From assembly GCA_015978205.1 (NCBI GenBank), contig JADWMM010000001.1, positions 199,712-263,711 of the forward strand: DNA of 64,000 nucleotides, given 5' to 3'. The notes beneath the pieces are model-generated. The model was not told where the DNA came from. It saw only the letters and a list, made by a program, of their open reading frames with translations, and did not search any database. A program made the position numbers and the translations under genes. How positions within the stretch are numbered: the first letter of the stretch is position 1; each line of letters opens with the position of its first letter. Of this stretch, positions 1-64,000 are shown in pieces. The DNA comes from Alkaliphilus sp. NP8. Lineage in GTDB: Bacteria; Bacillota; Clostridia; Peptostreptococcales; Natronincolaceae.

Positions 1-13
1 TTCTATATTTATC

Positions 14-2095
14 TTACATCTTAATTTTAGAAACTAAATCTACTAACTTATTTGCACTATCTAAGTTGCTACTTGTTGTGTTTTTAATGTTTACAAGTTT
101 TTCTACTATATTAGTTGTTCTACTAGCTATGTCTTCTACTCCTCTTGCACCTTCATTCATTGTTATAGATACTTCATTTACTGCTGTTGATATAGTATGT
201 ATTGAGGATTTTAGCTGTTCAAATGTAGCACTAAATTCCATTGTTAAGTTGTTAAATGTTTCTGCATCTTCGGTATATTTTTCTCCTACTACAACTAGTG
301 TTTTATATTCTTTACTTACTTGATTTTCTATAAAATTAAGTATTTCTGTGCAGCTTTTAACTAGGTTATCTACTGATGGATTTACTACTTCTACTACTTC
401 TTGTATGTCTGTTATTGCTTTTGATGATTCTTCTGCTAACTTTCTTATCTCATCTGCAACTACTGAAAATCCTCTTCCTGCTTCTCCTGCTCTAGCTGCC
501 TCTATAGCTGCGTTTAGTGCCAGAAGATTAGTTTGATTTGTTATCTGAAGTATTGTATCTGCTAATATATTTATTTTTTTAACTGCGTTTATTTCTTCTA
601 TTGCTATGTCTAAATCTTTCTTAACATTCGTATATATGATATTAGATTTTTGCTCTGATTCTATTGCATTACTTTTTAGGTCTTCTGCTCTTACTTGTAC
701 TTCTTGTGATATTAATGCTCCTTCTTCTGCTCTTTTAGATACGTCTTCTACAGCTTGTTCTATTTCTTGCACATATGCATTTATTTCTTCTGAGGATGCA
801 GCCGTTTCCTCCATTCCTGCTGATAATTCTTCTGTAGTTGCAGACGTTTCTGTAGCATTATCGTTAAGATCTATTGACTCAAATTCAACGATATCTGCAT
901 TTTCCTTTATATTATCAGATGATTGCTGTAGTTCTTTGGCTAAATCTCTTAAGGACTGTCTCAGAGCAGACATAGATTTTGCCATAGTACCTGTTTCATC
1001 CTTATTTTTAAATAACTTTTCTGATTCTGCATCATATGTTAAGTCAAAATTTGCTGTTTTATTAATTATATCTGTCATCTTTACAACAGGTTTTGAAATG
1101 GATTTACCAATAAATAAACTTATTATTATACATAGAATTATTCCAAAGCCTTCAACAATAATAATAGAATTTCTTAAATTATAAACTGGTTCCAAAACTT
1201 CATCTAATGGTGCCGATATAGCTAATATCCAACCATTATTCAATTTTGCATAGCTGATTGCGCTGTTTTTTCCTTGGTGTTCATACTCAACAATTCCCAT
1301 ATCATTCTTGCTCATTTTATCTGTTATGTATTTAAAACGACTATCATCTACAGTACTAAAGTTATCGTTTTGAGTAAATATTGAATGAATTAGAAAATCA
1401 TATCTGTCATTTAATAAAAATGCGTAGCCATTATCATATATTTCCATATTATCAATGGTCTTGTCTATATCCTCTATCTTTATATCTACTCCTAATACTC
1501 CAATTAGAGTATTATCCTTATATAAGGGCTGGGTATATGAAACCATGTTTATATTAAGACTATCGTCTATATAAGGATTACTCCATACAGGAGTCTTTGC
1601 CTTTATTGCATTATAATAATACTCTCTATCTTCGTTATTTATATTATAATCACTTAATTGTGAAGTTTCTTGAAGAGTATAATTACCATTACCCTCGGAA
1701 TCTGCATACCAAACTTCATGCACTTCATTTGTTAAGTTAGGATCAAACATTATATATACCCCTTGTGCACCATCTAATGTTTCTACTGTTTTTTTTACTA
1801 CTGATGATATCATAGATTTATATCCATTCATATAGTTATTAGGACCAGAATTAAACTGTCCCATATCAAATGAAGCCTCTACATTATTTGCTACACTATC
1901 AAGTGATGATTCAATAATTGATAGACTTTGACTAAATTTATTAGCGTAGTTTCCAGACATATGTAGCAGCTTTTCGTTAGCTTCTTTCTCTATTGACTTA
2001 GCACCTTGCAAAACACCTAAAACTCCTACTATTAAAGATATACTTAACGAGCATGCTAAAATTCCTACAATAATTTTAAAACTGATTTTTTTCAA
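14..2095 (-). CDS. Methyl-accepting chemotaxis protein (extracellular Cache-type sensor, HAMP, MCP signalling domain)
   Basis: N-terminal TM, periplasmic sensor, MCP hairpin '[40 protein letters not shown]'. Confidence 0.95.
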
Positions 2096-2311
2096 TTATA
2101 CTCCCCCTTATGATCGTATTGAGTATTTAAAATATTTCTAATGTTTTTTATCGCATTAGTGAATTAAATCATTCCCCCTTTTTATAAATAGTCATTTTTT
2201 GTCATTTTTTGTCGTTTCATAAATATTATATATAATATTTAATTATTTCTCAACTTTTTTTATTTAGATTAATATTTCACTTAATTTAATTAACTTTGAG
2301 TTATGTTATGT

Positions 2312-2342
2312 AAAAAAAGTCCTTCATTTGAAGGACTTTTTA
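2312..2342. terminator. Bidirectional rho-independent terminator
   Basis: aaaaaagtccttcatttgaaggactttttt inverted repeat flanked by A/T tracts. Confidence 0.75.
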
Positions 2343-2359
2343 CATTAAATTATTTATTA

Positions 2360-2953
2360 TTATATTATTTGATGAAATAACCCATGGTTTGAGCAATAAA
2401 AATATAATCTACCATGACCTTGTTTGCGAAATCTAAATCCTAAATTCCACTCAGGATATTGCTTTACAATAAGAACTCTATCTCCTCTAACATAAGCTAT
2501 AAAAGAAATATAATGTTCTTTTTTCATATCATGTTTAGAAGTTACAAATAATTCATCTTCTACAGGCTCTATTTCTAGCATATGTTCGTAATCTGCTTTT
2601 TTAGTTTCTAATGGTTCTAATTTTTTTGAGCAACATGATATAGTTGCATCTCCTGTAGCTGTCATTAAATTGTTACATTGTGGGCATACATAAAACTTTA
2701 ATCTATTCATATTTCCTCCTACTAATTCGTTTAAATTTATTTCACCTGATAAAATCCCATCAACACTTACCTCTAGTATCTGAGCTAGTTCTGGAAGTAA
2801 AGAAACATCAGGACACCCTAGTCCTCGTTCCCATTTGCTTATTGTTTTATCACTTATGTTCATAGCATCTGCAACTTGTTTTTGGGTCATATCTTTCTCT
2901 TTTCTAAATTGATATATTAATTTACCAATTTTTTTGCAATCCATTGACCTCAC
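2360..2953 (-). CDS. XRE-family helix-turn-helix regulator with C-terminal Cys-containing domain
   Basis: N-terminal HTH 'IGKLIYQFRKEKDMTQKQVADAMNISDKTISKWERGLGCPDVSLLPELAQIL'. Confidence 0.9.
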   Translation of the reverse strand: MRSMDCKKIGKLIYQFRKEKDMTQKQVADAMNISDKTISKWERGLGCPDVSLLPELAQILEVSVDGILSGEINLNELVGGNMNRLKFYVCPQCNNLMTATGDATISCCSKKLEPLETKKADYEHMLEIEPVEDELFVTSKHDMKKEHYISFIAYVRGDRVLIVKQYPEWNLGFRFRKQGHGRLYFYCSNHGLFHQII

Positions 2954-3081
2954 CTCTTATACTAATTTAAACTACTATAGAATTTTATTCAATAAACGAA
3001 TCGTAGATTATGTGTCTAACTCCTTTCATAAATAAAACTTAGCATATATTCCTAGACTTTTTACCTCTTAACAAGCAGCTT

Positions 3082-3669
3082 TTATAAAAACTCATCATCA
3101 TTTTCAAAAATAATCTGCTCTTCATTCATCTCTTTAATAATAGCTAAAGACTGAATATTAATACCTTTATCTCTCAGTACTTTGCCACCTTGTTGAAAAC
3201 CTTTTTCTATAGCAATCCCAGCGCCTACCAAAGTAGCACCTGCCTGCTCTAAAATTTCAATAAGTCCAATAAGAGCTCTCCCATTAGCCAAAAAATCATC
3301 TATAATAAGTACATTATCCTCTTTACTGATAAACTTCTTAGAAACCCTTATAGTATACTCTTTTTCATGTGTAAACGAATACACCTGACTTGTATAAATA
3401 TCTCCATCTAAGTTTACAGATTCAGATTTCTTTGCAAAAACTACAGGAACATTAAAGTGCTGGGCTGCTATACATGCGATGCCTATTCCTGAAGCTTCTA
3501 TAGTTAGGATTTTTGTTATTTTTTGTCCCTTAAAACGCCTAGCAAATTCTTTACCCATTTCATTGTACAGAGGAATATCAATTTGGTGATTTAAAAACCT
3601 ATCTACTTTTAGTGTCCCTCCTGCTTTAACTATTCCTTCATTAATAATTTTATCTTTTAATAGTTTCAT
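3082..3669 (-). CDS. xpt: Xanthine phosphoribosyltransferase
   Basis: PRTase motif '[20 protein letters not shown]', '[12 protein letters not shown]'; family-typical N-terminus MKLLKDKI. Confidence 0.95.
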
Positions 3670-3755
3670 TATCTTTATTCCTTTCTATTTCTAAGTAATT
3701 ATTTTTCTTCTTTAAAATAAGTATTTTCAAGTTACTTATTATCTATATTTTAAAA

Positions 3756-3786
3756 AAGAAGCAGTTAAACATCCAACTGCTTCTCT
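3756..3786 (-). terminator. Terminator downstream of deoD
   Basis: agaagcagttggatgtttaactgcttctttttt on the minus strand. Confidence 0.75.
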
Positions 3787-3796
3787 TATAATTTTA

Positions 3797-4510
3797 CTAC
3801 TCTGCCATTTCTAAGGCGATTTTCATCATATTAGTAAATGCATTTTTTCGTTCTTCAGAACTTGTTGCTTCTTGAGTTACTAAGTTGTCAGACACAGTAA
3901 GTAAACACGCTGCATTTTTACCAAGCACTTTTGCATTATGAAAAAGTGCAAAAGCTTCCATTTCCACTGCTACACAGCCATGTTGATCATAAATTTCCTT
4001 ATATTCTTCAAAGTTTTCTCTATAAAATACATCAGAAGAATGAATTCTTTCTATCTGCATGTTAATCCCTAACTCATTTGCATGTTTTATAAGACTCTCG
4101 TTTAATTTCTGAGTACCTTCAATAACATCACTTTCATAACCACCTTGTACTTTAGCATAGCTAGATTCACTCCAAACATCCTTAGCCAAAATTACATCAT
4201 ACAGGTTTACATCTGCAGTATAGCCTCCACAAGATCCGATTCTAATAATATTTTCTACGTCGTAAAACTTGTATAGCTCATATGAGTAAATTCCCATGCT
4301 AGGCATTCCCATTCCACTTGCCATAACAGAAATTCTTCTTCCCTTATAAGTTCCAGTGTATCCTAAAATATTTCTAACATTATTAAACTGCTTTACATCT
4401 TCTAAAAATGTATCTGCTATAAACTTTGCTCGAAGTGGATCTCCAGGCATTAAAACAGTTTTCGCAATTTCGTCCTTATTTTTTAATTCAATATGTGGTG
4501 TTGGTATCAT
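3797..4510 (-). CDS. deoD: Purine-nucleoside phosphorylase
   Basis: 'MPGDPLRAKFIADTFLEDVKQFNNVRNILGYTGTYKG', 'VAVEMEAFALF'. Confidence 0.96.
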   Translation of the reverse strand: MIPTPHIELKNKDEIAKTVLMPGDPLRAKFIADTFLEDVKQFNNVRNILGYTGTYKGRRISVMASGMGMPSMGIYSYELYKFYDVENIIRIGSCGGYTADVNLYDVILAKDVWSESSYAKVQGGYESDVIEGTQKLNESLIKHANELGINMQIERIHSSDVFYRENFEEYKEIYDQHGCVAVEMEAFALFHNAKVLGKNAACLLTVSDNLVTQEATSSEERKNAFTNMMKIALEMAE

Positions 4511-4723
4511 CTTATTTTCTCCTTAATATTTAATGTGTAAACCCTACTATTATTAAAACTAACTTTTAAGTAATAGGCTTTATTTTAAGTTTAATATATC
4601 CTACATAGTTTTACAATATACTATACATGAAATATATATATAATCATACTTTTAAAATTCTAAAAATTTATCATAATGTTATACATTGAATAATTTGATT
4701 TTTAAATTTTAATTAACGCTAAA

Positions 4724-5134
4724 TCACCTTTTGTCTTTTTTAATTTCTAAAAATCTATCATATTCAGCTATTCTCTTATATAACAAATGAATCATTGGAG
4801 TAATAAAAATAAGTATTAATATACCAAATATATATAATTTTGGCATAAGAAATATTCCAATTCCCCTAAAAAAAAGGTTACCACTTATATAAACAAATAA
4901 GGTTATAAAATAAACTGAAATATACTTGATGTACATGGATATATGCTTCCTTATCAATACTTTTATATATAGCAATTCAATTATAATTGATGTGATGACG
5001 GCAATACATATTGAAAAAACGTATGATAAAGGTTGTTCTAAAAACGTATTCCCAGATATCCAATCAATAAAAAAAGCAATTACCAAACCTGTAAATATTG
5101 CGTATAATAGCAATTTCAAATTATATTTAATCAT
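4724..5134 (-). CDS. Four-TM membrane protein, DUF3021-like, paired with a LytTR regulator
   Basis: Four hydrophobic segments; adjacent to LytTR gene as in known LytTR/DUF3021 pairs. Confidence 0.6.
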   Translation of the reverse strand: MIKYNLKLLLYAIFTGLVIAFFIDWISGNTFLEQPLSYVFSICIAVITSIIIELLYIKVLIRKHISMYIKYISVYFITLFVYISGNLFFRGIGIFLMPKLYIFGILILIFITPMIHLLYKRIAEYDRFLEIKKDKR

Positions 5135-5137
5135 ATT

Positions 5138-5677
5138 TCACCTCATACCTAAAAATGTTTTAAATGCGGTAACATAGTTTTTGGATACTTCCACTGTAGA
5201 TTCCGTATCATCGAATGTAAGAAGTAAACGCCTGTTAAACCAAGGTGCTATAGTACTTACTTTGTCTATATTTACAATAAATGATCTACTTATTCGAATA
5301 AACTGATCATCTGGCAATTTGCCTTCAACTTCATATAGCTTTTCTTTAATCTTGTACTCGCCTTTTTTAGTCTTACAAAAAACGAATGAAGAACGTGCTT
5401 CAAAATACAGTATGTCAAAAATATCTATTATATGATATGTTTCGCCTTCTAATCCAATAATCCGATTAGTTTGAGCTTTTGGAATTATAAGCTTCATAAT
5501 TTGTATCAACTTATCCAGTTCATTACTACGAAATACAAAGCATGGAATATGGTTATTTTCGTATCCTTGTTCAACCAAATAAATATCCGCATTATTATAA
5601 AAAGTTATCCCCATATGCTTACATTTATTAATAATTTTTTCTCTCGTTGAATGTTGACATACCAAACCTAGTTTCAT
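5138..5677 (-). CDS. LytTR-domain DNA-binding transcriptional regulator
   Basis: LytTR-like 'IIDIFDILYFEARSSFVFCKTKKGEYKIKEKLYEVEGKLPDDQFIRISRSFIVNIDKVS'. Confidence 0.85.
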   Translation of the reverse strand: MKLGLVCQHSTREKIINKCKHMGITFYNNADIYLVEQGYENNHIPCFVFRSNELDKLIQIMKLIIPKAQTNRIIGLEGETYHIIDIFDILYFEARSSFVFCKTKKGEYKIKEKLYEVEGKLPDDQFIRISRSFIVNIDKVSTIAPWFNRRLLLTFDDTESTVEVSKNYVTAFKTFLGMR

Positions 5678-5687
5678 AATATCTCCT

Positions 5688-7160
5688 TTAAGTTCTGTTC
5701 CTATTTATAAATAATTTAATAAATGAGTATAGCAACATGGATATTACTATCCAAATTACATAATCTCCGATATATGTGTATACGGTGTTAACTCCTTTAA
5801 TAGGCAATTGTCCTCTATTAATCCAAATAGTATTTGTAAAGTGATCCATTTCACTTACTACTTGTCCAGTATAGTCAACGATCATTGACGTACCATTAAC
5901 AGTTTGTGTAACAACATTAGACCCATTTTCAAGTCCTCTAAAAGTACCTACAATAGCGTGATATGGAGAAATCTCTTTCCAGTCTGCAGATGGAATAAAT
6001 AAAGAATCTACATCCAGGTGGCCAGCTTGCTTTACAATTTGAGGAAAATCTTTATCCCAACAAATAATACCTGAAAGTGTACCGTATTTTGTGTCAGCAG
6101 CTTGTAAAACCTTATTACCTTCCACTGAGCCTTCAAAGGCATTTCCACCATACTTATAGTGCTCCATCATTATTGTACCATTATCACTGATAATATACAG
6201 CACATTCTCATGTTTATTTGGAGGATTATTTAACACATATAGTGTGGTAACAATAGTGATATCCTCTTCATCCGCTAATTTTGATATTTTTTCAAGTGTT
6301 GATTTTCTTTGTTCATATGACACTACAATAGTTGCCTCAGAATGTGCTACTACATGAGCTCCATTTAAAGCCTCCTGTTTTGTTAACTCCAACACTTTTT
6401 CCAAATTACCTTCAGATTTTTCTTTGAATGACTCTGGATTATTCTTAAAATCTGAGAATAAATCTGCAGTTTCTTGAACAGTACGGTCTAAAGTATGAAG
6501 ACCTGAAACAGAATATAAATCACTTCTATCTACGCTATATAAACGAATACTACTAAAAATAATAATGATTACTATAACTGTTAAAAATCCTACTGAATAT
6601 AAATTATCTAACTTATGTTTACGATTTTTAATGATCCAATAAAAAACTGAACCAAACCATGTAATAACAAATGTTAACCCTACTGCACCAACTACAGATG
6701 CAAGCTGTGCAACAACTAGAAAATTATGTTGTGAATAACCTAGGATACCGAAACTACCGAATGGATTAAAATTAGCATTAGCATAGTCTATTAGAGTATA
6801 AAGTCCAGGTAGTATTAACGTTGCTGATAATGCTTTCGACCTTTTAAAAGCGAAATGCTGTGCAATAAATGGTGTTGCTAATGTTCCACCGGCTATAGCT
6901 GGAATTAAATTAAATAGGGGCATGCCTATGTCAGGTAGCATATTATAAAAACTAATACTATTTGCAATACTTGTAGCCAAAAATATTAACAAAACTGCTT
7001 TTAATGTCTTCATATTCTCCATTGCTAGAAGTAAAAATATTGGGAACATAAATGCAAAAATTCCATACAAATATTTACCATTGCTCAGCACCATAGCAAT
7101 GAATCCAAGCAATAGGTATATACAAGATATATTTTTTTTCATAAAAAGAACCCCTTTCAT
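5688..7160 (-). CDS. Polytopic membrane protein with C-terminal carbon-nitrogen hydrolase domain (apolipoprotein N-acyltransferase-like)
   Basis: Multiple TMs then nitrilase-fold motifs: 'VVAHSEAT' (E), 'HYKYGGNAFEGS' (K), 'GIICWDKDFPQIV' (C). Confidence 0.7.
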   Translation of the reverse strand: MKGVLFMKKNISCIYLLLGFIAMVLSNGKYLYGIFAFMFPIFLLLAMENMKTLKAVLLIFLATSIANSISFYNMLPDIGMPLFNLIPAIAGGTLATPFIAQHFAFKRSKALSATLILPGLYTLIDYANANFNPFGSFGILGYSQHNFLVVAQLASVVGAVGLTFVITWFGSVFYWIIKNRKHKLDNLYSVGFLTVIVIIIIFSSIRLYSVDRSDLYSVSGLHTLDRTVQETADLFSDFKNNPESFKEKSEGNLEKVLELTKQEALNGAHVVAHSEATIVVSYEQRKSTLEKISKLADEEDITIVTTLYVLNNPPNKHENVLYIISDNGTIMMEHYKYGGNAFEGSVEGNKVLQAADTKYGTLSGIICWDKDFPQIVKQAGHLDVDSLFIPSADWKEISPYHAIVGTFRGLENGSNVVTQTVNGTSMIVDYTGQVVSEMDHFTNTIWINRGQLPIKGVNTVYTYIGDYVIWIVISMLLYSFIKLFINRNRT

Positions 7161-7257
7161 ATTTTATAAATTCATTGTACTCTGTTTTGTTCTATTTGTA
7201 CTGTTATACACATAGAAAGGACAATAAATTATATGAAAGGGCATTTATATAAGCTAA

Positions 7258-8037
7258 TTATTTTAAATTATATCGATTATACAAGTTTATAACTCTTTCT
7301 AACATACCTTCACTATCTAGCCATATATCAGGTTCAAAACCTACACCATCAATGAAATGAGGAGGATATTTGTTCATATCAAGACCAGCACCTAAATAAA
7401 CAAGTAAATTCGAGTTAGGAAGAAACATTACTTGTAAATCTGATACAGCTTGGCATCCTGATGTATTGTTACCAACAAATACTACATTACCTAAAGTCCT
7501 GAGATACCCAATAAAATCTTCACCAGAAGAAGCAACACCTTTATCCATTAAAACAAATATAGTATTCTCATTGTTTACCCATTTACTATCATTTTTTTCA
7601 ACTACCCAAGTATCATAAGCTTTATTATCTAATGCTTCATCTCTTGATCCATAATAGCTTTTTGCTACTTTATTCAACCTAGGCATATCGTATTTTTTCA
7701 AAAATGGTTCAATAGCTATATCTTTTTCCTTTTTCTGTCCGTATAAATAAAGCTTACTATATCTTTTCATACTGCTTTTTCCTGTCCGAGGAGTAGTACC
7801 TGTATAGTTCTCAAACCAAAATTTGGACCAAAGCTCACTTCCACCAGGATTACCTTTCAAATCTATAATAAAAACACTTTCTTCTTTAAGCTGTAAGCCA
7901 CTTTCACTTAAATACTTCAGTGTGTTCTCTTCTGGTTTGTCAGAAAGATTTCTACATATTAAAACTGGTATTCCTTGTATTGTTTTTTGTTCAAATGCTG
8001 TTTGATTTTTATGAACCTTCTGAGACACTTTAGACAA
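7258..8037 (-). pseudogene. S41 peptidase, C-terminal half (apparently separated by frameshift from 8030..8650)
   Basis: S41 features 'FIIDLKGNPGGS' and 'IFVLMDKGVASSGEDFIGYLRTLGNVVFVGNNTSG'; no ATG start (TTG used by ORF caller), overlaps the upstream N-terminal half in another frame. Confidence 0.65.
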
Positions 8038-8650
8038 CTTCTCTATTTATAGATTTAAAATATCTTTTTTTATTATCAACTACATAATAAAAACCATTAT
8101 CATTTTTTTTGACTTCTATTTGTTGATTACAATAGTAATTTAGAATATGTTTTTTATTGACTGATACTCCCCCTATCTTCATATGCCCATCTGTAATAAA
8201 AGAAAGGTGTTCAAGAAATAGCGTATTTAAATCAGTAATAGATATGTCGTCTTGAGTATCTATTCTATTCATAACTTTAGTTTTTATCTGCTCAAATACC
8301 TTGTCACCACCATAATAACCATAACCACCATATACGTATTTTAATATTCGAAATAAATAATCTACATCTTCTAAGGCATCCTCTTTCGATATCCTGTGGT
8401 CTGTTACTGCTCGTGGTTGTAATAAAGTGTCTATTTCCTCATCTGTAAATCCCTCTTTATTGCCTACTACCTTGTATATATACTGCTTAATATCATTTTT
8501 AGATTCAGACTCCATTATGTTTTTTCTTTCCTCATTAACTTCTCTAATTACCTCATTAAAATCTATTTCTTGGTCTTTTTTAAATGATGTTATGAAAAAT
8601 ACCGCTATAATTATTATTACTACGATTATTATTACTGGATATTTTTTCAT
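8030..8650 (-). pseudogene. S41 peptidase, N-terminal half (signal/TM segment plus pre-catalytic domain)
   Basis: N-terminal TM, then a domain that stops at 'YFKSINREVV' just before the S41 core continues in another frame. Confidence 0.6.
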
Positions 8651-8662
8651 TTAATGCTCCTC

Positions 8663-9520
8663 CTATTTAATAGGTATATAAATATCTAACTCTGAATTTT
8701 CATCTCCTGGATTAAATCTTTCATCATAGTACTCAAAATCATGAGATTTAGCTGGTTCATACTCTGACCTTGGTAACCATGAGCCATATATATATTCATA
8801 GGTATCTCCTAATCTGTCAATCGAGCCCTTGTGAGTAAAAATAGCATATTTGTTTTTTCCTACTGTAAATCCTTCCATTTCTTTAGGTATATTCTTAAAA
8901 GAATTCACCTCTTGGCAAACAAAATATGTAAACTTGCTATCATCAGTTAGGTTTTCTACAAACTCACATACTCCCATAGCCACATTATCATTTACAACAT
9001 TCTTTATTTCACCTATTCTAGCATTAAATTTTTTCCAAAGCTCCGGTATTTCATTATTGTTATTGCTTCCATAGTATTTCATTCCTACTATCATAAATTT
9101 ATCTTTTTCAATTATTTTAGGTTCCATACTAATTCCTCCATTCAAATGTTTTAATTTTATATCTGTTAACTTCTTTTTCTGAAATAAAACTAAATTTTCA
9201 CCATTTTTCCTATATTGATGTGGTGTCATCCCATATAGCTTTTTAAATGAACGAGTAAAGGCCGCTTGAGATCCAAATTGATACTTTAAGGCTATATCAA
9301 TTATTCTTTCATTAGTCATAATTAAGTCATTTCCAGCCTCAGTTAATCTTCTCTTTCTTATAAATTCTTTCATGTTATCTCCAACTATAGCTCCAAATAT
9401 TCTATGAAAATGATATAGTGAAAAATACGTTTTATTTGCAATTTCTTTAAGTTCAATCTCTTCAGTAAGATTCTCTTCAACATAATCTAAAGCATTTTTT
9501 ATTCTAATAATATAATCCAC
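8663..9520 (-). CDS. AraC-family regulator with GyrI-like effector-binding domain
   Basis: AraC HTH 'LKEIANKTYFSLYHFHRIFGAIVGDNMKEFIRKRRL...FGSQAAFTRSFKKLYGMTPHQYRK' plus C-terminal GyrI-like domain. Confidence 0.93.
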   Translation of the reverse strand: MDYIIRIKNALDYVEENLTEEIELKEIANKTYFSLYHFHRIFGAIVGDNMKEFIRKRRLTEAGNDLIMTNERIIDIALKYQFGSQAAFTRSFKKLYGMTPHQYRKNGENLVLFQKKKLTDIKLKHLNGGISMEPKIIEKDKFMIVGMKYYGSNNNNEIPELWKKFNARIGEIKNVVNDNVAMGVCEFVENLTDDSKFTYFVCQEVNSFKNIPKEMEGFTVGKNKYAIFTHKGSIDRLGDTYEYIYGSWLPRSEYEPAKSHDFEYYDERFNPGDENSELDIYIPIK

Positions 9521-9637
9521 TTTTCTTTACCTCCCGGAAGGTTTATAACTATATAATAGCAGGCTTCATATCTTAAGTTTTGATTTTTTTTGCTATATAT
9601 GTGTATTTATATATAAATTCAAGTTTTATCTGAAACT

Positions 9638-10522
9638 TCAATTATTTTCAACTATTTCAACAAACTTTTCTGAAGCTGGAGATAGCGATACACTCTTTAA
9701 AAAACAAAAGCCTATACTTCTTTTAGGTATTTCTTCTTTTAGAGGCACTTCATATAATTGGTTGCTTTTTATATACTCCTGAGAAAATTCTTTAGTAACA
9801 CAGGCTATCCCTAGATTTATTTTAGCAAACTCTAACAATAATTCATGAGATCCTAGCTCAATTTCAGGCATAATTCTTATACCCTTTGACATCATATATT
9901 TTTCCACATATTGTCTAGAGTTTGATTTCCTCTCTAGGAATATTAGAGGTAATTTGGCTAATTCGTTGAAGCCTAATGGTTGAGAAATTTTGTTTCTATA
10001 CTTTTCACCACAAACAAAAACATCTTGTACTTTTAAACATTCCCTTATTTCTATAGAAGAGTCATGAATCGGCAAATTACAAATTGCTATATCAATTTCA
10101 CCAGATTTTAGCATATTACAAAGTTCTATAGTTGTACGATTTATGATTTTTAGCTGGATATTTGAATAATTGTTATGAAATATCTCAAGGTATGGTAATA
10201 AGAAGTATCTAGAAATTGTGTCTCCTACACCTATTTTTAGTTCGCCTGCCATCATTCCTTTAGCTTCTAGTAACTTCTTTTCACCTGTATTGATTAGATT
10301 TATAGCTGAACTTGCATACTCAAACAATAGATGTCCTTCATTAGTAAGGGATACTCCCTTAGACATTCTAGTAAAAAGTCGAATTTCAAGCTCTCTTTCG
10401 AGTTGCATAATAGATTGACTTACAGCTGGCTGAGTCATAAATAGCTTTCTTGCTGCTTTTGAAAAGCTTTGACATCTTGCCACCTCACAAAAAACTTTAT
10501 ATAAATCTAGTTTCGTTGTCAT
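9638..10522 (-). CDS. LysR-family transcriptional regulator
   Basis: N-terminal HTH 'LYKVFCEVARCQSFSKAARKLFMTQPAVSQSIMQLERELEIRLFTR'. Confidence 0.95.
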   Translation of the reverse strand: MTTKLDLYKVFCEVARCQSFSKAARKLFMTQPAVSQSIMQLERELEIRLFTRMSKGVSLTNEGHLLFEYASSAINLINTGEKKLLEAKGMMAGELKIGVGDTISRYFLLPYLEIFHNNYSNIQLKIINRTTIELCNMLKSGEIDIAICNLPIHDSSIEIRECLKVQDVFVCGEKYRNKISQPLGFNELAKLPLIFLERKSNSRQYVEKYMMSKGIRIMPEIELGSHELLLEFAKINLGIACVTKEFSQEYIKSNQLYEVPLKEEIPKRSIGFCFLKSVSLSPASEKFVEIVENN

Positions 10523-10644
10523 ATAAGCACTCCTTATACCTATTATTTGATATATTTATTTTACTTATACCATATAAATGATGTATATTACAAGTATAGA
10601 AGATAAATTCTATATAAAAGTGATTAATTAAGGAGCGATTCTAA

Positions 10645-11835
10645 ATGGAAAGAATAGTAGGTACTGTTTCAAGGGGTCTTCGTACTCCTATTATTAACCA
10701 AGGCGATTCTATACCTGAAATTGTTGTAAATACTGTATTAAAAGCTTCTGAATCAGAAGGATTCAATATTAATGATAAAGATATTGTGTCAATAACTGAG
10801 TCTGTAGTTGCCCGTGCTCAAGGAAACTATGCAAGTATTGATGCTATTGCAAAGGATGTAGCTTCAAAGTTTGGAGAAGATACAATAGGTGTAACTTTTC
10901 CTATTTTAAGTCGTAACCGTTTTGCTATTTGTCTTCGTGGTATTGCAAAGGGTGCTAAGAAGATTGTTTTAATGCTTAGCTATCCATCAGACGAGGTAGG
11001 TAATCACTTAGTAGATCTAGATATGCTAGATGAAAAGGGAGTTAATCCTTGGACTGATGTGCTTACAGAGGAGCAATTTAGAAATCACTTTGGATATATG
11101 CAGCATACCTTTACTGGTGTAGATTATATAGACTATTATAAATCATTAATTCAAGAGTATGGTGTTGAGTGTGAGATTATTTTTTCCAACAATCCTAAAA
11201 CAATATTAGATTATACAAAAAATGTTCTTACTTGTGATATTCATACAAGAGCTAGAACTAAAAGAATATTAAAAGAAAATGGTGCAAATAATGTTTATAG
11301 TCTTGATGATATATTATCAGCTTCAATAGATGGTAGTGGCTACAATGAAGCCTATGGTCTTTTAGGATCAAATAAATCTACAGAGGAAAGCGTTAAGCTT
11401 TTCCCACGAGATTGTCAACCTGTTGTTGATGAAATTCAAGCTAAACTTAAAGAAGCTACAGGCAAAACTGTTGAAGTTATGATTTATGGAGATGGTGCAT
11501 TTAAAGATCCTGTAGGAAAAATTTGGGAGCTAGCTGATCCTGTTGTATCTCCAGCCTATACTGCAGGACTTGAAGGTACACCTAATGAGGTGAAAATTAA
11601 ATACCTTGCAGATAATGACTTTGCTCACCTAAAGGGTGATGAGCTTAATGAAGCTATCTCTGAATATATTAGAAATAAAAAATCTGATCTTACTGGTGCT
11701 ATGGCAGCTCAAGGTACTACTCCAAGAAGACTTACTGATCTTATAGGATCTCTTTGTGACCTGACTTCAGGAAGTGGAGATAAAGGTACTCCAGTAGTTT
11801 ATATCCAAGGATATTTTGATAACTATACAAAATAA
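10645..11835 (+). CDS. Coenzyme F420-0:L-glutamate ligase family protein (CofE-like)
   Basis: 'ESVVARAQGNYASIDAIAKDV', 'VMIYGDGAFKDPVGKIWELADPVVSPAYTAGLEGTPNEVKIKYLAD'; RBS aggagcg upstream. Confidence 0.8.
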   Translation: MERIVGTVSRGLRTPIINQGDSIPEIVVNTVLKASESEGFNINDKDIVSITESVVARAQGNYASIDAIAKDVASKFGEDTIGVTFPILSRNRFAICLRGIAKGAKKIVLMLSYPSDEVGNHLVDLDMLDEKGVNPWTDVLTEEQFRNHFGYMQHTFTGVDYIDYYKSLIQEYGVECEIIFSNNPKTILDYTKNVLTCDIHTRARTKRILKENGANNVYSLDDILSASIDGSGYNEAYGLLGSNKSTEESVKLFPRDCQPVVDEIQAKLKEATGKTVEVMIYGDGAFKDPVGKIWELADPVVSPAYTAGLEGTPNEVKIKYLADNDFAHLKGDELNEAISEYIRNKKSDLTGAMAAQGTTPRRLTDLIGSLCDLTSGSGDKGTPVVYIQGYFDNYTK

Positions 11836-11873
11836 TATCTTTATAGTAAATGTAATATATGAAATTATTTTTC

Positions 11874-11929
11874 AAAAATCGTGGTTACTTATGGTAGGGT
11901 TCGCCGTATCGCTGTAACCACGGTTTTTA
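11874..11929 (+). terminator. Terminator-like hairpin after the F420-ligase-like gene; the distal att core sits in its loop
   Basis: aaaatcgtggttac ... gtaaccacggttttt, 9-bp perfect arms (cgtggttac/gtaaccacg). Confidence 0.6.
11885..11905 (-). repeat. attC: distal copy of the rlmH 3'-end attachment sequence
   Basis: Minus strand GGCGAACCCTACCATAAGTAA = G E P Y H K stop; four differences from the rlmH end, all synonymous. Confidence 0.8.
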
Positions 11930-11955
11930 TTTGGCTACGTATATTAAAAAAATAT

Positions 11956-12450
11956 CTACGATAAATCATCACCTATTGATTTGCCATAATTTACTATAGC
12001 GGACATTTCTTGATTAGTTATATTAAAGCTCGTATTTTCAGCAATTATTTCTACTATTTGCAATATATATGTGAATGAACTATCGAAGCTATCATCTAAA
12101 CAATCACAAAAGTTTAGCACTAATGGTTCAATAGTTTTCAATTCCTGTACTGTGGTAGGTATAACTTCAGATGCTTTATAATTCCAATATTGTAATACTC
12201 TTTTACGCTCTGTATGATTAGACTTTCGAATTAATCTGTACACTATGCTAAGCTTTGGATTAAAACCTCCAATCTCAAACTCTAAATTTTGAGAGTAGTT
12301 AATAAGAACATGAGGACTTTCTATATTTCTTGTATCTACCTTTACTAACGATAAATTTATAGGCTTCTTATTTGGGGTTAAATCATTTGGAAAATTATCC
12401 TTGCATATTTTTCCACAATTTAAAAAAGGCATACCTAAACAAACGTGCAT
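11956..12450 (-). CDS. DUF4489-like protein (single repeat domain)
   Basis: 'FLNCGKICKDNFPNDL...HVLINYSQNLEF...VLNFCDCLDDSFDSSFTYILQIVEI' matches each half of 12466..13419. Confidence 0.5.
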   Translation of the reverse strand: MHVCLGMPFLNCGKICKDNFPNDLTPNKKPINLSLVKVDTRNIESPHVLINYSQNLEFEIGGFNPKLSIVYRLIRKSNHTERKRVLQYWNYKASEVIPTTVQELKTIEPLVLNFCDCLDDSFDSSFTYILQIVEIIAENTSFNITNQEMSAIVNYGKSIGDDLS

Positions 12451-12465
12451 GAATTCCCCTCCTTT

Positions 12466-13419
12466 CTAACATAATCCTTGTTGCTCTTTTCCAAGATAAA
12501 CTTGAGCACTCATACTCTTTTGGCTAATGTTATAAAAAGATTCTTTTGACAACTCTGCCCCAACTAATTGGATTGTATAAGTATAAGATAAATTAAATTT
12601 AGAATTTAAACATTCACAGTAGTTATATACAAGTGGTTCTTTAATATTAGTATCATTTACAAATACTCTTCTAAAAGGCCATTCTTTAAGCACCGTTGTA
12701 GTACAATCACTACAAGTTTTCACTAACCTGAAAGTTAAATTGTTGAACCTACCTTCTTTTAAAACTGAAGTAATAAAACTTGAGAAATTAATTAAAACAC
12801 ATGTATCATTATTACTTTCTGTATTAATTGTTAATTGAGTTAATATAATAGGCTCATCTTTTTTTGTAAGATGAAGAGGTAAAACAGGGTTAAATACTTT
12901 TCCACATTTTATATAGGGCAAATAACTTTTACTACATCCATGTAATCCTCTTATAACTGTAGCTGTAATGCTTTTATTACTTAAACCATAGCTTTCAACA
13001 TTATTCGTTTCAATTTGAATAATTTCCAATCTATAGATTATTCTGTTACTACTATTTTCATTTAAGCAATCACAATAACTAAGAACAGTTGGTTGATTGG
13101 TTTGCAAATTAGAAATTTCTAGCATCTCTAAAGATTCAAGTCCAAATTCCCACTCTTGAAGAATTTGTGCATACTCTGAACTTACATCTTTTCTAACTAG
13201 ACGATAAGTAATGTTTAACTTTGGATTCAAACCTAATAAAGTAAAGTTTATAAACTCAGAAAATTTAACCAATACAAATGGCCTTGATATATGTTTTGTA
13301 TTCACATTGACCTCTGCTAGTACAATTGGTGGTTCACTTTTATCTAAATTGTTGGGCAACTCAGTTTGGTATACCTCGCCACACTTGATATATGATGGTA
13401 AACAGCTTTTTATACTCAT
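12466..13419 (-). CDS. DUF4489-like protein with two tandem copies of the domain
   Basis: Internal repeat: 'YIKCGEVYQTELPNNL...FVLVKFSEF...VLSYCDCLNENSSNRIIYRLEIIQI' and 'YIKCGKVFNPVLPLHL...CVLINFSSF...VYNYCECLNSKFNLSYTYTIQLVGA'. Confidence 0.55.
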   Translation of the reverse strand: MSIKSCLPSYIKCGEVYQTELPNNLDKSEPPIVLAEVNVNTKHISRPFVLVKFSEFINFTLLGLNPKLNITYRLVRKDVSSEYAQILQEWEFGLESLEMLEISNLQTNQPTVLSYCDCLNENSSNRIIYRLEIIQIETNNVESYGLSNKSITATVIRGLHGCSKSYLPYIKCGKVFNPVLPLHLTKKDEPIILTQLTINTESNNDTCVLINFSSFITSVLKEGRFNNLTFRLVKTCSDCTTTVLKEWPFRRVFVNDTNIKEPLVYNYCECLNSKFNLSYTYTIQLVGAELSKESFYNISQKSMSAQVYLGKEQQGLC

Positions 13420-13550
13420 TTTTACCTCCTTAACATTTTATATTTATAATTATTCTAGTTGAGATAGCAACCAGTACTTATTGCATATTATGCAGTCATA
13501 GTAATGACTGTTACCTGTTAAATAATATCTATATCTATTCTAAAAAACTG

Positions 13551-13580
13551 AAAAAAGAGTCCATTTTATTTATTGGACTC
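13551..13580. terminator. Terminator-like inverted repeat
   Basis: aaaagagtccattttatttattggactctctta. Confidence 0.6.
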
Positions 13581-13768
13581 TCTTATATTAATCATGTTTT
13601 GACAATATAATTCCTGATATCTTATCAAGAATTCCATTAACTTTTAAGAAAGAAAAGTTTCTCTCTAAATTATAAGGATTTCCTTCATCCTCAATGAAAG
13701 TATATCTCCTTCTGTTATGTTATGCATATACTTATATACTATTAGATTAGTTTTAAAACATAATTTTT

Positions 13769-14026
13769 TTATTTCCATTTAAAAAATCTAATAAAAATAA
13801 CCGAGCAAACCAAAGCTAGCACAACTATTATGATAATTGCACATTTCAGAGAACGAACAATTTTTAACTTTTGAATATCTTCGTCAGTATAAATACGATA
13901 TCCATTGTATTTTCATATAGGCTTAGATATAAGTTCTAATTCCTCGTACATACGTACAGTGTTTGGGTGAATTCCGATAATCCTTGCAACTTCACTTGTC
14001 TTATATGTCTTTTCTATTATATTCAC
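13769..14026 (-). pseudogene. MerR-family HTH regulator with C-terminal TM segment, interrupted by in-frame TGA
   Basis: Manual translation from GTG at 14026: 'NIIEKTYKTSEVARIIGIHPNTVRMYEELELISKPI*KYNGYRIYTDEDIQKLKIVRSLKCAIIIIVVLALVCSVIFIRFFKWK'. Confidence 0.7.
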
Positions 14027-14109
14027 CTCTTTCTATAGTAATAAAAATCTTTTCTTTAAAATTAAGATTAGTTCATTATATGTCACCAAATCTATTTCTT
14101 CAATATATA

Positions 14110-14877
14110 TTAAATCAGTTCCTTAACTTTCTCGTGAATAAATGTATTCTTTCCTAAAGCATCAGCTTCTTTAAGCATATTAACACCTAAATCAGTATTT
14201 CCTTCCATAAGATTTATTTGTCCAAGGTGAAAATAAGCCGAAGCACGGATATTATTAGGAATGTTTTCTTTAACTAATTCATCTAATACCTTTTTACTTT
14301 CTGATATTTTCCCTTGATGGAAGTCTAACAATGCCTTTGTACTTTTAATAGCAATATTTAATGACTCATATTTATAACTTGGCACAAGTATTTCAGAATA
14401 TGTTTCCATAATATTTATGCTATCATCTATTCTATCAACAGCCAGATAAGCCAACACAAAATTGTTATAATAACTAGCTTTAAAATTCTTATTTAATTCG
14501 CTTGGGTCAATGGAATCTAAAAGGTTTATCATATAATGAAACTTACCTTTATAGTAAAGACCTGCAGATTTGTTCACTAGTAATAATTTTTTTTGTTTTT
14601 TATTCGTTGTTTTATCAATCTCTATTTGTATTTCTTTTAAGAATAAATCAGGGTCAACTTTATCATTTAATATAGAGACTATATGCTTTTGTCTTAAATA
14701 AGATTTTAAAATTAAGAACACAAAAATTATTATATATACAAATGCAAACATAATAATTATAGTCGGATAAGTAAAACTAATTTCTATCCCATTAAGTTCT
14801 AATATAATCAATAAAGTCCCTAGAAGTATACCAAGTAAAAATGTCATTAATATATTTTTAAGTATCCTTTTTTTCAA
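14110..14877 (-). CDS. Membrane-anchored TPR-like protein
   Basis: Two N-terminal TMs followed by helical repeats 'RASAYFHLGQINLMEGNTDLGVNMLKEADALG'. Confidence 0.65.
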   Translation of the reverse strand: MKKRILKNILMTFLLGILLGTLLIILELNGIEISFTYPTIIIMFAFVYIIIFVFLILKSYLRQKHIVSILNDKVDPDLFLKEIQIEIDKTTNKKQKKLLLVNKSAGLYYKGKFHYMINLLDSIDPSELNKNFKASYYNNFVLAYLAVDRIDDSINIMETYSEILVPSYKYESLNIAIKSTKALLDFHQGKISESKKVLDELVKENIPNNIRASAYFHLGQINLMEGNTDLGVNMLKEADALGKNTFIHEKVKELI

Positions 14878-14999
14878 TGTATATACCTCCTTTAATTATA
14901 TTAATTATGCCCATGTTATTTTTACATGTCTATTATAAAATTCTATACTCTAAGTGCTATATCAATCCAGAAAGCGACTGTTTTGTTTCACAATAATTT

Positions 15000-15413
15000 T
15001 TACTCATTGTCAGAAATAAAAATATCAGTTAATTCAATAATAAAGTAGGGTGGTATCATTCCTGTATTAGAATATGATTCATTTGCAATATTCCAGTTAC
15101 GCAAAATTACTGAAACACCTTGAATTGTATCTTCGATTTTATCATATGGTAACATACCCTTCACAGAGTAATATACCGAATAATTACGTTTTAGGTTTAC
15201 AGAACTAATACCATTATCCATAATTTCCAATGGATAATGAATATTAATTCCCAAATCTGAGAGAAATGTATCGATCATTGGATAATTCTTTGAAAACTTG
15301 TTTCTGAATAAAATACATTCTCTGCACCGACACTGGTCATTATATTTATCACGATAAAAACTTGTTGCTTCTTTGTCAAAATCAATATCAGATATAACAA
15401 TACTCATTGTCAC
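15000..15413 (-). CDS. Hypothetical protein with CRCREC motif
   Basis: Intact ORF 'YNDQCRCRECILFRNKFSKNYPMIDTFLSDLGINIHYPLEIMD'; no family confidently recognised. Confidence 0.55.
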   Translation of the reverse strand: MTMSIVISDIDFDKEATSFYRDKYNDQCRCRECILFRNKFSKNYPMIDTFLSDLGINIHYPLEIMDNGISSVNLKRNYSVYYSVKGMLPYDKIEDTIQGVSVILRNWNIANESYSNTGMIPPYFIIELTDIFISDNE

Positions 15414-15649
15414 TCTCCTATTTTATAAATAATCTGTACCGCAAATTCTAATTTATCTACTTATAGACTATCTATTTTATCATAATCTCCTGTATACATT
15501 CTATCCTTATGTTCAATATTCCACTTAAATTAAGCCCTATTTTCTCCATATGGTCCGGTCTACGGCTCTTTACTGTAATCTGCTTTACCTCACACTACTA
15601 TTAACCACTTTTATTTATTACACTCATTAAATCTAAAAAAGGATCAAAT

Positions 15650-15670
15650 TTACTTGTGATACGGTTCACC
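15650..15670 (-). repeat. attB: internal copy of the rlmH 3'-end attachment sequence
   Basis: Minus strand GGTGAACCGTATCACAAGTAA = G E P Y H K stop; differs from the rlmH end at two synonymous positions; contains TACGGT-TC-ACCGTA dyad on the plus strand. Confidence 0.88.
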
Positions 15671-15702
15671 GTAACGGGTATGATGGCGGTTTTTTAATAG
15701 CT

Positions 15703-16869
15703 TTATTCATTAAAATAATTGTCTATCTTTAAACCAAGTTCTTCTGCATTCCCTAGTCTTTGATTAATAGCAAACCCGCAACAACAACATTCAACCTTTT
15801 CTGTCCATTCATAATAGTCACATTCATTATCCATATCACTTGCAGTCAAATAATCTCTATATTCTATCAAAGTTTCTAAACCACATACTGGACAAATATA
15901 CTCTTGTGTATAATTATAATGATACCCTTCCTCTTCCTTCTTTATATTAGCTACTTGCAGTGCTATTCGATTTTTAATATCAAACTTCTTTTTATCAAAA
16001 TAAGCCCAACCTATATGAAGGTTCTTGCCTCTGTCATAATCCTTGCTTTCCCATTCAGATTTTTTTATACTGTTATAATATGCGGCTCTCCCCATTTCTT
16101 TTAAGTAAGCCACTTTTCTTATATGTTTATTATTAGTAAAATCACTACTACAATCATATAAATCTATAATTTCATTCAAAGGTTCGATTCCATTTGCTAT
16201 ATATTGATATTTCCATATTTTCTTAAATTTTTGATATTCTATATCATCTACTATCTTTTGTACCAAAGGTAAAACAAATTTTCCTATAAACATGTCTAAG
16301 TCATTATACTGTAAAATATATAGCCCTCTATGCCATATTTTATTTCTTAATTTATTTAATTTTCCTAATATCTTTATATTATCGCTATCTGCCAAAAAAT
16401 TGTATCTGTCATTTATAACTCCTTTCTTCTTTAATTGAGGAAAAGCTTTTAATACTTCACTAAATTCTATTGAAAACAATTTATTTTCTTCATCATTTTC
16501 TAAAGTTTCATTATTTATTAGTTTGTATAAAATATCATGTCTATCATGTACTCTTACAACGAGCAACTTACTTATTTTTTCTAAAATATCTTTCATTATT
16601 AATTCAAAAAAATGTTGGAAATGTACAATGCATTCAAAGTAGTTTTCATAATAATCCTTTGCATGTAATTTATTAGTTTTTTCCTCTAAATTTTCACCAT
16701 TCTCAATAAAATCTGCAATATAAATTTCATTTGACTTGTATGTACTAAAATAAGACTTTAAAGCCAATCTTAATGAAACAAAAGCCAAGTTTTCTAACTC
16801 ATAACTATCATTTGTTAATTTGAAACCATTATCCACTATTTGTTTTAGTTTTTCCTCTATACTTTTCAT
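15703..16869 (-). CDS. HEPN-like protein with C-terminal zinc ribbon; putative defence component
   Basis: 'LNKLRNKIWHRGLY' fits HEPN R-x4-H; C-terminal 'CPVCG...CCCCG' Zn-ribbon pairs; adjacent to SIR2-like gene. Confidence 0.6.
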   Translation of the reverse strand: MKSIEEKLKQIVDNGFKLTNDSYELENLAFVSLRLALKSYFSTYKSNEIYIADFIENGENLEEKTNKLHAKDYYENYFECIVHFQHFFELIMKDILEKISKLLVVRVHDRHDILYKLINNETLENDEENKLFSIEFSEVLKAFPQLKKKGVINDRYNFLADSDNIKILGKLNKLRNKIWHRGLYILQYNDLDMFIGKFVLPLVQKIVDDIEYQKFKKIWKYQYIANGIEPLNEIIDLYDCSSDFTNNKHIRKVAYLKEMGRAAYYNSIKKSEWESKDYDRGKNLHIGWAYFDKKKFDIKNRIALQVANIKKEEEGYHYNYTQEYICPVCGLETLIEYRDYLTASDMDNECDYYEWTEKVECCCCGFAINQRLGNAEELGLKIDNYFNE

Positions 16870-16952
16870 ATTTCTCCCCCAGTGCTATTAAAGGATTTCT
16901 TTTTAAATTTCTATATTATTCCATTTGCTTTTTCTATAAAAATAAATTCTTA

Positions 16953-18479
16953 TTATTCATCTTTGTACACTTCAATTAACTTCTCATACCAGTACTTATT
17001 ATCCTCCGTTTTCCTGTGGCTATTAATAGGAATTACTTTTATTCCCCTAGTAGAACTCAATCGCAATTTTCTTTGATACTCTCTCTTGGCTGCATCAATA
17101 TTTGCTTCTCCATGCCTCGAATGATGTAATATTACTATTTCTTTCTGGTTTTCCTCGATTAACGACCTAAATATACCATTTATATGACCATCATCTGAGT
17201 TAAATCCATATCCTATTATACAAATTATATCTGATTGAACAAACTTATCATATAATTCAACATATCGTTTTGACATTGTTATGGAAGTAAGCGGTTTAAT
17301 ACCACTCTGAGTAAATAAAAATGGTACTGTTATATGAGCACTATCTTCTGTTGATACAATTTGATTTAAATAAGGGTCATACATATCATCTATGCACCCA
17401 TTAAGAAACTGCACTTCCTTGTCTAACACATCTTTTATAAACCTATTATAATTTGTAGTACCTATTGTATCTACGTCAAACACTTCTTCTAATTCAGCTA
17501 CATCATGGTAGTATCCAGGTCCATTTAAACATCTTTCTCTATGTTCATCTGCAATACTTGTAATATATCGTTTTACTGTGTTTAAAAATATAACTATCCT
17601 ACAAAATTTTGCCCAATCAGTCTTAGGGGAATATACATACCTCCAGTTGCTGTCAATTAATTCTTGATAGTCCAAAGCTTGAGATAATATATCCTCTAAA
17701 ATCATTTTTCCAAATTCTATAATAATAGTCTCGCTATCAGTAGAATTGTTTATTTCTTTACTCTCTGAATCTATGATATATTCTAATCCGTTAATACCTG
17801 CTCTTTTATAGTCTAGAGAAAACATTCCTCCCAAATCATCAAATATATCTATACTATCTATACTTCTCTCAAAAATCCCCTCATTTAGACACCTTATGAG
17901 ATTTTCTCCACAGGAACCTACTAGTAGTTCTAATATTGCTTTAATTGTTTTCTGTAAATTTGTTTTGAAATTATGATTTAACTCTTCATTATCTAGTACC
18001 TTTAATAGAGCTGAAAAATATTGACTTTCAAATAAACCATTATGGTTTCCTAGGAGGCCTGATAACCTAACATTTTGAGAGTAGATAACTTGCCCTACCT
18101 CTACACCTGATACATCTTGAAGTTTATCATCAATTTCTATACCTTCTGCTCTTAATTTATCAACTATTTTGCTAATACTCTCATCAAAATTGTTTAAATA
18201 ATATAGTATTTTACTTCCTTTGTTTTCAAGACTTCCCTTTACTAAAGACTCATAATGGGATTTTCCAAATGAAGATATGTTTTTACTCCAAAAATTTTCT
18301 GGCAACCATGTTGTAGCATAAAAAGATGTTCTGTCTAAACTATCTCTAGTACTTCTAAAGTTTTGTTTATCAATATTTGAATCCATTTTAAAAATATCTA
18401 GTGCAAATTTCCCCCCCGAAGGTAGTCCATAGGACATTTCAGCCCCTGCACCAAAAAATAAAGCTATTCTCTTTGACAT
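16953..18479 (-). CDS. SIR2-like domain protein; putative defence NADase or NAD+-binding sensor
   Basis: 'ALFFGAGAEMSYGLPSGGKFALDIF', 'TIGTTNYNRFIKDVL', 'IICIIGYGFNSDDGHINGIFRSLIEENQKEIVIL'. Confidence 0.82.
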   Translation of the reverse strand: MSKRIALFFGAGAEMSYGLPSGGKFALDIFKMDSNIDKQNFRSTRDSLDRTSFYATTWLPENFWSKNISSFGKSHYESLVKGSLENKGSKILYYLNNFDESISKIVDKLRAEGIEIDDKLQDVSGVEVGQVIYSQNVRLSGLLGNHNGLFESQYFSALLKVLDNEELNHNFKTNLQKTIKAILELLVGSCGENLIRCLNEGIFERSIDSIDIFDDLGGMFSLDYKRAGINGLEYIIDSESKEINNSTDSETIIIEFGKMILEDILSQALDYQELIDSNWRYVYSPKTDWAKFCRIVIFLNTVKRYITSIADEHRERCLNGPGYYHDVAELEEVFDVDTIGTTNYNRFIKDVLDKEVQFLNGCIDDMYDPYLNQIVSTEDSAHITVPFLFTQSGIKPLTSITMSKRYVELYDKFVQSDIICIIGYGFNSDDGHINGIFRSLIEENQKEIVILHHSRHGEANIDAAKREYQRKLRLSSTRGIKVIPINSHRKTEDNKYWYEKLIEVYKDE

Positions 18480-18608
18480 GTTTTTATCTCCTTTCTCCTT
18501 ATTCTATATAGTCCTTCTTTAAAAATAATTATTCTAACATTGGTAATTGTTTTGCAATTATATATTTCGTCATAAATATATTTAATCCTACATAAATTTA
18601 CCAATTAT

Positions 18609-19097
18609 TTATATTTTTACTCTAAATCCAATAACATGCCCTAGCTCCTCTTGAAAAACAGGACAAGCCCCTCCTGACTTTTCATAAGAAAGGGCTTCTG
18701 CTAAAAAAGGTTGTTGAGTTTGTTCGGTGAAATTCATCTCTATTGTCTTTATCTTTTTATTTTCACCTAAGTTTATTCTTTTAATTACTAGGTGTAGTAA
18801 GGTTTTCATTTGCTCTGTGGGGGCATCCCTTAGAAGCTGTTCTAGCTGGCCCAACCTTGTCTTTACATCTTCTAGGGTAACCTGCTGACTTTGGTCATTG
18901 CCTAGCTCTAACTCTATGTCTGATTTCCTATGGTGCAGGGTGTCTAGTTCCTTATCTAAGTTTTGAAGGTGACTACTGAATATCTCTCTATTAATGGTAT
19001 CATCTTCATATATGGTAAAGTATTCCTTTTTATTATATTCAATTTTTAATTTTGATTTATTATTTTTTCTTAAAAAAAAGCAATATATTCTTTCCAC
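18609..19097 (-). pseudogene. C-terminal remnant of a large serine recombinase (CcrABC/phage-integrase type)
   Basis: Coiled-coil 'NLDKELDTLHHRKSDIELEL' and tail 'TEQMKTLLHLVIKRINLGENKKIKTIEMNF' typical of large serine recombinase C-termini; catalytic N-terminal domain absent. Confidence 0.7.
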
Positions 19098-19124
19098 CCA
19101 AGGGTACGTGATTCTATACGTTTT

Positions 19125-20657
19125 CTAATTTTTCCACTCATCATCATATTCATCTACCAGCAATGGTAAAAATGGATGTTCACGTTCAGGGTCATAGTAG
19201 AATCTGTTAAATTCCATATTAAATCCGCTCGCCATATAGAAAATCGCATTTCGTACTAATCTAAGTGTTTCATATGCTTTATCTTCTAAAGTCTCATAAC
19301 TAATAATGTACTCAAACTTGTTTTCCTCGATTTCTTTGATAAGAGGCTTATCATAATATTCTAGAACTCTAATATATCTATGCTCAATAACATTTCTTAA
19401 GAGTCTAATCTCTTTCATAGCTCCATTCTTTCTATCTAGGTCTTGACTAAGCCAATACAAAGCATTAAAAGGACTTTTTAATGCTATCTCTCTATCAATT
19501 TCTTTGTACCACTTATGAAAATTAATACGGTGAACTGGAATATCTTGACGGTGGAAGTGACAGCAGAACAAACCAATTTTATCTAGTACTGAAAAGGCTG
19601 TCTTCAGTGAATTCTTTAGCATCTCAGTTTTATAACCGATAGCAGGATAATCAAGAGTATTTACCAAGTAATTATGATTTTGTGATTCATGGTTGTTTCC
19701 AAAATTGTCCATATCATTAATTTGATACAGTAAGTATCTAGACATATTGTATTCTTGCTTAATAGTATTAAACCAAGCATAGTATTCCATGTTATACTCT
19801 TCTTCAAAGTATCCCATCCCCATATTTGGCATATGAATATTATCTATATTTCCATATGGATATATCACATTTATGTAGTTTAAAGATAAATGGTTTTTCG
19901 AGCACCAAACTTTATATTCTTCCTTAGCATCTTCACATATTTGCCAAGGTACAATATTACTTAGATTCTTATCAATAGAACGTTCAAAATAATGCTCCCA
20001 ATCATGAAATTGTTCCAAAACATCAAGTGGAATATAACTTTCCTCAGCATGGTCGATTACATTGCTAAGTTCTTTTAGTCCCTTGTCTAGCAAAAATCTC
20101 ATTACTGATTCATCAGTTGTTCGAGTAGCCAATGACATATGTTTAATAGCAAGATTAGCTCTTGCCATAGGAAATCCTTTAACTATCTTATTGTAATCTT
20201 TTAGCGCCTGTGCTGACTCTGCTACCCTTCCCATCTCAAGTAAAATATTTGCATAGTTAACATATACCTGTGAAGTGTATATGTTTATTATATCAGTCCC
20301 TGAATTAATTAAACTCATAGCTTCTCTATACTCATTTATACGTTCGAAGTAATTGTTATACTCAAAATCATCATAAGTTTTATAAGGTTTCACTGATTGT
20401 GAATTTTCTTTCATGTGGTTAAAATTCTTTAGTGCTAGTCTTTTTACTATCGCTAAATAGTTGGCATGAGTATAAAAGTATATTATTTTTTCATCATTGT
20501 TAAGTTCCTGAAGGTCTACTCCAGCAAATTTACTTTCAATACTTTCTATTAAGCTTAACTCGATATCCTCAAACTTTTTTTCACTGTCTACTAATTGAAT
20601 ATCAAATTGGTCAACTAGCTGCCCTATTTCATATAGAAAGTCGATTATATTATCCAA
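19125..20657 (-). CDS. LA2681-like HEPN protein with N-terminal TPR-like region
   Basis: TPR-like 'SQVYVNYANILLEMGRVAESAQALKDYNKIV'; HEPN 'RLLRNVIEHRYIRV' (R-x4-H). Confidence 0.72.
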   Translation of the reverse strand: MDNIIDFLYEIGQLVDQFDIQLVDSEKKFEDIELSLIESIESKFAGVDLQELNNDEKIIYFYTHANYLAIVKRLALKNFNHMKENSQSVKPYKTYDDFEYNNYFERINEYREAMSLINSGTDIINIYTSQVYVNYANILLEMGRVAESAQALKDYNKIVKGFPMARANLAIKHMSLATRTTDESVMRFLLDKGLKELSNVIDHAEESYIPLDVLEQFHDWEHYFERSIDKNLSNIVPWQICEDAKEEYKVWCSKNHLSLNYINVIYPYGNIDNIHMPNMGMGYFEEEYNMEYYAWFNTIKQEYNMSRYLLYQINDMDNFGNNHESQNHNYLVNTLDYPAIGYKTEMLKNSLKTAFSVLDKIGLFCCHFHRQDIPVHRINFHKWYKEIDREIALKSPFNALYWLSQDLDRKNGAMKEIRLLRNVIEHRYIRVLEYYDKPLIKEIEENKFEYIISYETLEDKAYETLRLVRNAIFYMASGFNMEFNRFYYDPEREHPFLPLLVDEYDDEWKN

Positions 20658-20710
20658 TATAGTACCCCCCTATGCTTTAGTGTTTTTAAACACTATAGAG
20701 AAAACCTCCT

Positions 20711-20731
20711 TTATTTATGATACGGTTCACC
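20711..20731 (-). repeat. attA: rlmH 3' end (native or reconstituted attachment site)
   Basis: Minus strand GGTGAACCGTATCATAAATAA = G E P Y H K stop within rlmH. Confidence 0.88.
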
Positions 20732-21190
20732 CTTCATTATCCTAAATCCTCTATATATTTGCTCAAGTAGTATTAGTTTCATTAACTGATGCGGAAAGGT
20801 CATTTTAGAAAAGCATAATTTATAATCTGCTCGCTTTAAAACTTTATCACTTAACCCTAATGAACCTCCTATTATTAATATAATATTACTATTACCGGTT
20901 ACACCTAAATTTTCAAGTTTATCTGCTAGTTCTTCAGAAGAAAGCATTTTTCCTTTAAGGTCTAGTGCAATAACATAAGCACCATCCTTTACGTGCTTTA
21001 GTATTCCTTCTCCTTCTTTATTCTTAACTATCTCTTCTTCTGCACTACTTAAATTTTCTGGTGCTTTTTCATCTGGAACTTCTATTATTTTAAGCTTTGA
21101 ATATCTAGATAGTCTTTTACTATATTCGTTTATACCTAATTTTAAATATTTTTCTTTTAATTTTCCTACACTTATTAATGTTATGTTCAT
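20711..21190 (-). CDS. rlmH: 23S rRNA (pseudouridine1915-N3)-methyltransferase RlmH
   Basis: '[30 protein letters not shown]', '[14 protein letters not shown]'-like SPOUT region, ends '[11 protein letters not shown]'. Confidence 0.98.
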
Positions 21191-21230
21191 ATATCCACTT
21201 CCTTTGGTCGCATAAATTGGATTAGGTCAT

Positions 21231-21254
21231 AAAAAAAGTCGAGAATATCTCGAC
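21231..21254 (-). terminator. Terminator after yyzF-like gene
   Basis: minus strand gtcgagatattctcgacttttttt. Confidence 0.75.
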
Positions 21255-21421
21255 TATACTACTAAGTATTTAGGTAAGTTTTTGCATAAATCACAGTTCT
21301 TAGGAGCCATCCAATCAGTAAAGGATATTTTTCCAAGTTCATATATATCTGGAGGCTGTTCATACACATCAACAAAGTTTTCTATAGCATCTTCTAAATG
21401 TTCTTCACATACAACATACAT
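21254..21421 (-). CDS. yyzF: Small CxxH/CxxC protein (YyzF-like), absent from supplied ORF track
   Basis: Manual translation MYVVCEEHLEDAIENFVDVYEQPPDIYELGKISFTDWMAPKNCDLCKNLPKYLVV; position between htrA and rlmH as in Bacillus. Confidence 0.8.
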   Translation of the reverse strand: MYVVCEEHLEDAIENFVDVYEQPPDIYELGKISFTDWMAPKNCDLCKNLPKYLVV

Positions 21422-21595
21422 TTATAATCAGCTCCATCTCAGTCAAATTTTAGAGTCTTCCTTGGTTTGTTTAATATATATTATTTACCAAATCAATCTA
21501 TTAATTCATTTAATAAGGTTATTTCCAGCCGATTTAATACCATTTTAATTATATAGTATATTTCTGATTATTTCAATAAATTACTAACGAAAAAC

Positions 21596-21620
21596 AAAAC
21601 CCAGGCCATTTGGCCTAGGT
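21596..21620 (-). terminator. Terminator after htrA
   Basis: minus strand aacctaggccaaatggcctgggtttt. Confidence 0.75.
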
Positions 21621-21622
21621 TA

Positions 21623-22765
21623 TTATTTAAAAACTACATCTATTTCTACTTCTTTATCATTACGTAATACAGTTACAGTTGTCTCGTCTCCAGGTCTATA
21701 CTTGTAAATAGATCTTGTTAAACTACTCATATTAGTTATTTCATCGTCGCCTAACTTTAAAATAATATCTCCTGGATTTATCCCATATTCTAAAGCAGTA
21801 GAATCTTCTGTAACTCTAAAAACATATACTCCTTCATCTACAGGTAGCTTCATTCCAGTAGCTGCTTCGAAGGAATCTACATCTATACCTTGTATACCTA
21901 AATAAACTCTTGTAAATTCACCATTCTCTATAAATTGGTCTACTATAGGCTTTGCTATATTAATTGGAATGGCAAAACCTAAACCTTCTCCAGAACTTAC
22001 CTTTGCAGTATTTATTCCTATTACTTCTCCCTTTGCATTAAGCAGTGGCCCTCCACTGTTTCCAGGGTTAATAGATGCATCTGTCTGTATAAGGTTTTCA
22101 ATAGATCCACCATTACCTACATTTATAGTTCTATTAAGTCCACTTATAACTCCTTGAGTCAACGTTCTCTCAAAAGTTAATCCTAAAGGATTACCTATGG
22201 CAATTGCGATTTCGCCAACTTCTGTTTCATCACTGTTACCAAGCTCTGCAGCCTTAAGGTTATCTCCTTCTACTTTTATAACAGCAAGATCTAAACTTGT
22301 TTCATGCCATAAAACCTCTGCTTCAAGCTGTCTTCCATCATTAAGTAACACTTTTATTTCTTCAGCATTTCCATCCCCAATTACATGGGAATTTGTTAAA
22401 ATATATCCTCTAGAATCTATTATTACTCCTGTACCTACGCCTGGAACTTCTTGTACACCATAAAACCAGTTTCTCTGAAGTTCAACAGTTGTAATACCTA
22501 CTACTGATGGCATTACTTTCTGAGCTACAGCCGAATAAACAGTTAAGTCCTCACTGGGATTTATAGTTATTTCCTGCCCACTATTACCTAAAGCTATTCC
22601 TCGCATATTTAATATCTCAGGTAGAAAATTATAAACTGTTCCAAAAGTAATTGCACTACCTAGTATAGCTCCTATTAAAACCATACTTATCAATTTAAAC
22701 CCACTATTTTCTTTAACATCATTAGGTTCTTTTTCTTCTGGATTATTACTATTAAAATTATCCAA
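21623..22765 (-). CDS. htrA: HtrA/DegP-type trypsin-like serine protease with PDZ domain
   Basis: 'GTGVIIDSRGYILTNSHVI', 'ASINPGNSGGPLLNAKGEVIGIN', C-terminal PDZ. Confidence 0.97.
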   Translation of the reverse strand: MDNFNSNNPEEKEPNDVKENSGFKLISMVLIGAILGSAITFGTVYNFLPEILNMRGIALGNSGQEITINPSEDLTVYSAVAQKVMPSVVGITTVELQRNWFYGVQEVPGVGTGVIIDSRGYILTNSHVIGDGNAEEIKVLLNDGRQLEAEVLWHETSLDLAVIKVEGDNLKAAELGNSDETEVGEIAIAIGNPLGLTFERTLTQGVISGLNRTINVGNGGSIENLIQTDASINPGNSGGPLLNAKGEVIGINTAKVSSGEGLGFAIPINIAKPIVDQFIENGEFTRVYLGIQGIDVDSFEAATGMKLPVDEGVYVFRVTEDSTALEYGINPGDIILKLGDDEITNMSSLTRSIYKYRPGDETTVTVLRNDKEVEIDVVFK

Positions 22766-22800
22766 TCTAATCGACCTCCATAAATTGTATTGTTAATAGT

Positions 22801-23595
22801 TTAAAATTGATATATATTACTTACCCTATCTCGATGTATTAAATCTAATTTTATATCTTTTCCTACAGTGATTTTTTGACTTCCTAATATGCCTTCTATA
22901 GTTGCAATAGCCAGTTCTGGAAAATTATTCTCCTTACTTAAGTGAGCCAATAACACAGACTTTACATTTCTACTTACTAAATCTACTATAGCATTGCCTG
23001 CTGCCTCATTAGATAAATGACCTACATTAGAAAGCACTCTTCTTTTTAAACTATATGGGTATCTACCTGCTTTTAACATCTCTTCATCATGGTTTGATTC
23101 TAATATAACAAGATTAGAATCTTTAATTTCTTCTAATATATCTTCATTAATATAACCTAAATCTGTAGTTATACTTACTTTAATATTATTTTTTTTAATA
23201 CTAAACCCTACAGGGTCCTCTGCATCATGTGAAATACTATACGGTTTAATGTGAAAATCTCCAATTAAAAAATTTTCATTCGATGTAAAGTATTTAATAT
23301 TTTCATCACTTATATTTCCAATTTTAGACCTCATACCATTCCACGTTCCAATGTTAGCATAAATAGGAATATTATATCTTCTAGATAATATTCCTACACC
23401 ACATATATGGTCAGTATGTTCATGACTTACTAATATACCAGATAATTTTTTAGGATCTACGTCAATTTCTTTTAATTTAGTTTCTATTTTTTTACCACTT
23501 AAACCTGCATCTATTAATAAATATTTTTCATTATCATTTATTAGATGACAATTACCACTACTACCACTAGCCAAAGAACAAAAATTCATTGTCAT
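22801..23595 (-). CDS. walJ: MBL-fold metallohydrolase YycJ/WalJ
   Basis: 'FCSLASGSSGNCHLI', 'GILVSHEHTDHICGVG'; located in wal cluster. Confidence 0.93.
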   Translation of the reverse strand: MTMNFCSLASGSSGNCHLINDNEKYLLIDAGLSGKKIETKLKEIDVDPKKLSGILVSHEHTDHICGVGILSRRYNIPIYANIGTWNGMRSKIGNISDENIKYFTSNENFLIGDFHIKPYSISHDAEDPVGFSIKKNNIKVSITTDLGYINEDILEEIKDSNLVILESNHDEEMLKAGRYPYSLKRRVLSNVGHLSNEAAGNAIVDLVSRNVKSVLLAHLSKENNFPELAIATIEGILGSQKITVGKDIKLDLIHRDRVSNIYQF

Positions 23596-23597
23596 AT

Positions 23598-24857
23598 TTA
23601 TTCCCGGTCCTCTCTTCTCACATTTGCTCCTAAGCCTATTAATTTAGCTTCTAAATCTTCATATCCTCTGTCTATATACTGTACATTTTCTATTTCTGTT
23701 TCGCCTTCTGCCATTAAGCCAGCAATTACTAAAGAAGCTCCTGCTCTTAAGTCTGATGCTGATACCGTGGCGCTTGTTAACCCTTTAACTCCTTCTATAA
23801 CAGCTATTCTTCCTTCCACTTTAATATTTGCACCCATTCTTTTTAATTCGTCTACATGCTTGAATCGTCCTTCAAATATTGTTTCTGCTACAATACCCGT
23901 TCCTCTTGCTGTAGTTAAAAGACTGCTCATTGGCTGCTGTAAATCTGTTGGAAATCCTGGATATACTAAAGTTTTTATACTGATATTTTTTAATTCCTTA
24001 GACGATACGATCCTAATAGAATCTCCATTCTCAGTAACTTTAACTCCCATTTCTTTAAGTTTTGCTGTTATAGCTTCTAAGTGCTTAGGAATAACGTTAT
24101 CTATTATTACATCGCCTCCAGCAGCTGCTGCTGCTATCATATATGTTCCAGCTTCTATTTGATCTGGAATAACTGAATGGTTACATCCTCCAAGTTTTTC
24201 TACACCTTTAATTTTTATTATATCCGTACCTGCACCTTTAACATTCGCACCCATGCAATTTAAGAAATTTGCCATATCTACTATATGTGGCTCTTTAGCA
24301 GCATTTTCTATTATAGTTGTACCTTCAGCCATAACTGCAGCTAACATTATATTAATAGTAGCTCCAACACTGACTACATCTAAATATATCTCTGCCCCTA
24401 CTAGCTTTTCTGCTTCTGCTGATATTATTCCATGCTCTACAGTTACCTTTGCACCTAAAGCTTCAAATCCTTTTATATGTTGATCTATAGGTCTACTTCC
24501 AATAGAGCAACCTCCTGGATATGCTACTTTAGCCTTTTTAAACCTACCTAGGGCTGCCCCTAATAAGTAATAAGAAGCTCTTAGCTCTTTAGCTTGCTCA
24601 TAGCTTGCATAACAGCCTTCCATTTTAGTTGTATCTATTTCTAAAGTATTAGAGTCTAGTTCTTTCACATCGGCTCCTAATTCTGAAAGTAACTCTGCTA
24701 ATATTTGAACGTCACTAATGTGTGGCAAATTATCTATAACACATTTATCTCCTGCTAATACTGTAGCTGGTAAAATTGCTACAGCTGAATTTTTAAATCC
24801 ACTTATTTTAACTTTTCCTTTAAGTTTTTGTCCACCTTTAATTATTAGTTTCTCCAT
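23598..24857 (-). CDS. murA: UDP-N-acetylglucosamine 1-carboxyvinyltransferase
   Basis: '[34 protein letters not shown]', '[24 protein letters not shown]', '[15 protein letters not shown]'. Confidence 0.97.
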
Positions 24858-25073
24858 ATATTTACTGACGAATGCCAGCTATTCACCATCCTTTATCCAG
24901 TTCTGTTTTTTTAACTAACTGTAATTAATATATAATTATATCATTTATTTAGTCTTTTATTAAGTTTTTGTAGTCTAAAAGTATATTTTTGTATTTAATA
25001 AAAAAAAGAAAAAGCTATATATAACTTTTTCTTCATTATAACAAAAATTCCTTTTAAATTATATCAAATAGTA

Positions 25074-25973
25074 TTAATTTTTATATGCTTCTATATAGTA
25101 TGTTTTTCCATTCCCTATTGTGATCTTCCAAGAAGGAAAAGCTGTACCAGATTCTATAGATTTCCAGTCGGAGCCCATATAAGACTCTGGACTAAAATAG
25201 TAGCCTAGCTCCACATTCTTTATAATTATAGGTGTATCATTCTCTGAAAAAATTGAATTCATTGCTCTCATAAGAGCTTCCGTTGCTGGAATAACTTGCC
25301 TTTTATTCTCGTTTGTTTTTTCATGCTCTAAAAGCATTGTTTCCAAGCCTACTACACCTCTATTATTTACATATACATATATATAGCTATCTCCTAAAAA
25401 TTTATCGTCATATGTTTGATTATAAATTAGCTTGTATACCTGTTCACCTTCAAATCCATTTTCTCTGCCGTAATAAATTTGATCTAATTTGATATTCTCC
25501 TTCAGTAAATTGACATCTTTTAAAAAGTTATTGCTTATTTTTATAACTTCATCTTCATCTATAAAATGACTAGTTCTATCATTACTCATATTTTTATATT
25601 TTAATCTTTTATTACCATATATAATAAGTTCTTTTTCTCCATATTTAAATATTTCTTTGTTTAAACCTAAATATGGAGTACTTTCAGTTTCTTTTTTATA
25701 GTCTTTACCTAATAAACTTTCAGCAATGCTATCGGAATCAAAAGTTTTATATTTAACTCCTAATATAGGTAAAGAAATAATTTCTCTAGGTATATCCGCT
25801 TCTAACTTTATATCACTATCCTCTAAATATTGTTCTACATTAGAAACATACTCGTCATTAATTAGTGCAGTTTGTTCCTGATCGAATAATCTGCTTTGTA
25901 TATTGTAAATTAAAAAAACATTTGTAACTATAAAACCAATAATAAGTATGTTTTTTGCTTTAGACCAGTCCAT
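25074..25973 (-). CDS. yycI: Two-component system regulatory protein YycI
   Basis: 'MDWSKAKNILIIGFIVTNVFLIYN' N-terminus and wal operon position. Confidence 0.9.
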   Translation of the reverse strand: MDWSKAKNILIIGFIVTNVFLIYNIQSRLFDQEQTALINDEYVSNVEQYLEDSDIKLEADIPREIISLPILGVKYKTFDSDSIAESLLGKDYKKETESTPYLGLNKEIFKYGEKELIIYGNKRLKYKNMSNDRTSHFIDEDEVIKISNNFLKDVNLLKENIKLDQIYYGRENGFEGEQVYKLIYNQTYDDKFLGDSYIYVYVNNRGVVGLETMLLEHEKTNENKRQVIPATEALMRAMNSIFSENDTPIIIKNVELGYYFSPESYMGSDWKSIESGTAFPSWKITIGNGKTYYIEAYKN

Positions 25974-25989
25974 TGGATTTCACCATCCA

Positions 25990-27444
25990 TTAATTTAACG
26001 TAAAACTGTTTATTATATCTCCGCTCCGACTATTGAAATAATAAACATCTTGGCCGATTTTTATTTTCCAACTAGGGTTTAAAATTTGATTTTTATCTTC
26101 TTCTATATTATCAAAATAAACCATTCTTACTTCTTCTATATTTTTTAATATCTCTAAGGTCTTTTCTTCCTCATTCAGTGAAGCTTCTAATTCTTGTTTG
26201 TTACTAAAATATCCAGATTTTAAATATTCAATATTATTGTCAATTATAATTGGAAAATACATAATTGACTGTTCTGGTATTACATTTTTAGTTTTCGATA
26301 CTTCACGAATTAAATAACTGTATGACCTTACCTTATCACCAAAAACCTCTATTTCAATAGGGTTGTTAATTTTATTATTATTAAACTCTGCTGGTACTCC
26401 ATCTATTCTATACCCAAATGAAAATTTATATCCTTTACTTTCATCATTAGATATACTTTCAATATCCTTTAAATAAGTATCCTCTGGAAATCCTCCATTT
26501 TGTATAATAAAGTTTATTGCTACATCTAATGAATCTATAACATTAGTACTTGATATTTTCCCTATGGATTCAGTATATCTTAATATTCCTTTATTATTAA
26601 TTCTTACACTTTTTTCTCCATATCCATAAATATAAACTACAGCACCACTTGTTTCTCTTATTGTTTTTACAAAATCAAAATTTTCATTAAAAAAGTTCTT
26701 TGACCTTTCTATTAGCATAGCTTCATTATTAGTATCGATTACACTTTGTACTAAAACCTCTTTAGTAGGCACAGTGTAATTAATAGGCATAGGTGTATAA
26801 TTTGAATCTAGTTCATCGAAAAGAGAAAAAATTGAATAGTATCTAGTATATTCATCTCGCTCTAGTTCATCTATACAGCTTGATAATGTATTGTTCTCTT
26901 TATAATTATTTAGCTTTACTTTATATATGCTTTCATCATTTTCTACTATAAATATTGTTCCTTTATTAAAAGCAGGAATTAGTACTTTTTTAATCTCATT
27001 TATATTCCTAACTATTTTATTTTCTAAAGTATCAAAGACTGATGATATTAATATAGCAGGTACATTATTACCAAACTCGAGTTCAACAGATTTAGAAATA
27101 TTACTTTGTATATATTCGTCATAGGTAATTTGTTTTATTTCTGGATCTCCTGAAAAGTAATCATAAAGTATACTTTTGCTCTCATTCCATACATAATCTA
27201 ACTTAGAAGTTAAAACTGTGTATTGATTTCTACTCCTATCTCCTGAACCAAAGCTTACTATTATCGAATTTGGTGAAATTACATTTTTACGTTGTTCTGC
27301 TATAGTTAGACTCTGTGTGCTTTTATAATCGTCTATATAAGTTAATGTTTCAAATGGAGAAGGAAACCATAACTGCTGCGTAAGTAAAATACTTATAGCT
27401 ACTAAAATTGATAGAATTAGGGTTTTTAATTTTTCCCTATTCAT
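25990..27444 (-). CDS. yycH: Two-component system activity regulator YycH
   Basis: N-terminal TM, position between walK and yycI, size and motif 'SWKIKIGQDVYYFNSRSGDI'. Confidence 0.8.
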   Translation of the reverse strand: MNREKLKTLILSILVAISILLTQQLWFPSPFETLTYIDDYKSTQSLTIAEQRKNVISPNSIIVSFGSGDRSRNQYTVLTSKLDYVWNESKSILYDYFSGDPEIKQITYDEYIQSNISKSVELEFGNNVPAILISSVFDTLENKIVRNINEIKKVLIPAFNKGTIFIVENDESIYKVKLNNYKENNTLSSCIDELERDEYTRYYSIFSLFDELDSNYTPMPINYTVPTKEVLVQSVIDTNNEAMLIERSKNFFNENFDFVKTIRETSGAVVYIYGYGEKSVRINNKGILRYTESIGKISSTNVIDSLDVAINFIIQNGGFPEDTYLKDIESISNDESKGYKFSFGYRIDGVPAEFNNNKINNPIEIEVFGDKVRSYSYLIREVSKTKNVIPEQSIMYFPIIIDNNIEYLKSGYFSNKQELEASLNEEEKTLEILKNIEEVRMVYFDNIEEDKNQILNPSWKIKIGQDVYYFNSRSGDIINSFTLN

Positions 27445-27462
27445 ATTTTATCACTCCAAGCT

Positions 27463-27969
27463 TTAAGGTTGCTTCTCTCTATTTAAAGTAGATTTACCAA
27501 CTATCTCTTCTAACAGCTCTTTTACTTCCTCTACTTCCATTACTTTTATTATTCTATCAATACTGTCTTCTGATCCATCTTTATAGTTTGCTGTAAATTG
27601 AATCTTATTTAATCCAGACTTTAATTTTACTTCTGCCCATCCCATTTTAAGAGAACCTATTTCCACTTCAATAGGATCGTAGGATAACACATAATTTACC
27701 TCTTCATCTTTTTCACTATCGTTATGATAAACTTCTATGCATACCTTAGTATCTTTTGGTGCTTTAAAGGATAGAGCCATGTTTTTATCGCTTGTCGTAA
27801 TATTTTTTTCTGGGTCTACAATTTCAAGTGATTCTTTAACTTCTTCTTCTATTTTTTGGTCTGTATCTTCAGGGGCAGCTGTTGCATTAACTGGATTAGC
27901 ATAGGAGTTTATATTAGATGTTCCTAATGCAGCAAATACAATTGCGCCTATAACTATTTTTTTAATCAT
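27463..27969 (-). CDS. Secreted protein of unknown function inserted between walK and yycH
   Basis: Signal peptide 'MIKKIVIGAIVFAALGTSNINSYA'; RBS-supported ATG at 27969 preferred over longer ORF-track start. Confidence 0.65.
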   Translation of the reverse strand: MIKKIVIGAIVFAALGTSNINSYANPVNATAAPEDTDQKIEEEVKESLEIVDPEKNITTSDKNMALSFKAPKDTKVCIEVYHNDSEKDEEVNYVLSYDPIEVEIGSLKMGWAEVKLKSGLNKIQFTANYKDGSEDSIDRIIKVMEVEEVKELLEEIVGKSTLNREKQP

Positions 27970-28059
27970 ATTAATTCCTCCTGTTAAATGGATAAATGAT
28001 TTCATTTTCATTATATATAATTTATATTACAATCATATTACAAGTGAATTAAAATTAAA

Positions 28060-29886
28060 TTACACATTATACACAATATCCACATTATCCACAGCCACTC
28101 TAGGTATTTTAATAACAGTCTCAGTTCCCTTTCCTTCTTCACTGAATATTTCAATAGTGCCTTCATGAGATTCGATAATTTCTTTTACAATAGATAATCC
28201 AAGACCTGTTCCACCAAGTTCTCTAGATCTTGCCTTATCCACCCTATAAAATCTTTCAAATATTCGTGGCAAATCTTCTTCTGGTATTCCAATACCATTA
28301 TCTTTAATTCTAATTGTTGCTATATTATTTTCTGATTCAAGAACTATATTTATTTTACCTCCATCGGAAGTATACTTAATAGAATTGCTTAAAATATTTA
28401 TCATTACTTGTTGAATACGATCTTCATCTGCAAAGATATTAACATCTTCTTCTAGAAATTCAGCTTTTATGTCTTGATTTTTATTTTTTGCAGAAACATC
28501 ACATTTTAATATTATTTTTTCAATTATTTCTTTTAAATCAATTACCTTCTTATTCCATTTAGATTGGTTAGAGTCAATATTAGAAAGCTGAAGCAAATCT
28601 CTCACTAATCTAGTCATTCTTTCAGATTCGCTGTCTATTACCTCTAAAAAATTGGCTGCAAGCTGTTTTTCTTCCATTGCTCCATCTAAAAGAGTTTCTG
28701 TATAACTTTTTATAGTTGTTAAAGGAGTTTTTAGTTCATGTGAAACATTAGCTACAAACTCTTTTCTCATATTTTCTAATTTTTGATGTTTAGTAACATC
28801 TTGAAGAACTAAAATAATACCTTCAAGATCACCACTTTTATCCATAAAAGGAGCATAGCTAGCCTGTAAAACTTCTCCATTATCTCCTTTAATCATTTTT
28901 TGACCATTTAAAACATCTTTGCTGTCTAAAATTTGTTTTAATTTAAATTGTTTATTATAACAGTTAACAACTTGATCGAAACTTTTATTTTTAAATGCTT
29001 CTTCTTTAATTTTTAGCATTTCTTTAGCTTTAGGATTTATATGTATTATATTTCCTTCTTTGGTTACAGCTATTAATCCATCAGCCATATAATTAATTAT
29101 AGTATCCATTTTTTGTTTTTCTGTTGTCATTTCCTGCAAAACTGCTCTTAGCCTGGCAGTTAAATGATTAAACATACTGGCTAGTTGGCCTATTTCATCA
29201 TCGGACCTTACTTCTACAACCTGATCAAAATCACCTTGTGCCATTTGTTCAGCCTTTACAGTTACATCATTTATAGGTCCTGTAATGCTTTTTGCTATAA
29301 AATAACCTATTACAATAGTTATAACTAAAGCCAAAAATGTTGCTCTTAATATAATCCACCTAGACTCTTCTAAGGTTCTATAAATATCCTCTAAATTGCT
29401 TTTTAGGTAAACAGCACCTTCAATACGATTATCTTCATCATGAATTGGAAAAACCATATGTTTAGAGCTGTTGGTGTTATTTTGATTATCTATAAAGTCT
29501 TTTTCTTCTGGGTTTCCATTAAATGTAGATAAAATTAAATCTGTATCTAAAAAGCGTGTAGCATTAGCATAACCATCTTCTGCGGTATATGAAGCATTGG
29601 TACTAAATAAAATTGAAAAGTTTTCATCTCTATTAATTACTGTTATTCCCATTCCCATCTGTTCATAGCTTCTGATATTATTTTCGATCTCTTCAGGGTT
29701 ATCTCTCCAGTCAATAGTTTTTAAGGAGGTAACTATTGTATTCCCTAAACTTGACATGTTGTCACTAACAACTCCTAAATGATACTCCTCAAACCTTTGC
29801 ATTAAAAATACTCCTATAATAACCATAGCCATAAACACTAGAAGAAAATAAATAGTAATAAACTTCCACCTAATGTTTTTAAACAT
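28060..29886 (-). CDS. walK: Sensor histidine kinase WalK
   Basis: TM-sensor-TM, HAMP, PAS, 'FVANVSHELKTPLTTIKSYTETLLDGA'. Confidence 0.96.
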   Translation of the reverse strand: MFKNIRWKFITIYFLLVFMAMVIIGVFLMQRFEEYHLGVVSDNMSSLGNTIVTSLKTIDWRDNPEEIENNIRSYEQMGMGITVINRDENFSILFSTNASYTAEDGYANATRFLDTDLILSTFNGNPEEKDFIDNQNNTNSSKHMVFPIHDEDNRIEGAVYLKSNLEDIYRTLEESRWIILRATFLALVITIVIGYFIAKSITGPINDVTVKAEQMAQGDFDQVVEVRSDDEIGQLASMFNHLTARLRAVLQEMTTEKQKMDTIINYMADGLIAVTKEGNIIHINPKAKEMLKIKEEAFKNKSFDQVVNCYNKQFKLKQILDSKDVLNGQKMIKGDNGEVLQASYAPFMDKSGDLEGIILVLQDVTKHQKLENMRKEFVANVSHELKTPLTTIKSYTETLLDGAMEEKQLAANFLEVIDSESERMTRLVRDLLQLSNIDSNQSKWNKKVIDLKEIIEKIILKCDVSAKNKNQDIKAEFLEEDVNIFADEDRIQQVMINILSNSIKYTSDGGKINIVLESENNIATIRIKDNGIGIPEEDLPRIFERFYRVDKARSRELGGTGLGLSIVKEIIESHEGTIEIFSEEGKGTETVIKIPRVAVDNVDIVYNV

Positions 29887-29888
29887 AA

Positions 29889-30578
29889 CTATGCCCTCCT
29901 GAAGTAGTACCCTACTCCTCGTTTTGTTTTAATATACTGAGGACTTGCAGAGTTATCTTCTACCTTTTCTCTTAATCTTCGTACAGTTACATCTACAGTA
30001 CGTATATCTCCATAGTATTCATATCCCCATACTTGTTCTAAAAGTTGTTCTCTAGTAAATACTTGCTCAGCTTGAACTGCTAAAAATTTTAATAACTCAA
30101 ACTCTCTTGAAGTAAGCTCTACAATTTTATCGTTCTTTTTTACTTCATATTTTGAAAAATCTATAGTTATAGATCCTGCTGATAAAAGACCCTCTTTATT
30201 TTTACTTCCATTATTTTCATTTCTTCTAAGATTCGCTTTAACTCTTGCCATTAGCTCTCTCATACCAAATGGCTTTGTTATATAATCATCGGCTCCCATT
30301 TCTAATCCAAGTACTTTATCTACCTCTTCTTCTTTAGCTGTTAACATTAGAATAGGTACCATTGAAGTTTCTCTAATTTTTCTACATACTTGAAAACCAT
30401 CTAATTTAGGTAGCATTACGTCTAACAAAATTAAATCAGGATTAAAAGTTAAAGCCTTATGTAATCCATCTTCACCGTCATATGCAATTGAAACTTTATA
30501 ATCTTCTTTTTCTAAATTAAACTTTACTATTTCAGCAATAGGCTTTTCGTCTTCAATTATTAAAATATTTTTTGCCAT
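29889..30578 (-). CDS. walR: Response regulator WalR
   Basis: OmpR-family receiver and winged helix, 'EQVWGYEYYGDIRTVDVTVRRLREKVEDN'; adjacent walK/yycH/yycI. Confidence 0.97.
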   Translation of the reverse strand: MAKNILIIEDEKPIAEIVKFNLEKEDYKVSIAYDGEDGLHKALTFNPDLILLDVMLPKLDGFQVCRKIRETSMVPILMLTAKEEEVDKVLGLEMGADDYITKPFGMRELMARVKANLRRNENNGSKNKEGLLSAGSITIDFSKYEVKKNDKIVELTSREFELLKFLAVQAEQVFTREQLLEQVWGYEYYGDIRTVDVTVRRLREKVEDNSASPQYIKTKRGVGYYFRRA

Positions 30579-30687
30579 AATGCAATCACCTCATTAAATT
30601 AATTACTTGACTTAACATTCTATTTTATTTTTATTTATCCTTTTATTTTATAAAAATATTAAATAAAATTTGAGGAAATTTAAATAT

Positions 30688-31512
30688 TTAAATTTCCTCA
30701 AATAAGTATATATATTGATTAAAACTATGTCCATTACCTAAGTCAACAATAATATCTAATAAGCTATCTAGATCATTTTCTTCTACAAAAGCTTTCACTA
30801 TTCTAAAAGCTTTTGTATAAGCTTTGTACTGATCTAAATTTTTAAAGTTATTATTTAAATCCTCTATTTTATATTCTTCCTCTTTAAAATCTACTTCTTC
30901 TCCCCATTCATAGCCATCAATCATATACTCAAAATATAAGCTAACTCCTTCTGTAAACCACATAGGAAAATTTCCATTTCCACTATGATCTGTAAAAAGA
31001 TGTGTAAGCTCGTGTAATACTGGTCCTTCATTATAAAATTCATCATATACATTGTCTGAGTCTTCCACCCATAAATTAGGATTTAAAATATGAATACTAT
31101 TTCCATAATAAACGCCCATAGGAGGGTACCCTTTTTTTAACATTGTAGTGTTCATCATTAAATCTGAGTCTTCATATATTACTACTAGTATTTTATCTTT
31201 AAATCTATATCCAAAAATATTTATTAATTCTTCATATTTTTCTTCTGTTATATCCATTACTAAATTCAATATTTCTTTATCTGTATCTTCATATCTAAAA
31301 ATAAAGTTTTTAGTTTCTATTTCATTAAAGCTATCTGTTTTATATAGTACTACTCTTTCTTCTATATTTCTAACTAAAGGTCTTATACCTTTTATAACTT
31401 TAAAATTAATCATAGAATATGATGATATTAGAAATATAAGCAATAATAAAAAAATGTGATTTTTCCCAAATTTATATGTTTTTTTTCCTTTTTCCAATAT
31501 CATAATTATCAC
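30688..31512 (-). CDS. Membrane-anchored metallopeptidase (peptidase MA-like)
   Basis: HExxH 'PVLHELTHLFTDHSG...MWFTEGVSLYFEYM', N-terminal TM. Confidence 0.75.
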   Translation of the reverse strand: MIIMILEKGKKTYKFGKNHIFLLLLIFLISSYSMINFKVIKGIRPLVRNIEERVVLYKTDSFNEIETKNFIFRYEDTDKEILNLVMDITEEKYEELINIFGYRFKDKILVVIYEDSDLMMNTTMLKKGYPPMGVYYGNSIHILNPNLWVEDSDNVYDEFYNEGPVLHELTHLFTDHSGNGNFPMWFTEGVSLYFEYMIDGYEWGEEVDFKEEEYKIEDLNNNFKNLDQYKAYTKAFRIVKAFVEENDLDSLLDIIVDLGNGHSFNQYIYLFEEI

Positions 31513-31762
31513 CCCTTTTACTTCATATGTTTAATTTAACTAAGACCCTATATAATCTAAGTCTTAATTATGTACTAAGGGGTTTCCTCTATATTATAAC
31601 ATATAGCCTTCCAAATCTCTATTCGTAGGCTATTAGGAATATATGTCATTACTTCTATGTACTGCTAACTTTTATCTCACTTTTTTTTAGCTACTGCATA
31701 ATTTATATATATAAGAGATTATTAGAATAGTTTAATGTTACAAATATAAAGGAGGAACTAAA

Positions 31763-33061
31763 TTGTTTGGATATAGAGGTATTGTAGAAGATCTAGTAGT
31801 TGAAAGATTATTAAGTGACAAAGAAGAAAATATTCCTATTATTATATCTGCTAGGAATTGTAAATGTGATGACTTAGAAGCGTATGTAGCTAAAATGGGT
31901 GGGAAAATAAAGTATAAACTACCTATCATTAATGCAGTAGCAGCTTACATGCCTTCTTTAGGCGTTAGAAATATGGCTATGGAAAATGTAACAGAAAAAA
32001 TATATTTAGATGATAATATATATAAATTAATGGATATTGCCTCTGTTACAGTAGGCTCTGACTTTGCTAACGAATATGGATTAACAGGTAAAAATATTTC
32101 TGTTGCTGTATTAGACACTGGTGTGTTTCCACATAAAGATTTAACAACACCTTCTAACAGAATCATACAGTTTAAAGATTTCGTAAATAATAAAAGTGAG
32201 CCTTATGATGATGATGGGCATGGTACTCATGTTGCAGGAATTATTGCAGGTAACGGATTCTCATCTAGAGGAAGATACATGGGAGTTGCTCCTGATGCTA
32301 ATATAGTAGGTGTCAAGGTTTTAGGTGGAGACGGTAGTGGCAGTATTTCAGATGTTATTGCAGGTATTCAGTGGATTGTTGATAACAAAAATAAATATAA
32401 TATTAAAGTTATCACTTTATCTCTTGGAACAAAGCCAAAAGATAGTTATAATGATGATCCTCTCTGCAGAGCAGTAGATGCTGCAGTAAATTCTGGTATA
32501 ACAGTTGTAACTGCTGCTGGAAATAGTGGACCAGAGTCTTCCACTATTACATCTCCTGGTATAAGTCCTAACGTGATTACTGTTGGTGCTTGTGATGACA
32601 GAAAAGAGTCAATCTCTAAAAATGTTGATATTCCTGATTTCTCAAGTCGTGGACCTACTAATGAAGGTTTGAATAAACCTGATATTTTAGCTCCTGGAGT
32701 AGGCATTAAGTCTTTAGATAATAAGCAGAATGAATATATTAAATTGTCTGGTACATCTATGGCGAACCCTATTGTAGCAGGTTGTGCAGCATTACTATAT
32801 GAAAGCAATCCTAGGTTTACACCTTCTCAAATAAAAAATATTATTACATCTAATGCTTATAGTTTAGATCTAGATGTTAACGAGCAGGGATCAGGCCTTT
32901 TAGATATTAAAAATATAATAAAAAAAATAAACCCTAATATTAAACATAACCCACCTATAAATAAGCCTAAAGCTAATAATGGATATAGTAAAAATAATGG
33001 ATTTTTATCAAATGAATTCTTTTTAATAATTTTGATAGTTATAATATTCTTAGTGCTATAA
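31763..33061 (+). CDS. S8 (subtilisin-like) serine peptidase
   Basis: Catalytic triad motifs 'VLDTGVFPHKDL', 'DGHGTHVAGI', 'LSGTSMANPIVAG'. Confidence 0.96.
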   Translation: MFGYRGIVEDLVVERLLSDKEENIPIIISARNCKCDDLEAYVAKMGGKIKYKLPIINAVAAYMPSLGVRNMAMENVTEKIYLDDNIYKLMDIASVTVGSDFANEYGLTGKNISVAVLDTGVFPHKDLTTPSNRIIQFKDFVNNKSEPYDDDGHGTHVAGIIAGNGFSSRGRYMGVAPDANIVGVKVLGGDGSGSISDVIAGIQWIVDNKNKYNIKVITLSLGTKPKDSYNDDPLCRAVDAAVNSGITVVTAAGNSGPESSTITSPGISPNVITVGACDDRKESISKNVDIPDFSSRGPTNEGLNKPDILAPGVGIKSLDNKQNEYIKLSGTSMANPIVAGCAALLYESNPRFTPSQIKNIITSNAYSLDLDVNEQGSGLLDIKNIIKKINPNIKHNPPINKPKANNGYSKNNGFLSNEFFLIILIVIIFLVL

Positions 33062-33089
33062 ATTATATATAACCCAGATATTAAATATT

Positions 33090-33125
33090 AAAGGTGCAGT
33101 CTTATTTTAAGGCTACACCTTTTTT
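33090..33125. terminator. Bidirectional terminator between convergent genes
   Basis: aaaggtgcagtcttattttaaggctacaccttttttcc. Confidence 0.75.
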
Positions 33126-33130
33126 CCTTT

Positions 33131-34627
33131 TTAATATCTAACAAAACTTTGTGGATTAACAGGTGTTCCATTCTTTCTTACTTCAAAGTGAACATGAACT
33201 CCTGTACTTCTTCCTGTACTACCCATTTCTGAAATCTTTTGACCTTTATATACACGGTCTCCTGCACTAACTAATAATTTATTATTATGTGCATAATATG
33301 TTTGATAACCATTTTCATGGTCTATAATTACTAATTTACCATAACTACCTTGATATCCCGCAAAAGATACTCTTCCTGCATCAGCTGCCTTAACTGTAGT
33401 TCCTAGTGAATTCGCTATATCAATTCCTGTATGTCTTCTTCCCCATCTAGCACCAAAAGGGGAAGTTAAACGCCCTCTAGTTGGATTAGAAAATACACCT
33501 GTAGCAACTGTAGCTGGTCTTTCTTTAGTACCTTGTGCAACAACTCTAGTTTTAGGTTCTGAAAGTACTTTTTCATATTCTATTTCCATATCTATTTCTT
33601 TACCATTCTCTTTAACAATATATCCTTTTATTTCACGTTCTCCTTCTTTACCTTGAACCGTGATTCTTTTGTCACCTTCATATAAAGAATCCGTTTCCTC
33701 ATATTCAGTTTCAAAAGGGATTTCTTCTACAAGCTCTATAAACTCTTTAGTTCTAACAGAAAGAATAGGCTTAGGAACTATTAAGCTCAGTTCATCTCCT
33801 ATTTGTACTCTACTAGAGTCCATTCCTGGATTAGCCTTTTCAATATCATCTGTGCTTAAATCATATTTTTGTGCAATAGTCCAAGGATTCTCTCCTTTTT
33901 CTACTATATGAATTTTCTCTTCATCAGTACCTATTGATATCTTCTTTACAGCTTCTTCTTCATCTACAATATCACTAAATTCTGCACCTATTTCTGCAAC
34001 TTCTACTTTTTCTTTAAAACCTATATAATCATATTCTTCCGTATCTTCTTCTATAAAAGATGCTTTAATATCTTCTAATACACTTTTTGCTGCTTCTGTG
34101 TCCTTAAGGACTACTATTTCTTCTCCATTAACCAGAATAGCCGCAGCTTTTAGTTTTATATCTATTTGAGATTTAATGTTTTTTTCTATATCTTCTGATT
34201 CTGTTATTTCAGATTTCTTTGCTTTAGTTTCAACAAAAATTGGTTCCTCGTTTAGCACTATTTCTTGATTATAGGTAGACATAGCCTCTTTTTTTACTTC
34301 TTCAAGAATTTCTATAAAATCTTCTTCTTCTCTAACTAATGCTACTATATTATTTTCTACCTCTACTTGATAAGCATCTAGTGAGTTATTATATACAACT
34401 GCTCCACCTGCTATTAAACTTATAGATAAAACTGCTGCACCAGCTGCTTTATATGTATTATTTTTATTGTTTTTTAATTTATTATAAAGTGACTTCACTT
34501 CTATATCTTTAATTTTATTAGAAAGTTGTTTGATTTCTACTTTTTTTATTTTATTGGAAAATGAATTAATTTGAGTTTTAATATTATCTGAAAGTTTCTC
34601 AATCTTTTCTCTTATCTTAATTTCCAT
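33131..34627 (-). CDS. M23 peptidase with LysM and G5 domains
   Basis: LysM 'IHIVEKGENPWTIAQKYDLSTDDIEKANPG', M23 'GRRHTGIDIANSLGTTVKAADAGRV...HVHFEVRKNGTPVNP'. Confidence 0.94.
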   Translation of the reverse strand: MEIKIREKIEKLSDNIKTQINSFSNKIKKVEIKQLSNKIKDIEVKSLYNKLKNNKNNTYKAAGAAVLSISLIAGGAVVYNNSLDAYQVEVENNIVALVREEEDFIEILEEVKKEAMSTYNQEIVLNEEPIFVETKAKKSEITESEDIEKNIKSQIDIKLKAAAILVNGEEIVVLKDTEAAKSVLEDIKASFIEEDTEEYDYIGFKEKVEVAEIGAEFSDIVDEEEAVKKISIGTDEEKIHIVEKGENPWTIAQKYDLSTDDIEKANPGMDSSRVQIGDELSLIVPKPILSVRTKEFIELVEEIPFETEYEETDSLYEGDKRITVQGKEGEREIKGYIVKENGKEIDMEIEYEKVLSEPKTRVVAQGTKERPATVATGVFSNPTRGRLTSPFGARWGRRHTGIDIANSLGTTVKAADAGRVSFAGYQGSYGKLVIIDHENGYQTYYAHNNKLLVSAGDRVYKGQKISEMGSTGRSTGVHVHFEVRKNGTPVNPQSFVRY

Positions 34628-34816
34628 TTCAAATCTCCTCCCAGGATATCTAAAATATATTAGAATCCTTGATTTAATTTCTTAGGATTTTCTTAAAAGT
34701 TTTGTAATACTTTTGTAACAATCACTTTTCCATTATACCATAAAATATATATTTTCAATAGGCAAACTGATATTTTTTTATAATATTTCGTTTTAGTTTT
34801 TCTCTTTTCTAGAATA

Positions 34817-36316
34817 TTATTCCATATAACCTAACCAATTGTGAAATTCTTCTTTTAAATCCTTATTTGTATTACTTTGCATAATTTTATAGAAATCTTC
34901 GGTTGTTGCATTTTTAAATTTATAAGTACCAAAATATTCTCTTAAGCCTTTTATAAAATCATCTTCTCCCATTTCATCTTTAAGTTCTTTTATAAACATA
35001 GCTCCTTTACTATAAACAATACTACTATATTCTAAAGAATTATCAAACTCTTTTAAACTTCTTAAAATCCTCTCATCGTTCTTTGTATTGTTGCTAGAAA
35101 ACTCTTGGTAATTATTTTCTATCATTTTTTCATATATTTCATCCTTAATATGATCACCATATTTTTTTTCAAAGTACATTAATGTTGAATACTCTGTTAA
35201 TGCTTCATCTAACCATGGCTCTATTACTTGATTATTTCCTATTATTCCATACCACCATTGATGAGCTATTTCATGGGCTATTACATATTCTAGAGAAATA
35301 TTAACATTATTTTCATAAAGAGATTTTCCAATAACAACCAAATTAGGATATTCCATTCCTCCTATAAAAAAGTCGCTGGCAACTACTGACAATTGATCGT
35401 ATGGATATTTTCCAAAACTTCTATTAAATATTTTTAAAGCATCCATACTATATTTTAACGATTCTTTTTCTTTCTTTCCATCTATTGTATATGAAATCAC
35501 TTCTGTATCATCTACATTTCCTCTATTAATTGAAAACTTTTGGCTTAGTATAAGTGTAAAATCTCTTACATTATTAGCTTTTATATCATAAATTTTTTTA
35601 TTGCCTTTATTAGATTTTTTTAAAATATTGCCAGTAGTAGCTAATTCATATTCTTTAGGAATACTCATTTTCACATTATATTCTGCTACATCACTATAAA
35701 AAGGATCTCCTATTGCATAATATGGCTCTAGATTCCAGCCATTATTATCATATATAGATAAAATAGGATACCAATTAGCTATATTAACTGTATTTTCACC
35801 GTATCCCATTCGTCCTACAGAGTTAGGAAGCTTAACCTTAAATTCTATATTTATCTTGGTAGCTGTTCCTGACTCTAGCAGTGTTTTAGGCGTTACTCTT
35901 AATGTAGTATCTCCTTCCCCCATTATTTTATAATTTACTTTTTTGCCACCTTCAGTTACACTCAAAATTTCAATACCCCCTTTATCAAATCCATTAGGAT
36001 AAGCTTTTGTCATATTTTTAGATTCAAAGGGAGCAGTTTTGTTACTCTTAAAAGCGTTGGCATATATATGAAAGTATACTTCCTTCATGTTTTTATTTGT
36101 ATTATTTTTATAATATACTTGTTGATTTCCATATATCTCCATGCTTTCTTCGTTAAATTCAGCCTCTATATTATATTGAGAGATTTCATCTGATTTAGTT
36201 ATAGTATTAAATACTCTCTGAGTTTGCCCCATATCCCATATATAATGGATAGACGTTGAAAGTACAAATGCTACTACTATTATTATTAAACTAGAAAATT
36301 TTTTATTTAGTTTCAT
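34817..36316 (-). CDS. M1 family metallopeptidase
   Basis: 'GGMEYPNLVVI', 'YVIAHEIAHQWWYGIIGNNQVIEPWLDEALTEY'. Confidence 0.95.
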   Translation of the reverse strand: MKLNKKFSSLIIIVVAFVLSTSIHYIWDMGQTQRVFNTITKSDEISQYNIEAEFNEESMEIYGNQQVYYKNNTNKNMKEVYFHIYANAFKSNKTAPFESKNMTKAYPNGFDKGGIEILSVTEGGKKVNYKIMGEGDTTLRVTPKTLLESGTATKINIEFKVKLPNSVGRMGYGENTVNIANWYPILSIYDNNGWNLEPYYAIGDPFYSDVAEYNVKMSIPKEYELATTGNILKKSNKGNKKIYDIKANNVRDFTLILSQKFSINRGNVDDTEVISYTIDGKKEKESLKYSMDALKIFNRSFGKYPYDQLSVVASDFFIGGMEYPNLVVIGKSLYENNVNISLEYVIAHEIAHQWWYGIIGNNQVIEPWLDEALTEYSTLMYFEKKYGDHIKDEIYEKMIENNYQEFSSNNTKNDERILRSLKEFDNSLEYSSIVYSKGAMFIKELKDEMGEDDFIKGLREYFGTYKFKNATTEDFYKIMQSNTNKDLKEEFHNWLGYME

Positions 36317-36468
36317 ACTTTACACCTCTCTTAAGGAATTCATTCTAATATTAGATTTTATTACAAAGTTTTGCTTTTATTCCACAAATTCTATTTCAAC
36401 CTTCGAAACAGTAAGGGTTTTTATATGTTATAATTATAGAAATTGATATATGTGCTATATAAAATGGA

Positions 36469-37611
36469 GTGATAAATATGAGTTTTATTAAAGGAAATAC
36501 TTCTATAGATTTAGGTGATACACCTGTTGAAAATATCTTTATAGATGTTTATATGCCAATGGCAAATGGTACTTATGTACAAGTCTATTTACTTGGATAT
36601 AAATATTCTCTAGATAATGATCCTAATATGAGCGTAAATAATACTTCTATTGCTAAGCAGCTTAATATTCCTTTGGCCGATGTTCTTGCTGCTTGGGATT
36701 TTTGGGAAAGTAAACATATTATAAAAAAGCACAAGTCAGAAAATGAAGATGAAAATAACTACACTGTTGAGTTTGTTAATTTAAAGCAGCTTTATATTGA
36801 CAATAATTATAAAGCTGTTCGAAATACTTCTAGTAGTAGTGCAGATTCAAACAAAGAGAGTACAACACAAAATAAGCCTAATAGTTATACTTGCTCTCCT
36901 GCGGATTTAGTTGAAGCTAACAAAGTTCCTGAAATTAGGAATATGTTTGTAGACATAACTAAAATTATTGCTAGAGAACTAGCGCCTAATGAAAAAGCAA
37001 AAGTAATAGAGCTTCTTTACAAATACAATATAGATCCTCCTTTAATCGTTGAAGCCTTCAAATATTCTAAAAAACAAAATAAAGTAAGGCACATTTTAAG
37101 TTATTCCTCTGGTATTATTAGAACCTGGTATGATAAAGGAATTTTTTCTGTAGAACAATTGCAGGAATACCTTCTTAAACAAGGTGAAAGGTACGGTTTA
37201 TATAGCAGAGTATTTAAAGCGTTAGGTTTTGGATCTAGACAAGCATCTGAAGCGGAAATGAAAATTATGGATAGCTGGGTAGATAAATTCAAATTTGATA
37301 TAGATGTTATTTTAGCCGCATGTACAAGTTCTAGTAAAACAGCTAATCCTAGTATTAATTATATTAATGGTATATTAAAAAATTGGCATGAAAAAGGTGT
37401 TAAGCAGGTCTCTGACATAGACAGATTAGATCAAAAACCAAAGGATACTAATTCATATATTAAGAATAAATCTGTTAACTCAACCCAGACTTCATCTAAA
37501 ATAAAAACTAAGTTTCATCTTTCAAAAAGTCGTGGTGATAAATATACTGCTGATGAGCTAGAAAAACTTATACTAAATAATCAAAAACAAAAATTAAATA
37601 AAAAAGAATAA
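36469..37611 (+). CDS. DnaD-domain replication/primosome protein
   Basis: Two DnaD-like repeats 'LAPNEKAKVIELLYKYNIDPPLIVEAFKYSKKQ...VRHILSYSSGIIRTWYDKGIFS'; next to DnaC-like ATPase. Confidence 0.9.
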   Translation: MINMSFIKGNTSIDLGDTPVENIFIDVYMPMANGTYVQVYLLGYKYSLDNDPNMSVNNTSIAKQLNIPLADVLAAWDFWESKHIIKKHKSENEDENNYTVEFVNLKQLYIDNNYKAVRNTSSSSADSNKESTTQNKPNSYTCSPADLVEANKVPEIRNMFVDITKIIARELAPNEKAKVIELLYKYNIDPPLIVEAFKYSKKQNKVRHILSYSSGIIRTWYDKGIFSVEQLQEYLLKQGERYGLYSRVFKALGFGSRQASEAEMKIMDSWVDKFKFDIDVILAACTSSSKTANPSINYINGILKNWHEKGVKQVSDIDRLDQKPKDTNSYIKNKSVNSTQTSSKIKTKFHLSKSRGDKYTADELEKLILNNQKQKLNKKE

Positions 37612-37622
37612 GTATATGGGAG

Positions 37623-38618
37623 GTGAAATATATGATAAATAAATATATACATGAAATTTTAAGAGACTATGAAAATAAAAGAGATAGGGCTAAAGCATTT
37701 AGAGAAAAGCGTGTTCAAGAGGTTTATGATAAAATTCCATCTATAAAAAAGATTGATAAAGAACTTCATAAAACAGGTATAGCTATTTCGAAAGCTTTAA
37801 TAAATGGTGTTGATGATCCACAAAAAACTATTGATGATTTTAAATTAAAATTAGAAGAATTAAAGAGAGAACGAGCTATTTTATTAACTGAAAACAATGT
37901 ACCTCTACATTATTTAGATATTAATTATTACTGTAACAACTGTAACGACACTGGATTTTTACCTAGTGGCCAAAAATGTAGATGTTTTAAACAACAGCTT
38001 ATTAATAAAGCCTATGATATGTCTAATTTATCTAATGTATTAGAAAAGGAAAATTTTAAGTTTTTTAATTTGGATCTATTTTCAAGTGAATCATTTGAAG
38101 GCGAGTCAATAACTCCTAAAGAAAATATGATGAATATACTTAATGTTTGTGAAGGATTTGTATTTAATTTCGATGAAGATAATGAAGAAAACTTATTGTT
38201 TTATGGAGAAACTGGTTTAGGAAAAACTTTTTTAACTAATTGTATAGCAAAATCCCTTTTAGATAAAGAAAAAATAGTAATTTATCAAACTTCATTTAAA
38301 TTGCTTGAAATACTAGAAGATCTTAGATTTAGAAGTAGCAAAGATAGTAATAATAAAGAAAAATATAATCTTTTATTTGAAGCAGATTTATTAATAATAG
38401 ATGATCTTGGTACAGAGATGACTAATACTTTTACAAATAGTGAGATTTTCAATATTATTAATAGTCGCCTTTTATCTAATAAAAAAACCATAGTTTCTAC
38501 AAATCTTTCACCTAAAGAAATGATGGATCGTTATGATGACCGTATTTTCTCACGTTTATTTTCGAAGTTTACGGTACTCCATTTCTTTGGTAAAGACTTA
38601 AGATGGGAAACACAGTAA
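37623..38618 (+). CDS. DnaC/DnaI-like AAA+ ATPase (helicase loader family)
   Basis: 'NLLFYGETGLGKTFLTNCIAKSLL', 'LLIIDDLGTEMTNTFTNSEIFNIINSRL', Cys cluster 'YCNNCNDTGFLPSGQKCRC'. Confidence 0.94.
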   Translation: MKYMINKYIHEILRDYENKRDRAKAFREKRVQEVYDKIPSIKKIDKELHKTGIAISKALINGVDDPQKTIDDFKLKLEELKRERAILLTENNVPLHYLDINYYCNNCNDTGFLPSGQKCRCFKQQLINKAYDMSNLSNVLEKENFKFFNLDLFSSESFEGESITPKENMMNILNVCEGFVFNFDEDNEENLLFYGETGLGKTFLTNCIAKSLLDKEKIVIYQTSFKLLEILEDLRFRSSKDSNNKEKYNLLFEADLLIIDDLGTEMTNTFTNSEIFNIINSRLLSNKKTIVSTNLSPKEMMDRYDDRIFSRLFSKFTVLHFFGKDLRWETQ

Positions 38619-38626
38619 AATAAAAA

Positions 38627-38664
38627 CAACCTTTACTTTTTAACAAAGTAAAGGTTGTTTTTTA
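38627..38664 (+). terminator. Terminator after dnaD-dnaC pair
   Basis: aacaacctttactttttaacaaagtaaaggttgtttttt. Confidence 0.8.
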
Positions 38665-38666
38665 TT

Positions 38667-38741
38667 TGGTGACTCCTAGGGGAATCGAACCCCTGTTACC
38701 GCCGTGAAAGGGCGGTGTCTTAACCGCTTGACCAAGGAGCC
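38667..38741 (-). tRNA. tRNA-Glu (anticodon TTC)
   Basis: Minus strand GGCTCCTTGGTCAAGCGGTTAAGACACCGCCCTTTCACGGCGGTAACAGGGGTTCGAATCCCCTAGGAGTCACCA. Confidence 0.97.
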
Positions 38742-38795
38742 ATAACAGCAATTCTCAGTATGCTTAAAACTAAGAATCACCGTTTATAAGTTTAA

Positions 38796-38871
38796 TGGTG
38801 ACCCATCCGCGACTCGAACGCGGGACACCCTGATTAAAAGTCAGGTGCTCTGCCAACTGAGCTAATGGGTC
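38796..38871 (-). tRNA. tRNA-Lys (anticodon TTT)
   Basis: Minus strand GACCCATTAGCTCAGTTGGCAGAGCACCTGACTTTTAATCAGGGTGTCCCGCGTTCGAGTCGCGGATGGGTCACCA. Confidence 0.97.
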
Positions 38872-39025
38872 GTGCTCTTGCCACAGTTATATATTCTAAC
38901 TAAAAATTTAAGGTCTGTCAACATATTTCTTCAAATTTTTTATTATTTTTCTATATAATAATAAATTATAGTTTATTACATTAAAAATCTCTTTACTTAT
39001 TAACTAATATAATTAAAAAAATAAA

Positions 39026-39054
39026 AATCTAGGTTATAACCTAGATTTTTATTT
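39026..39054 (-). terminator. Terminator after the DUF1858 gene
   Basis: aaaaatctaggttataacctagattttta. Confidence 0.8.
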
Positions 39055-39063
39055 TTAATTATA

Positions 39064-39267
39064 TTATTTTGAATTTAAATGTTCATTTATTTCTTTAATT
39101 AAAACATCTACATCAATACCATGAACTCTTCCTGCATCACCGATGCTTTCCATTGTAGCACCTGGTCATCCAAGACAGTGAAGTCCATGTCTCATAAAAA
39201 TAGAAGCAAGTTCTTGATCCATTTGTAAAACTTGCATTATTGTCATATCTTTTGTTACAGTAGTCAT
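39064..39267 (-). CDS. DUF1858 (hybrid-cluster-protein-associated redox disulfide) protein with in-frame TGA at codon 34; candidate selenoprotein
   Basis: MTTVTKDMTIMQVLQMDQELASIFMRHGLHCLG(TGA)PGATMESIGDAGRVHGIDVDVLIKEINEHLNSK; RBS aggagg upstream; reading-through frame conserved-looking to the end. Confidence 0.75.
39134..39146 (-). promoter_or_regulatory. Candidate bacterial SECIS hairpin
   Basis: GCATC-GGT-GATGC perfect stem, G in loop, 24 nt from TGA to stem-loop apex start. Confidence 0.55.
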
Positions 39268-39354
39268 TATATTTCCTCCTTTGGTAAATTTGTGATTCCT
39301 ATAATATTACCATATTTTTTAACATATTTCCATTATAGATATAATTATTCATAT

Positions 39355-39534
39355 TTATCAACAAATCTACCCACATTTTCATATTTTTATTTTTTATTGA
39401 AGAATCCACATATTTATGGATTATTTTAAATATTATCCACAAAATCAACACTTTATACACACTTGTTCGGTGGATAATGTGGATAAAGTTGTCTTTTATC
39501 AATAAAATTTGTTAAATTTTCATACTTATTCACA
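39355..39534. promoter_or_regulatory. Cluster of DnaA boxes
   Basis: TTATCCACA 39433-39441 (+), TTATACACA 39453-39461 (+), TGTGGATAA 39478-39486 (-), TTATTCACA 39526-39534 (+); near match TTATCAACA 39355-39363. Confidence 0.75.
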
Positions 39535-39583
39535 GATTAATAGTAAAATTACTGCTATTTTATATTTCTCCATGAACCTAGTC

Positions 39584-40204
39584 TTAATTTATATTTTTAT
39601 AGTACATATCTTTTGTAATTACCATATTTATATACTTACATTTTAATTTTTTTCCTTCTTGAATGAAAAATTGCCTATATGGAATAAAATAATCATTTTT
39701 AAAAATAGCAACACTTTGATCTTCAAATTCTTCAATTACTATTTTTTTTGGTTTAAAACCACATTTTTGGTAGCATCTTTGAGCTCTTTTGTTAAAAATA
39801 GCTACTTTTAAATATAAAGCTTTCATTTTTAACACATTAAAATAATATTCTAAAAAAGCGTTTAATGCGTCAGTTCCATAACCTTCAGATATATAACTGG
39901 GATCAAACACTATTCCTAATTCACTAACTTTTCTTATCCATCTTATATCTCTAAGTGAAATATACCCTACTAGCTGGTTAGATAAATTAAATACTACAAA
40001 GCACTTTTTTGAAAAAGGTACTGTTTTATTTTTATACCAGTAATCTCTTTCAGTTTTACTCATATATTGAACATTATATCCATAAAACAAAGGATCTTTA
40101 TGTTTTCCCCAATTTTGTATGATATCAACATGTTTTCTTTCAAGCTTTTCAATATATGTTTTTTCCCCCACTGCAACTACTGCACTATTATTTATAGTTA
40201 CCAT
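39584..40204 (-). CDS. GNAT-family N-acetyltransferase
   Basis: 'LVGYISLRDIRWIRKVSELGIVFDPSYISEGYGTDALNAFLEYYF...AIFNKRAQRCYQKCGF'. Confidence 0.9.
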   Translation of the reverse strand: MVTINNSAVVAVGEKTYIEKLERKHVDIIQNWGKHKDPLFYGYNVQYMSKTERDYWYKNKTVPFSKKCFVVFNLSNQLVGYISLRDIRWIRKVSELGIVFDPSYISEGYGTDALNAFLEYYFNVLKMKALYLKVAIFNKRAQRCYQKCGFKPKKIVIEEFEDQSVAIFKNDYFIPYRQFFIQEGKKLKCKYINMVITKDMYYKNIN

Positions 40205-40236
40205 GTATTATCCCCCACCATAAAATGTAATTCTAA

Positions 40237-41580
40237 TTATGCGTCTCTATATTTTTCATAATCTAAAAATCTTTGATATTGACCTAACCAAAGTAAATCA
40301 ACAGCTCCAGTTTCACCATGACGGTGTTTTGCAACTATTACCTCACCAATATTTTTTTTATCACTATCAGGGTGATAATATTCATCACGATATAAAAACA
40401 TTACAAGGTCTGCATCCTGTTCTATTGCCCCAGATTCTCTAAGGTCTGACAAAATAGGTCTATGGTCTGCTCTAAGTTCTGGAGCACGAGATAACTGAGA
40501 TAAAGCTATTACTGGACAATCTAGCTCTTTAGCCATTATTTTTAAGTTTCTCGAAATAGATGATATTTCCTGTTGTCTACTTTCAGTTCTTCCATCGCCT
40601 TCCATTAACTGCAAATAATCTATTAAAACTAGATCTAATCCTTTTTCCATTTTAAGTCTTCTACATTTAGATCTCATTTCAGCCACAGTGACACCTGGTG
40701 TATCATCAAAATGTATTTGAGCTTGAGATAACGGAGCCATAGCATTAGCTATTTTAGCCCATTCTTCTTCATTTAAGTTACCTACTTGTATTTTACTTAA
40801 GTCTACCATTGCCTCAGATGCTAACATTCTTAGCATTAATTGCTCCTTTGACATCTCTAAACTAAAAATAGCTACAGAAGCACCAGCTTTTATAGCAGCA
40901 TTTTGGGCTAAATTCAGTGAAAATGCAGACTTACCCATAGCTGGTCTAGCTGCTACTAAAATTAAGTCGGTTTTATGAAAACCACTTAATTTTTTATCTA
41001 AATCCATAAATCCAGTAGTTAACCCTGTAATAGGTTTTTTATTTTCATATAAATCTTCTATTCTATCAAAAGTATCTGATAAAACCTCTCTTATTGGGGA
41101 AAACCCTTCATTAGATCTATCTTGTGAAATATCATATATACTTTTTTGCGCTTGTTCTATTACATCTAAAACTTCTACATCACTACTATAGCCTAATTGA
41201 ATTATATCCTTAGAAGATTTAATAAGCTTTCTAAGTAATGATTTTCTTTCAACTATTTCTGCATAGTAACGAACATTTGAAGTAATAGGAACACCAGAAG
41301 CTAAGCTAGTTAAATAAGGAATTCCACCTATAGCTTCTAATATTTCTTTTTTCTTTAGTTCTTCAGTTAAAGTAACTAAATCTACAGGTTCATTTCTATT
41401 AAATAGATCATATATAGCCTCGAATATTTCTTTATGAGCTTCTTTATAAAAATCTGATCCCTTTAAAACTTCTAAAGCTACTATAATAGCTTCTCTGTCT
41501 AGTAGCATAGATCCTAAAACGGATTGTTCGGCTTCTATACTGTTAGGGGGTACTTTATTAATTAAGTTTAAATCTTCCAT
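40237..41580 (-). CDS. dnaB: Replicative DNA helicase
   Basis: 'PPNSIEAEQSVLGSMLLD', Walker A 'AARPAMGKSAFSLNLAQN', 'LVLIDYLQLM'. Confidence 0.98.
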   Translation of the reverse strand: MEDLNLINKVPPNSIEAEQSVLGSMLLDREAIIVALEVLKGSDFYKEAHKEIFEAIYDLFNRNEPVDLVTLTEELKKKEILEAIGGIPYLTSLASGVPITSNVRYYAEIVERKSLLRKLIKSSKDIIQLGYSSDVEVLDVIEQAQKSIYDISQDRSNEGFSPIREVLSDTFDRIEDLYENKKPITGLTTGFMDLDKKLSGFHKTDLILVAARPAMGKSAFSLNLAQNAAIKAGASVAIFSLEMSKEQLMLRMLASEAMVDLSKIQVGNLNEEEWAKIANAMAPLSQAQIHFDDTPGVTVAEMRSKCRRLKMEKGLDLVLIDYLQLMEGDGRTESRQQEISSISRNLKIMAKELDCPVIALSQLSRAPELRADHRPILSDLRESGAIEQDADLVMFLYRDEYYHPDSDKKNIGEVIVAKHRHGETGAVDLLWLGQYQRFLDYEKYRDA

Positions 41581-41636
41581 AATTTCCTCCTAAGCTATTA
41601 CCTTTAACTACGAGTTGTACTAGATTAATTATAGCA

Positions 41637-41668
41637 CAAAAGGATTGGTATTTTACCAATCCTTTTAA
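41637..41668 (-). terminator. Terminator after rplI
   Basis: aaaaggattggtattttaccaatcctttt. Confidence 0.75.
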
Positions 41669-41704
41669 CATTATATAACAAAATATATTTTTCTAAAACA
41701 ATAC

Positions 41705-42151
41705 TTATGCTTCTTTTATATTTACTTTTAACTTTCCAACAACACCTGCTTGGATTTTAATTTCAACATATCTTGAACCCAGTTCTCTAATTGGTTCTTG
41801 TAGAACTATTTTTCTTTTATCTACTTTTATTTTATATTGCTTTTTAAGTTGTTCAGCTAAATCCTTAGATGTTACAGATCCAAATAATCTTCCGCCATCT
41901 CCTGCTTTTGCAGTTATTTCTATAGGGGAATTCTCTAATTTTTTTGCAAGAGCTTTTGCTTCTTCTAGTTCTTGTTTTTCTTTTAATTTTTGAGAAGTCT
42001 TTTTCTCTTTTAATGTTTTCATATTACCTTCTGTTGCTTCAACTGCTAATCCTTTAGGGAATAGAAAGTTTCTTGCATATCCATCGCTTGCATTTGCTGT
42101 TTCACCTTTTTTACCTAAACCTTTTACATCTTTTGATAAAATTACTTTCAT
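41705..42151 (-). CDS. rplI: 50S ribosomal protein L9
   Basis: '[36 protein letters not shown]'. Confidence 0.98.
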
Positions 42152-44160
42152 TCTTCTTCTCCCTCCTCAAAATATTCTTCAATTGATTTTTCTAGTTTAT
42201 CTATTGCTTCCTCCATGGTAGTATTTTCTAGTTGAGCTCCAGCCAATGTCATATGACCGCCTCCACCTAGCTTTTCTAAAATAACCTGAACATTAATATC
42301 TCCCATAGAGCGTCCACTTATAAAAATCATTGTATCATCTTTTTTTCCTAAAACAAAGGATGCTGTAATTCCTCTTGCTGTTAATAATTCGTCTGCAGCT
42401 TGAGCTGCAACAAGATTTGTAGACTTAAAATCTGATTCTACAGCTGAAATAGCTATAGTTTGATAAATTATCCTTGCATTTTTTATAACTTCTGCCTTAG
42501 CTGTAATCGTGTCAAAATCGTCCTCAAATAACTGTTTTACTGAAGTTGTATCAGCACCTGCACGCCTTAATAGGGACGCTGCCTCAAATGTTCTTACACC
42601 TGTTTTAAATGTAAAGTTTTTAGTATCTACTGCAATACCGGCAAGTAGTGCTTCGGCTTCCACTTTAGGTATATTTATTTTTTCATCCATATAACTTAAA
42701 ATTTCTGTCACTAGCTCACATGTAGATGAAGCATAGGTTTCATGATAAGTTAACACAGTATCTTCAATAAACTCTGTACCTCTTCTATGATGGTCTATAA
42801 CAACTATCTTATCCATTATATTTAATAGTTCTGGACATTCTGTAAAATTAGGTCTTTGAGTATCTACTACTACAAGTAACGATGTTCTATCAGCTTTTTG
42901 CTTTGCTTCTTCACAGTTTATTATTGTATCTTCATATCCTTCAATATCATTTATTCTCTTAAGTAATCCTTCAATAGATGGGTTAGGTCCATTTAAAACA
43001 ACATAGGCTTCTTTATTTCTATTTTTAGCTGCACGGTATACACCAAAAGCAGCTCCTAATGCATCTAAATCTGAATTTTTATGTCCCATAACGATAATGT
43101 TTGAAGATTGATCTATAAGTTCACGTAAAGCATGTGATATTACCCTTGCCTTTACTTTAGTTCTTTTTTCTACTGCCTTTGCCTTACCGCCATAAAAACT
43201 AATTTTATCTTTTTTCTTTACAGCTATCTGATCTCCACCTCTACCTAGTGCTAGATCTTTAGCTCCATTAGCAAAGTCACAGTTTTCTGAAGGAGTTTCT
43301 CCATAAGCTCCTATACCTATACTTAATGTGATAGGCATATTATTTCCTGTATCTATTTCTCGTATTTCATCTATTATATCAAACTTTTTAGCTTCTAATA
43401 CTTCTAAATACTTCTGTTGAAAAACAACTACAAATTTATCTTTAGCATATTTGCGTATTAATCCATTAATCTGACCAGTCCATAGATTTAGCTTATGCTC
43501 TATCTCAGCAGAAACTAATGGCCTTTTTAGCTCTTCTGTGCCCTGCATAACATCGTCATAGTTATCCACCTGCATAAGACCTACTACCATTTGTTCTTCT
43601 TTATATTTTTTATTTAATTCTTCGTATTTTGTAATCTCTATCCAGTAAAGCATTATAATATAACTTGATGTATGTCCCTTTGGCAACTTAACAATATTAT
43701 GCGCAACTTTAAAATATCTATCGTTAATATTTACTACAGTTGGAAAGTCATTTTCACTCTGCAATACATTTTTTAGCTGAAAATCTGGAATAACATCCTG
43801 AATATCCTTCTCTAGTAAATCTTTAGTTTCTGTAACTTCTAAAAATTTAGGGTTATACCAAGTTATAGTTCCATCGAATTCAACTATGGTTAATGGAATA
43901 GGTAAATTTAAAACTGCATATTTAGTTGCTGAATCAATATCAGAAGACAACCCTTCAATATACTTAGTCCATTCTTCACGTCTAATATTACTTATTTTTA
44001 AGTTATAATAAATTAGATATGCTAACAAAAATATTCCTAATACACTTATTGCTTTATTATAATAAGATATTAAAAGTATGAATACAAATATTATAATAAG
44101 ATATATTCTTGTGTCTGGGACTAGCATTCTTGCTATTTTACTATTTTTTATACTTTTCAT
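42148..44160 (-). CDS. gdpP: Cyclic-di-AMP phosphodiesterase GdpP (PAS, degenerate GGDEF, DHH/DHHA1)
   Basis: DHH '[14 protein letters not shown]', 'VIDHHRRG', '[13 protein letters not shown]'; overlaps rplI by 4 nt. Confidence 0.96.
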
Positions 44161-44187
44161 ACTTAGCCTCCTAAGTCTTTAGAGCTA

Positions 44188-45114
44188 TTATTTTTTTAGC
44201 TTTCTAATATCAACTACAGAGTCTACTAATCCAACAAATGAAATTGCAGTCAATAACGGACCTATAAAAAGAATTACTCCTATTACAATTATACGAACTA
44301 CTTTAGGAATATTAGTTTTTTTAATTAGAAAACTTACAACAGATATTCCTTGTAAAAAAAATAAGAAAATAAAAAGCAATGTAACATTTGTAATTAAGCT
44401 AACATGATAAATTCCTTCTATATAAGTGGTTAAATAACTTAATGTGAAAATAATGAACGAACCAAGTACAATATTAGGTGGTAGTCTAAATGTACTAAAC
44501 TGTGGAAGTTCAACTTTATTAAAATTAAAACGCTTTAATGTTGCAATCGATAAATAATAGTTTCCAACAGATATAAATAAAGATTGAATGATTAGTATCG
44601 CTGGTATAATCATTAATAAATAGTTTAATATTTGATCTACACTTAAAACATCTACTTCCATATTTTTTAGCATTTCAACCTGTGTGCTAATTATTTCTTG
44701 TGAAACAATTGCTATCTCGTCAATTATATTTATGCCAGAAATACTTAAAACAAGCTGGAATGCTACAAATATAGATAAAATTGCTACTATAGCACCTAAT
44801 CCTACTACTACATAAGGTTCTTTATTTTTACTAATATAATATCCCATTATAATAGTCATTGGACCAAAAATTAATAATAAAAAACCAGCATACAATATTT
44901 CTGTTACAATTCCTATTAGTAAACTAAATATAATAAATGATAATATAGAGTATCTAATACCATGTCTATAGGCTAAAATCATAAAAGGCACAGGAATTAG
45001 TACTATTAGTATAGATAATAAAGGTAAATACATAGTACTAAAAGCAAATATAGTTGTTATTGCCGCAATTAATGCAGCTTCTACAAGTGCCTTTTTATTG
45101 TCGTAACTGTTCAA
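44188..45114 (-). CDS. DUF2232/YybS-like membrane protein
   Basis: Polytopic; upstream of gdpP-rplI as yybS in Bacillus. Confidence 0.8.
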   Translation of the reverse strand: MNSYDNKKALVEAALIAAITTIFAFSTMYLPLLSILIVLIPVPFMILAYRHGIRYSILSFIIFSLLIGIVTEILYAGFLLLIFGPMTIIMGYYISKNKEPYVVVGLGAIVAILSIFVAFQLVLSISGINIIDEIAIVSQEIISTQVEMLKNMEVDVLSVDQILNYLLMIIPAILIIQSLFISVGNYYLSIATLKRFNFNKVELPQFSTFRLPPNIVLGSFIIFTLSYLTTYIEGIYHVSLITNVTLLFIFLFFLQGISVVSFLIKKTNIPKVVRIIVIGVILFIGPLLTAISFVGLVDSVVDIRKLKK

Positions 45115-45146
45115 TTAAAATCACTCCTAGTTATTGTCTTATAATG

Positions 45147-45482
45147 CTATTTTTCTTTTTTACGATATTCTAAGTGTTGATATAAATCTGAAAGATCTCC
45201 ATACCACTTTTCAAGGTGATGCTCTTCTAATATATGTAGCTTTGATTTTTCCTGTACCTTCTTATCTATAACTTCATATTCAATACCTAATCGTCTTCCT
45301 AAGGAATAGGTTACTAAAATAATATTAGCTAACCCTTCTATAAGTAGTTGCTGTCCTTCTTTAGCTCCTTTAAACAAAGCTTCAAAAACTGCAGATACAC
45401 TATTTAAAAGCTCACATTTAAGAAAATCTATCATCTTTATATTACGACCTATATCAACATTTTTCTTTTGAAAATCAAACAT
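45147..45482 (-). CDS. MazG-like protein
   Basis: 'DIGRNIKMIDFLKCELLNSVSAVFEALFKG...LANIILVTYSLGRRLG'. Confidence 0.7.
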   Translation of the reverse strand: MFDFQKKNVDIGRNIKMIDFLKCELLNSVSAVFEALFKGAKEGQQLLIEGLANIILVTYSLGRRLGIEYEVIDKKVQEKSKLHILEEHHLEKWYGDLSDLYQHLEYRKKEK

Positions 45483-45692
45483 TAATATCCCTCCAGAATG
45501 TCACTTAAATGACTATTCTATATATATTCTATTATATACCACTCTTTTCCTTCTATTAAAATCATATTGTTACTTTTTATACTCCATATTCTGCTAAGTA
45601 TACATATTTTAATATGTATAGTATCTTTCTATTATATACTATTTTTAAAATTGTGGCACCTATATATAAAAAAATCATCTTAGATGATTTTT

Positions 45693-45959
45693 TTATATTA
45701 CATATTTTAATAATAGCAATAAAATTACTCCAGGCATACCTAGTATACCAACGACAACAGCATTAAAAGGATTTATTACTAAAGAAATACCCCAAATCTC
45801 ACCAATTAAATTTACAAAAAAAAGTAAGATTCCGCCTAATATACTATTCCATATTAATCTTATTATCCATTTTAATGGAACTAATAAAATCCATCCTAAT
45901 GCATATAATAAAATTAGTCCTACAGCATAAGCTAATATAATATTTAATTCTAACTCCAC
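45693..45959 (-). CDS. bofA: Pro-sigmaK processing inhibitor BofA family
   Basis: Small TM protein ending 'LVINPFNAVVVGILGMPGVILLLLLKYVI'. Confidence 0.88.
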   Translation of the reverse strand: MELELNIILAYAVGLILLYALGWILLVPLKWIIRLIWNSILGGILLFFVNLIGEIWGISLVINPFNAVVVGILGMPGVILLLLLKYVI

Positions 45960-46091
45960 TTAAACTCCCTCCCACTATTTATTTTTACTTGGAAGCCCTA
46001 GATTTACTCCAAATCAAACACAGATGTCCAAAATTAGTTTAATTCATATTTTTTATTATATAACAAAATGGAATTTCATATATAATAAAAA

Positions 46092-46122
46092 ATAAGAAGT
46101 AGCATATGACTACTTCTTATAT
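46092..46122. terminator. Terminator-like hairpin
   Basis: ataagaagtagcatatgactacttcttat. Confidence 0.65.
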
Positions 46123-46152
46123 TATATAACTATTTTTAACATAATATGATAT

Positions 46153-46482
46153 CTAGTGCAAATTCATCTTTATTCCATTAGCCTTTGCCTGTTTTAAAAG
46201 ATACGTGTATCTCGCTTTAGTAGCTTCTAATTTATATATAGCATGATCTACTAAGTCGGGGTCACTGCTTACACTATGAAAAAAGTTTTCTGCATCTCGC
46301 CATTCTTCGTAAGCTTTTTTTATATTTTGTACTAATTGCTGATCGTCATCTATTTCTTGATCTTTTATCTGATATACCCTATTATATAGACCTTCTAAAA
46401 CGTTGGCTAACCCTGTAAGTGTCTTCTCTTTTTTTGTAACTATTTCTTTTTCTTCCATTATAGATCCCCCTCCAGACCTCAA
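46153..46482 (-). CDS. DUF2508/YaaL family protein
   Basis: 'DDQQLVQNIKKAYEEWRDAENFFHSVSSDPDLVDHAIYKLEATKARYTYLLKQAK'. Confidence 0.85.
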   Translation of the reverse strand: MRSGGGSIMEEKEIVTKKEKTLTGLANVLEGLYNRVYQIKDQEIDDDQQLVQNIKKAYEEWRDAENFFHSVSSDPDLVDHAIYKLEATKARYTYLLKQAKANGIKMNLH

Positions 46483-46562
46483 TATTATCTATAATGCTAT
46501 CCATTTTTCATTATATTATACCTACATTTTTTTAAAATAGCACTGTGTATCTACCTTTTATA

Positions 46563-47942
46563 TTATAAAATATCTGCTGCCAATTGTGCTAAAGATGATC
46601 TCTCGACTTTATTAAATGTTACATGTGCAGCTATATCTTGCTCCTTAAATTTATTAATAACATATGTTAACCCATTACACTCACTGTCTAAATAAGGATG
46701 ATCAATTTGCTGTGTATCACCCATTAAAACTATTTTACTTCCTTCTCCAACACGAGTGATAATAGTCTTCACCTCATGTCTAGTTAAGTTTTGTGCTTCG
46801 TCAATTATAATAAATTGATTTGGTAAGCTTCTACCCCTAATATAAGTTAAAGCTTCTATTTCAACTCTATTCATTCCAACTAGTGTATCTTCTAGCTTTG
46901 CAAATGACTTTGTTCCTAAAAGTAGTTCTAAATTGTCATAAATAGGTTGAACCCAAGGCCTAAGCTTCTCATTTTTATCCCCTGGTAAATACCCAATATC
47001 TCTACCTACTGGAATAACTGGCTTTGTAATTAATAGTTTTTTATAGCTTCTTTCATCGTTAACTTTATATAGTCCTGTAGCTAATGATAATAATGTTTTT
47101 CCTGTTCCTGCCTTTCCTGTTAAGGTAACCAGTCTAATATCATCATTTAATAAAGCCTCTATGGCCATACGCTGTTCTACATTTCTTCCACTTATACCCC
47201 AATATATATTTTCTCCGAAAATTAAAGATTTAATTGATCCTGAACTTTTATCGAATCTTCCTACTGCGGATTTATTCACAATATCATCTGCTTTTAATAT
47301 AATGAATTGATTTGAGAAAAATTTTTCATCTCTAAAATGATCTGTTTCTAAATATCCTTTTTCATAAAATTGATCTATTAGGTACGATGGCATATTGTAT
47401 GTTTTATAACCTACATATTTTTCATAGATATATTCTTCTATTTTATCATGTAAATAATCTTGACTTTCTATATTTAAACTATCTGCTTTAATTCTCATTA
47501 TTACATCTTTACTAACTAAAACCACTTTGTTTTCAATTCCTTTTTCTGTTTGTAAGTTTAAAGCAACTGCCAATATTCTATTGTCATTATTTATTTCGTT
47601 AAACCATTTAGCCATATTTTTAAAACTTCTATGATTAAGCTCTACTTTTAAAACTCCACCGTTTTCTAACTTTACACCTTTATTTAAACTATTTTGCTTT
47701 CTTAAATTATCTAATTCCCTTGCAATTTGTCTAGCATTTCTTCCAATAATATCTGATAAGTTCTTTTTTTTATCTATTTCTTCTATAACAACTGATGGAA
47801 TAATAATTAAATTATCTCCAAATGCGTATATACTCCTTGGGTCATGTAAAAGCACACTGGTATCAAGTACAAAGGTTTTTTGCATAAATACCTCTACTAT
47901 TATAGAGGTCTTCACCGTCCTTTCTATTGTAAGTCTTTCCAC
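46563..47942 (-). CDS. PIN-PhoH family protein (ATPase/RNase-like)
   Basis: PIN 'KTFVLDTSVLLHDPRSIYAF', PhoH 'LTGKAGTGKTLLSLATGL...FIIIDEAQNLTRHEVKTIITRVG'. Confidence 0.93.
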   Translation of the reverse strand: MERLTIERTVKTSIIVEVFMQKTFVLDTSVLLHDPRSIYAFGDNLIIIPSVVIEEIDKKKNLSDIIGRNARQIARELDNLRKQNSLNKGVKLENGGVLKVELNHRSFKNMAKWFNEINNDNRILAVALNLQTEKGIENKVVLVSKDVIMRIKADSLNIESQDYLHDKIEEYIYEKYVGYKTYNMPSYLIDQFYEKGYLETDHFRDEKFFSNQFIILKADDIVNKSAVGRFDKSSGSIKSLIFGENIYWGISGRNVEQRMAIEALLNDDIRLVTLTGKAGTGKTLLSLATGLYKVNDERSYKKLLITKPVIPVGRDIGYLPGDKNEKLRPWVQPIYDNLELLLGTKSFAKLEDTLVGMNRVEIEALTYIRGRSLPNQFIIIDEAQNLTRHEVKTIITRVGEGSKIVLMGDTQQIDHPYLDSECNGLTYVINKFKEQDIAAHVTFNKVERSSLAQLAADIL

Positions 47943-48160
47943 TAGTATTATATGTTTATTAAATTAAAATGGAATTAATGTATTAAAATTTTAAAATAGA
48001 TTAAATCTTAAAATTATTGTTTTAAATTCTATTTTATAGTTATTAAAATATGCTTTTGTATACAAAAAAAAGACCTATTTAAAATTTAGAAGATAACTTC
48101 TCTAAACTTAAAATAGATCCTTAATTCTTATATTTTAAAATTAATTTAAATTAAATTTTA

Positions 48161-48565
48161 CTAATTCTGTATAGTACCTATGTATTTAAAATCTGTTCCT
48201 ACAATATGCCTAGATACCCAGTTAATAATAAATTCTATCATGTCTAAAACTACTTGCTTTTGATTCATATCAATATCTTTTGCTAATGTTTCATTAAGTT
48301 TATCTATAAATTTTTGATGTTCTTTTTTGTGACTATTTATATCTGCATAATTAAACTTTTCCATAAGCTCTTCTTCATAACCAAAATGATATTTTGTATA
48401 GTCACTTAATTCAGTTAATAATGCTATTATTTCATCATAATGATCTGATCCATCATCTAAAGAAACTAAATTATACAATTCAGATCCAATATCAAATAAC
48501 CTTTTGTGTTGATTATCTACTTCTTCAATACCTGTTTTAAACTTATCCTTCCACTTAAAAATCAT
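48161..48565 (-). CDS. Bacteriohemerythrin
   Basis: 'WKDKFKTGIEEVDNQHKRLFDIG...HFGYEEELMEKFNYADINSHKKEHQKF...WVSRHIVGTDFKY'. Confidence 0.95.
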   Translation of the reverse strand: MIFKWKDKFKTGIEEVDNQHKRLFDIGSELYNLVSLDDGSDHYDEIIALLTELSDYTKYHFGYEEELMEKFNYADINSHKKEHQKFIDKLNETLAKDIDMNQKQVVLDMIEFIINWVSRHIVGTDFKYIGTIQN

Positions 48566-48594
48566 ACTACAACTCCTCCCTTTAAACTATTAAA

Positions 48595-49014
48595 TTAATT
48601 ATTTTTGTTGCTTTCTAGTTTACTATCTTTAGTCTTTATTTCACTTTTAATAACTTCATTGTTTAAATCTTTATTTTTATTTTCAATAGTATCCGTATTT
48701 ATTTTAACATATTCTTCTGAATTAGTATGTAACTCCTCTATCTTTTGTTTTAAGGAGTCATTTTCCTCTTGTAGAACTGTTCCTTCTTTTGTTAAGTTCT
48801 TTATTTTTTTATTTAGTTTCATCTGCTTTATAAGACCTAATAATAATACAATAATTGCTCCTAATACTGCAGAACCTAGTATTACCAAAGCCTGAGATAC
48901 TGAAAACTCTGTAAATAAAACTTTAATATTTACCGGATTTGCATTTTGCAAAGCAAATGTTGCAACTAAAATTGCAAATAGCATTGATATAACAAATTTT
49001 GTTTGCATTTTCAT
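48595..49014 (-). CDS. LapA-domain membrane protein
   Basis: 'FAILVATFALQNANPVNIKVLFTEFSVSQALVILGSAVLGAIIVLLLGLIKQMKLNKKIK'. Confidence 0.85.
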   Translation of the reverse strand: MKMQTKFVISMLFAILVATFALQNANPVNIKVLFTEFSVSQALVILGSAVLGAIIVLLLGLIKQMKLNKKIKNLTKEGTVLQEENDSLKQKIEELHTNSEEYVKINTDTIENKNKDLNNEVIKSEIKTKDSKLESNKNN

Positions 49015-49142
49015 TGCCTTTTCCCTCCTTTAATTTAAAATTTATATATTATTCTTGTTTAATACATGGGATTTATACCCATTAATAATAATCTTAATCC
49101 AATGGTTTGTAAAGTATTTCTGTAGATATATTTACAAAAAAC

Positions 49143-49196
49143 AATCCTCTTTAAGCAATAATTTTAAACTTATATGCTTAAAGAGGGTTTTATTAT
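49143..49196 (-). terminator. Terminator after DUF1540 gene
   Basis: aaaacaatcctctttaagca ... tgcttaaagagggtttt. Confidence 0.65.
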
Positions 49197-49211
49197 TTTT
49201 GTGCGTTATAT

Positions 49212-49391
49212 TTAATGCATTTGATTTTCAGGTACAAATGTTGCACAATCAGTTTCTTGTGTATCCTTAGCATTTTTAGGTGTAACTTCTATTTTTGATG
49301 CTGTACAATGATCTCCACTCATATAATAATGACAAGTATTTACAACACATTTAATTCCACTATTAGGTTGATTCATTTTTTCTGCTCTCAT
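49212..49391 (-). CDS. DUF1540 small Cys-rich protein (absent from ORF track)
   Basis: Manual translation MRAEKMNQPNSGIKCVVNTCHYYMSGDHCTASKIEVTPKNAKDTQETDCATFVPENQMH; RBS tataggaggt upstream. Confidence 0.85.
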   Translation of the reverse strand: MRAEKMNQPNSGIKCVVNTCHYYMSGDHCTASKIEVTPKNAKDTQETDCATFVPENQMH

Positions 49392-49547
49392 ATATTAACC
49401 TCCTATATATTAATATTGTTTTATCAATAATATTATTTGTAAAACTTAATATTTTATACAAAAGGTTTATTACTTGTTTTTAATATATTTAATAATGAGT
49501 TCATCTAATTTTTGACTAATGATTAATACTTAATCATTAAAATATGT

Positions 49548-51977
49548 CTAAATATTATTTTTCGTGTTTTTTAATAAATACTCCATTTTTTCTACATTTA
49601 ATGGTTGGCTAAATAAATAACCTTGTCCCAACTGACATCCTAAGTTTTTTAAATATAACAATTGTTCATTAGTTTCTATTCCTTCAGCTACTACTAATAA
49701 ATTTAAACTTTTAGCCATTGCAATAATTGACTTTACTAAGTTTTGTCTTTTAAAAACACTTACTAAATCGTCCACAAAAATTTTATCTATTTTTAATTTA
49801 TCTAATTCAAAAAGATCCAATTGACCAAGCGAAGAAAAACCTGTTCCAAAATCATCCATAGATATTTTAATTCCCTTAGCTTTTAATTGTTTTAAGTTTT
49901 TAATTATTTTTGATATTTGTCCTGAAGATACACTCTCTGTTATTTCTAATTCAATATTACTAAAATCAACATTATTTCTTTTTAATATATTTATTACTTT
50001 ACTAGCAAATCCACTTCGTTCTAATTGTTTTACAGATATGTTTACAGCTATAGGAATTAGAGTATATCCCTTGTTTTTCCATAAGTTTATTTGTTTACAT
50101 ACTTCTTCTAAAACCCATTCTCCTATAGAAATAATTTGTCCTGTTTTTTCGGCTACAGGTATAAATTCTCCTGGAGAAACCCTGCCTAAAATAGAATTTT
50201 CCCACCTTAGTAAAGCTTCTGCTGCTACAATCTTTTGATTTTCTATATGAAATATAGGTTGGTAATAAATAGAAAGCTCTTTATTATATATTGCCCTTAC
50301 TAAATAATTAGATATAAAAAATTTCTGCTCAATTTCTTGAGACATCTCTTTTGAATAAAAGCAAAAACTTTCATTCACTTTATGTTTTGACTTATACATT
50401 GCTATATTAGCATATCTTACTAAAGTTTCCGCTTTATTTGCATCTTGAGGAAACCTACTTATTCCAATATTAACTTTTAAATGTAATGTTGTATTTTTTA
50501 TATTATAAGGTTGAGTTATTTTATATAATAAATCTTTAATAAGACTCTCAACATCTTCTATATTATCTTTATTATATAAAATTGCAAAATCATCTCCACC
50601 AAATCTTGATAATAAGCAGTCATCAGCGACTAATAAAGATATTCTTTTAGAAATTTCAATTAGTAACTTATCTCCAATAAGATGTCCTAATGAATCATTT
50701 ATTTCTTTAAATCCTTCTATATCCATAATAATAACAGAAAACCTGTTAGTAGAAATTTTATTGCTTTCTTCTTCATACTCCATAATACATCTATCTGTTA
50801 TTTCTAAAAAATAATTTCTGTTATACAATTGAGTTAATACATCTTTTTGTTGAAGTTCTAAAAATCTTCTATCAATTTTCTTTTTTTCAGATAAATCCTT
50901 AAAAATAGCTACGTAATGTGTTATTTTACCATAATTATTTTTTATACTTTGAACAGTTATCCATTCAGAATGTATACTTCCTTTTTTATCTCTTATCCAT
51001 ATTTCTCCGCTCCATCTTCCTTTGCTTAATAATTCATCCCATAATTCTTCATAAAATTTAGAATCATGAAAATCAGATTTTAATATATCAGTTGTTTTAT
51101 TATATACTTCTTCTAAAGAATAACCTGTTATTTCTATAAATGCATTATTAATCCATTGTATATATCTTTTACTATTAATTATTAATACGCCTTCTGAATT
51201 ATTTTCAAGTGTTTTTTTAAACAAATGAAGTTGTCTTTCATTAGACTTTTTCCTAGAAATATCTATATATATATCGTATACTCCAATTATTTCATTATTA
51301 TAAATAATTGGATAGTCCAACATTTCAACTTCTATTAATTTACCATCTTTTCTTTTTCTTAAACCTTCATGTTTTAATAATTCCCCACTGTATACTAATT
51401 CTATATTTCTATTTATATTATCTATATTTTCAGGTGATGAAACTAAGTCAGCAATAGACCTATCTTGTGCTTCTTTTAAAGAATACTGAAACATATTAGT
51501 AAAATTATGATTTATATTGACAACTCTATGTTCTTTGTCTAGAATAGCAACTGCATAAGGTGAGGCAAAAAACAATTCATCAAACATTAATTTATCTTTT
51601 TCATTATTGTTCATTACAATTACATAAGATATATTGTTTTTATTATATATTTTAGTCTCTGCTAAAAAAAGTTCTCCATTTTTTCGTTTATGTAACCATT
51701 GAAAAGATGCATATTCCTTATTATTGAGTATACTTTCAATAATTTCCTTGCCTTTAACTGTGGAAAGTCTACCATCTCTTTGCTTTTCAGGAGATAAATC
51801 GTATGGCTTTAATCCAACAATCTCTTCTTTTTTATCGTAGCCAAACATATCCACTGCTATCTTATTACAATCAATAATAAACGAATCTTTTAATACATAT
51901 AATGCGCAAGGGAGTATATCTTTTAATTCTTCAAAATCTAGCTTATAACTTTTTTTATTATCCATTAATATTCCCAC
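49548..51977 (-). CDS. PAS-PAS-PAS-GGDEF-EAL cyclic-di-GMP signalling protein
   Basis: 'SRFGGDDFAILY' (GGDEF site), 'VAAEALLRWEN' (EAL), repeated PAS domains. Confidence 0.94.
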   Translation of the reverse strand: MGILMDNKKSYKLDFEELKDILPCALYVLKDSFIIDCNKIAVDMFGYDKKEEIVGLKPYDLSPEKQRDGRLSTVKGKEIIESILNNKEYASFQWLHKRKNGELFLAETKIYNKNNISYVIVMNNNEKDKLMFDELFFASPYAVAILDKEHRVVNINHNFTNMFQYSLKEAQDRSIADLVSSPENIDNINRNIELVYSGELLKHEGLRKRKDGKLIEVEMLDYPIIYNNEIIGVYDIYIDISRKKSNERQLHLFKKTLENNSEGVLIINSKRYIQWINNAFIEITGYSLEEVYNKTTDILKSDFHDSKFYEELWDELLSKGRWSGEIWIRDKKGSIHSEWITVQSIKNNYGKITHYVAIFKDLSEKKKIDRRFLELQQKDVLTQLYNRNYFLEITDRCIMEYEEESNKISTNRFSVIIMDIEGFKEINDSLGHLIGDKLLIEISKRISLLVADDCLLSRFGGDDFAILYNKDNIEDVESLIKDLLYKITQPYNIKNTTLHLKVNIGISRFPQDANKAETLVRYANIAMYKSKHKVNESFCFYSKEMSQEIEQKFFISNYLVRAIYNKELSIYYQPIFHIENQKIVAAEALLRWENSILGRVSPGEFIPVAEKTGQIISIGEWVLEEVCKQINLWKNKGYTLIPIAVNISVKQLERSGFASKVINILKRNNVDFSNIELEITESVSSGQISKIIKNLKQLKAKGIKISMDDFGTGFSSLGQLDLFELDKLKIDKIFVDDLVSVFKRQNLVKSIIAMAKSLNLLVVAEGIETNEQLLYLKNLGCQLGQGYLFSQPLNVEKMEYLLKNTKNNI

Positions 51978-52274
51978 TCCCTACTTTTATTTGAGTGCTT
52001 TATTATATTTCGTTTTTATATTAAAAAAAATATTTTGTCAATTCGATTATACCATTATTATCCTTTTGACACAATTACACATACTTTGTTTTTAAAAGAC
52101 AAATATATATAATAAACCTTAGTATTTTAACTCTAAATTTACATTCTTATATAAATAAAGCCTTAGTACCAATAAAATAAAAACCATGGATAATTCAGTA
52201 TAAAACTGATATTTACCCATGATTTTAGATTGTTCATTTTAAATTAAGTTAATTTATATTTCCTCGGCAATAGC

Positions 52275-54104
52275 CTACTCTACTGTAACTGATTTCGCTA
52301 AATTTCTTGGCTTATCTACATCGCAGCCTCGCTTTACAGCTACATGATACGATAATAATTGTAATGGAATAATAGCTAAAGGAGCTATTACATCATCTGC
52401 TGCATCTGGTACATATATAACTTCATCTGCTGACTTTTCTACAGAAGTATTTCCTTCCTTAGAAACAGCAATTATATATCCACCTCTTGCCTTTACTTCT
52501 CTCATATTGCTTATCATCTTATCGTATAAATGATCTTGTGTAGCTAATGATATAGTAGGTGTTCCTTCTTCTATTAATGCTAGAGTTCCATGCTTTAATT
52601 CACCTGCTGCCATAGCCTCTGAATGAATATAAGTTACTTCTTTTAACTTTAAAGATCCTTCTAATGCCATATTATAATCTATGCCTCTTCCAATAAAGAA
52701 AACATCTTCTTTTTCTGTCATTTTAGATGCGATTTCTTCTAGTTTAGAAGTATCTTTTAATATATATTCAACCTTTTCTGGAAGCGTTGAAAGTTCTTTT
52801 AAGATATTATTGTATTTTTCGTCACTTATATTATCTGTTAACTTTCCTAAATATAAGGCCATAATTATAAATGCAGCTACTTGAGTTGTGTATGCCTTTG
52901 TTGATGCAACTGCTATTTCTGGTCCAGCCCATGTATATAATATATCATCAGCTTCTCTAGCTATAGAGCTTCCAACTACATTACATACAGCTAATGTTCT
53001 CGCTCCTTTTTCTTTAGCAAGTCTTAATGCTGCTAAAGTATCCGCTGTTTCTCCAGACTGACTTACAACTATCATTAATGTCTTATCATCTATAAAAGGA
53101 TTGTTATATCTAAACTCAGATGCAACATCTGTTAATACTGGAATTTTAGCATACTTTTCTATTAAGCTTTTTCCTACGATTCCAGCATGATATGCTGTAC
53201 CACAAGCAACTATATATATCTTATTTATACCTTTTATATATTCTTCTGTAAGATCAATATCATCTAATCTAATATCATTATCCTTAGTTATTCTAGGTGA
53301 AATCGTATCTCTTAATGCTTTTGGCTGTTCAAATATTTCTTTTATCATAAAGTGGTCGTAACCACCTTTTTCTGCTTGGTCTATATCCCAAGTTATATTA
53401 TAAACTTCCTTTTCTACTTTATTACCTTCAAAGTCCATTATAGATACATGATCTTTCTTTAATACTGCCATTTCTCCATTTTCTAATAAATATATATTTC
53501 TGGTATAGTTTATAACTGCAGGTATATCTGATGCTATAAAGTTTTCTCCTTCTCCTACACCTATAATTAAAGGACTGTCTTTTCTTACTGCTATTAACTT
53601 GTCTGGATCATCTTTTGACACTATAGCAAGTGCAAATGCTCCTTCTAGTCTTGCTATGGTCTTTTTAACTGCATCTAGTAAATCTCCTTTATAATAATTA
53701 TCTATAAGGCAAGGAATAACTTCTGTATCTGTTTCTGATAAGAAATTATATCCTTTTTCTATAAGCTCATCTTTTAAATCATTAAAGTTTTCTATTATTC
53801 CATTATGAACTACAGCTATATTTTTAGATGAATTAAAATGAGGATGTGAGTTTCTATCAGATGGCTCTCCGTGAGTTGCCCATCTCGTATGTCCTATACC
53901 TATATTCCCATTTACCTTTATTTTTTTCGTGTTTTCTTCTAATACTGCTAATCTACCTTTACTTTTTCTAATATCTAGATTTTGATTATCATCTAATACA
54001 GCTATTCCTGCTGAATCGTAACCTCTATACTCTAATTTTTCTAATCCATTTACTAATACATCTATCGATTGTTTATTACCTATATATCCAACTATTCCAC
54101 ACAT
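52275..54104 (-). CDS. glmS: Glutamine--fructose-6-phosphate aminotransferase (isomerizing)
   Basis: 'MCGIVGYIGNKQSIDVLVNGLEKLEYRGYDSAGIAV', SIS domains, terminal 'DKPRNLAKSVTVE'. Confidence 0.98.
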   Translation of the reverse strand: MCGIVGYIGNKQSIDVLVNGLEKLEYRGYDSAGIAVLDDNQNLDIRKSKGRLAVLEENTKKIKVNGNIGIGHTRWATHGEPSDRNSHPHFNSSKNIAVVHNGIIENFNDLKDELIEKGYNFLSETDTEVIPCLIDNYYKGDLLDAVKKTIARLEGAFALAIVSKDDPDKLIAVRKDSPLIIGVGEGENFIASDIPAVINYTRNIYLLENGEMAVLKKDHVSIMDFEGNKVEKEVYNITWDIDQAEKGGYDHFMIKEIFEQPKALRDTISPRITKDNDIRLDDIDLTEEYIKGINKIYIVACGTAYHAGIVGKSLIEKYAKIPVLTDVASEFRYNNPFIDDKTLMIVVSQSGETADTLAALRLAKEKGARTLAVCNVVGSSIAREADDILYTWAGPEIAVASTKAYTTQVAAFIIMALYLGKLTDNISDEKYNNILKELSTLPEKVEYILKDTSKLEEIASKMTEKEDVFFIGRGIDYNMALEGSLKLKEVTYIHSEAMAAGELKHGTLALIEEGTPTISLATQDHLYDKMISNMREVKARGGYIIAVSKEGNTSVEKSADEVIYVPDAADDVIAPLAIIPLQLLSYHVAVKRGCDVDKPRNLAKSVTVE

Positions 54105-54269
54105 GTCTAATCTCCTTCCAATTCTTAAAAACTTAAAGAATTATATGGTTTTATTTTTTTCAAAATTCCTACTTTTATCCTGTAAACTTAATATAATAAA
54201 TTTACTTGTTTAAAACAACAAAATAAAGAATAGCAAAAATAAGCCTCTAGAAATATAAAAATATTTCAA

Positions 54270-54431
54270 CAGACCTTTTCACCTGAATCTCTTTGTTCCA
54301 TCAATTGCTTAATGGGTTTGTAGATCCGCTATCGGTGGTGAATAACACCGCAGGGCATCCGCCGAAATCTCGATTAACCCTGACCCTCGTCAACTCAGAT
54401 ATATATCCGTATCTATCTAAGTTCTGGCGCT
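54270..54431 (-). ncRNA. glmS ribozyme-riboswitch
   Basis: Minus strand agcgccagaacttagata...gagttgacgagggtcagggttaatcgagatttcggcggatgccctgcgg...caccga upstream of glmS; matches recalled glmS ribozyme core. Confidence 0.92.
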
Positions 54432-54639
54432 TTAAATTTAGTTTTTAGTAATATTTGTCATTACATCACTCCTTAATTAAATTTTTAATTAAACAATACA
54501 CTTTGAAATTTTAAGGTTTACTAAGTGTAAGTTTCAATACTTATTATATGATATAAAAATTAATTTGACACTCAATATTGAAACTTTCAAAGAGTATCAT
54601 CTCATTTTATCATAATTGTATAATTATAACAACAAACAT

Positions 54640-55197
54640 TTATTCCCTTAATTCGACATTAATATATAATCTTAGTGTTTCTGTTAAAATTAATTTTTCT
54701 ACTTTTAACCTATATTCTCTATCTTCTATTTTAAAAATTCTTTTGTCTATTACCTCTACAATTATATCTGGATCAATATTTTTTATTTGTTTTCCTAATA
54801 ACGAATTGTACTTTTGCTTAATATTCTTTTCAATATCTATTTTATCAATATCATCTATATTATCTATTTCGCCTTCAGATGTATTTTTAAGTGGCCCTTT
54901 ATTATTTTGTTCATTTGTAGTATTATCTTGTGTTTCATTAAAATTTAAATTGACTTCTATATCTTGAAGTATAAGATCTTGTGTATTAATAGATTCTTCT
55001 AACTTTTTAAGTCTTGCATCTTTATCCTCTATTGTAGTTTCTAGATACGTTATCCTTTTATATTGGTTATCTAACCTATAACTAACTATAACAGCTAAAA
55101 CAGATGCACCTACTAATGTTCCACATATTATACCTGTTATAAAAGATATTAAAAATTTTAAGGTTCCTTTTCTTAATTTCCCCATATATCCCCACAC
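54640..55197 (-). CDS. Membrane-anchored coiled-coil protein (YtrI-like position next to ytrH)
   Basis: N-terminal TM and coiled coil 'YKRITYLETTIEDKDARLKKLEESIN'; overlaps ytrH. Confidence 0.55.
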   Translation of the reverse strand: MWGYMGKLRKGTLKFLISFITGIICGTLVGASVLAVIVSYRLDNQYKRITYLETTIEDKDARLKKLEESINTQDLILQDIEVNLNFNETQDNTTNEQNNKGPLKNTSEGEIDNIDDIDKIDIEKNIKQKYNSLLGKQIKNIDPDIIVEVIDKRIFKIEDREYRLKVEKLILTETLRLYINVELRE

Positions 55198-55523
55198 CTT
55201 TGTATAAGCTTAATCAAAGTATATCCTGCATTTGCTCCTAAAAGGGCTGCAAAAATATATATTATCTGCTTTAGAATAGTTTTTATTTCACCTTCAAACA
55301 AACCTTTATCTATTACTTCAAAAGAAGAAAATGTACCTCCAAGTGCAATAGCCATAGCCCATACCTTAATAGAACTAGATAAGTTAATCATTGATCTAAG
55401 AGGTGGATGCCCTGTTATTATGGCTCCTATTCCTGAAAAAATACTTGCTCCTATGACTACTCCAAAAGAAATACAAAAATTTTGAATAAAGCTTGTAAGA
55501 AAATTAGACAATAATATCACCAT
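55173..55523 (-). CDS. ytrH: YtrH-family sporulation protein
   Basis: 'FCISFGVVIGASIFSGIGAIITGHPPLRSMINLSSSIKVWAMAIALGGTFSSFEVIDKGLFEG'. Confidence 0.9.
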   Translation of the reverse strand: MVILLSNFLTSFIQNFCISFGVVIGASIFSGIGAIITGHPPLRSMINLSSSIKVWAMAIALGGTFSSFEVIDKGLFEGEIKTILKQIIYIFAALLGANAGYTLIKLIQRCGDIWGN

Positions 55524-55571
55524 ACCTTTTAATAATCCTTTTTTAAAAGATATGATATTTATGATTTATTT

Positions 55572-56303
55572 ATGTTTACTAAAATTTACTTATTGACCGC
55601 ATGGTCTGTTTTATATATAATAAAATACAGACTTGGTAGTCTGTATTTTATTAAAAAGGAGAGGATTACTATAAAAAGGGAAGGAAAAAATATTAAAAGC
55701 AAAAATAAAATTCTTGAAGCCGCATTAAATGAATTTGGACAAAAAGGTTATAATAACGCTTCAATAAATAGTATTTGTAGTGATAACAACATATCAAAGG
55801 GACTTATTTATCATTATTTTAAAAGTAAAGATGAGCTTTTTCTTTTATGTGTAAAAGAATGCTTTGAAACATTAAGTGATTACCTGCAAAAAAATGTTGT
55901 ATTTTATAATGACAATGTTGAAAAAAGCATACAAAATTATTTTATGACCCGACATAAATTCTTCAGTGAAAATAAAGAATTTAGACAAATCTTTTACGAT
56001 ACAACTTTGCAGACTCCTAAACATTTTAAAAAACAAATTTATGACTTAAAAAGAAATTTAGATTCTGTAAATCAAAGCTTTTTAGAAAAAATCTTTAATC
56101 AATTAAGTCTTAGAGAAAGCATTTCCATTGATAATGCAATGGAGTATTTTGCTACATTCCAAGAGTTTTTCAATAGCTATTTTCAAAAGAAACAATCTGA
56201 AAATAACAATTCTTTAGATGTAATGGAAACCCGTGAAACACAATACCATAAAATACTTGACATTATGCTTTATGGCATCGCAAAACAGGAGGATAAACGA
56301 TGA
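55572..56303 (+). CDS. TetR/AcrR-family transcriptional regulator
   Basis: 'ILEAALNEFGQKGYNNASINSICSDNNISKGLIYHYFKSKDELFLLCV'; true start likely downstream of the ORF-track start (cf. 'MKREGKNIKSKNKILEA' region). Confidence 0.92.
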   Translation: MFTKIYLLTAWSVLYIIKYRLGSLYFIKKERITIKREGKNIKSKNKILEAALNEFGQKGYNNASINSICSDNNISKGLIYHYFKSKDELFLLCVKECFETLSDYLQKNVVFYNDNVEKSIQNYFMTRHKFFSENKEFRQIFYDTTLQTPKHFKKQIYDLKRNLDSVNQSFLEKIFNQLSLRESISIDNAMEYFATFQEFFNSYFQKKQSENNNSLDVMETRETQYHKILDIMLYGIAKQEDKR

Positions 56304-57541
56304 TTACACTTAACATTTTAAAATTAATAATTACTATAATAATTGCATTTATAGGCGGTAAGCTTATGAAATTGATTAAAATGCCTTCAATACTAGGGTG
56401 GTTAATTACTGGTATGATTCTTGGCCCTCACGCTCTTAATTTTCTTGATAGCTCTATAATGCAACAAAGTTGGTATCATAGTATAGTACAAATATTAGAA
56501 TGCTCTGTTGGACTCATGATAGGTACAGAACTAGTATGGAAAAAGATTAGCAAGTTTGGAAAACAAATCTTTGTTACAACACTTACTCAATCTTTAATGA
56601 CCTTCTTAGTTGTGTCTGCAGCATTTGCAGTAGTATTTTATAAAATGGATATCTCGTTATATTTAGCTTTTATTTTTGGAGGCATTGCCTTGGCCACTGC
56701 TCCAGCACCTGCGTTATCAATTGTCAGTGAATATAAAACAGATGGCCCAGTAACAAAAACATTGATTCCGATGGCAGCTCTTGATGATATAATAGGAGTT
56801 ATAGTATTTTTCTCCGTAGTTGGTACTGTTGCAGCTAATATATCCGCAGAAAAACTACCATTATATATGATATTATTGGTTGTTTTTTTACCGATTATTA
56901 TCGGTATTGTAGTAGGACTTCCATCAGGATTAATTTTAAAAAAGGAAAGACCACCAGTTATAACATCATTACTTTTATTTAGTATGATACTTGTGGCTTC
57001 TGGTATAGGTTTCTTTTTAAACTATATTGTTTTTCCAAAGCCTGCCTTAAACTTTATGTTAATTGGTATGGCATTCTCCGCTACATTTGCTAATATTGTT
57101 TCAGAAGAACGATTAAAAAGTATTATGAGCTCATTTAATCCTATATTAGGCTTTAGCCTTGTTGTTGTTATTTTAAATCTTGGTGCTCCTTTAGATTATA
57201 ATTTAATATTAGATGCAGGAATATTCACTTTGATTTATATATTATTTAGAGCCGCTGGTAAGATTGGGGGAACATATTTAGGTGGGGTCATAACTCAGTC
57301 ATCTCCAACAGTAAAGAAATATTTAGGACTTACACTACTTCCACATTCAGGTGTATCCCTTGTATTTACTGGCATTGCCGTTTCGATTTTAAGTACACCA
57401 GCACCAGAGTATGCAAAAATTATTCAGGGAACAATTGCGGCAGCAGCAGTTATTAATGAAATCATTGCCGTTATCCTTTCCAAACAAGCATTCAAATGGG
57501 CAGGTGAATTTCATAAATCTCCAAAACATAGTATGGAGTAA
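56300..57541 (+). CDS. Cation:proton antiporter (CPA family)
   Basis: Polytopic; 'GWLITGMILGPHALNFL', 'ALATAPAPALSIVSEYKTDGPVTKTLIPMAALDDIIGVI'. Confidence 0.88.
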   Translation: MITLNILKLIITIIIAFIGGKLMKLIKMPSILGWLITGMILGPHALNFLDSSIMQQSWYHSIVQILECSVGLMIGTELVWKKISKFGKQIFVTTLTQSLMTFLVVSAAFAVVFYKMDISLYLAFIFGGIALATAPAPALSIVSEYKTDGPVTKTLIPMAALDDIIGVIVFFSVVGTVAANISAEKLPLYMILLVVFLPIIIGIVVGLPSGLILKKERPPVITSLLLFSMILVASGIGFFLNYIVFPKPALNFMLIGMAFSATFANIVSEERLKSIMSSFNPILGFSLVVVILNLGAPLDYNLILDAGIFTLIYILFRAAGKIGGTYLGGVITQSSPTVKKYLGLTLLPHSGVSLVFTGIAVSILSTPAPEYAKIIQGTIAAAAVINEIIAVILSKQAFKWAGEFHKSPKHSME

Positions 57542-57566
57542 CACAAAACTTTATTAAATAAAGAAT

Positions 57567-57613
57567 CAGGAGAAGTCATATAATAAATTTATTATGTGAC
57601 TTCTCCTATTTTT
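57567..57613 (+). terminator. Terminator after antiporter gene
   Basis: caggagaagtcatataataaatttattatgtgacttctcctatttttt. Confidence 0.8.
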
Positions 57614-57770
57614 TAAGAACTTTATTTTCTATAATAGATTTTTATTTTTGATAATAAAAATTGTCTTGCGTTATATATAGTTGTGTTATTATGTTGTATC
57701 AATCTTTATTTAATTCCATCAATATTTATTATATTTATACAGCTGTTTCTATTATAAAACCAGTTAATTT

Positions 57771-58100
57771 TTACCCTAATTTATCTCCCTTTTTAACTGG
57801 TTTTGTTGGTCCTATTAAAACCACACCTTCGTCTGCATAAACACCTAACACTAAAATCTCTGACATAAAGTCCGCAATCTGTCTAGGCGGGAAATTAACA
57901 ACTGCCAAAACTTGTTTTCCTACAAGGTCTTTCATGTCATGACATTCAGTTATTTGGGCACTAGACTTTTTTATTCCTATTTCTTCTCCTAAGTCAACCC
58001 ATAGTTTATATGCAGGTTTTCTTGCCTTTTCAAAGTCTTCTACTTTTATAACTTCTCCTACTCGAATATCTAACTTTAAAAAATCATCAAAGGTAGCCAT
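57771..58100 (-). CDS. csaA: CsaA-type tRNA-binding domain protein
   Basis: 'FLKLDIRVGEVIKVEDFEKARKPAYKLWVDLGEEIGIKKSSAQIT'. Confidence 0.93.
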   Translation of the reverse strand: MATFDDFLKLDIRVGEVIKVEDFEKARKPAYKLWVDLGEEIGIKKSSAQITECHDMKDLVGKQVLAVVNFPPRQIADFMSEILVLGVYADEGVVLIGPTKPVKKGDKLG

Positions 58101-58102
58101 GT

Positions 58103-58702
58103 TTAAATCTCCCTTCTACCCTCTAAAGCTTTTGTTAATGTAACTTCGTCTGCATATTCTAAATCTCCACCTACAGGTACACCATGAGCAATTCTAGATA
58201 CTTTAATCCCCATTGGTTTTAAAAGCTTAGATATGTACATTGCAGTAGCTTCACCTTCAATATTAGGGTTTGTAGCAATTATTACTTCTTCTATATCTTC
58301 TTCCTTTAAACGTGATAGTAATTCTTTAATTTTTATATCTTCTGGACCTACCCCTTCTAATGGAGATATAGCTCCATGTAAAACATGATAATAGCCTTTA
58401 AATTCCTTAGTTCTTTCCATAGCTATTACATCTCTAGGATCTTCAACAACACAAATTGTTGAAGAGTTTCTTCTTTTATCGCTACAAATATCACATGTCT
58501 CTTTATCAGTTAAGTTAGAACATATATTACAGTATTTAACACTTTCCTTAGCCTTTACAATTGCATCTGCTAAACTATGAGCATCATTTTTAGGTAAGTT
58601 AATAACATGAAAAGCTAATCTTTGCGCCGTTTTTCTTCCTATGCCTGGAAGCTTAGTAAATTCTTCAATTAACTTTGCAATAGATGCTGAATAGTAGTTC
58701 AT
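58103..58702 (-). CDS. recR: Recombination mediator RecR
   Basis: '[18 protein letters not shown]', Zn finger '[16 protein letters not shown]', Toprim. Confidence 0.98.
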
Positions 58703-58704
58703 AA

Positions 58705-59049
58705 TTAGAATAACCCAGGCATATTTAGATTACCTGTAATTTTACCCATTTCAGAAGCCATCATATCCTCTGCAGAACGAATAGCTTCATTAACAGCTGC
58801 TGTAATTAAGTCTTCTAACATTTCAATATCATCTGGATCTACTACTTCTGGTTTAATTTCCATTCCTACTATTTCTTTTTTACCTGTTATTTTAACAGTA
58901 ATAGCTCCTCCACCAGCAGTTGTTTCAAGAACTTTCTTTTCTAACTCAGACTGTGTTTCCTCCATCTGCTTCTGCATTTTTTGTACCTGTTTCATCATAT
59001 TATTCATATTGCCTCCGCCCATTCCACCTGGCATACGTCTTTTAGCCAT
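58705..59049 (-). CDS. ybaB: YbaB/EbfC nucleoid-associated protein
   Basis: '[45 protein letters not shown]'. Confidence 0.96.
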
Positions 59050-59168
59050 AAAAAATTCCTCCTCTTATTTTAATAATTTTCTTATTATCTAATTTAATAT
59101 ATCTATACTTTATATAAAATTTATATAAAGTAAGTTTTATATATTATATCATAATTATTGTAAATATA

Positions 59169-60863
59169 TTATTCATCTATTATTTCTATAATATCGTTTA
59201 TATCCTTTGGCAGTGTTTCTTTAAGAATTTCTTCAGGATCCTTTTTTTCTTCTTCATTTTCCATAGCAAGGCTACTTTCCATTACAAAAGAAAGGTCTAC
59301 AACCTGTCCTGTAATTCTATGAATTATAGTACATATATACTCTTTTGTTTTTTCTTTATCTAAAGCCTCTCTATGGAATCCAAAGCCCTCTTTAAAAGAG
59401 ATTACTAAAGCATTTCCTTTTAACTCGAAGACTTCTCCTTCTTTCAAAAGAGCCTGGATTTGCGCCTTTTTCTCTTTGCGCATTTCATCTAAAATGTCCT
59501 GCCATTTCCCTTTAATAACATTAAGATCTAATGGACTACTGCTAGTAATAGTTTTTTCTACTTGCTTTTGGTCTTCTATATTTTCTTTATTTGTACTTTC
59601 TACTACTACAGTATTTTTATTTACAGTTTTATTATTTGAATAAGGTACAGATTTATTTTGAAAGTCATTCTTTGGTAAAGATTTAATACTACTTCTTTGG
59701 ACTTTTATTTCTCCAGAGGCTATTGTGTTTTCTAACTCTTTTACTCTTTCTATAAGACCTTCTAATGAATCGTCACTTTCTTTTTTACATAGACTTACAA
59801 TAGCTATTTCTATTAATGCTCTAGGTTGAGCAGAGTTTTTGAGTTTACTTTCTACATCTGATAAATTATATATAAAAGAACTAATTTGATTTATACTGAA
59901 TAAACCTGCCTGCTCTTTAAGTAATTTTTTTCTTTCATCTGGTAAGCTTAATATTTCATCTACTTCTACATTCATTTTAACAAGTAATAGAGTTCTAAAA
60001 TGACTTATTAAGTCCTTAATAAGCCTTCCTGGATCTTTGCCCTCCATAATCATTTCATTTATAAGTGTAAGTACTGTAGATGTATCTTGTTTTGCTATTT
60101 TATCTACTATATTAAATATAAATTCATAATTAACCATACCTAATATACTTACTACATTATCATAGGTTAATGTGTTGTCAGTAAATGATACACATTGTTC
60201 TAAAATACTTAATGCATCTCTTAATGCACCTTCTGAATTAATTGCTATTAATCTAAGGGCTTCTTCTTCATAGTCAACATTTAATTCATTGCATATAAAA
60301 GATAAGCGACTTATTATATCTTTTATCTTAACTGGCTTAAAGTCGAATCTTTGACATCTGGATAATATAGTAGCTGGTATTTTTTGAGGTTCTGTAGTGG
60401 CTAATATAAATATAACATAACTTGGTGGTTCTTCTAAAGTTTTTAATAGAGCATTAAAGGCTCCAGTACTAAGCATATGAACCTCATCTATAATATAAAT
60501 TTTATATTTTCCTTTAGAAGGTGCATATTTAACATTTTCAATAATTTCTCTTGCATTATCTACCTTATTATTGGAAGCTGCATCTATTTCAATAACATCC
60601 ATTATATTTTCTGTTAAAATCCCTTCACATACTTCACAGTTATTACATGGATTAGCATCTTCAGGATTAATACAATTTACTGCTCTTGCAAATATTTTCG
60701 CTGTAGATGTTTTACCTGTTCCTCTGGTTCCTATAAATAAATAAGCATGAGCTATATTAGACGATTTAATTTGGTTTTTTAAAATTGTAGTTACTTGCTC
60801 TTGTCCTGCTACGTCTTCAAAAATATTAGGTCTAAACCTTCTGTACAGTGCTTTGTAGGACAT
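59169..60863 (-). CDS. dnaX: DNA polymerase III subunit gamma/tau
   Basis: 'MSYKALYRRFRPNIFEDVAGQEQVTTILKNQI', 'FIGTRGTGKTSTAKIFARAVNC'. Confidence 0.98.
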   Translation of the reverse strand: MSYKALYRRFRPNIFEDVAGQEQVTTILKNQIKSSNIAHAYLFIGTRGTGKTSTAKIFARAVNCINPEDANPCNNCEVCEGILTENIMDVIEIDAASNNKVDNAREIIENVKYAPSKGKYKIYIIDEVHMLSTGAFNALLKTLEEPPSYVIFILATTEPQKIPATILSRCQRFDFKPVKIKDIISRLSFICNELNVDYEEEALRLIAINSEGALRDALSILEQCVSFTDNTLTYDNVVSILGMVNYEFIFNIVDKIAKQDTSTVLTLINEMIMEGKDPGRLIKDLISHFRTLLLVKMNVEVDEILSLPDERKKLLKEQAGLFSINQISSFIYNLSDVESKLKNSAQPRALIEIAIVSLCKKESDDSLEGLIERVKELENTIASGEIKVQRSSIKSLPKNDFQNKSVPYSNNKTVNKNTVVVESTNKENIEDQKQVEKTITSSSPLDLNVIKGKWQDILDEMRKEKKAQIQALLKEGEVFELKGNALVISFKEGFGFHREALDKEKTKEYICTIIHRITGQVVDLSFVMESSLAMENEEEKKDPEEILKETLPKDINDIIEIIDE

Positions 60864-60901
60864 TGATTCACCTTCTTTTCTTTCGTTATATAAAAACTAA
60901 A

Positions 60902-62020
60902 TTAATTATATTTCAAGAAAATATTTTTTTCCTTTGTTACTATTACAATATTATGTTCAGATAATATAAAACTTTCTATAATATCACTTGTATAAGGATA
61001 TTCAAACTGAAGTTTACCATCTTTATCATATTTAAATAATGTTCTTAATGAATGAGCTATAATATCATTTTTATAATTATCTAAACCAACAATATCATCA
61101 CTTATTTTCATTTCATCTATAAGTTCTCCTTCATAAGATATTGTTTTTATTTTATTTCCATTAGATGAATAGATAATACTATTTTTATTTCTATTTTCAC
61201 CATATATAGATATATAATCTTCATTTGTATTATCTATCAATGTTATAGGTTCATTAAAGTCAGTTTGCCATTTTACTTCATTATTATTATCTATACTAAA
61301 TATATTTTTTTCATCTACTACAATTAAATCACTTTTAGAGTTGAAAAATACATTTAATATAACATTATTTTCTAAATTTTTTGTTCCTAATAAATTTCCT
61401 TGTAAATCGTAAATTAATATTTTATTCTTCAATTTACCTTCATCTGTTCCTATAGTGCTAATAGATATTCTATCATTCTTCTTTGAAATATCAAGGTTAG
61501 TTACTTCATCATCTCCAAGTGCTATTTCAGAAATTTTTTCACCTATTTCATTTATTATAGTAAAATATTTCACTGGACCTTCTATATTATGATATATTAT
61601 TACATAATTATCTTCACATATATTAAAGTCTTCATATGGTTTTTCTAATGTGTTTTCATATATTTCTTCTCCATCTTTATTAATTCGTATTATTTTATTT
61701 GTATTTTTATCTATTATATATACACTATTAGAATTTGTCTTTATTACTGGGTTAACTATCCCTAAATTTTTACTCCATAACTGCTCTCCATCTTTATTAT
61801 AATAAATTAAAATGCCTTCTATATATTTTATTAATCCCTTATTTAACTTCTTATAAACTGTTTGACTTCTATATGTTGTTTCTATCTCTTTAACTATAGA
61901 TAGGGCTGCACCGTCTGCCATAGTCTTAGCCTTTAAGTAATTAATAGTTCTAGGATTTATGAACAATAAAATAATCATAAAAACTATTATAATAAATAGT
62001 CTGTTTTTTTTCTTTCGCAT
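60902..62020 (-). CDS. Membrane-anchored beta-propeller-like protein, function unknown
   Basis: N-terminal TM then repeated blades such as 'IYYNKDGEQLWSKNLGIVN', 'IRINKDGEEIYENTLEK', 'FKYDKDGKLQFEYPY'. Confidence 0.65.
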   Translation of the reverse strand: MRKKKNRLFIIIVFMIILLFINPRTINYLKAKTMADGAALSIVKEIETTYRSQTVYKKLNKGLIKYIEGILIYYNKDGEQLWSKNLGIVNPVIKTNSNSVYIIDKNTNKIIRINKDGEEIYENTLEKPYEDFNICEDNYVIIYHNIEGPVKYFTIINEIGEKISEIALGDDEVTNLDISKKNDRISISTIGTDEGKLKNKILIYDLQGNLLGTKNLENNVILNVFFNSKSDLIVVDEKNIFSIDNNNEVKWQTDFNEPITLIDNTNEDYISIYGENRNKNSIIYSSNGNKIKTISYEGELIDEMKISDDIVGLDNYKNDIIAHSLRTLFKYDKDGKLQFEYPYTSDIIESFILSEHNIVIVTKEKNIFLKYN

Positions 62021-62138
62021 CTTTAAATCTCCTTATGAAAAATTAATGTTTCATGTGGAACATCAACTTAGAAATTATACTAAAACAAGCCTTTATCTAT
62101 GTTATATTCAATAAATTTTACTTAAATCCTCTATAACT

Positions 62139-63248
62139 TTATTTCTTTTTAAAAATTATAGAAAGTATAAATAACATGCCTATGTATCCGAATAATGGAT
62201 AAACGAATGTTACTAAATTTTTAAACCCTAATGTAGCAAGTGGTATGGATATTATGCAAATAATAATACTTATAATACTCTTGTTAATTCCTGTTAAATT
62301 TGAAAGTCCAGCTATACATCCATAACCGTTAGCAACTGCAGTAGTAAACATAGAAAGTAATAAAACTAAACTATATAAATTTTTCCATGTATTGCTTAAA
62401 CTACTTGCAACTTTGATCATAGGTACTTCTAATCCTATTATGCTACTATGTAAAACTAGTAAACTTAATAAAATTGTTAGGGCTAATATTCCTAGTATTA
62501 TTCCACCTAATAATCCACCTAATTTTGCAGCTTTTTTATTAACAATTAAAGAATCTAAAGAACACATAACTACTGTTGCCCCTATAGTATTATAAGCAAA
62601 GTAAGTAAAAGCAGACAATACCCACTTAAAATCACTTAATATTTTAATTATTAAATACTTTACTCCCTTCACATTATCAAATATATTACTGTCTATCAAT
62701 GGAGAGGTATGCAAGTTACTAAATATGAATTCATTTTTATATATAACATTAACTCCAACCCATAATATTATAAACACAAGGAAAGGTACTATGGCTTTAT
62801 TAACATTTGCAATTCCTTTAACTCCAAATAAAAAAACTAAAAAAGTTACTAAAGCCATTGCAATAATTCCATATTTGTAAGGTATATTAAAATTTTCATA
62901 AGCTACGGCTCCTCCACCAGACAGCATAACTGTATAACTAGTAAATAATAAAAATATTAATACTATGTTTATGACATTAAAGAATCTTTTTTCAAAATAT
63001 ATACTTGAAAACTCTTCAAAACTTTTTATTCTTTTTGTAAAAACAGTATTAAGTACTACCATTCCTAATAGCATAAATAAAATGGTTACTATAAATACTC
63101 CTAATGTACCTTTCATTCCATATGTACCAAAAAACTGAAGAATTTCCTGTCCTGAAGCAAATCCTGCTCCTATAACAGTTCCAATAAATACACTAGCTAA
63201 AGTATATGCTGATTTTTTTGTTGTCATATCTAACTCCTCCTTTTTCAA
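62139..63248 (-). CDS. YkvI-like polytopic membrane protein
   Basis: 'ASVFIGTVIGAGFASGQEILQFFGTYGMKG' N-terminus, about ten hydrophobic segments. Confidence 0.8.
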   Translation of the reverse strand: MKKEELDMTTKKSAYTLASVFIGTVIGAGFASGQEILQFFGTYGMKGTLGVFIVTILFMLLGMVVLNTVFTKRIKSFEEFSSIYFEKRFFNVINIVLIFLLFTSYTVMLSGGGAVAYENFNIPYKYGIIAMALVTFLVFLFGVKGIANVNKAIVPFLVFIILWVGVNVIYKNEFIFSNLHTSPLIDSNIFDNVKGVKYLIIKILSDFKWVLSAFTYFAYNTIGATVVMCSLDSLIVNKKAAKLGGLLGGIILGILALTILLSLLVLHSSIIGLEVPMIKVASSLSNTWKNLYSLVLLLSMFTTAVANGYGCIAGLSNLTGINKSIISIIICIISIPLATLGFKNLVTFVYPLFGYIGMLFILSIIFKKK

Positions 63249-63401
63249 TTATATGGTTATGAAAGAGTTTAGATAATAATAACTTTTTTATTAAAATTAG
63301 ATCCATATATTTGGATAATAAATAGAGTTTTCTGCATTATAAAAATTTTTTAGGAAAAACTAACTGTACATTAATCAGATTTTATTATAGGAGGAAAATT
63401 A

Positions 63402-63992
63402 ATGGCTTTATCTAATTTACAAAAAAATGACTCAATAAATATTAATTCGCCTATGGCCTCTGTTGAGTTTAGTATTATGCTATCTAAATATATTAATATG
63501 TACTATAAACCACCTTTTAAAGAATTAGTTATACTTTGCATTGGAACTGACCGGTCTACTGGAGATTCTTTAGGGCCTCTTGTTGGTCATAGTTTAATTA
63601 AATCTATTATTAAATATGATTATGTACATGTATACGGTACACTTGATGATCCTGTCCATGCTAAAAACTTAAAGGAAAAAATGAACCATATATACACTTC
63701 CTTAGAAAATCCTTTTGTTTTAGCAGTTGATGCTTGTTTAGGCAAAATAGATAGAGTAGGTTATATTGCTGTTAATAAAGGGCCTTTAAAACCTGGTGCC
63801 GGAGTAAATAAAAAACTTCCAGAGGTAGGAGATATACATATTACTGGTATTGTTAATTTAGGTGGATATATGGAATATATGGTACTTCAAAATACAAGAT
63901 TAAGTCTTGTAATGAAGATGTCTGATACCTTGGTTAGTTCTATTAAATATTCAATTTGGAAAATTAACCAAGAAAAATTAGCATTTAAATAA
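63402..63992 (+). CDS. yyaC: Spore protease YyaC (GPR-like fold)
   Basis: 'ELVILCIGTDRSTGDSLGPLVGHSLI', 'LAVDACLGKIDRVGYIAVNKGPLKPGAGVNKKLPEVGDIHITGIVNLGG'. Confidence 0.93.
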   Translation: MALSNLQKNDSININSPMASVEFSIMLSKYINMYYKPPFKELVILCIGTDRSTGDSLGPLVGHSLIKSIIKYDYVHVYGTLDDPVHAKNLKEKMNHIYTSLENPFVLAVDACLGKIDRVGYIAVNKGPLKPGAGVNKKLPEVGDIHITGIVNLGGYMEYMVLQNTRLSLVMKMSDTLVSSIKYSIWKINQEKLAFK

Positions 63993-64000
63993 AATAACAT

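Follow-up and report, generated by a model that had tools for sequence, protein, structure and literature searches.

Structure and neighbourhood of the DUF1858 gene

The window analysed, a stretch of 64,000 nucleotides from Alkaliphilus sp. NP8, carries a short DUF1858 gene on its minus strand, and the features of the locus are collected in Table 1. The reading frame runs from 39267 to 39064 and, with TGA taken as a residue, gives MTTVTKDM...HGLHCLG-U-PGATMES...LNSK*. The start ATG occupies 39267-39265, and the TAA codon ends at 39064. The ATG is preceded by AAAGGAGGAAATATA, a ribosome-binding site rated as strong, and downstream of the TAA lies the terminator-like stem AAATCTAGGTTATAACCTAGATTT with a T-run. 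The ORF listing contained no ORF of at least 60 aa in this frame, and the gene is of the type that standard gene callers miss or drop. The original prediction had described a DUF1858 frame complete save for TGA at codon 34, with a good ribosome-binding site and terminator and absent from the ORF calls. The sequence and frame were as described, both signals were read directly around the gene, and the ORF listing used here agrees with the gap in the ORF calls.

Table 1. Features of the DUF1858 locus in window coordinates
Feature	Positions	Strand	Basis
Predicted DUF1858/TIGR03980 selenoprotein gene, 67 aa, Sec codon 34 (CLGU = CxxU)	39064..39267	-	Translation with TGA as U; Pfam and NCBIfam matches; orthologues; confident predicted fold matching 2k53
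TGA codon predicted to be read as selenocysteine, second Cys of CxxC	39166..39168	-	Invariant Cys column in relatives; TGA there in six other genomes
Ribosome-binding site, AGGAGG core	39272..39281	-	Direct reading; AGGAGG precedes the gene in relatives too
Intrinsic-terminator-like hairpin and T-run	about 39016..39057	-	Direct reading
bSECIS-like hairpin, stem GCAUC/GAUGC, loop GGU	39134..39146	-	Exact; loop 24 nt after UGA; 5/5 ESIxDA Sec orthologues; published rules
Four perfect DnaA boxes (TTATNCACA), clustered upstream of the gene	39433..39534		Neighbouring feature, outside Sec decoding

The order rplI-dnaB-(GNAT or other gene)-DUF1858-(purA)-dnaC/dnaD-like genes was conserved in many relatives, of the Sec and Cys types alike. 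In 15 relatives purA adjoins the DUF1858 gene; it is missing at 38619-39064 of the window, where two tRNA genes lie nearby instead. Clusters of perfect DnaA boxes were also located in L016-L018, L020, L021, L023, L024 and L028-L032, at 85-267 bp before the start of DUF1858. The 16 loci compared (157 kb) contained 40 boxes, and 33 of these fell within 300 bp before the DUF1858 gene, where 1.2 were expected, often as inverted pairs spaced by about 45 bp. The cluster may act as a promoter regulated by DnaA or as a site of DnaA titration or regulation. A literature search by title and abstract returned no paper on a DnaA-box cluster upstream of DUF1858. A search of a plasmid collection with a 13-kb query matched about 1% and was uninformative.

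Family membership and the Sec and Cys orthologues

The read-through protein matched Pfam DUF1858 (PF08984) over positions 2-59 of 59 (E 1.3e-18, 67.3 bits, curated cut-off 32.2) and TIGR03980 over 1-58 of 58 (E 3e-26, 91.2 bits, curated cut-off 44.95). The CxxU motif lies inside the domain as C31-L-G-U34, in agreement with the motif given in reviews. In an alignment with 22 relatives, in which TGA was displayed as C, both C31 and position 34 were invariant; the TGA therefore coincides exactly with the second CxxC cysteine, which had been proposed, and the Cys-containing DUF1858 homologues align exactly at it. A DUF1858 selenoprotein with CxxU, represented by WP_012065717.1, has been listed as a predicted family (PMC9312934; PMC13188914). 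Likened here by its listing in those reviews, it shares PF08984 and CxxU with the NP8 gene and is predicted too, but it belongs to another genome and has another sequence. DUF1858 was not named in the main text of two papers that the reviews cite for it, nor in that of the deep-Sep paper. The NP8 gene adds a member to this predicted DUF1858 CxxU selenoprotein family, and its novelty is lower because the family has already been catalogued.

The comparison covered 39 homologous loci and 20 genomes belonging to the same bacterial family. TGA was found at the same codon in six further genomes (L023=L066, L028=L071, L031, L072, L073 and L075), of which L028=L071 is the isolate genome of Alkaliphilus serpentinus and L031 is Ca. 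Petromonas tenebris. The remaining relatives had TGC or TGT at this position, often at the same locus. A sequencing or assembly error, by which the true codon would be TGC or TGT and the product an ordinary CxxC DUF1858 protein, would fit the same-genus relatives G004 and G005, both with TGC here, and the fragmented state of the NP8 assembly (81 contigs, 92.6% complete). However, the six other TGA genomes, including the A. serpentinus isolate, were assembled independently, and Sec machinery is present in the NP8 genome. Since TGA occurs at this exact codon in seven assemblies, such an error is very improbable.

It was also considered that the UGA might stop translation and the remainder of the gene decay as a pseudogene. 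UGA is able to serve as a stop codon, and the NP8 genome has another DUF1858 gene, the Cys-containing paralogue L080, which could assume its function. Against this, dN after the TGA was 0.16-0.31, with dS ranging from about 0.5 to 3 or saturated, values similar to those ahead of the TGA, and the residues following it are conserved like those preceding it. In addition, the start, the ribosome-binding site, the terminator and the residues around CxxU are intact. The dN far under dS after the TGA argues strongly against decay, and a truncated pseudogene is hardly credible here.

In L066/L076 (the same region, genome G016) and in L023, tandem DUF1858 genes lie about 380 bp apart, a Sec gene (TGA) being followed by a Cys gene (TGC). 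A duplication with Sec/Cys divergence is possible for these pairs.

In a tree of 50 rows, the Sec rows fell in several places. Six Sec/Cys changes were counted on the best tree and at least three were forced by well-supported branches, the 64 columns resolving little. Within one bacterial family, the Sec and Cys forms might have been exchanged again and again at a single conserved chromosomal locus, a reading that we hold tentatively and at a little under even confidence. If it is true, the locus, with SECIS-like arms in some Cys orthologues, would offer a natural series for Sec-to-Cys conversion and its reversal.

Decoding of the UGA codon

The genes for tRNA-Sec (anticodon TCA), SelB, SelA and SelD were all located on one 12-kb contig (C80) of the window's own genome. 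SelB reached 373 bits, above its cut-off of 242, and the SelA and SelD domains were both found, so that selA, selB, selC and selD, which the original prediction had named for checking, are all present. SelB was also over the cut-off in all five of the TGA genomes searched whole (G003, G008, G013, G014 and G016). Sec and Cys species cannot be told apart by the presence of SelB, because 18 of the 20 family genomes have it, nearly all of the Cys genomes included.

The use of in-frame TGA elsewhere in the NP8 genome was examined for SelD and GrdA. The frame of SelD was complete only with its active-site TGA read (SSSG-U-AAK), and GrdA, the glycine reductase selenoprotein, had one in-frame TGA in the motif CFV-U. 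GrdA represents a CxxU selenoprotein family that has been verified by experiment (PMC13188914). Like the DUF1858 product it is a small CxxU protein with an in-frame TGA in the same genome, but it belongs to the unrelated family PF04723 and its known role is glycine reduction. Since both SelD and GrdA need the in-frame TGA, UGA is very probably decoded as Sec in other NP8 genes.

The SelD gene (L015 8861-9910, minus strand, on C80) is itself a selenoprotein gene, and a plain ORF call begins too late and loses its N-terminus. From the dedicated tRNA-Sec and SelB, and from the position of the examined TGA codons at known or expected Sec sites, we infer that TGA is not reassigned genome-wide, and this explanation was rejected.

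According to published rules, a bSECIS has a stem of 4-16 bp and a loop of 3-9 nt with G as its first or second nucleotide, and lies 16-37 nt after the UGA (PMC13188914). With the rules scripted, the hairpin downstream of codon 34 conformed to this geometry (5-bp stem, 3-nt loop GGU, 24 nt). The original prediction had put forward a perfect GCATC-GGT-GATGC hairpin with its loop at 24 nt and G first. This description is exact, but as evidence the hairpin carries less weight than it was given, being weak alone and not the lowest-energy fold. The bare 5-bp hairpin had an energy of -3.6 kcal/mol, and the 44 nt from the UGA reached -9.5 kcal/mol but in another stem, the bSECIS threshold being -7.5 kcal/mol. 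A Watson-Crick stem of at least five pairs in the allowed window occurred in 5.9% of synonymous recodings and 8.4% of random coding positions, which makes the hairpin weak evidence when taken alone; its energy was equalled in 5.6% and 4.0%, respectively. The codons of the stem are rare in the 64,000-nucleotide window (AGC in 94 of 1133 Ser codons, ATC in 80 of 1641 Ile codons).

The evidential weight of the hairpin comes from its conservation among the Sec orthologues. Among the orthologues sharing the ESIxDA peptide, the exact GCATC...GATGC arms were found in 5 of 5 with Sec vs 5 of 22 with Cys (Fisher p=0.003, which is optimistic because the sequences are related). The diverged Sec genes L072 and L073, with a different peptide, had other 4-bp G-loop stems at 22-23 nt. 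In-register pairing of the helix across all seven Sec sequences was 88.6%, with one two-sided change, and in L072 and L073 the helix was kept in register only partly. The Rfam SECIS_1 model gave no match here, which is uninformative because none was obtained in any control genome either, and in an Rfam scan of 38950-39400 the terminator hairpin alone was hit, by weak matches attributable to chance.

Between L072 and L073, which belong to one genus, the peptide (ESLEMAS and ESLEDAS) shifts with the post-UGA stem-loop, AGCC[UGGAGAU]GGCU and GUCU[GGA]AGAC, respectively. Judged from these sequences, it looks as if the protein gave way to the RNA structure.

Sec might also be decoded through another structure, for instance a longer composite or the larger GGUGC...GCAUC stem. 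This stem is the minimum-free-energy fold (z -2.9 for 66 nt), and RNAalifold includes it in its consensus for the seven Sec sequences. However, about 9 nt separate its loop from the UGA, which falls short of the published range of 16-37 nt, the first two loop positions are without G, and the stem seems to be largely forced by the conserved PGATMESI peptide. A different SECIS is considered unlikely, and the 5-bp hairpin of the original prediction is the putative functional SECIS for UGA codon 34.

SelB with Sec-tRNA-Sec would bind the RNA hairpin just downstream of the UGA, and selenocysteine would go in at codon 34. The product would be a 67-residue five-helix DUF1858 protein with the CxxC redox motif as CxxU, which would work as a small thiol/selenol redox partner. 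The proposal of a candidate selenoprotein is supported by the Sec machinery, the Cys homologues, the bSECIS geometry and the independent TGA genomes. On this genomic evidence, we hold with very high confidence that the NP8 DUF1858 gene is an intact selenoprotein gene with UGA codon 34 read as Sec; insertion of Sec at this codon almost certainly takes place and is not much in doubt.

Predicted fold, possible role and meaning for the family

The predicted fold (mean pLDDT 91) had five helices, with C31 and position 34 in a loop before the short helix 35-38. It matched the solved relatives 2k53 and 2k5e with TM values of 0.88 and 0.81, respectively. TIGR03980, the hybrid cluster protein-associated redox disulfide domain with 2k53 and 2k5e as solved relatives, agrees with the NP8 protein in full-length sequence and in predicted fold, whereas the Cys form of this family has Cys where the NP8 protein has Sec. 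A weak fold resemblance to the N-terminal domain of YtfE/ScdA, which act in iron-centre repair, was also obtained (TM about 0.72, 12% identity, Foldseek E 2.2, not significant). Unlike YtfE, the NP8 protein is a single domain of 67 residues, with nothing matching the rest of YtfE. The name of TIGR03980 implies an association with hcp, which is not required for membership in the domain family. At this locus the association was not seen, the neighbours of the NP8 gene being dnaB, rplI and GNAT; two hcp genes were found on other contigs of the genome (C9 and C21).

Reports on relatives place DUF1858 proteins in several settings. A DUF1858 protein belongs to the NnrR denitrification regulon in Bradyrhizobium (PMC6710368), DrpB, a protein of nitrate respiration, has DUF1858 as its N-terminal domain (PMC6282519), and a DUF1858 protein described as a putative disulfide oxidoreductase is part of a peroxide-stress regulon (PMC8638851). 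By analogy, drawn from the family name, the weak likeness to the YtfE N-terminal domain and these reports, the NP8 protein could have a thiol/selenol redox role, perhaps in iron-centre or nitrosative-stress chemistry. We regard this role as evenly balanced, and it is much less certain than the Sec assignment.

The NP8 gene is a well-supported addition to the predicted DUF1858 selenoprotein family, with gene bounds corrected where ordinary callers drop the gene. Moreover, it comes with a set of close Sec and Cys orthologues, many of which share one locus and several of which come from cultured anaerobes. This set makes the benefit of Sec over Cys in a DUF1858 protein open to direct comparison.
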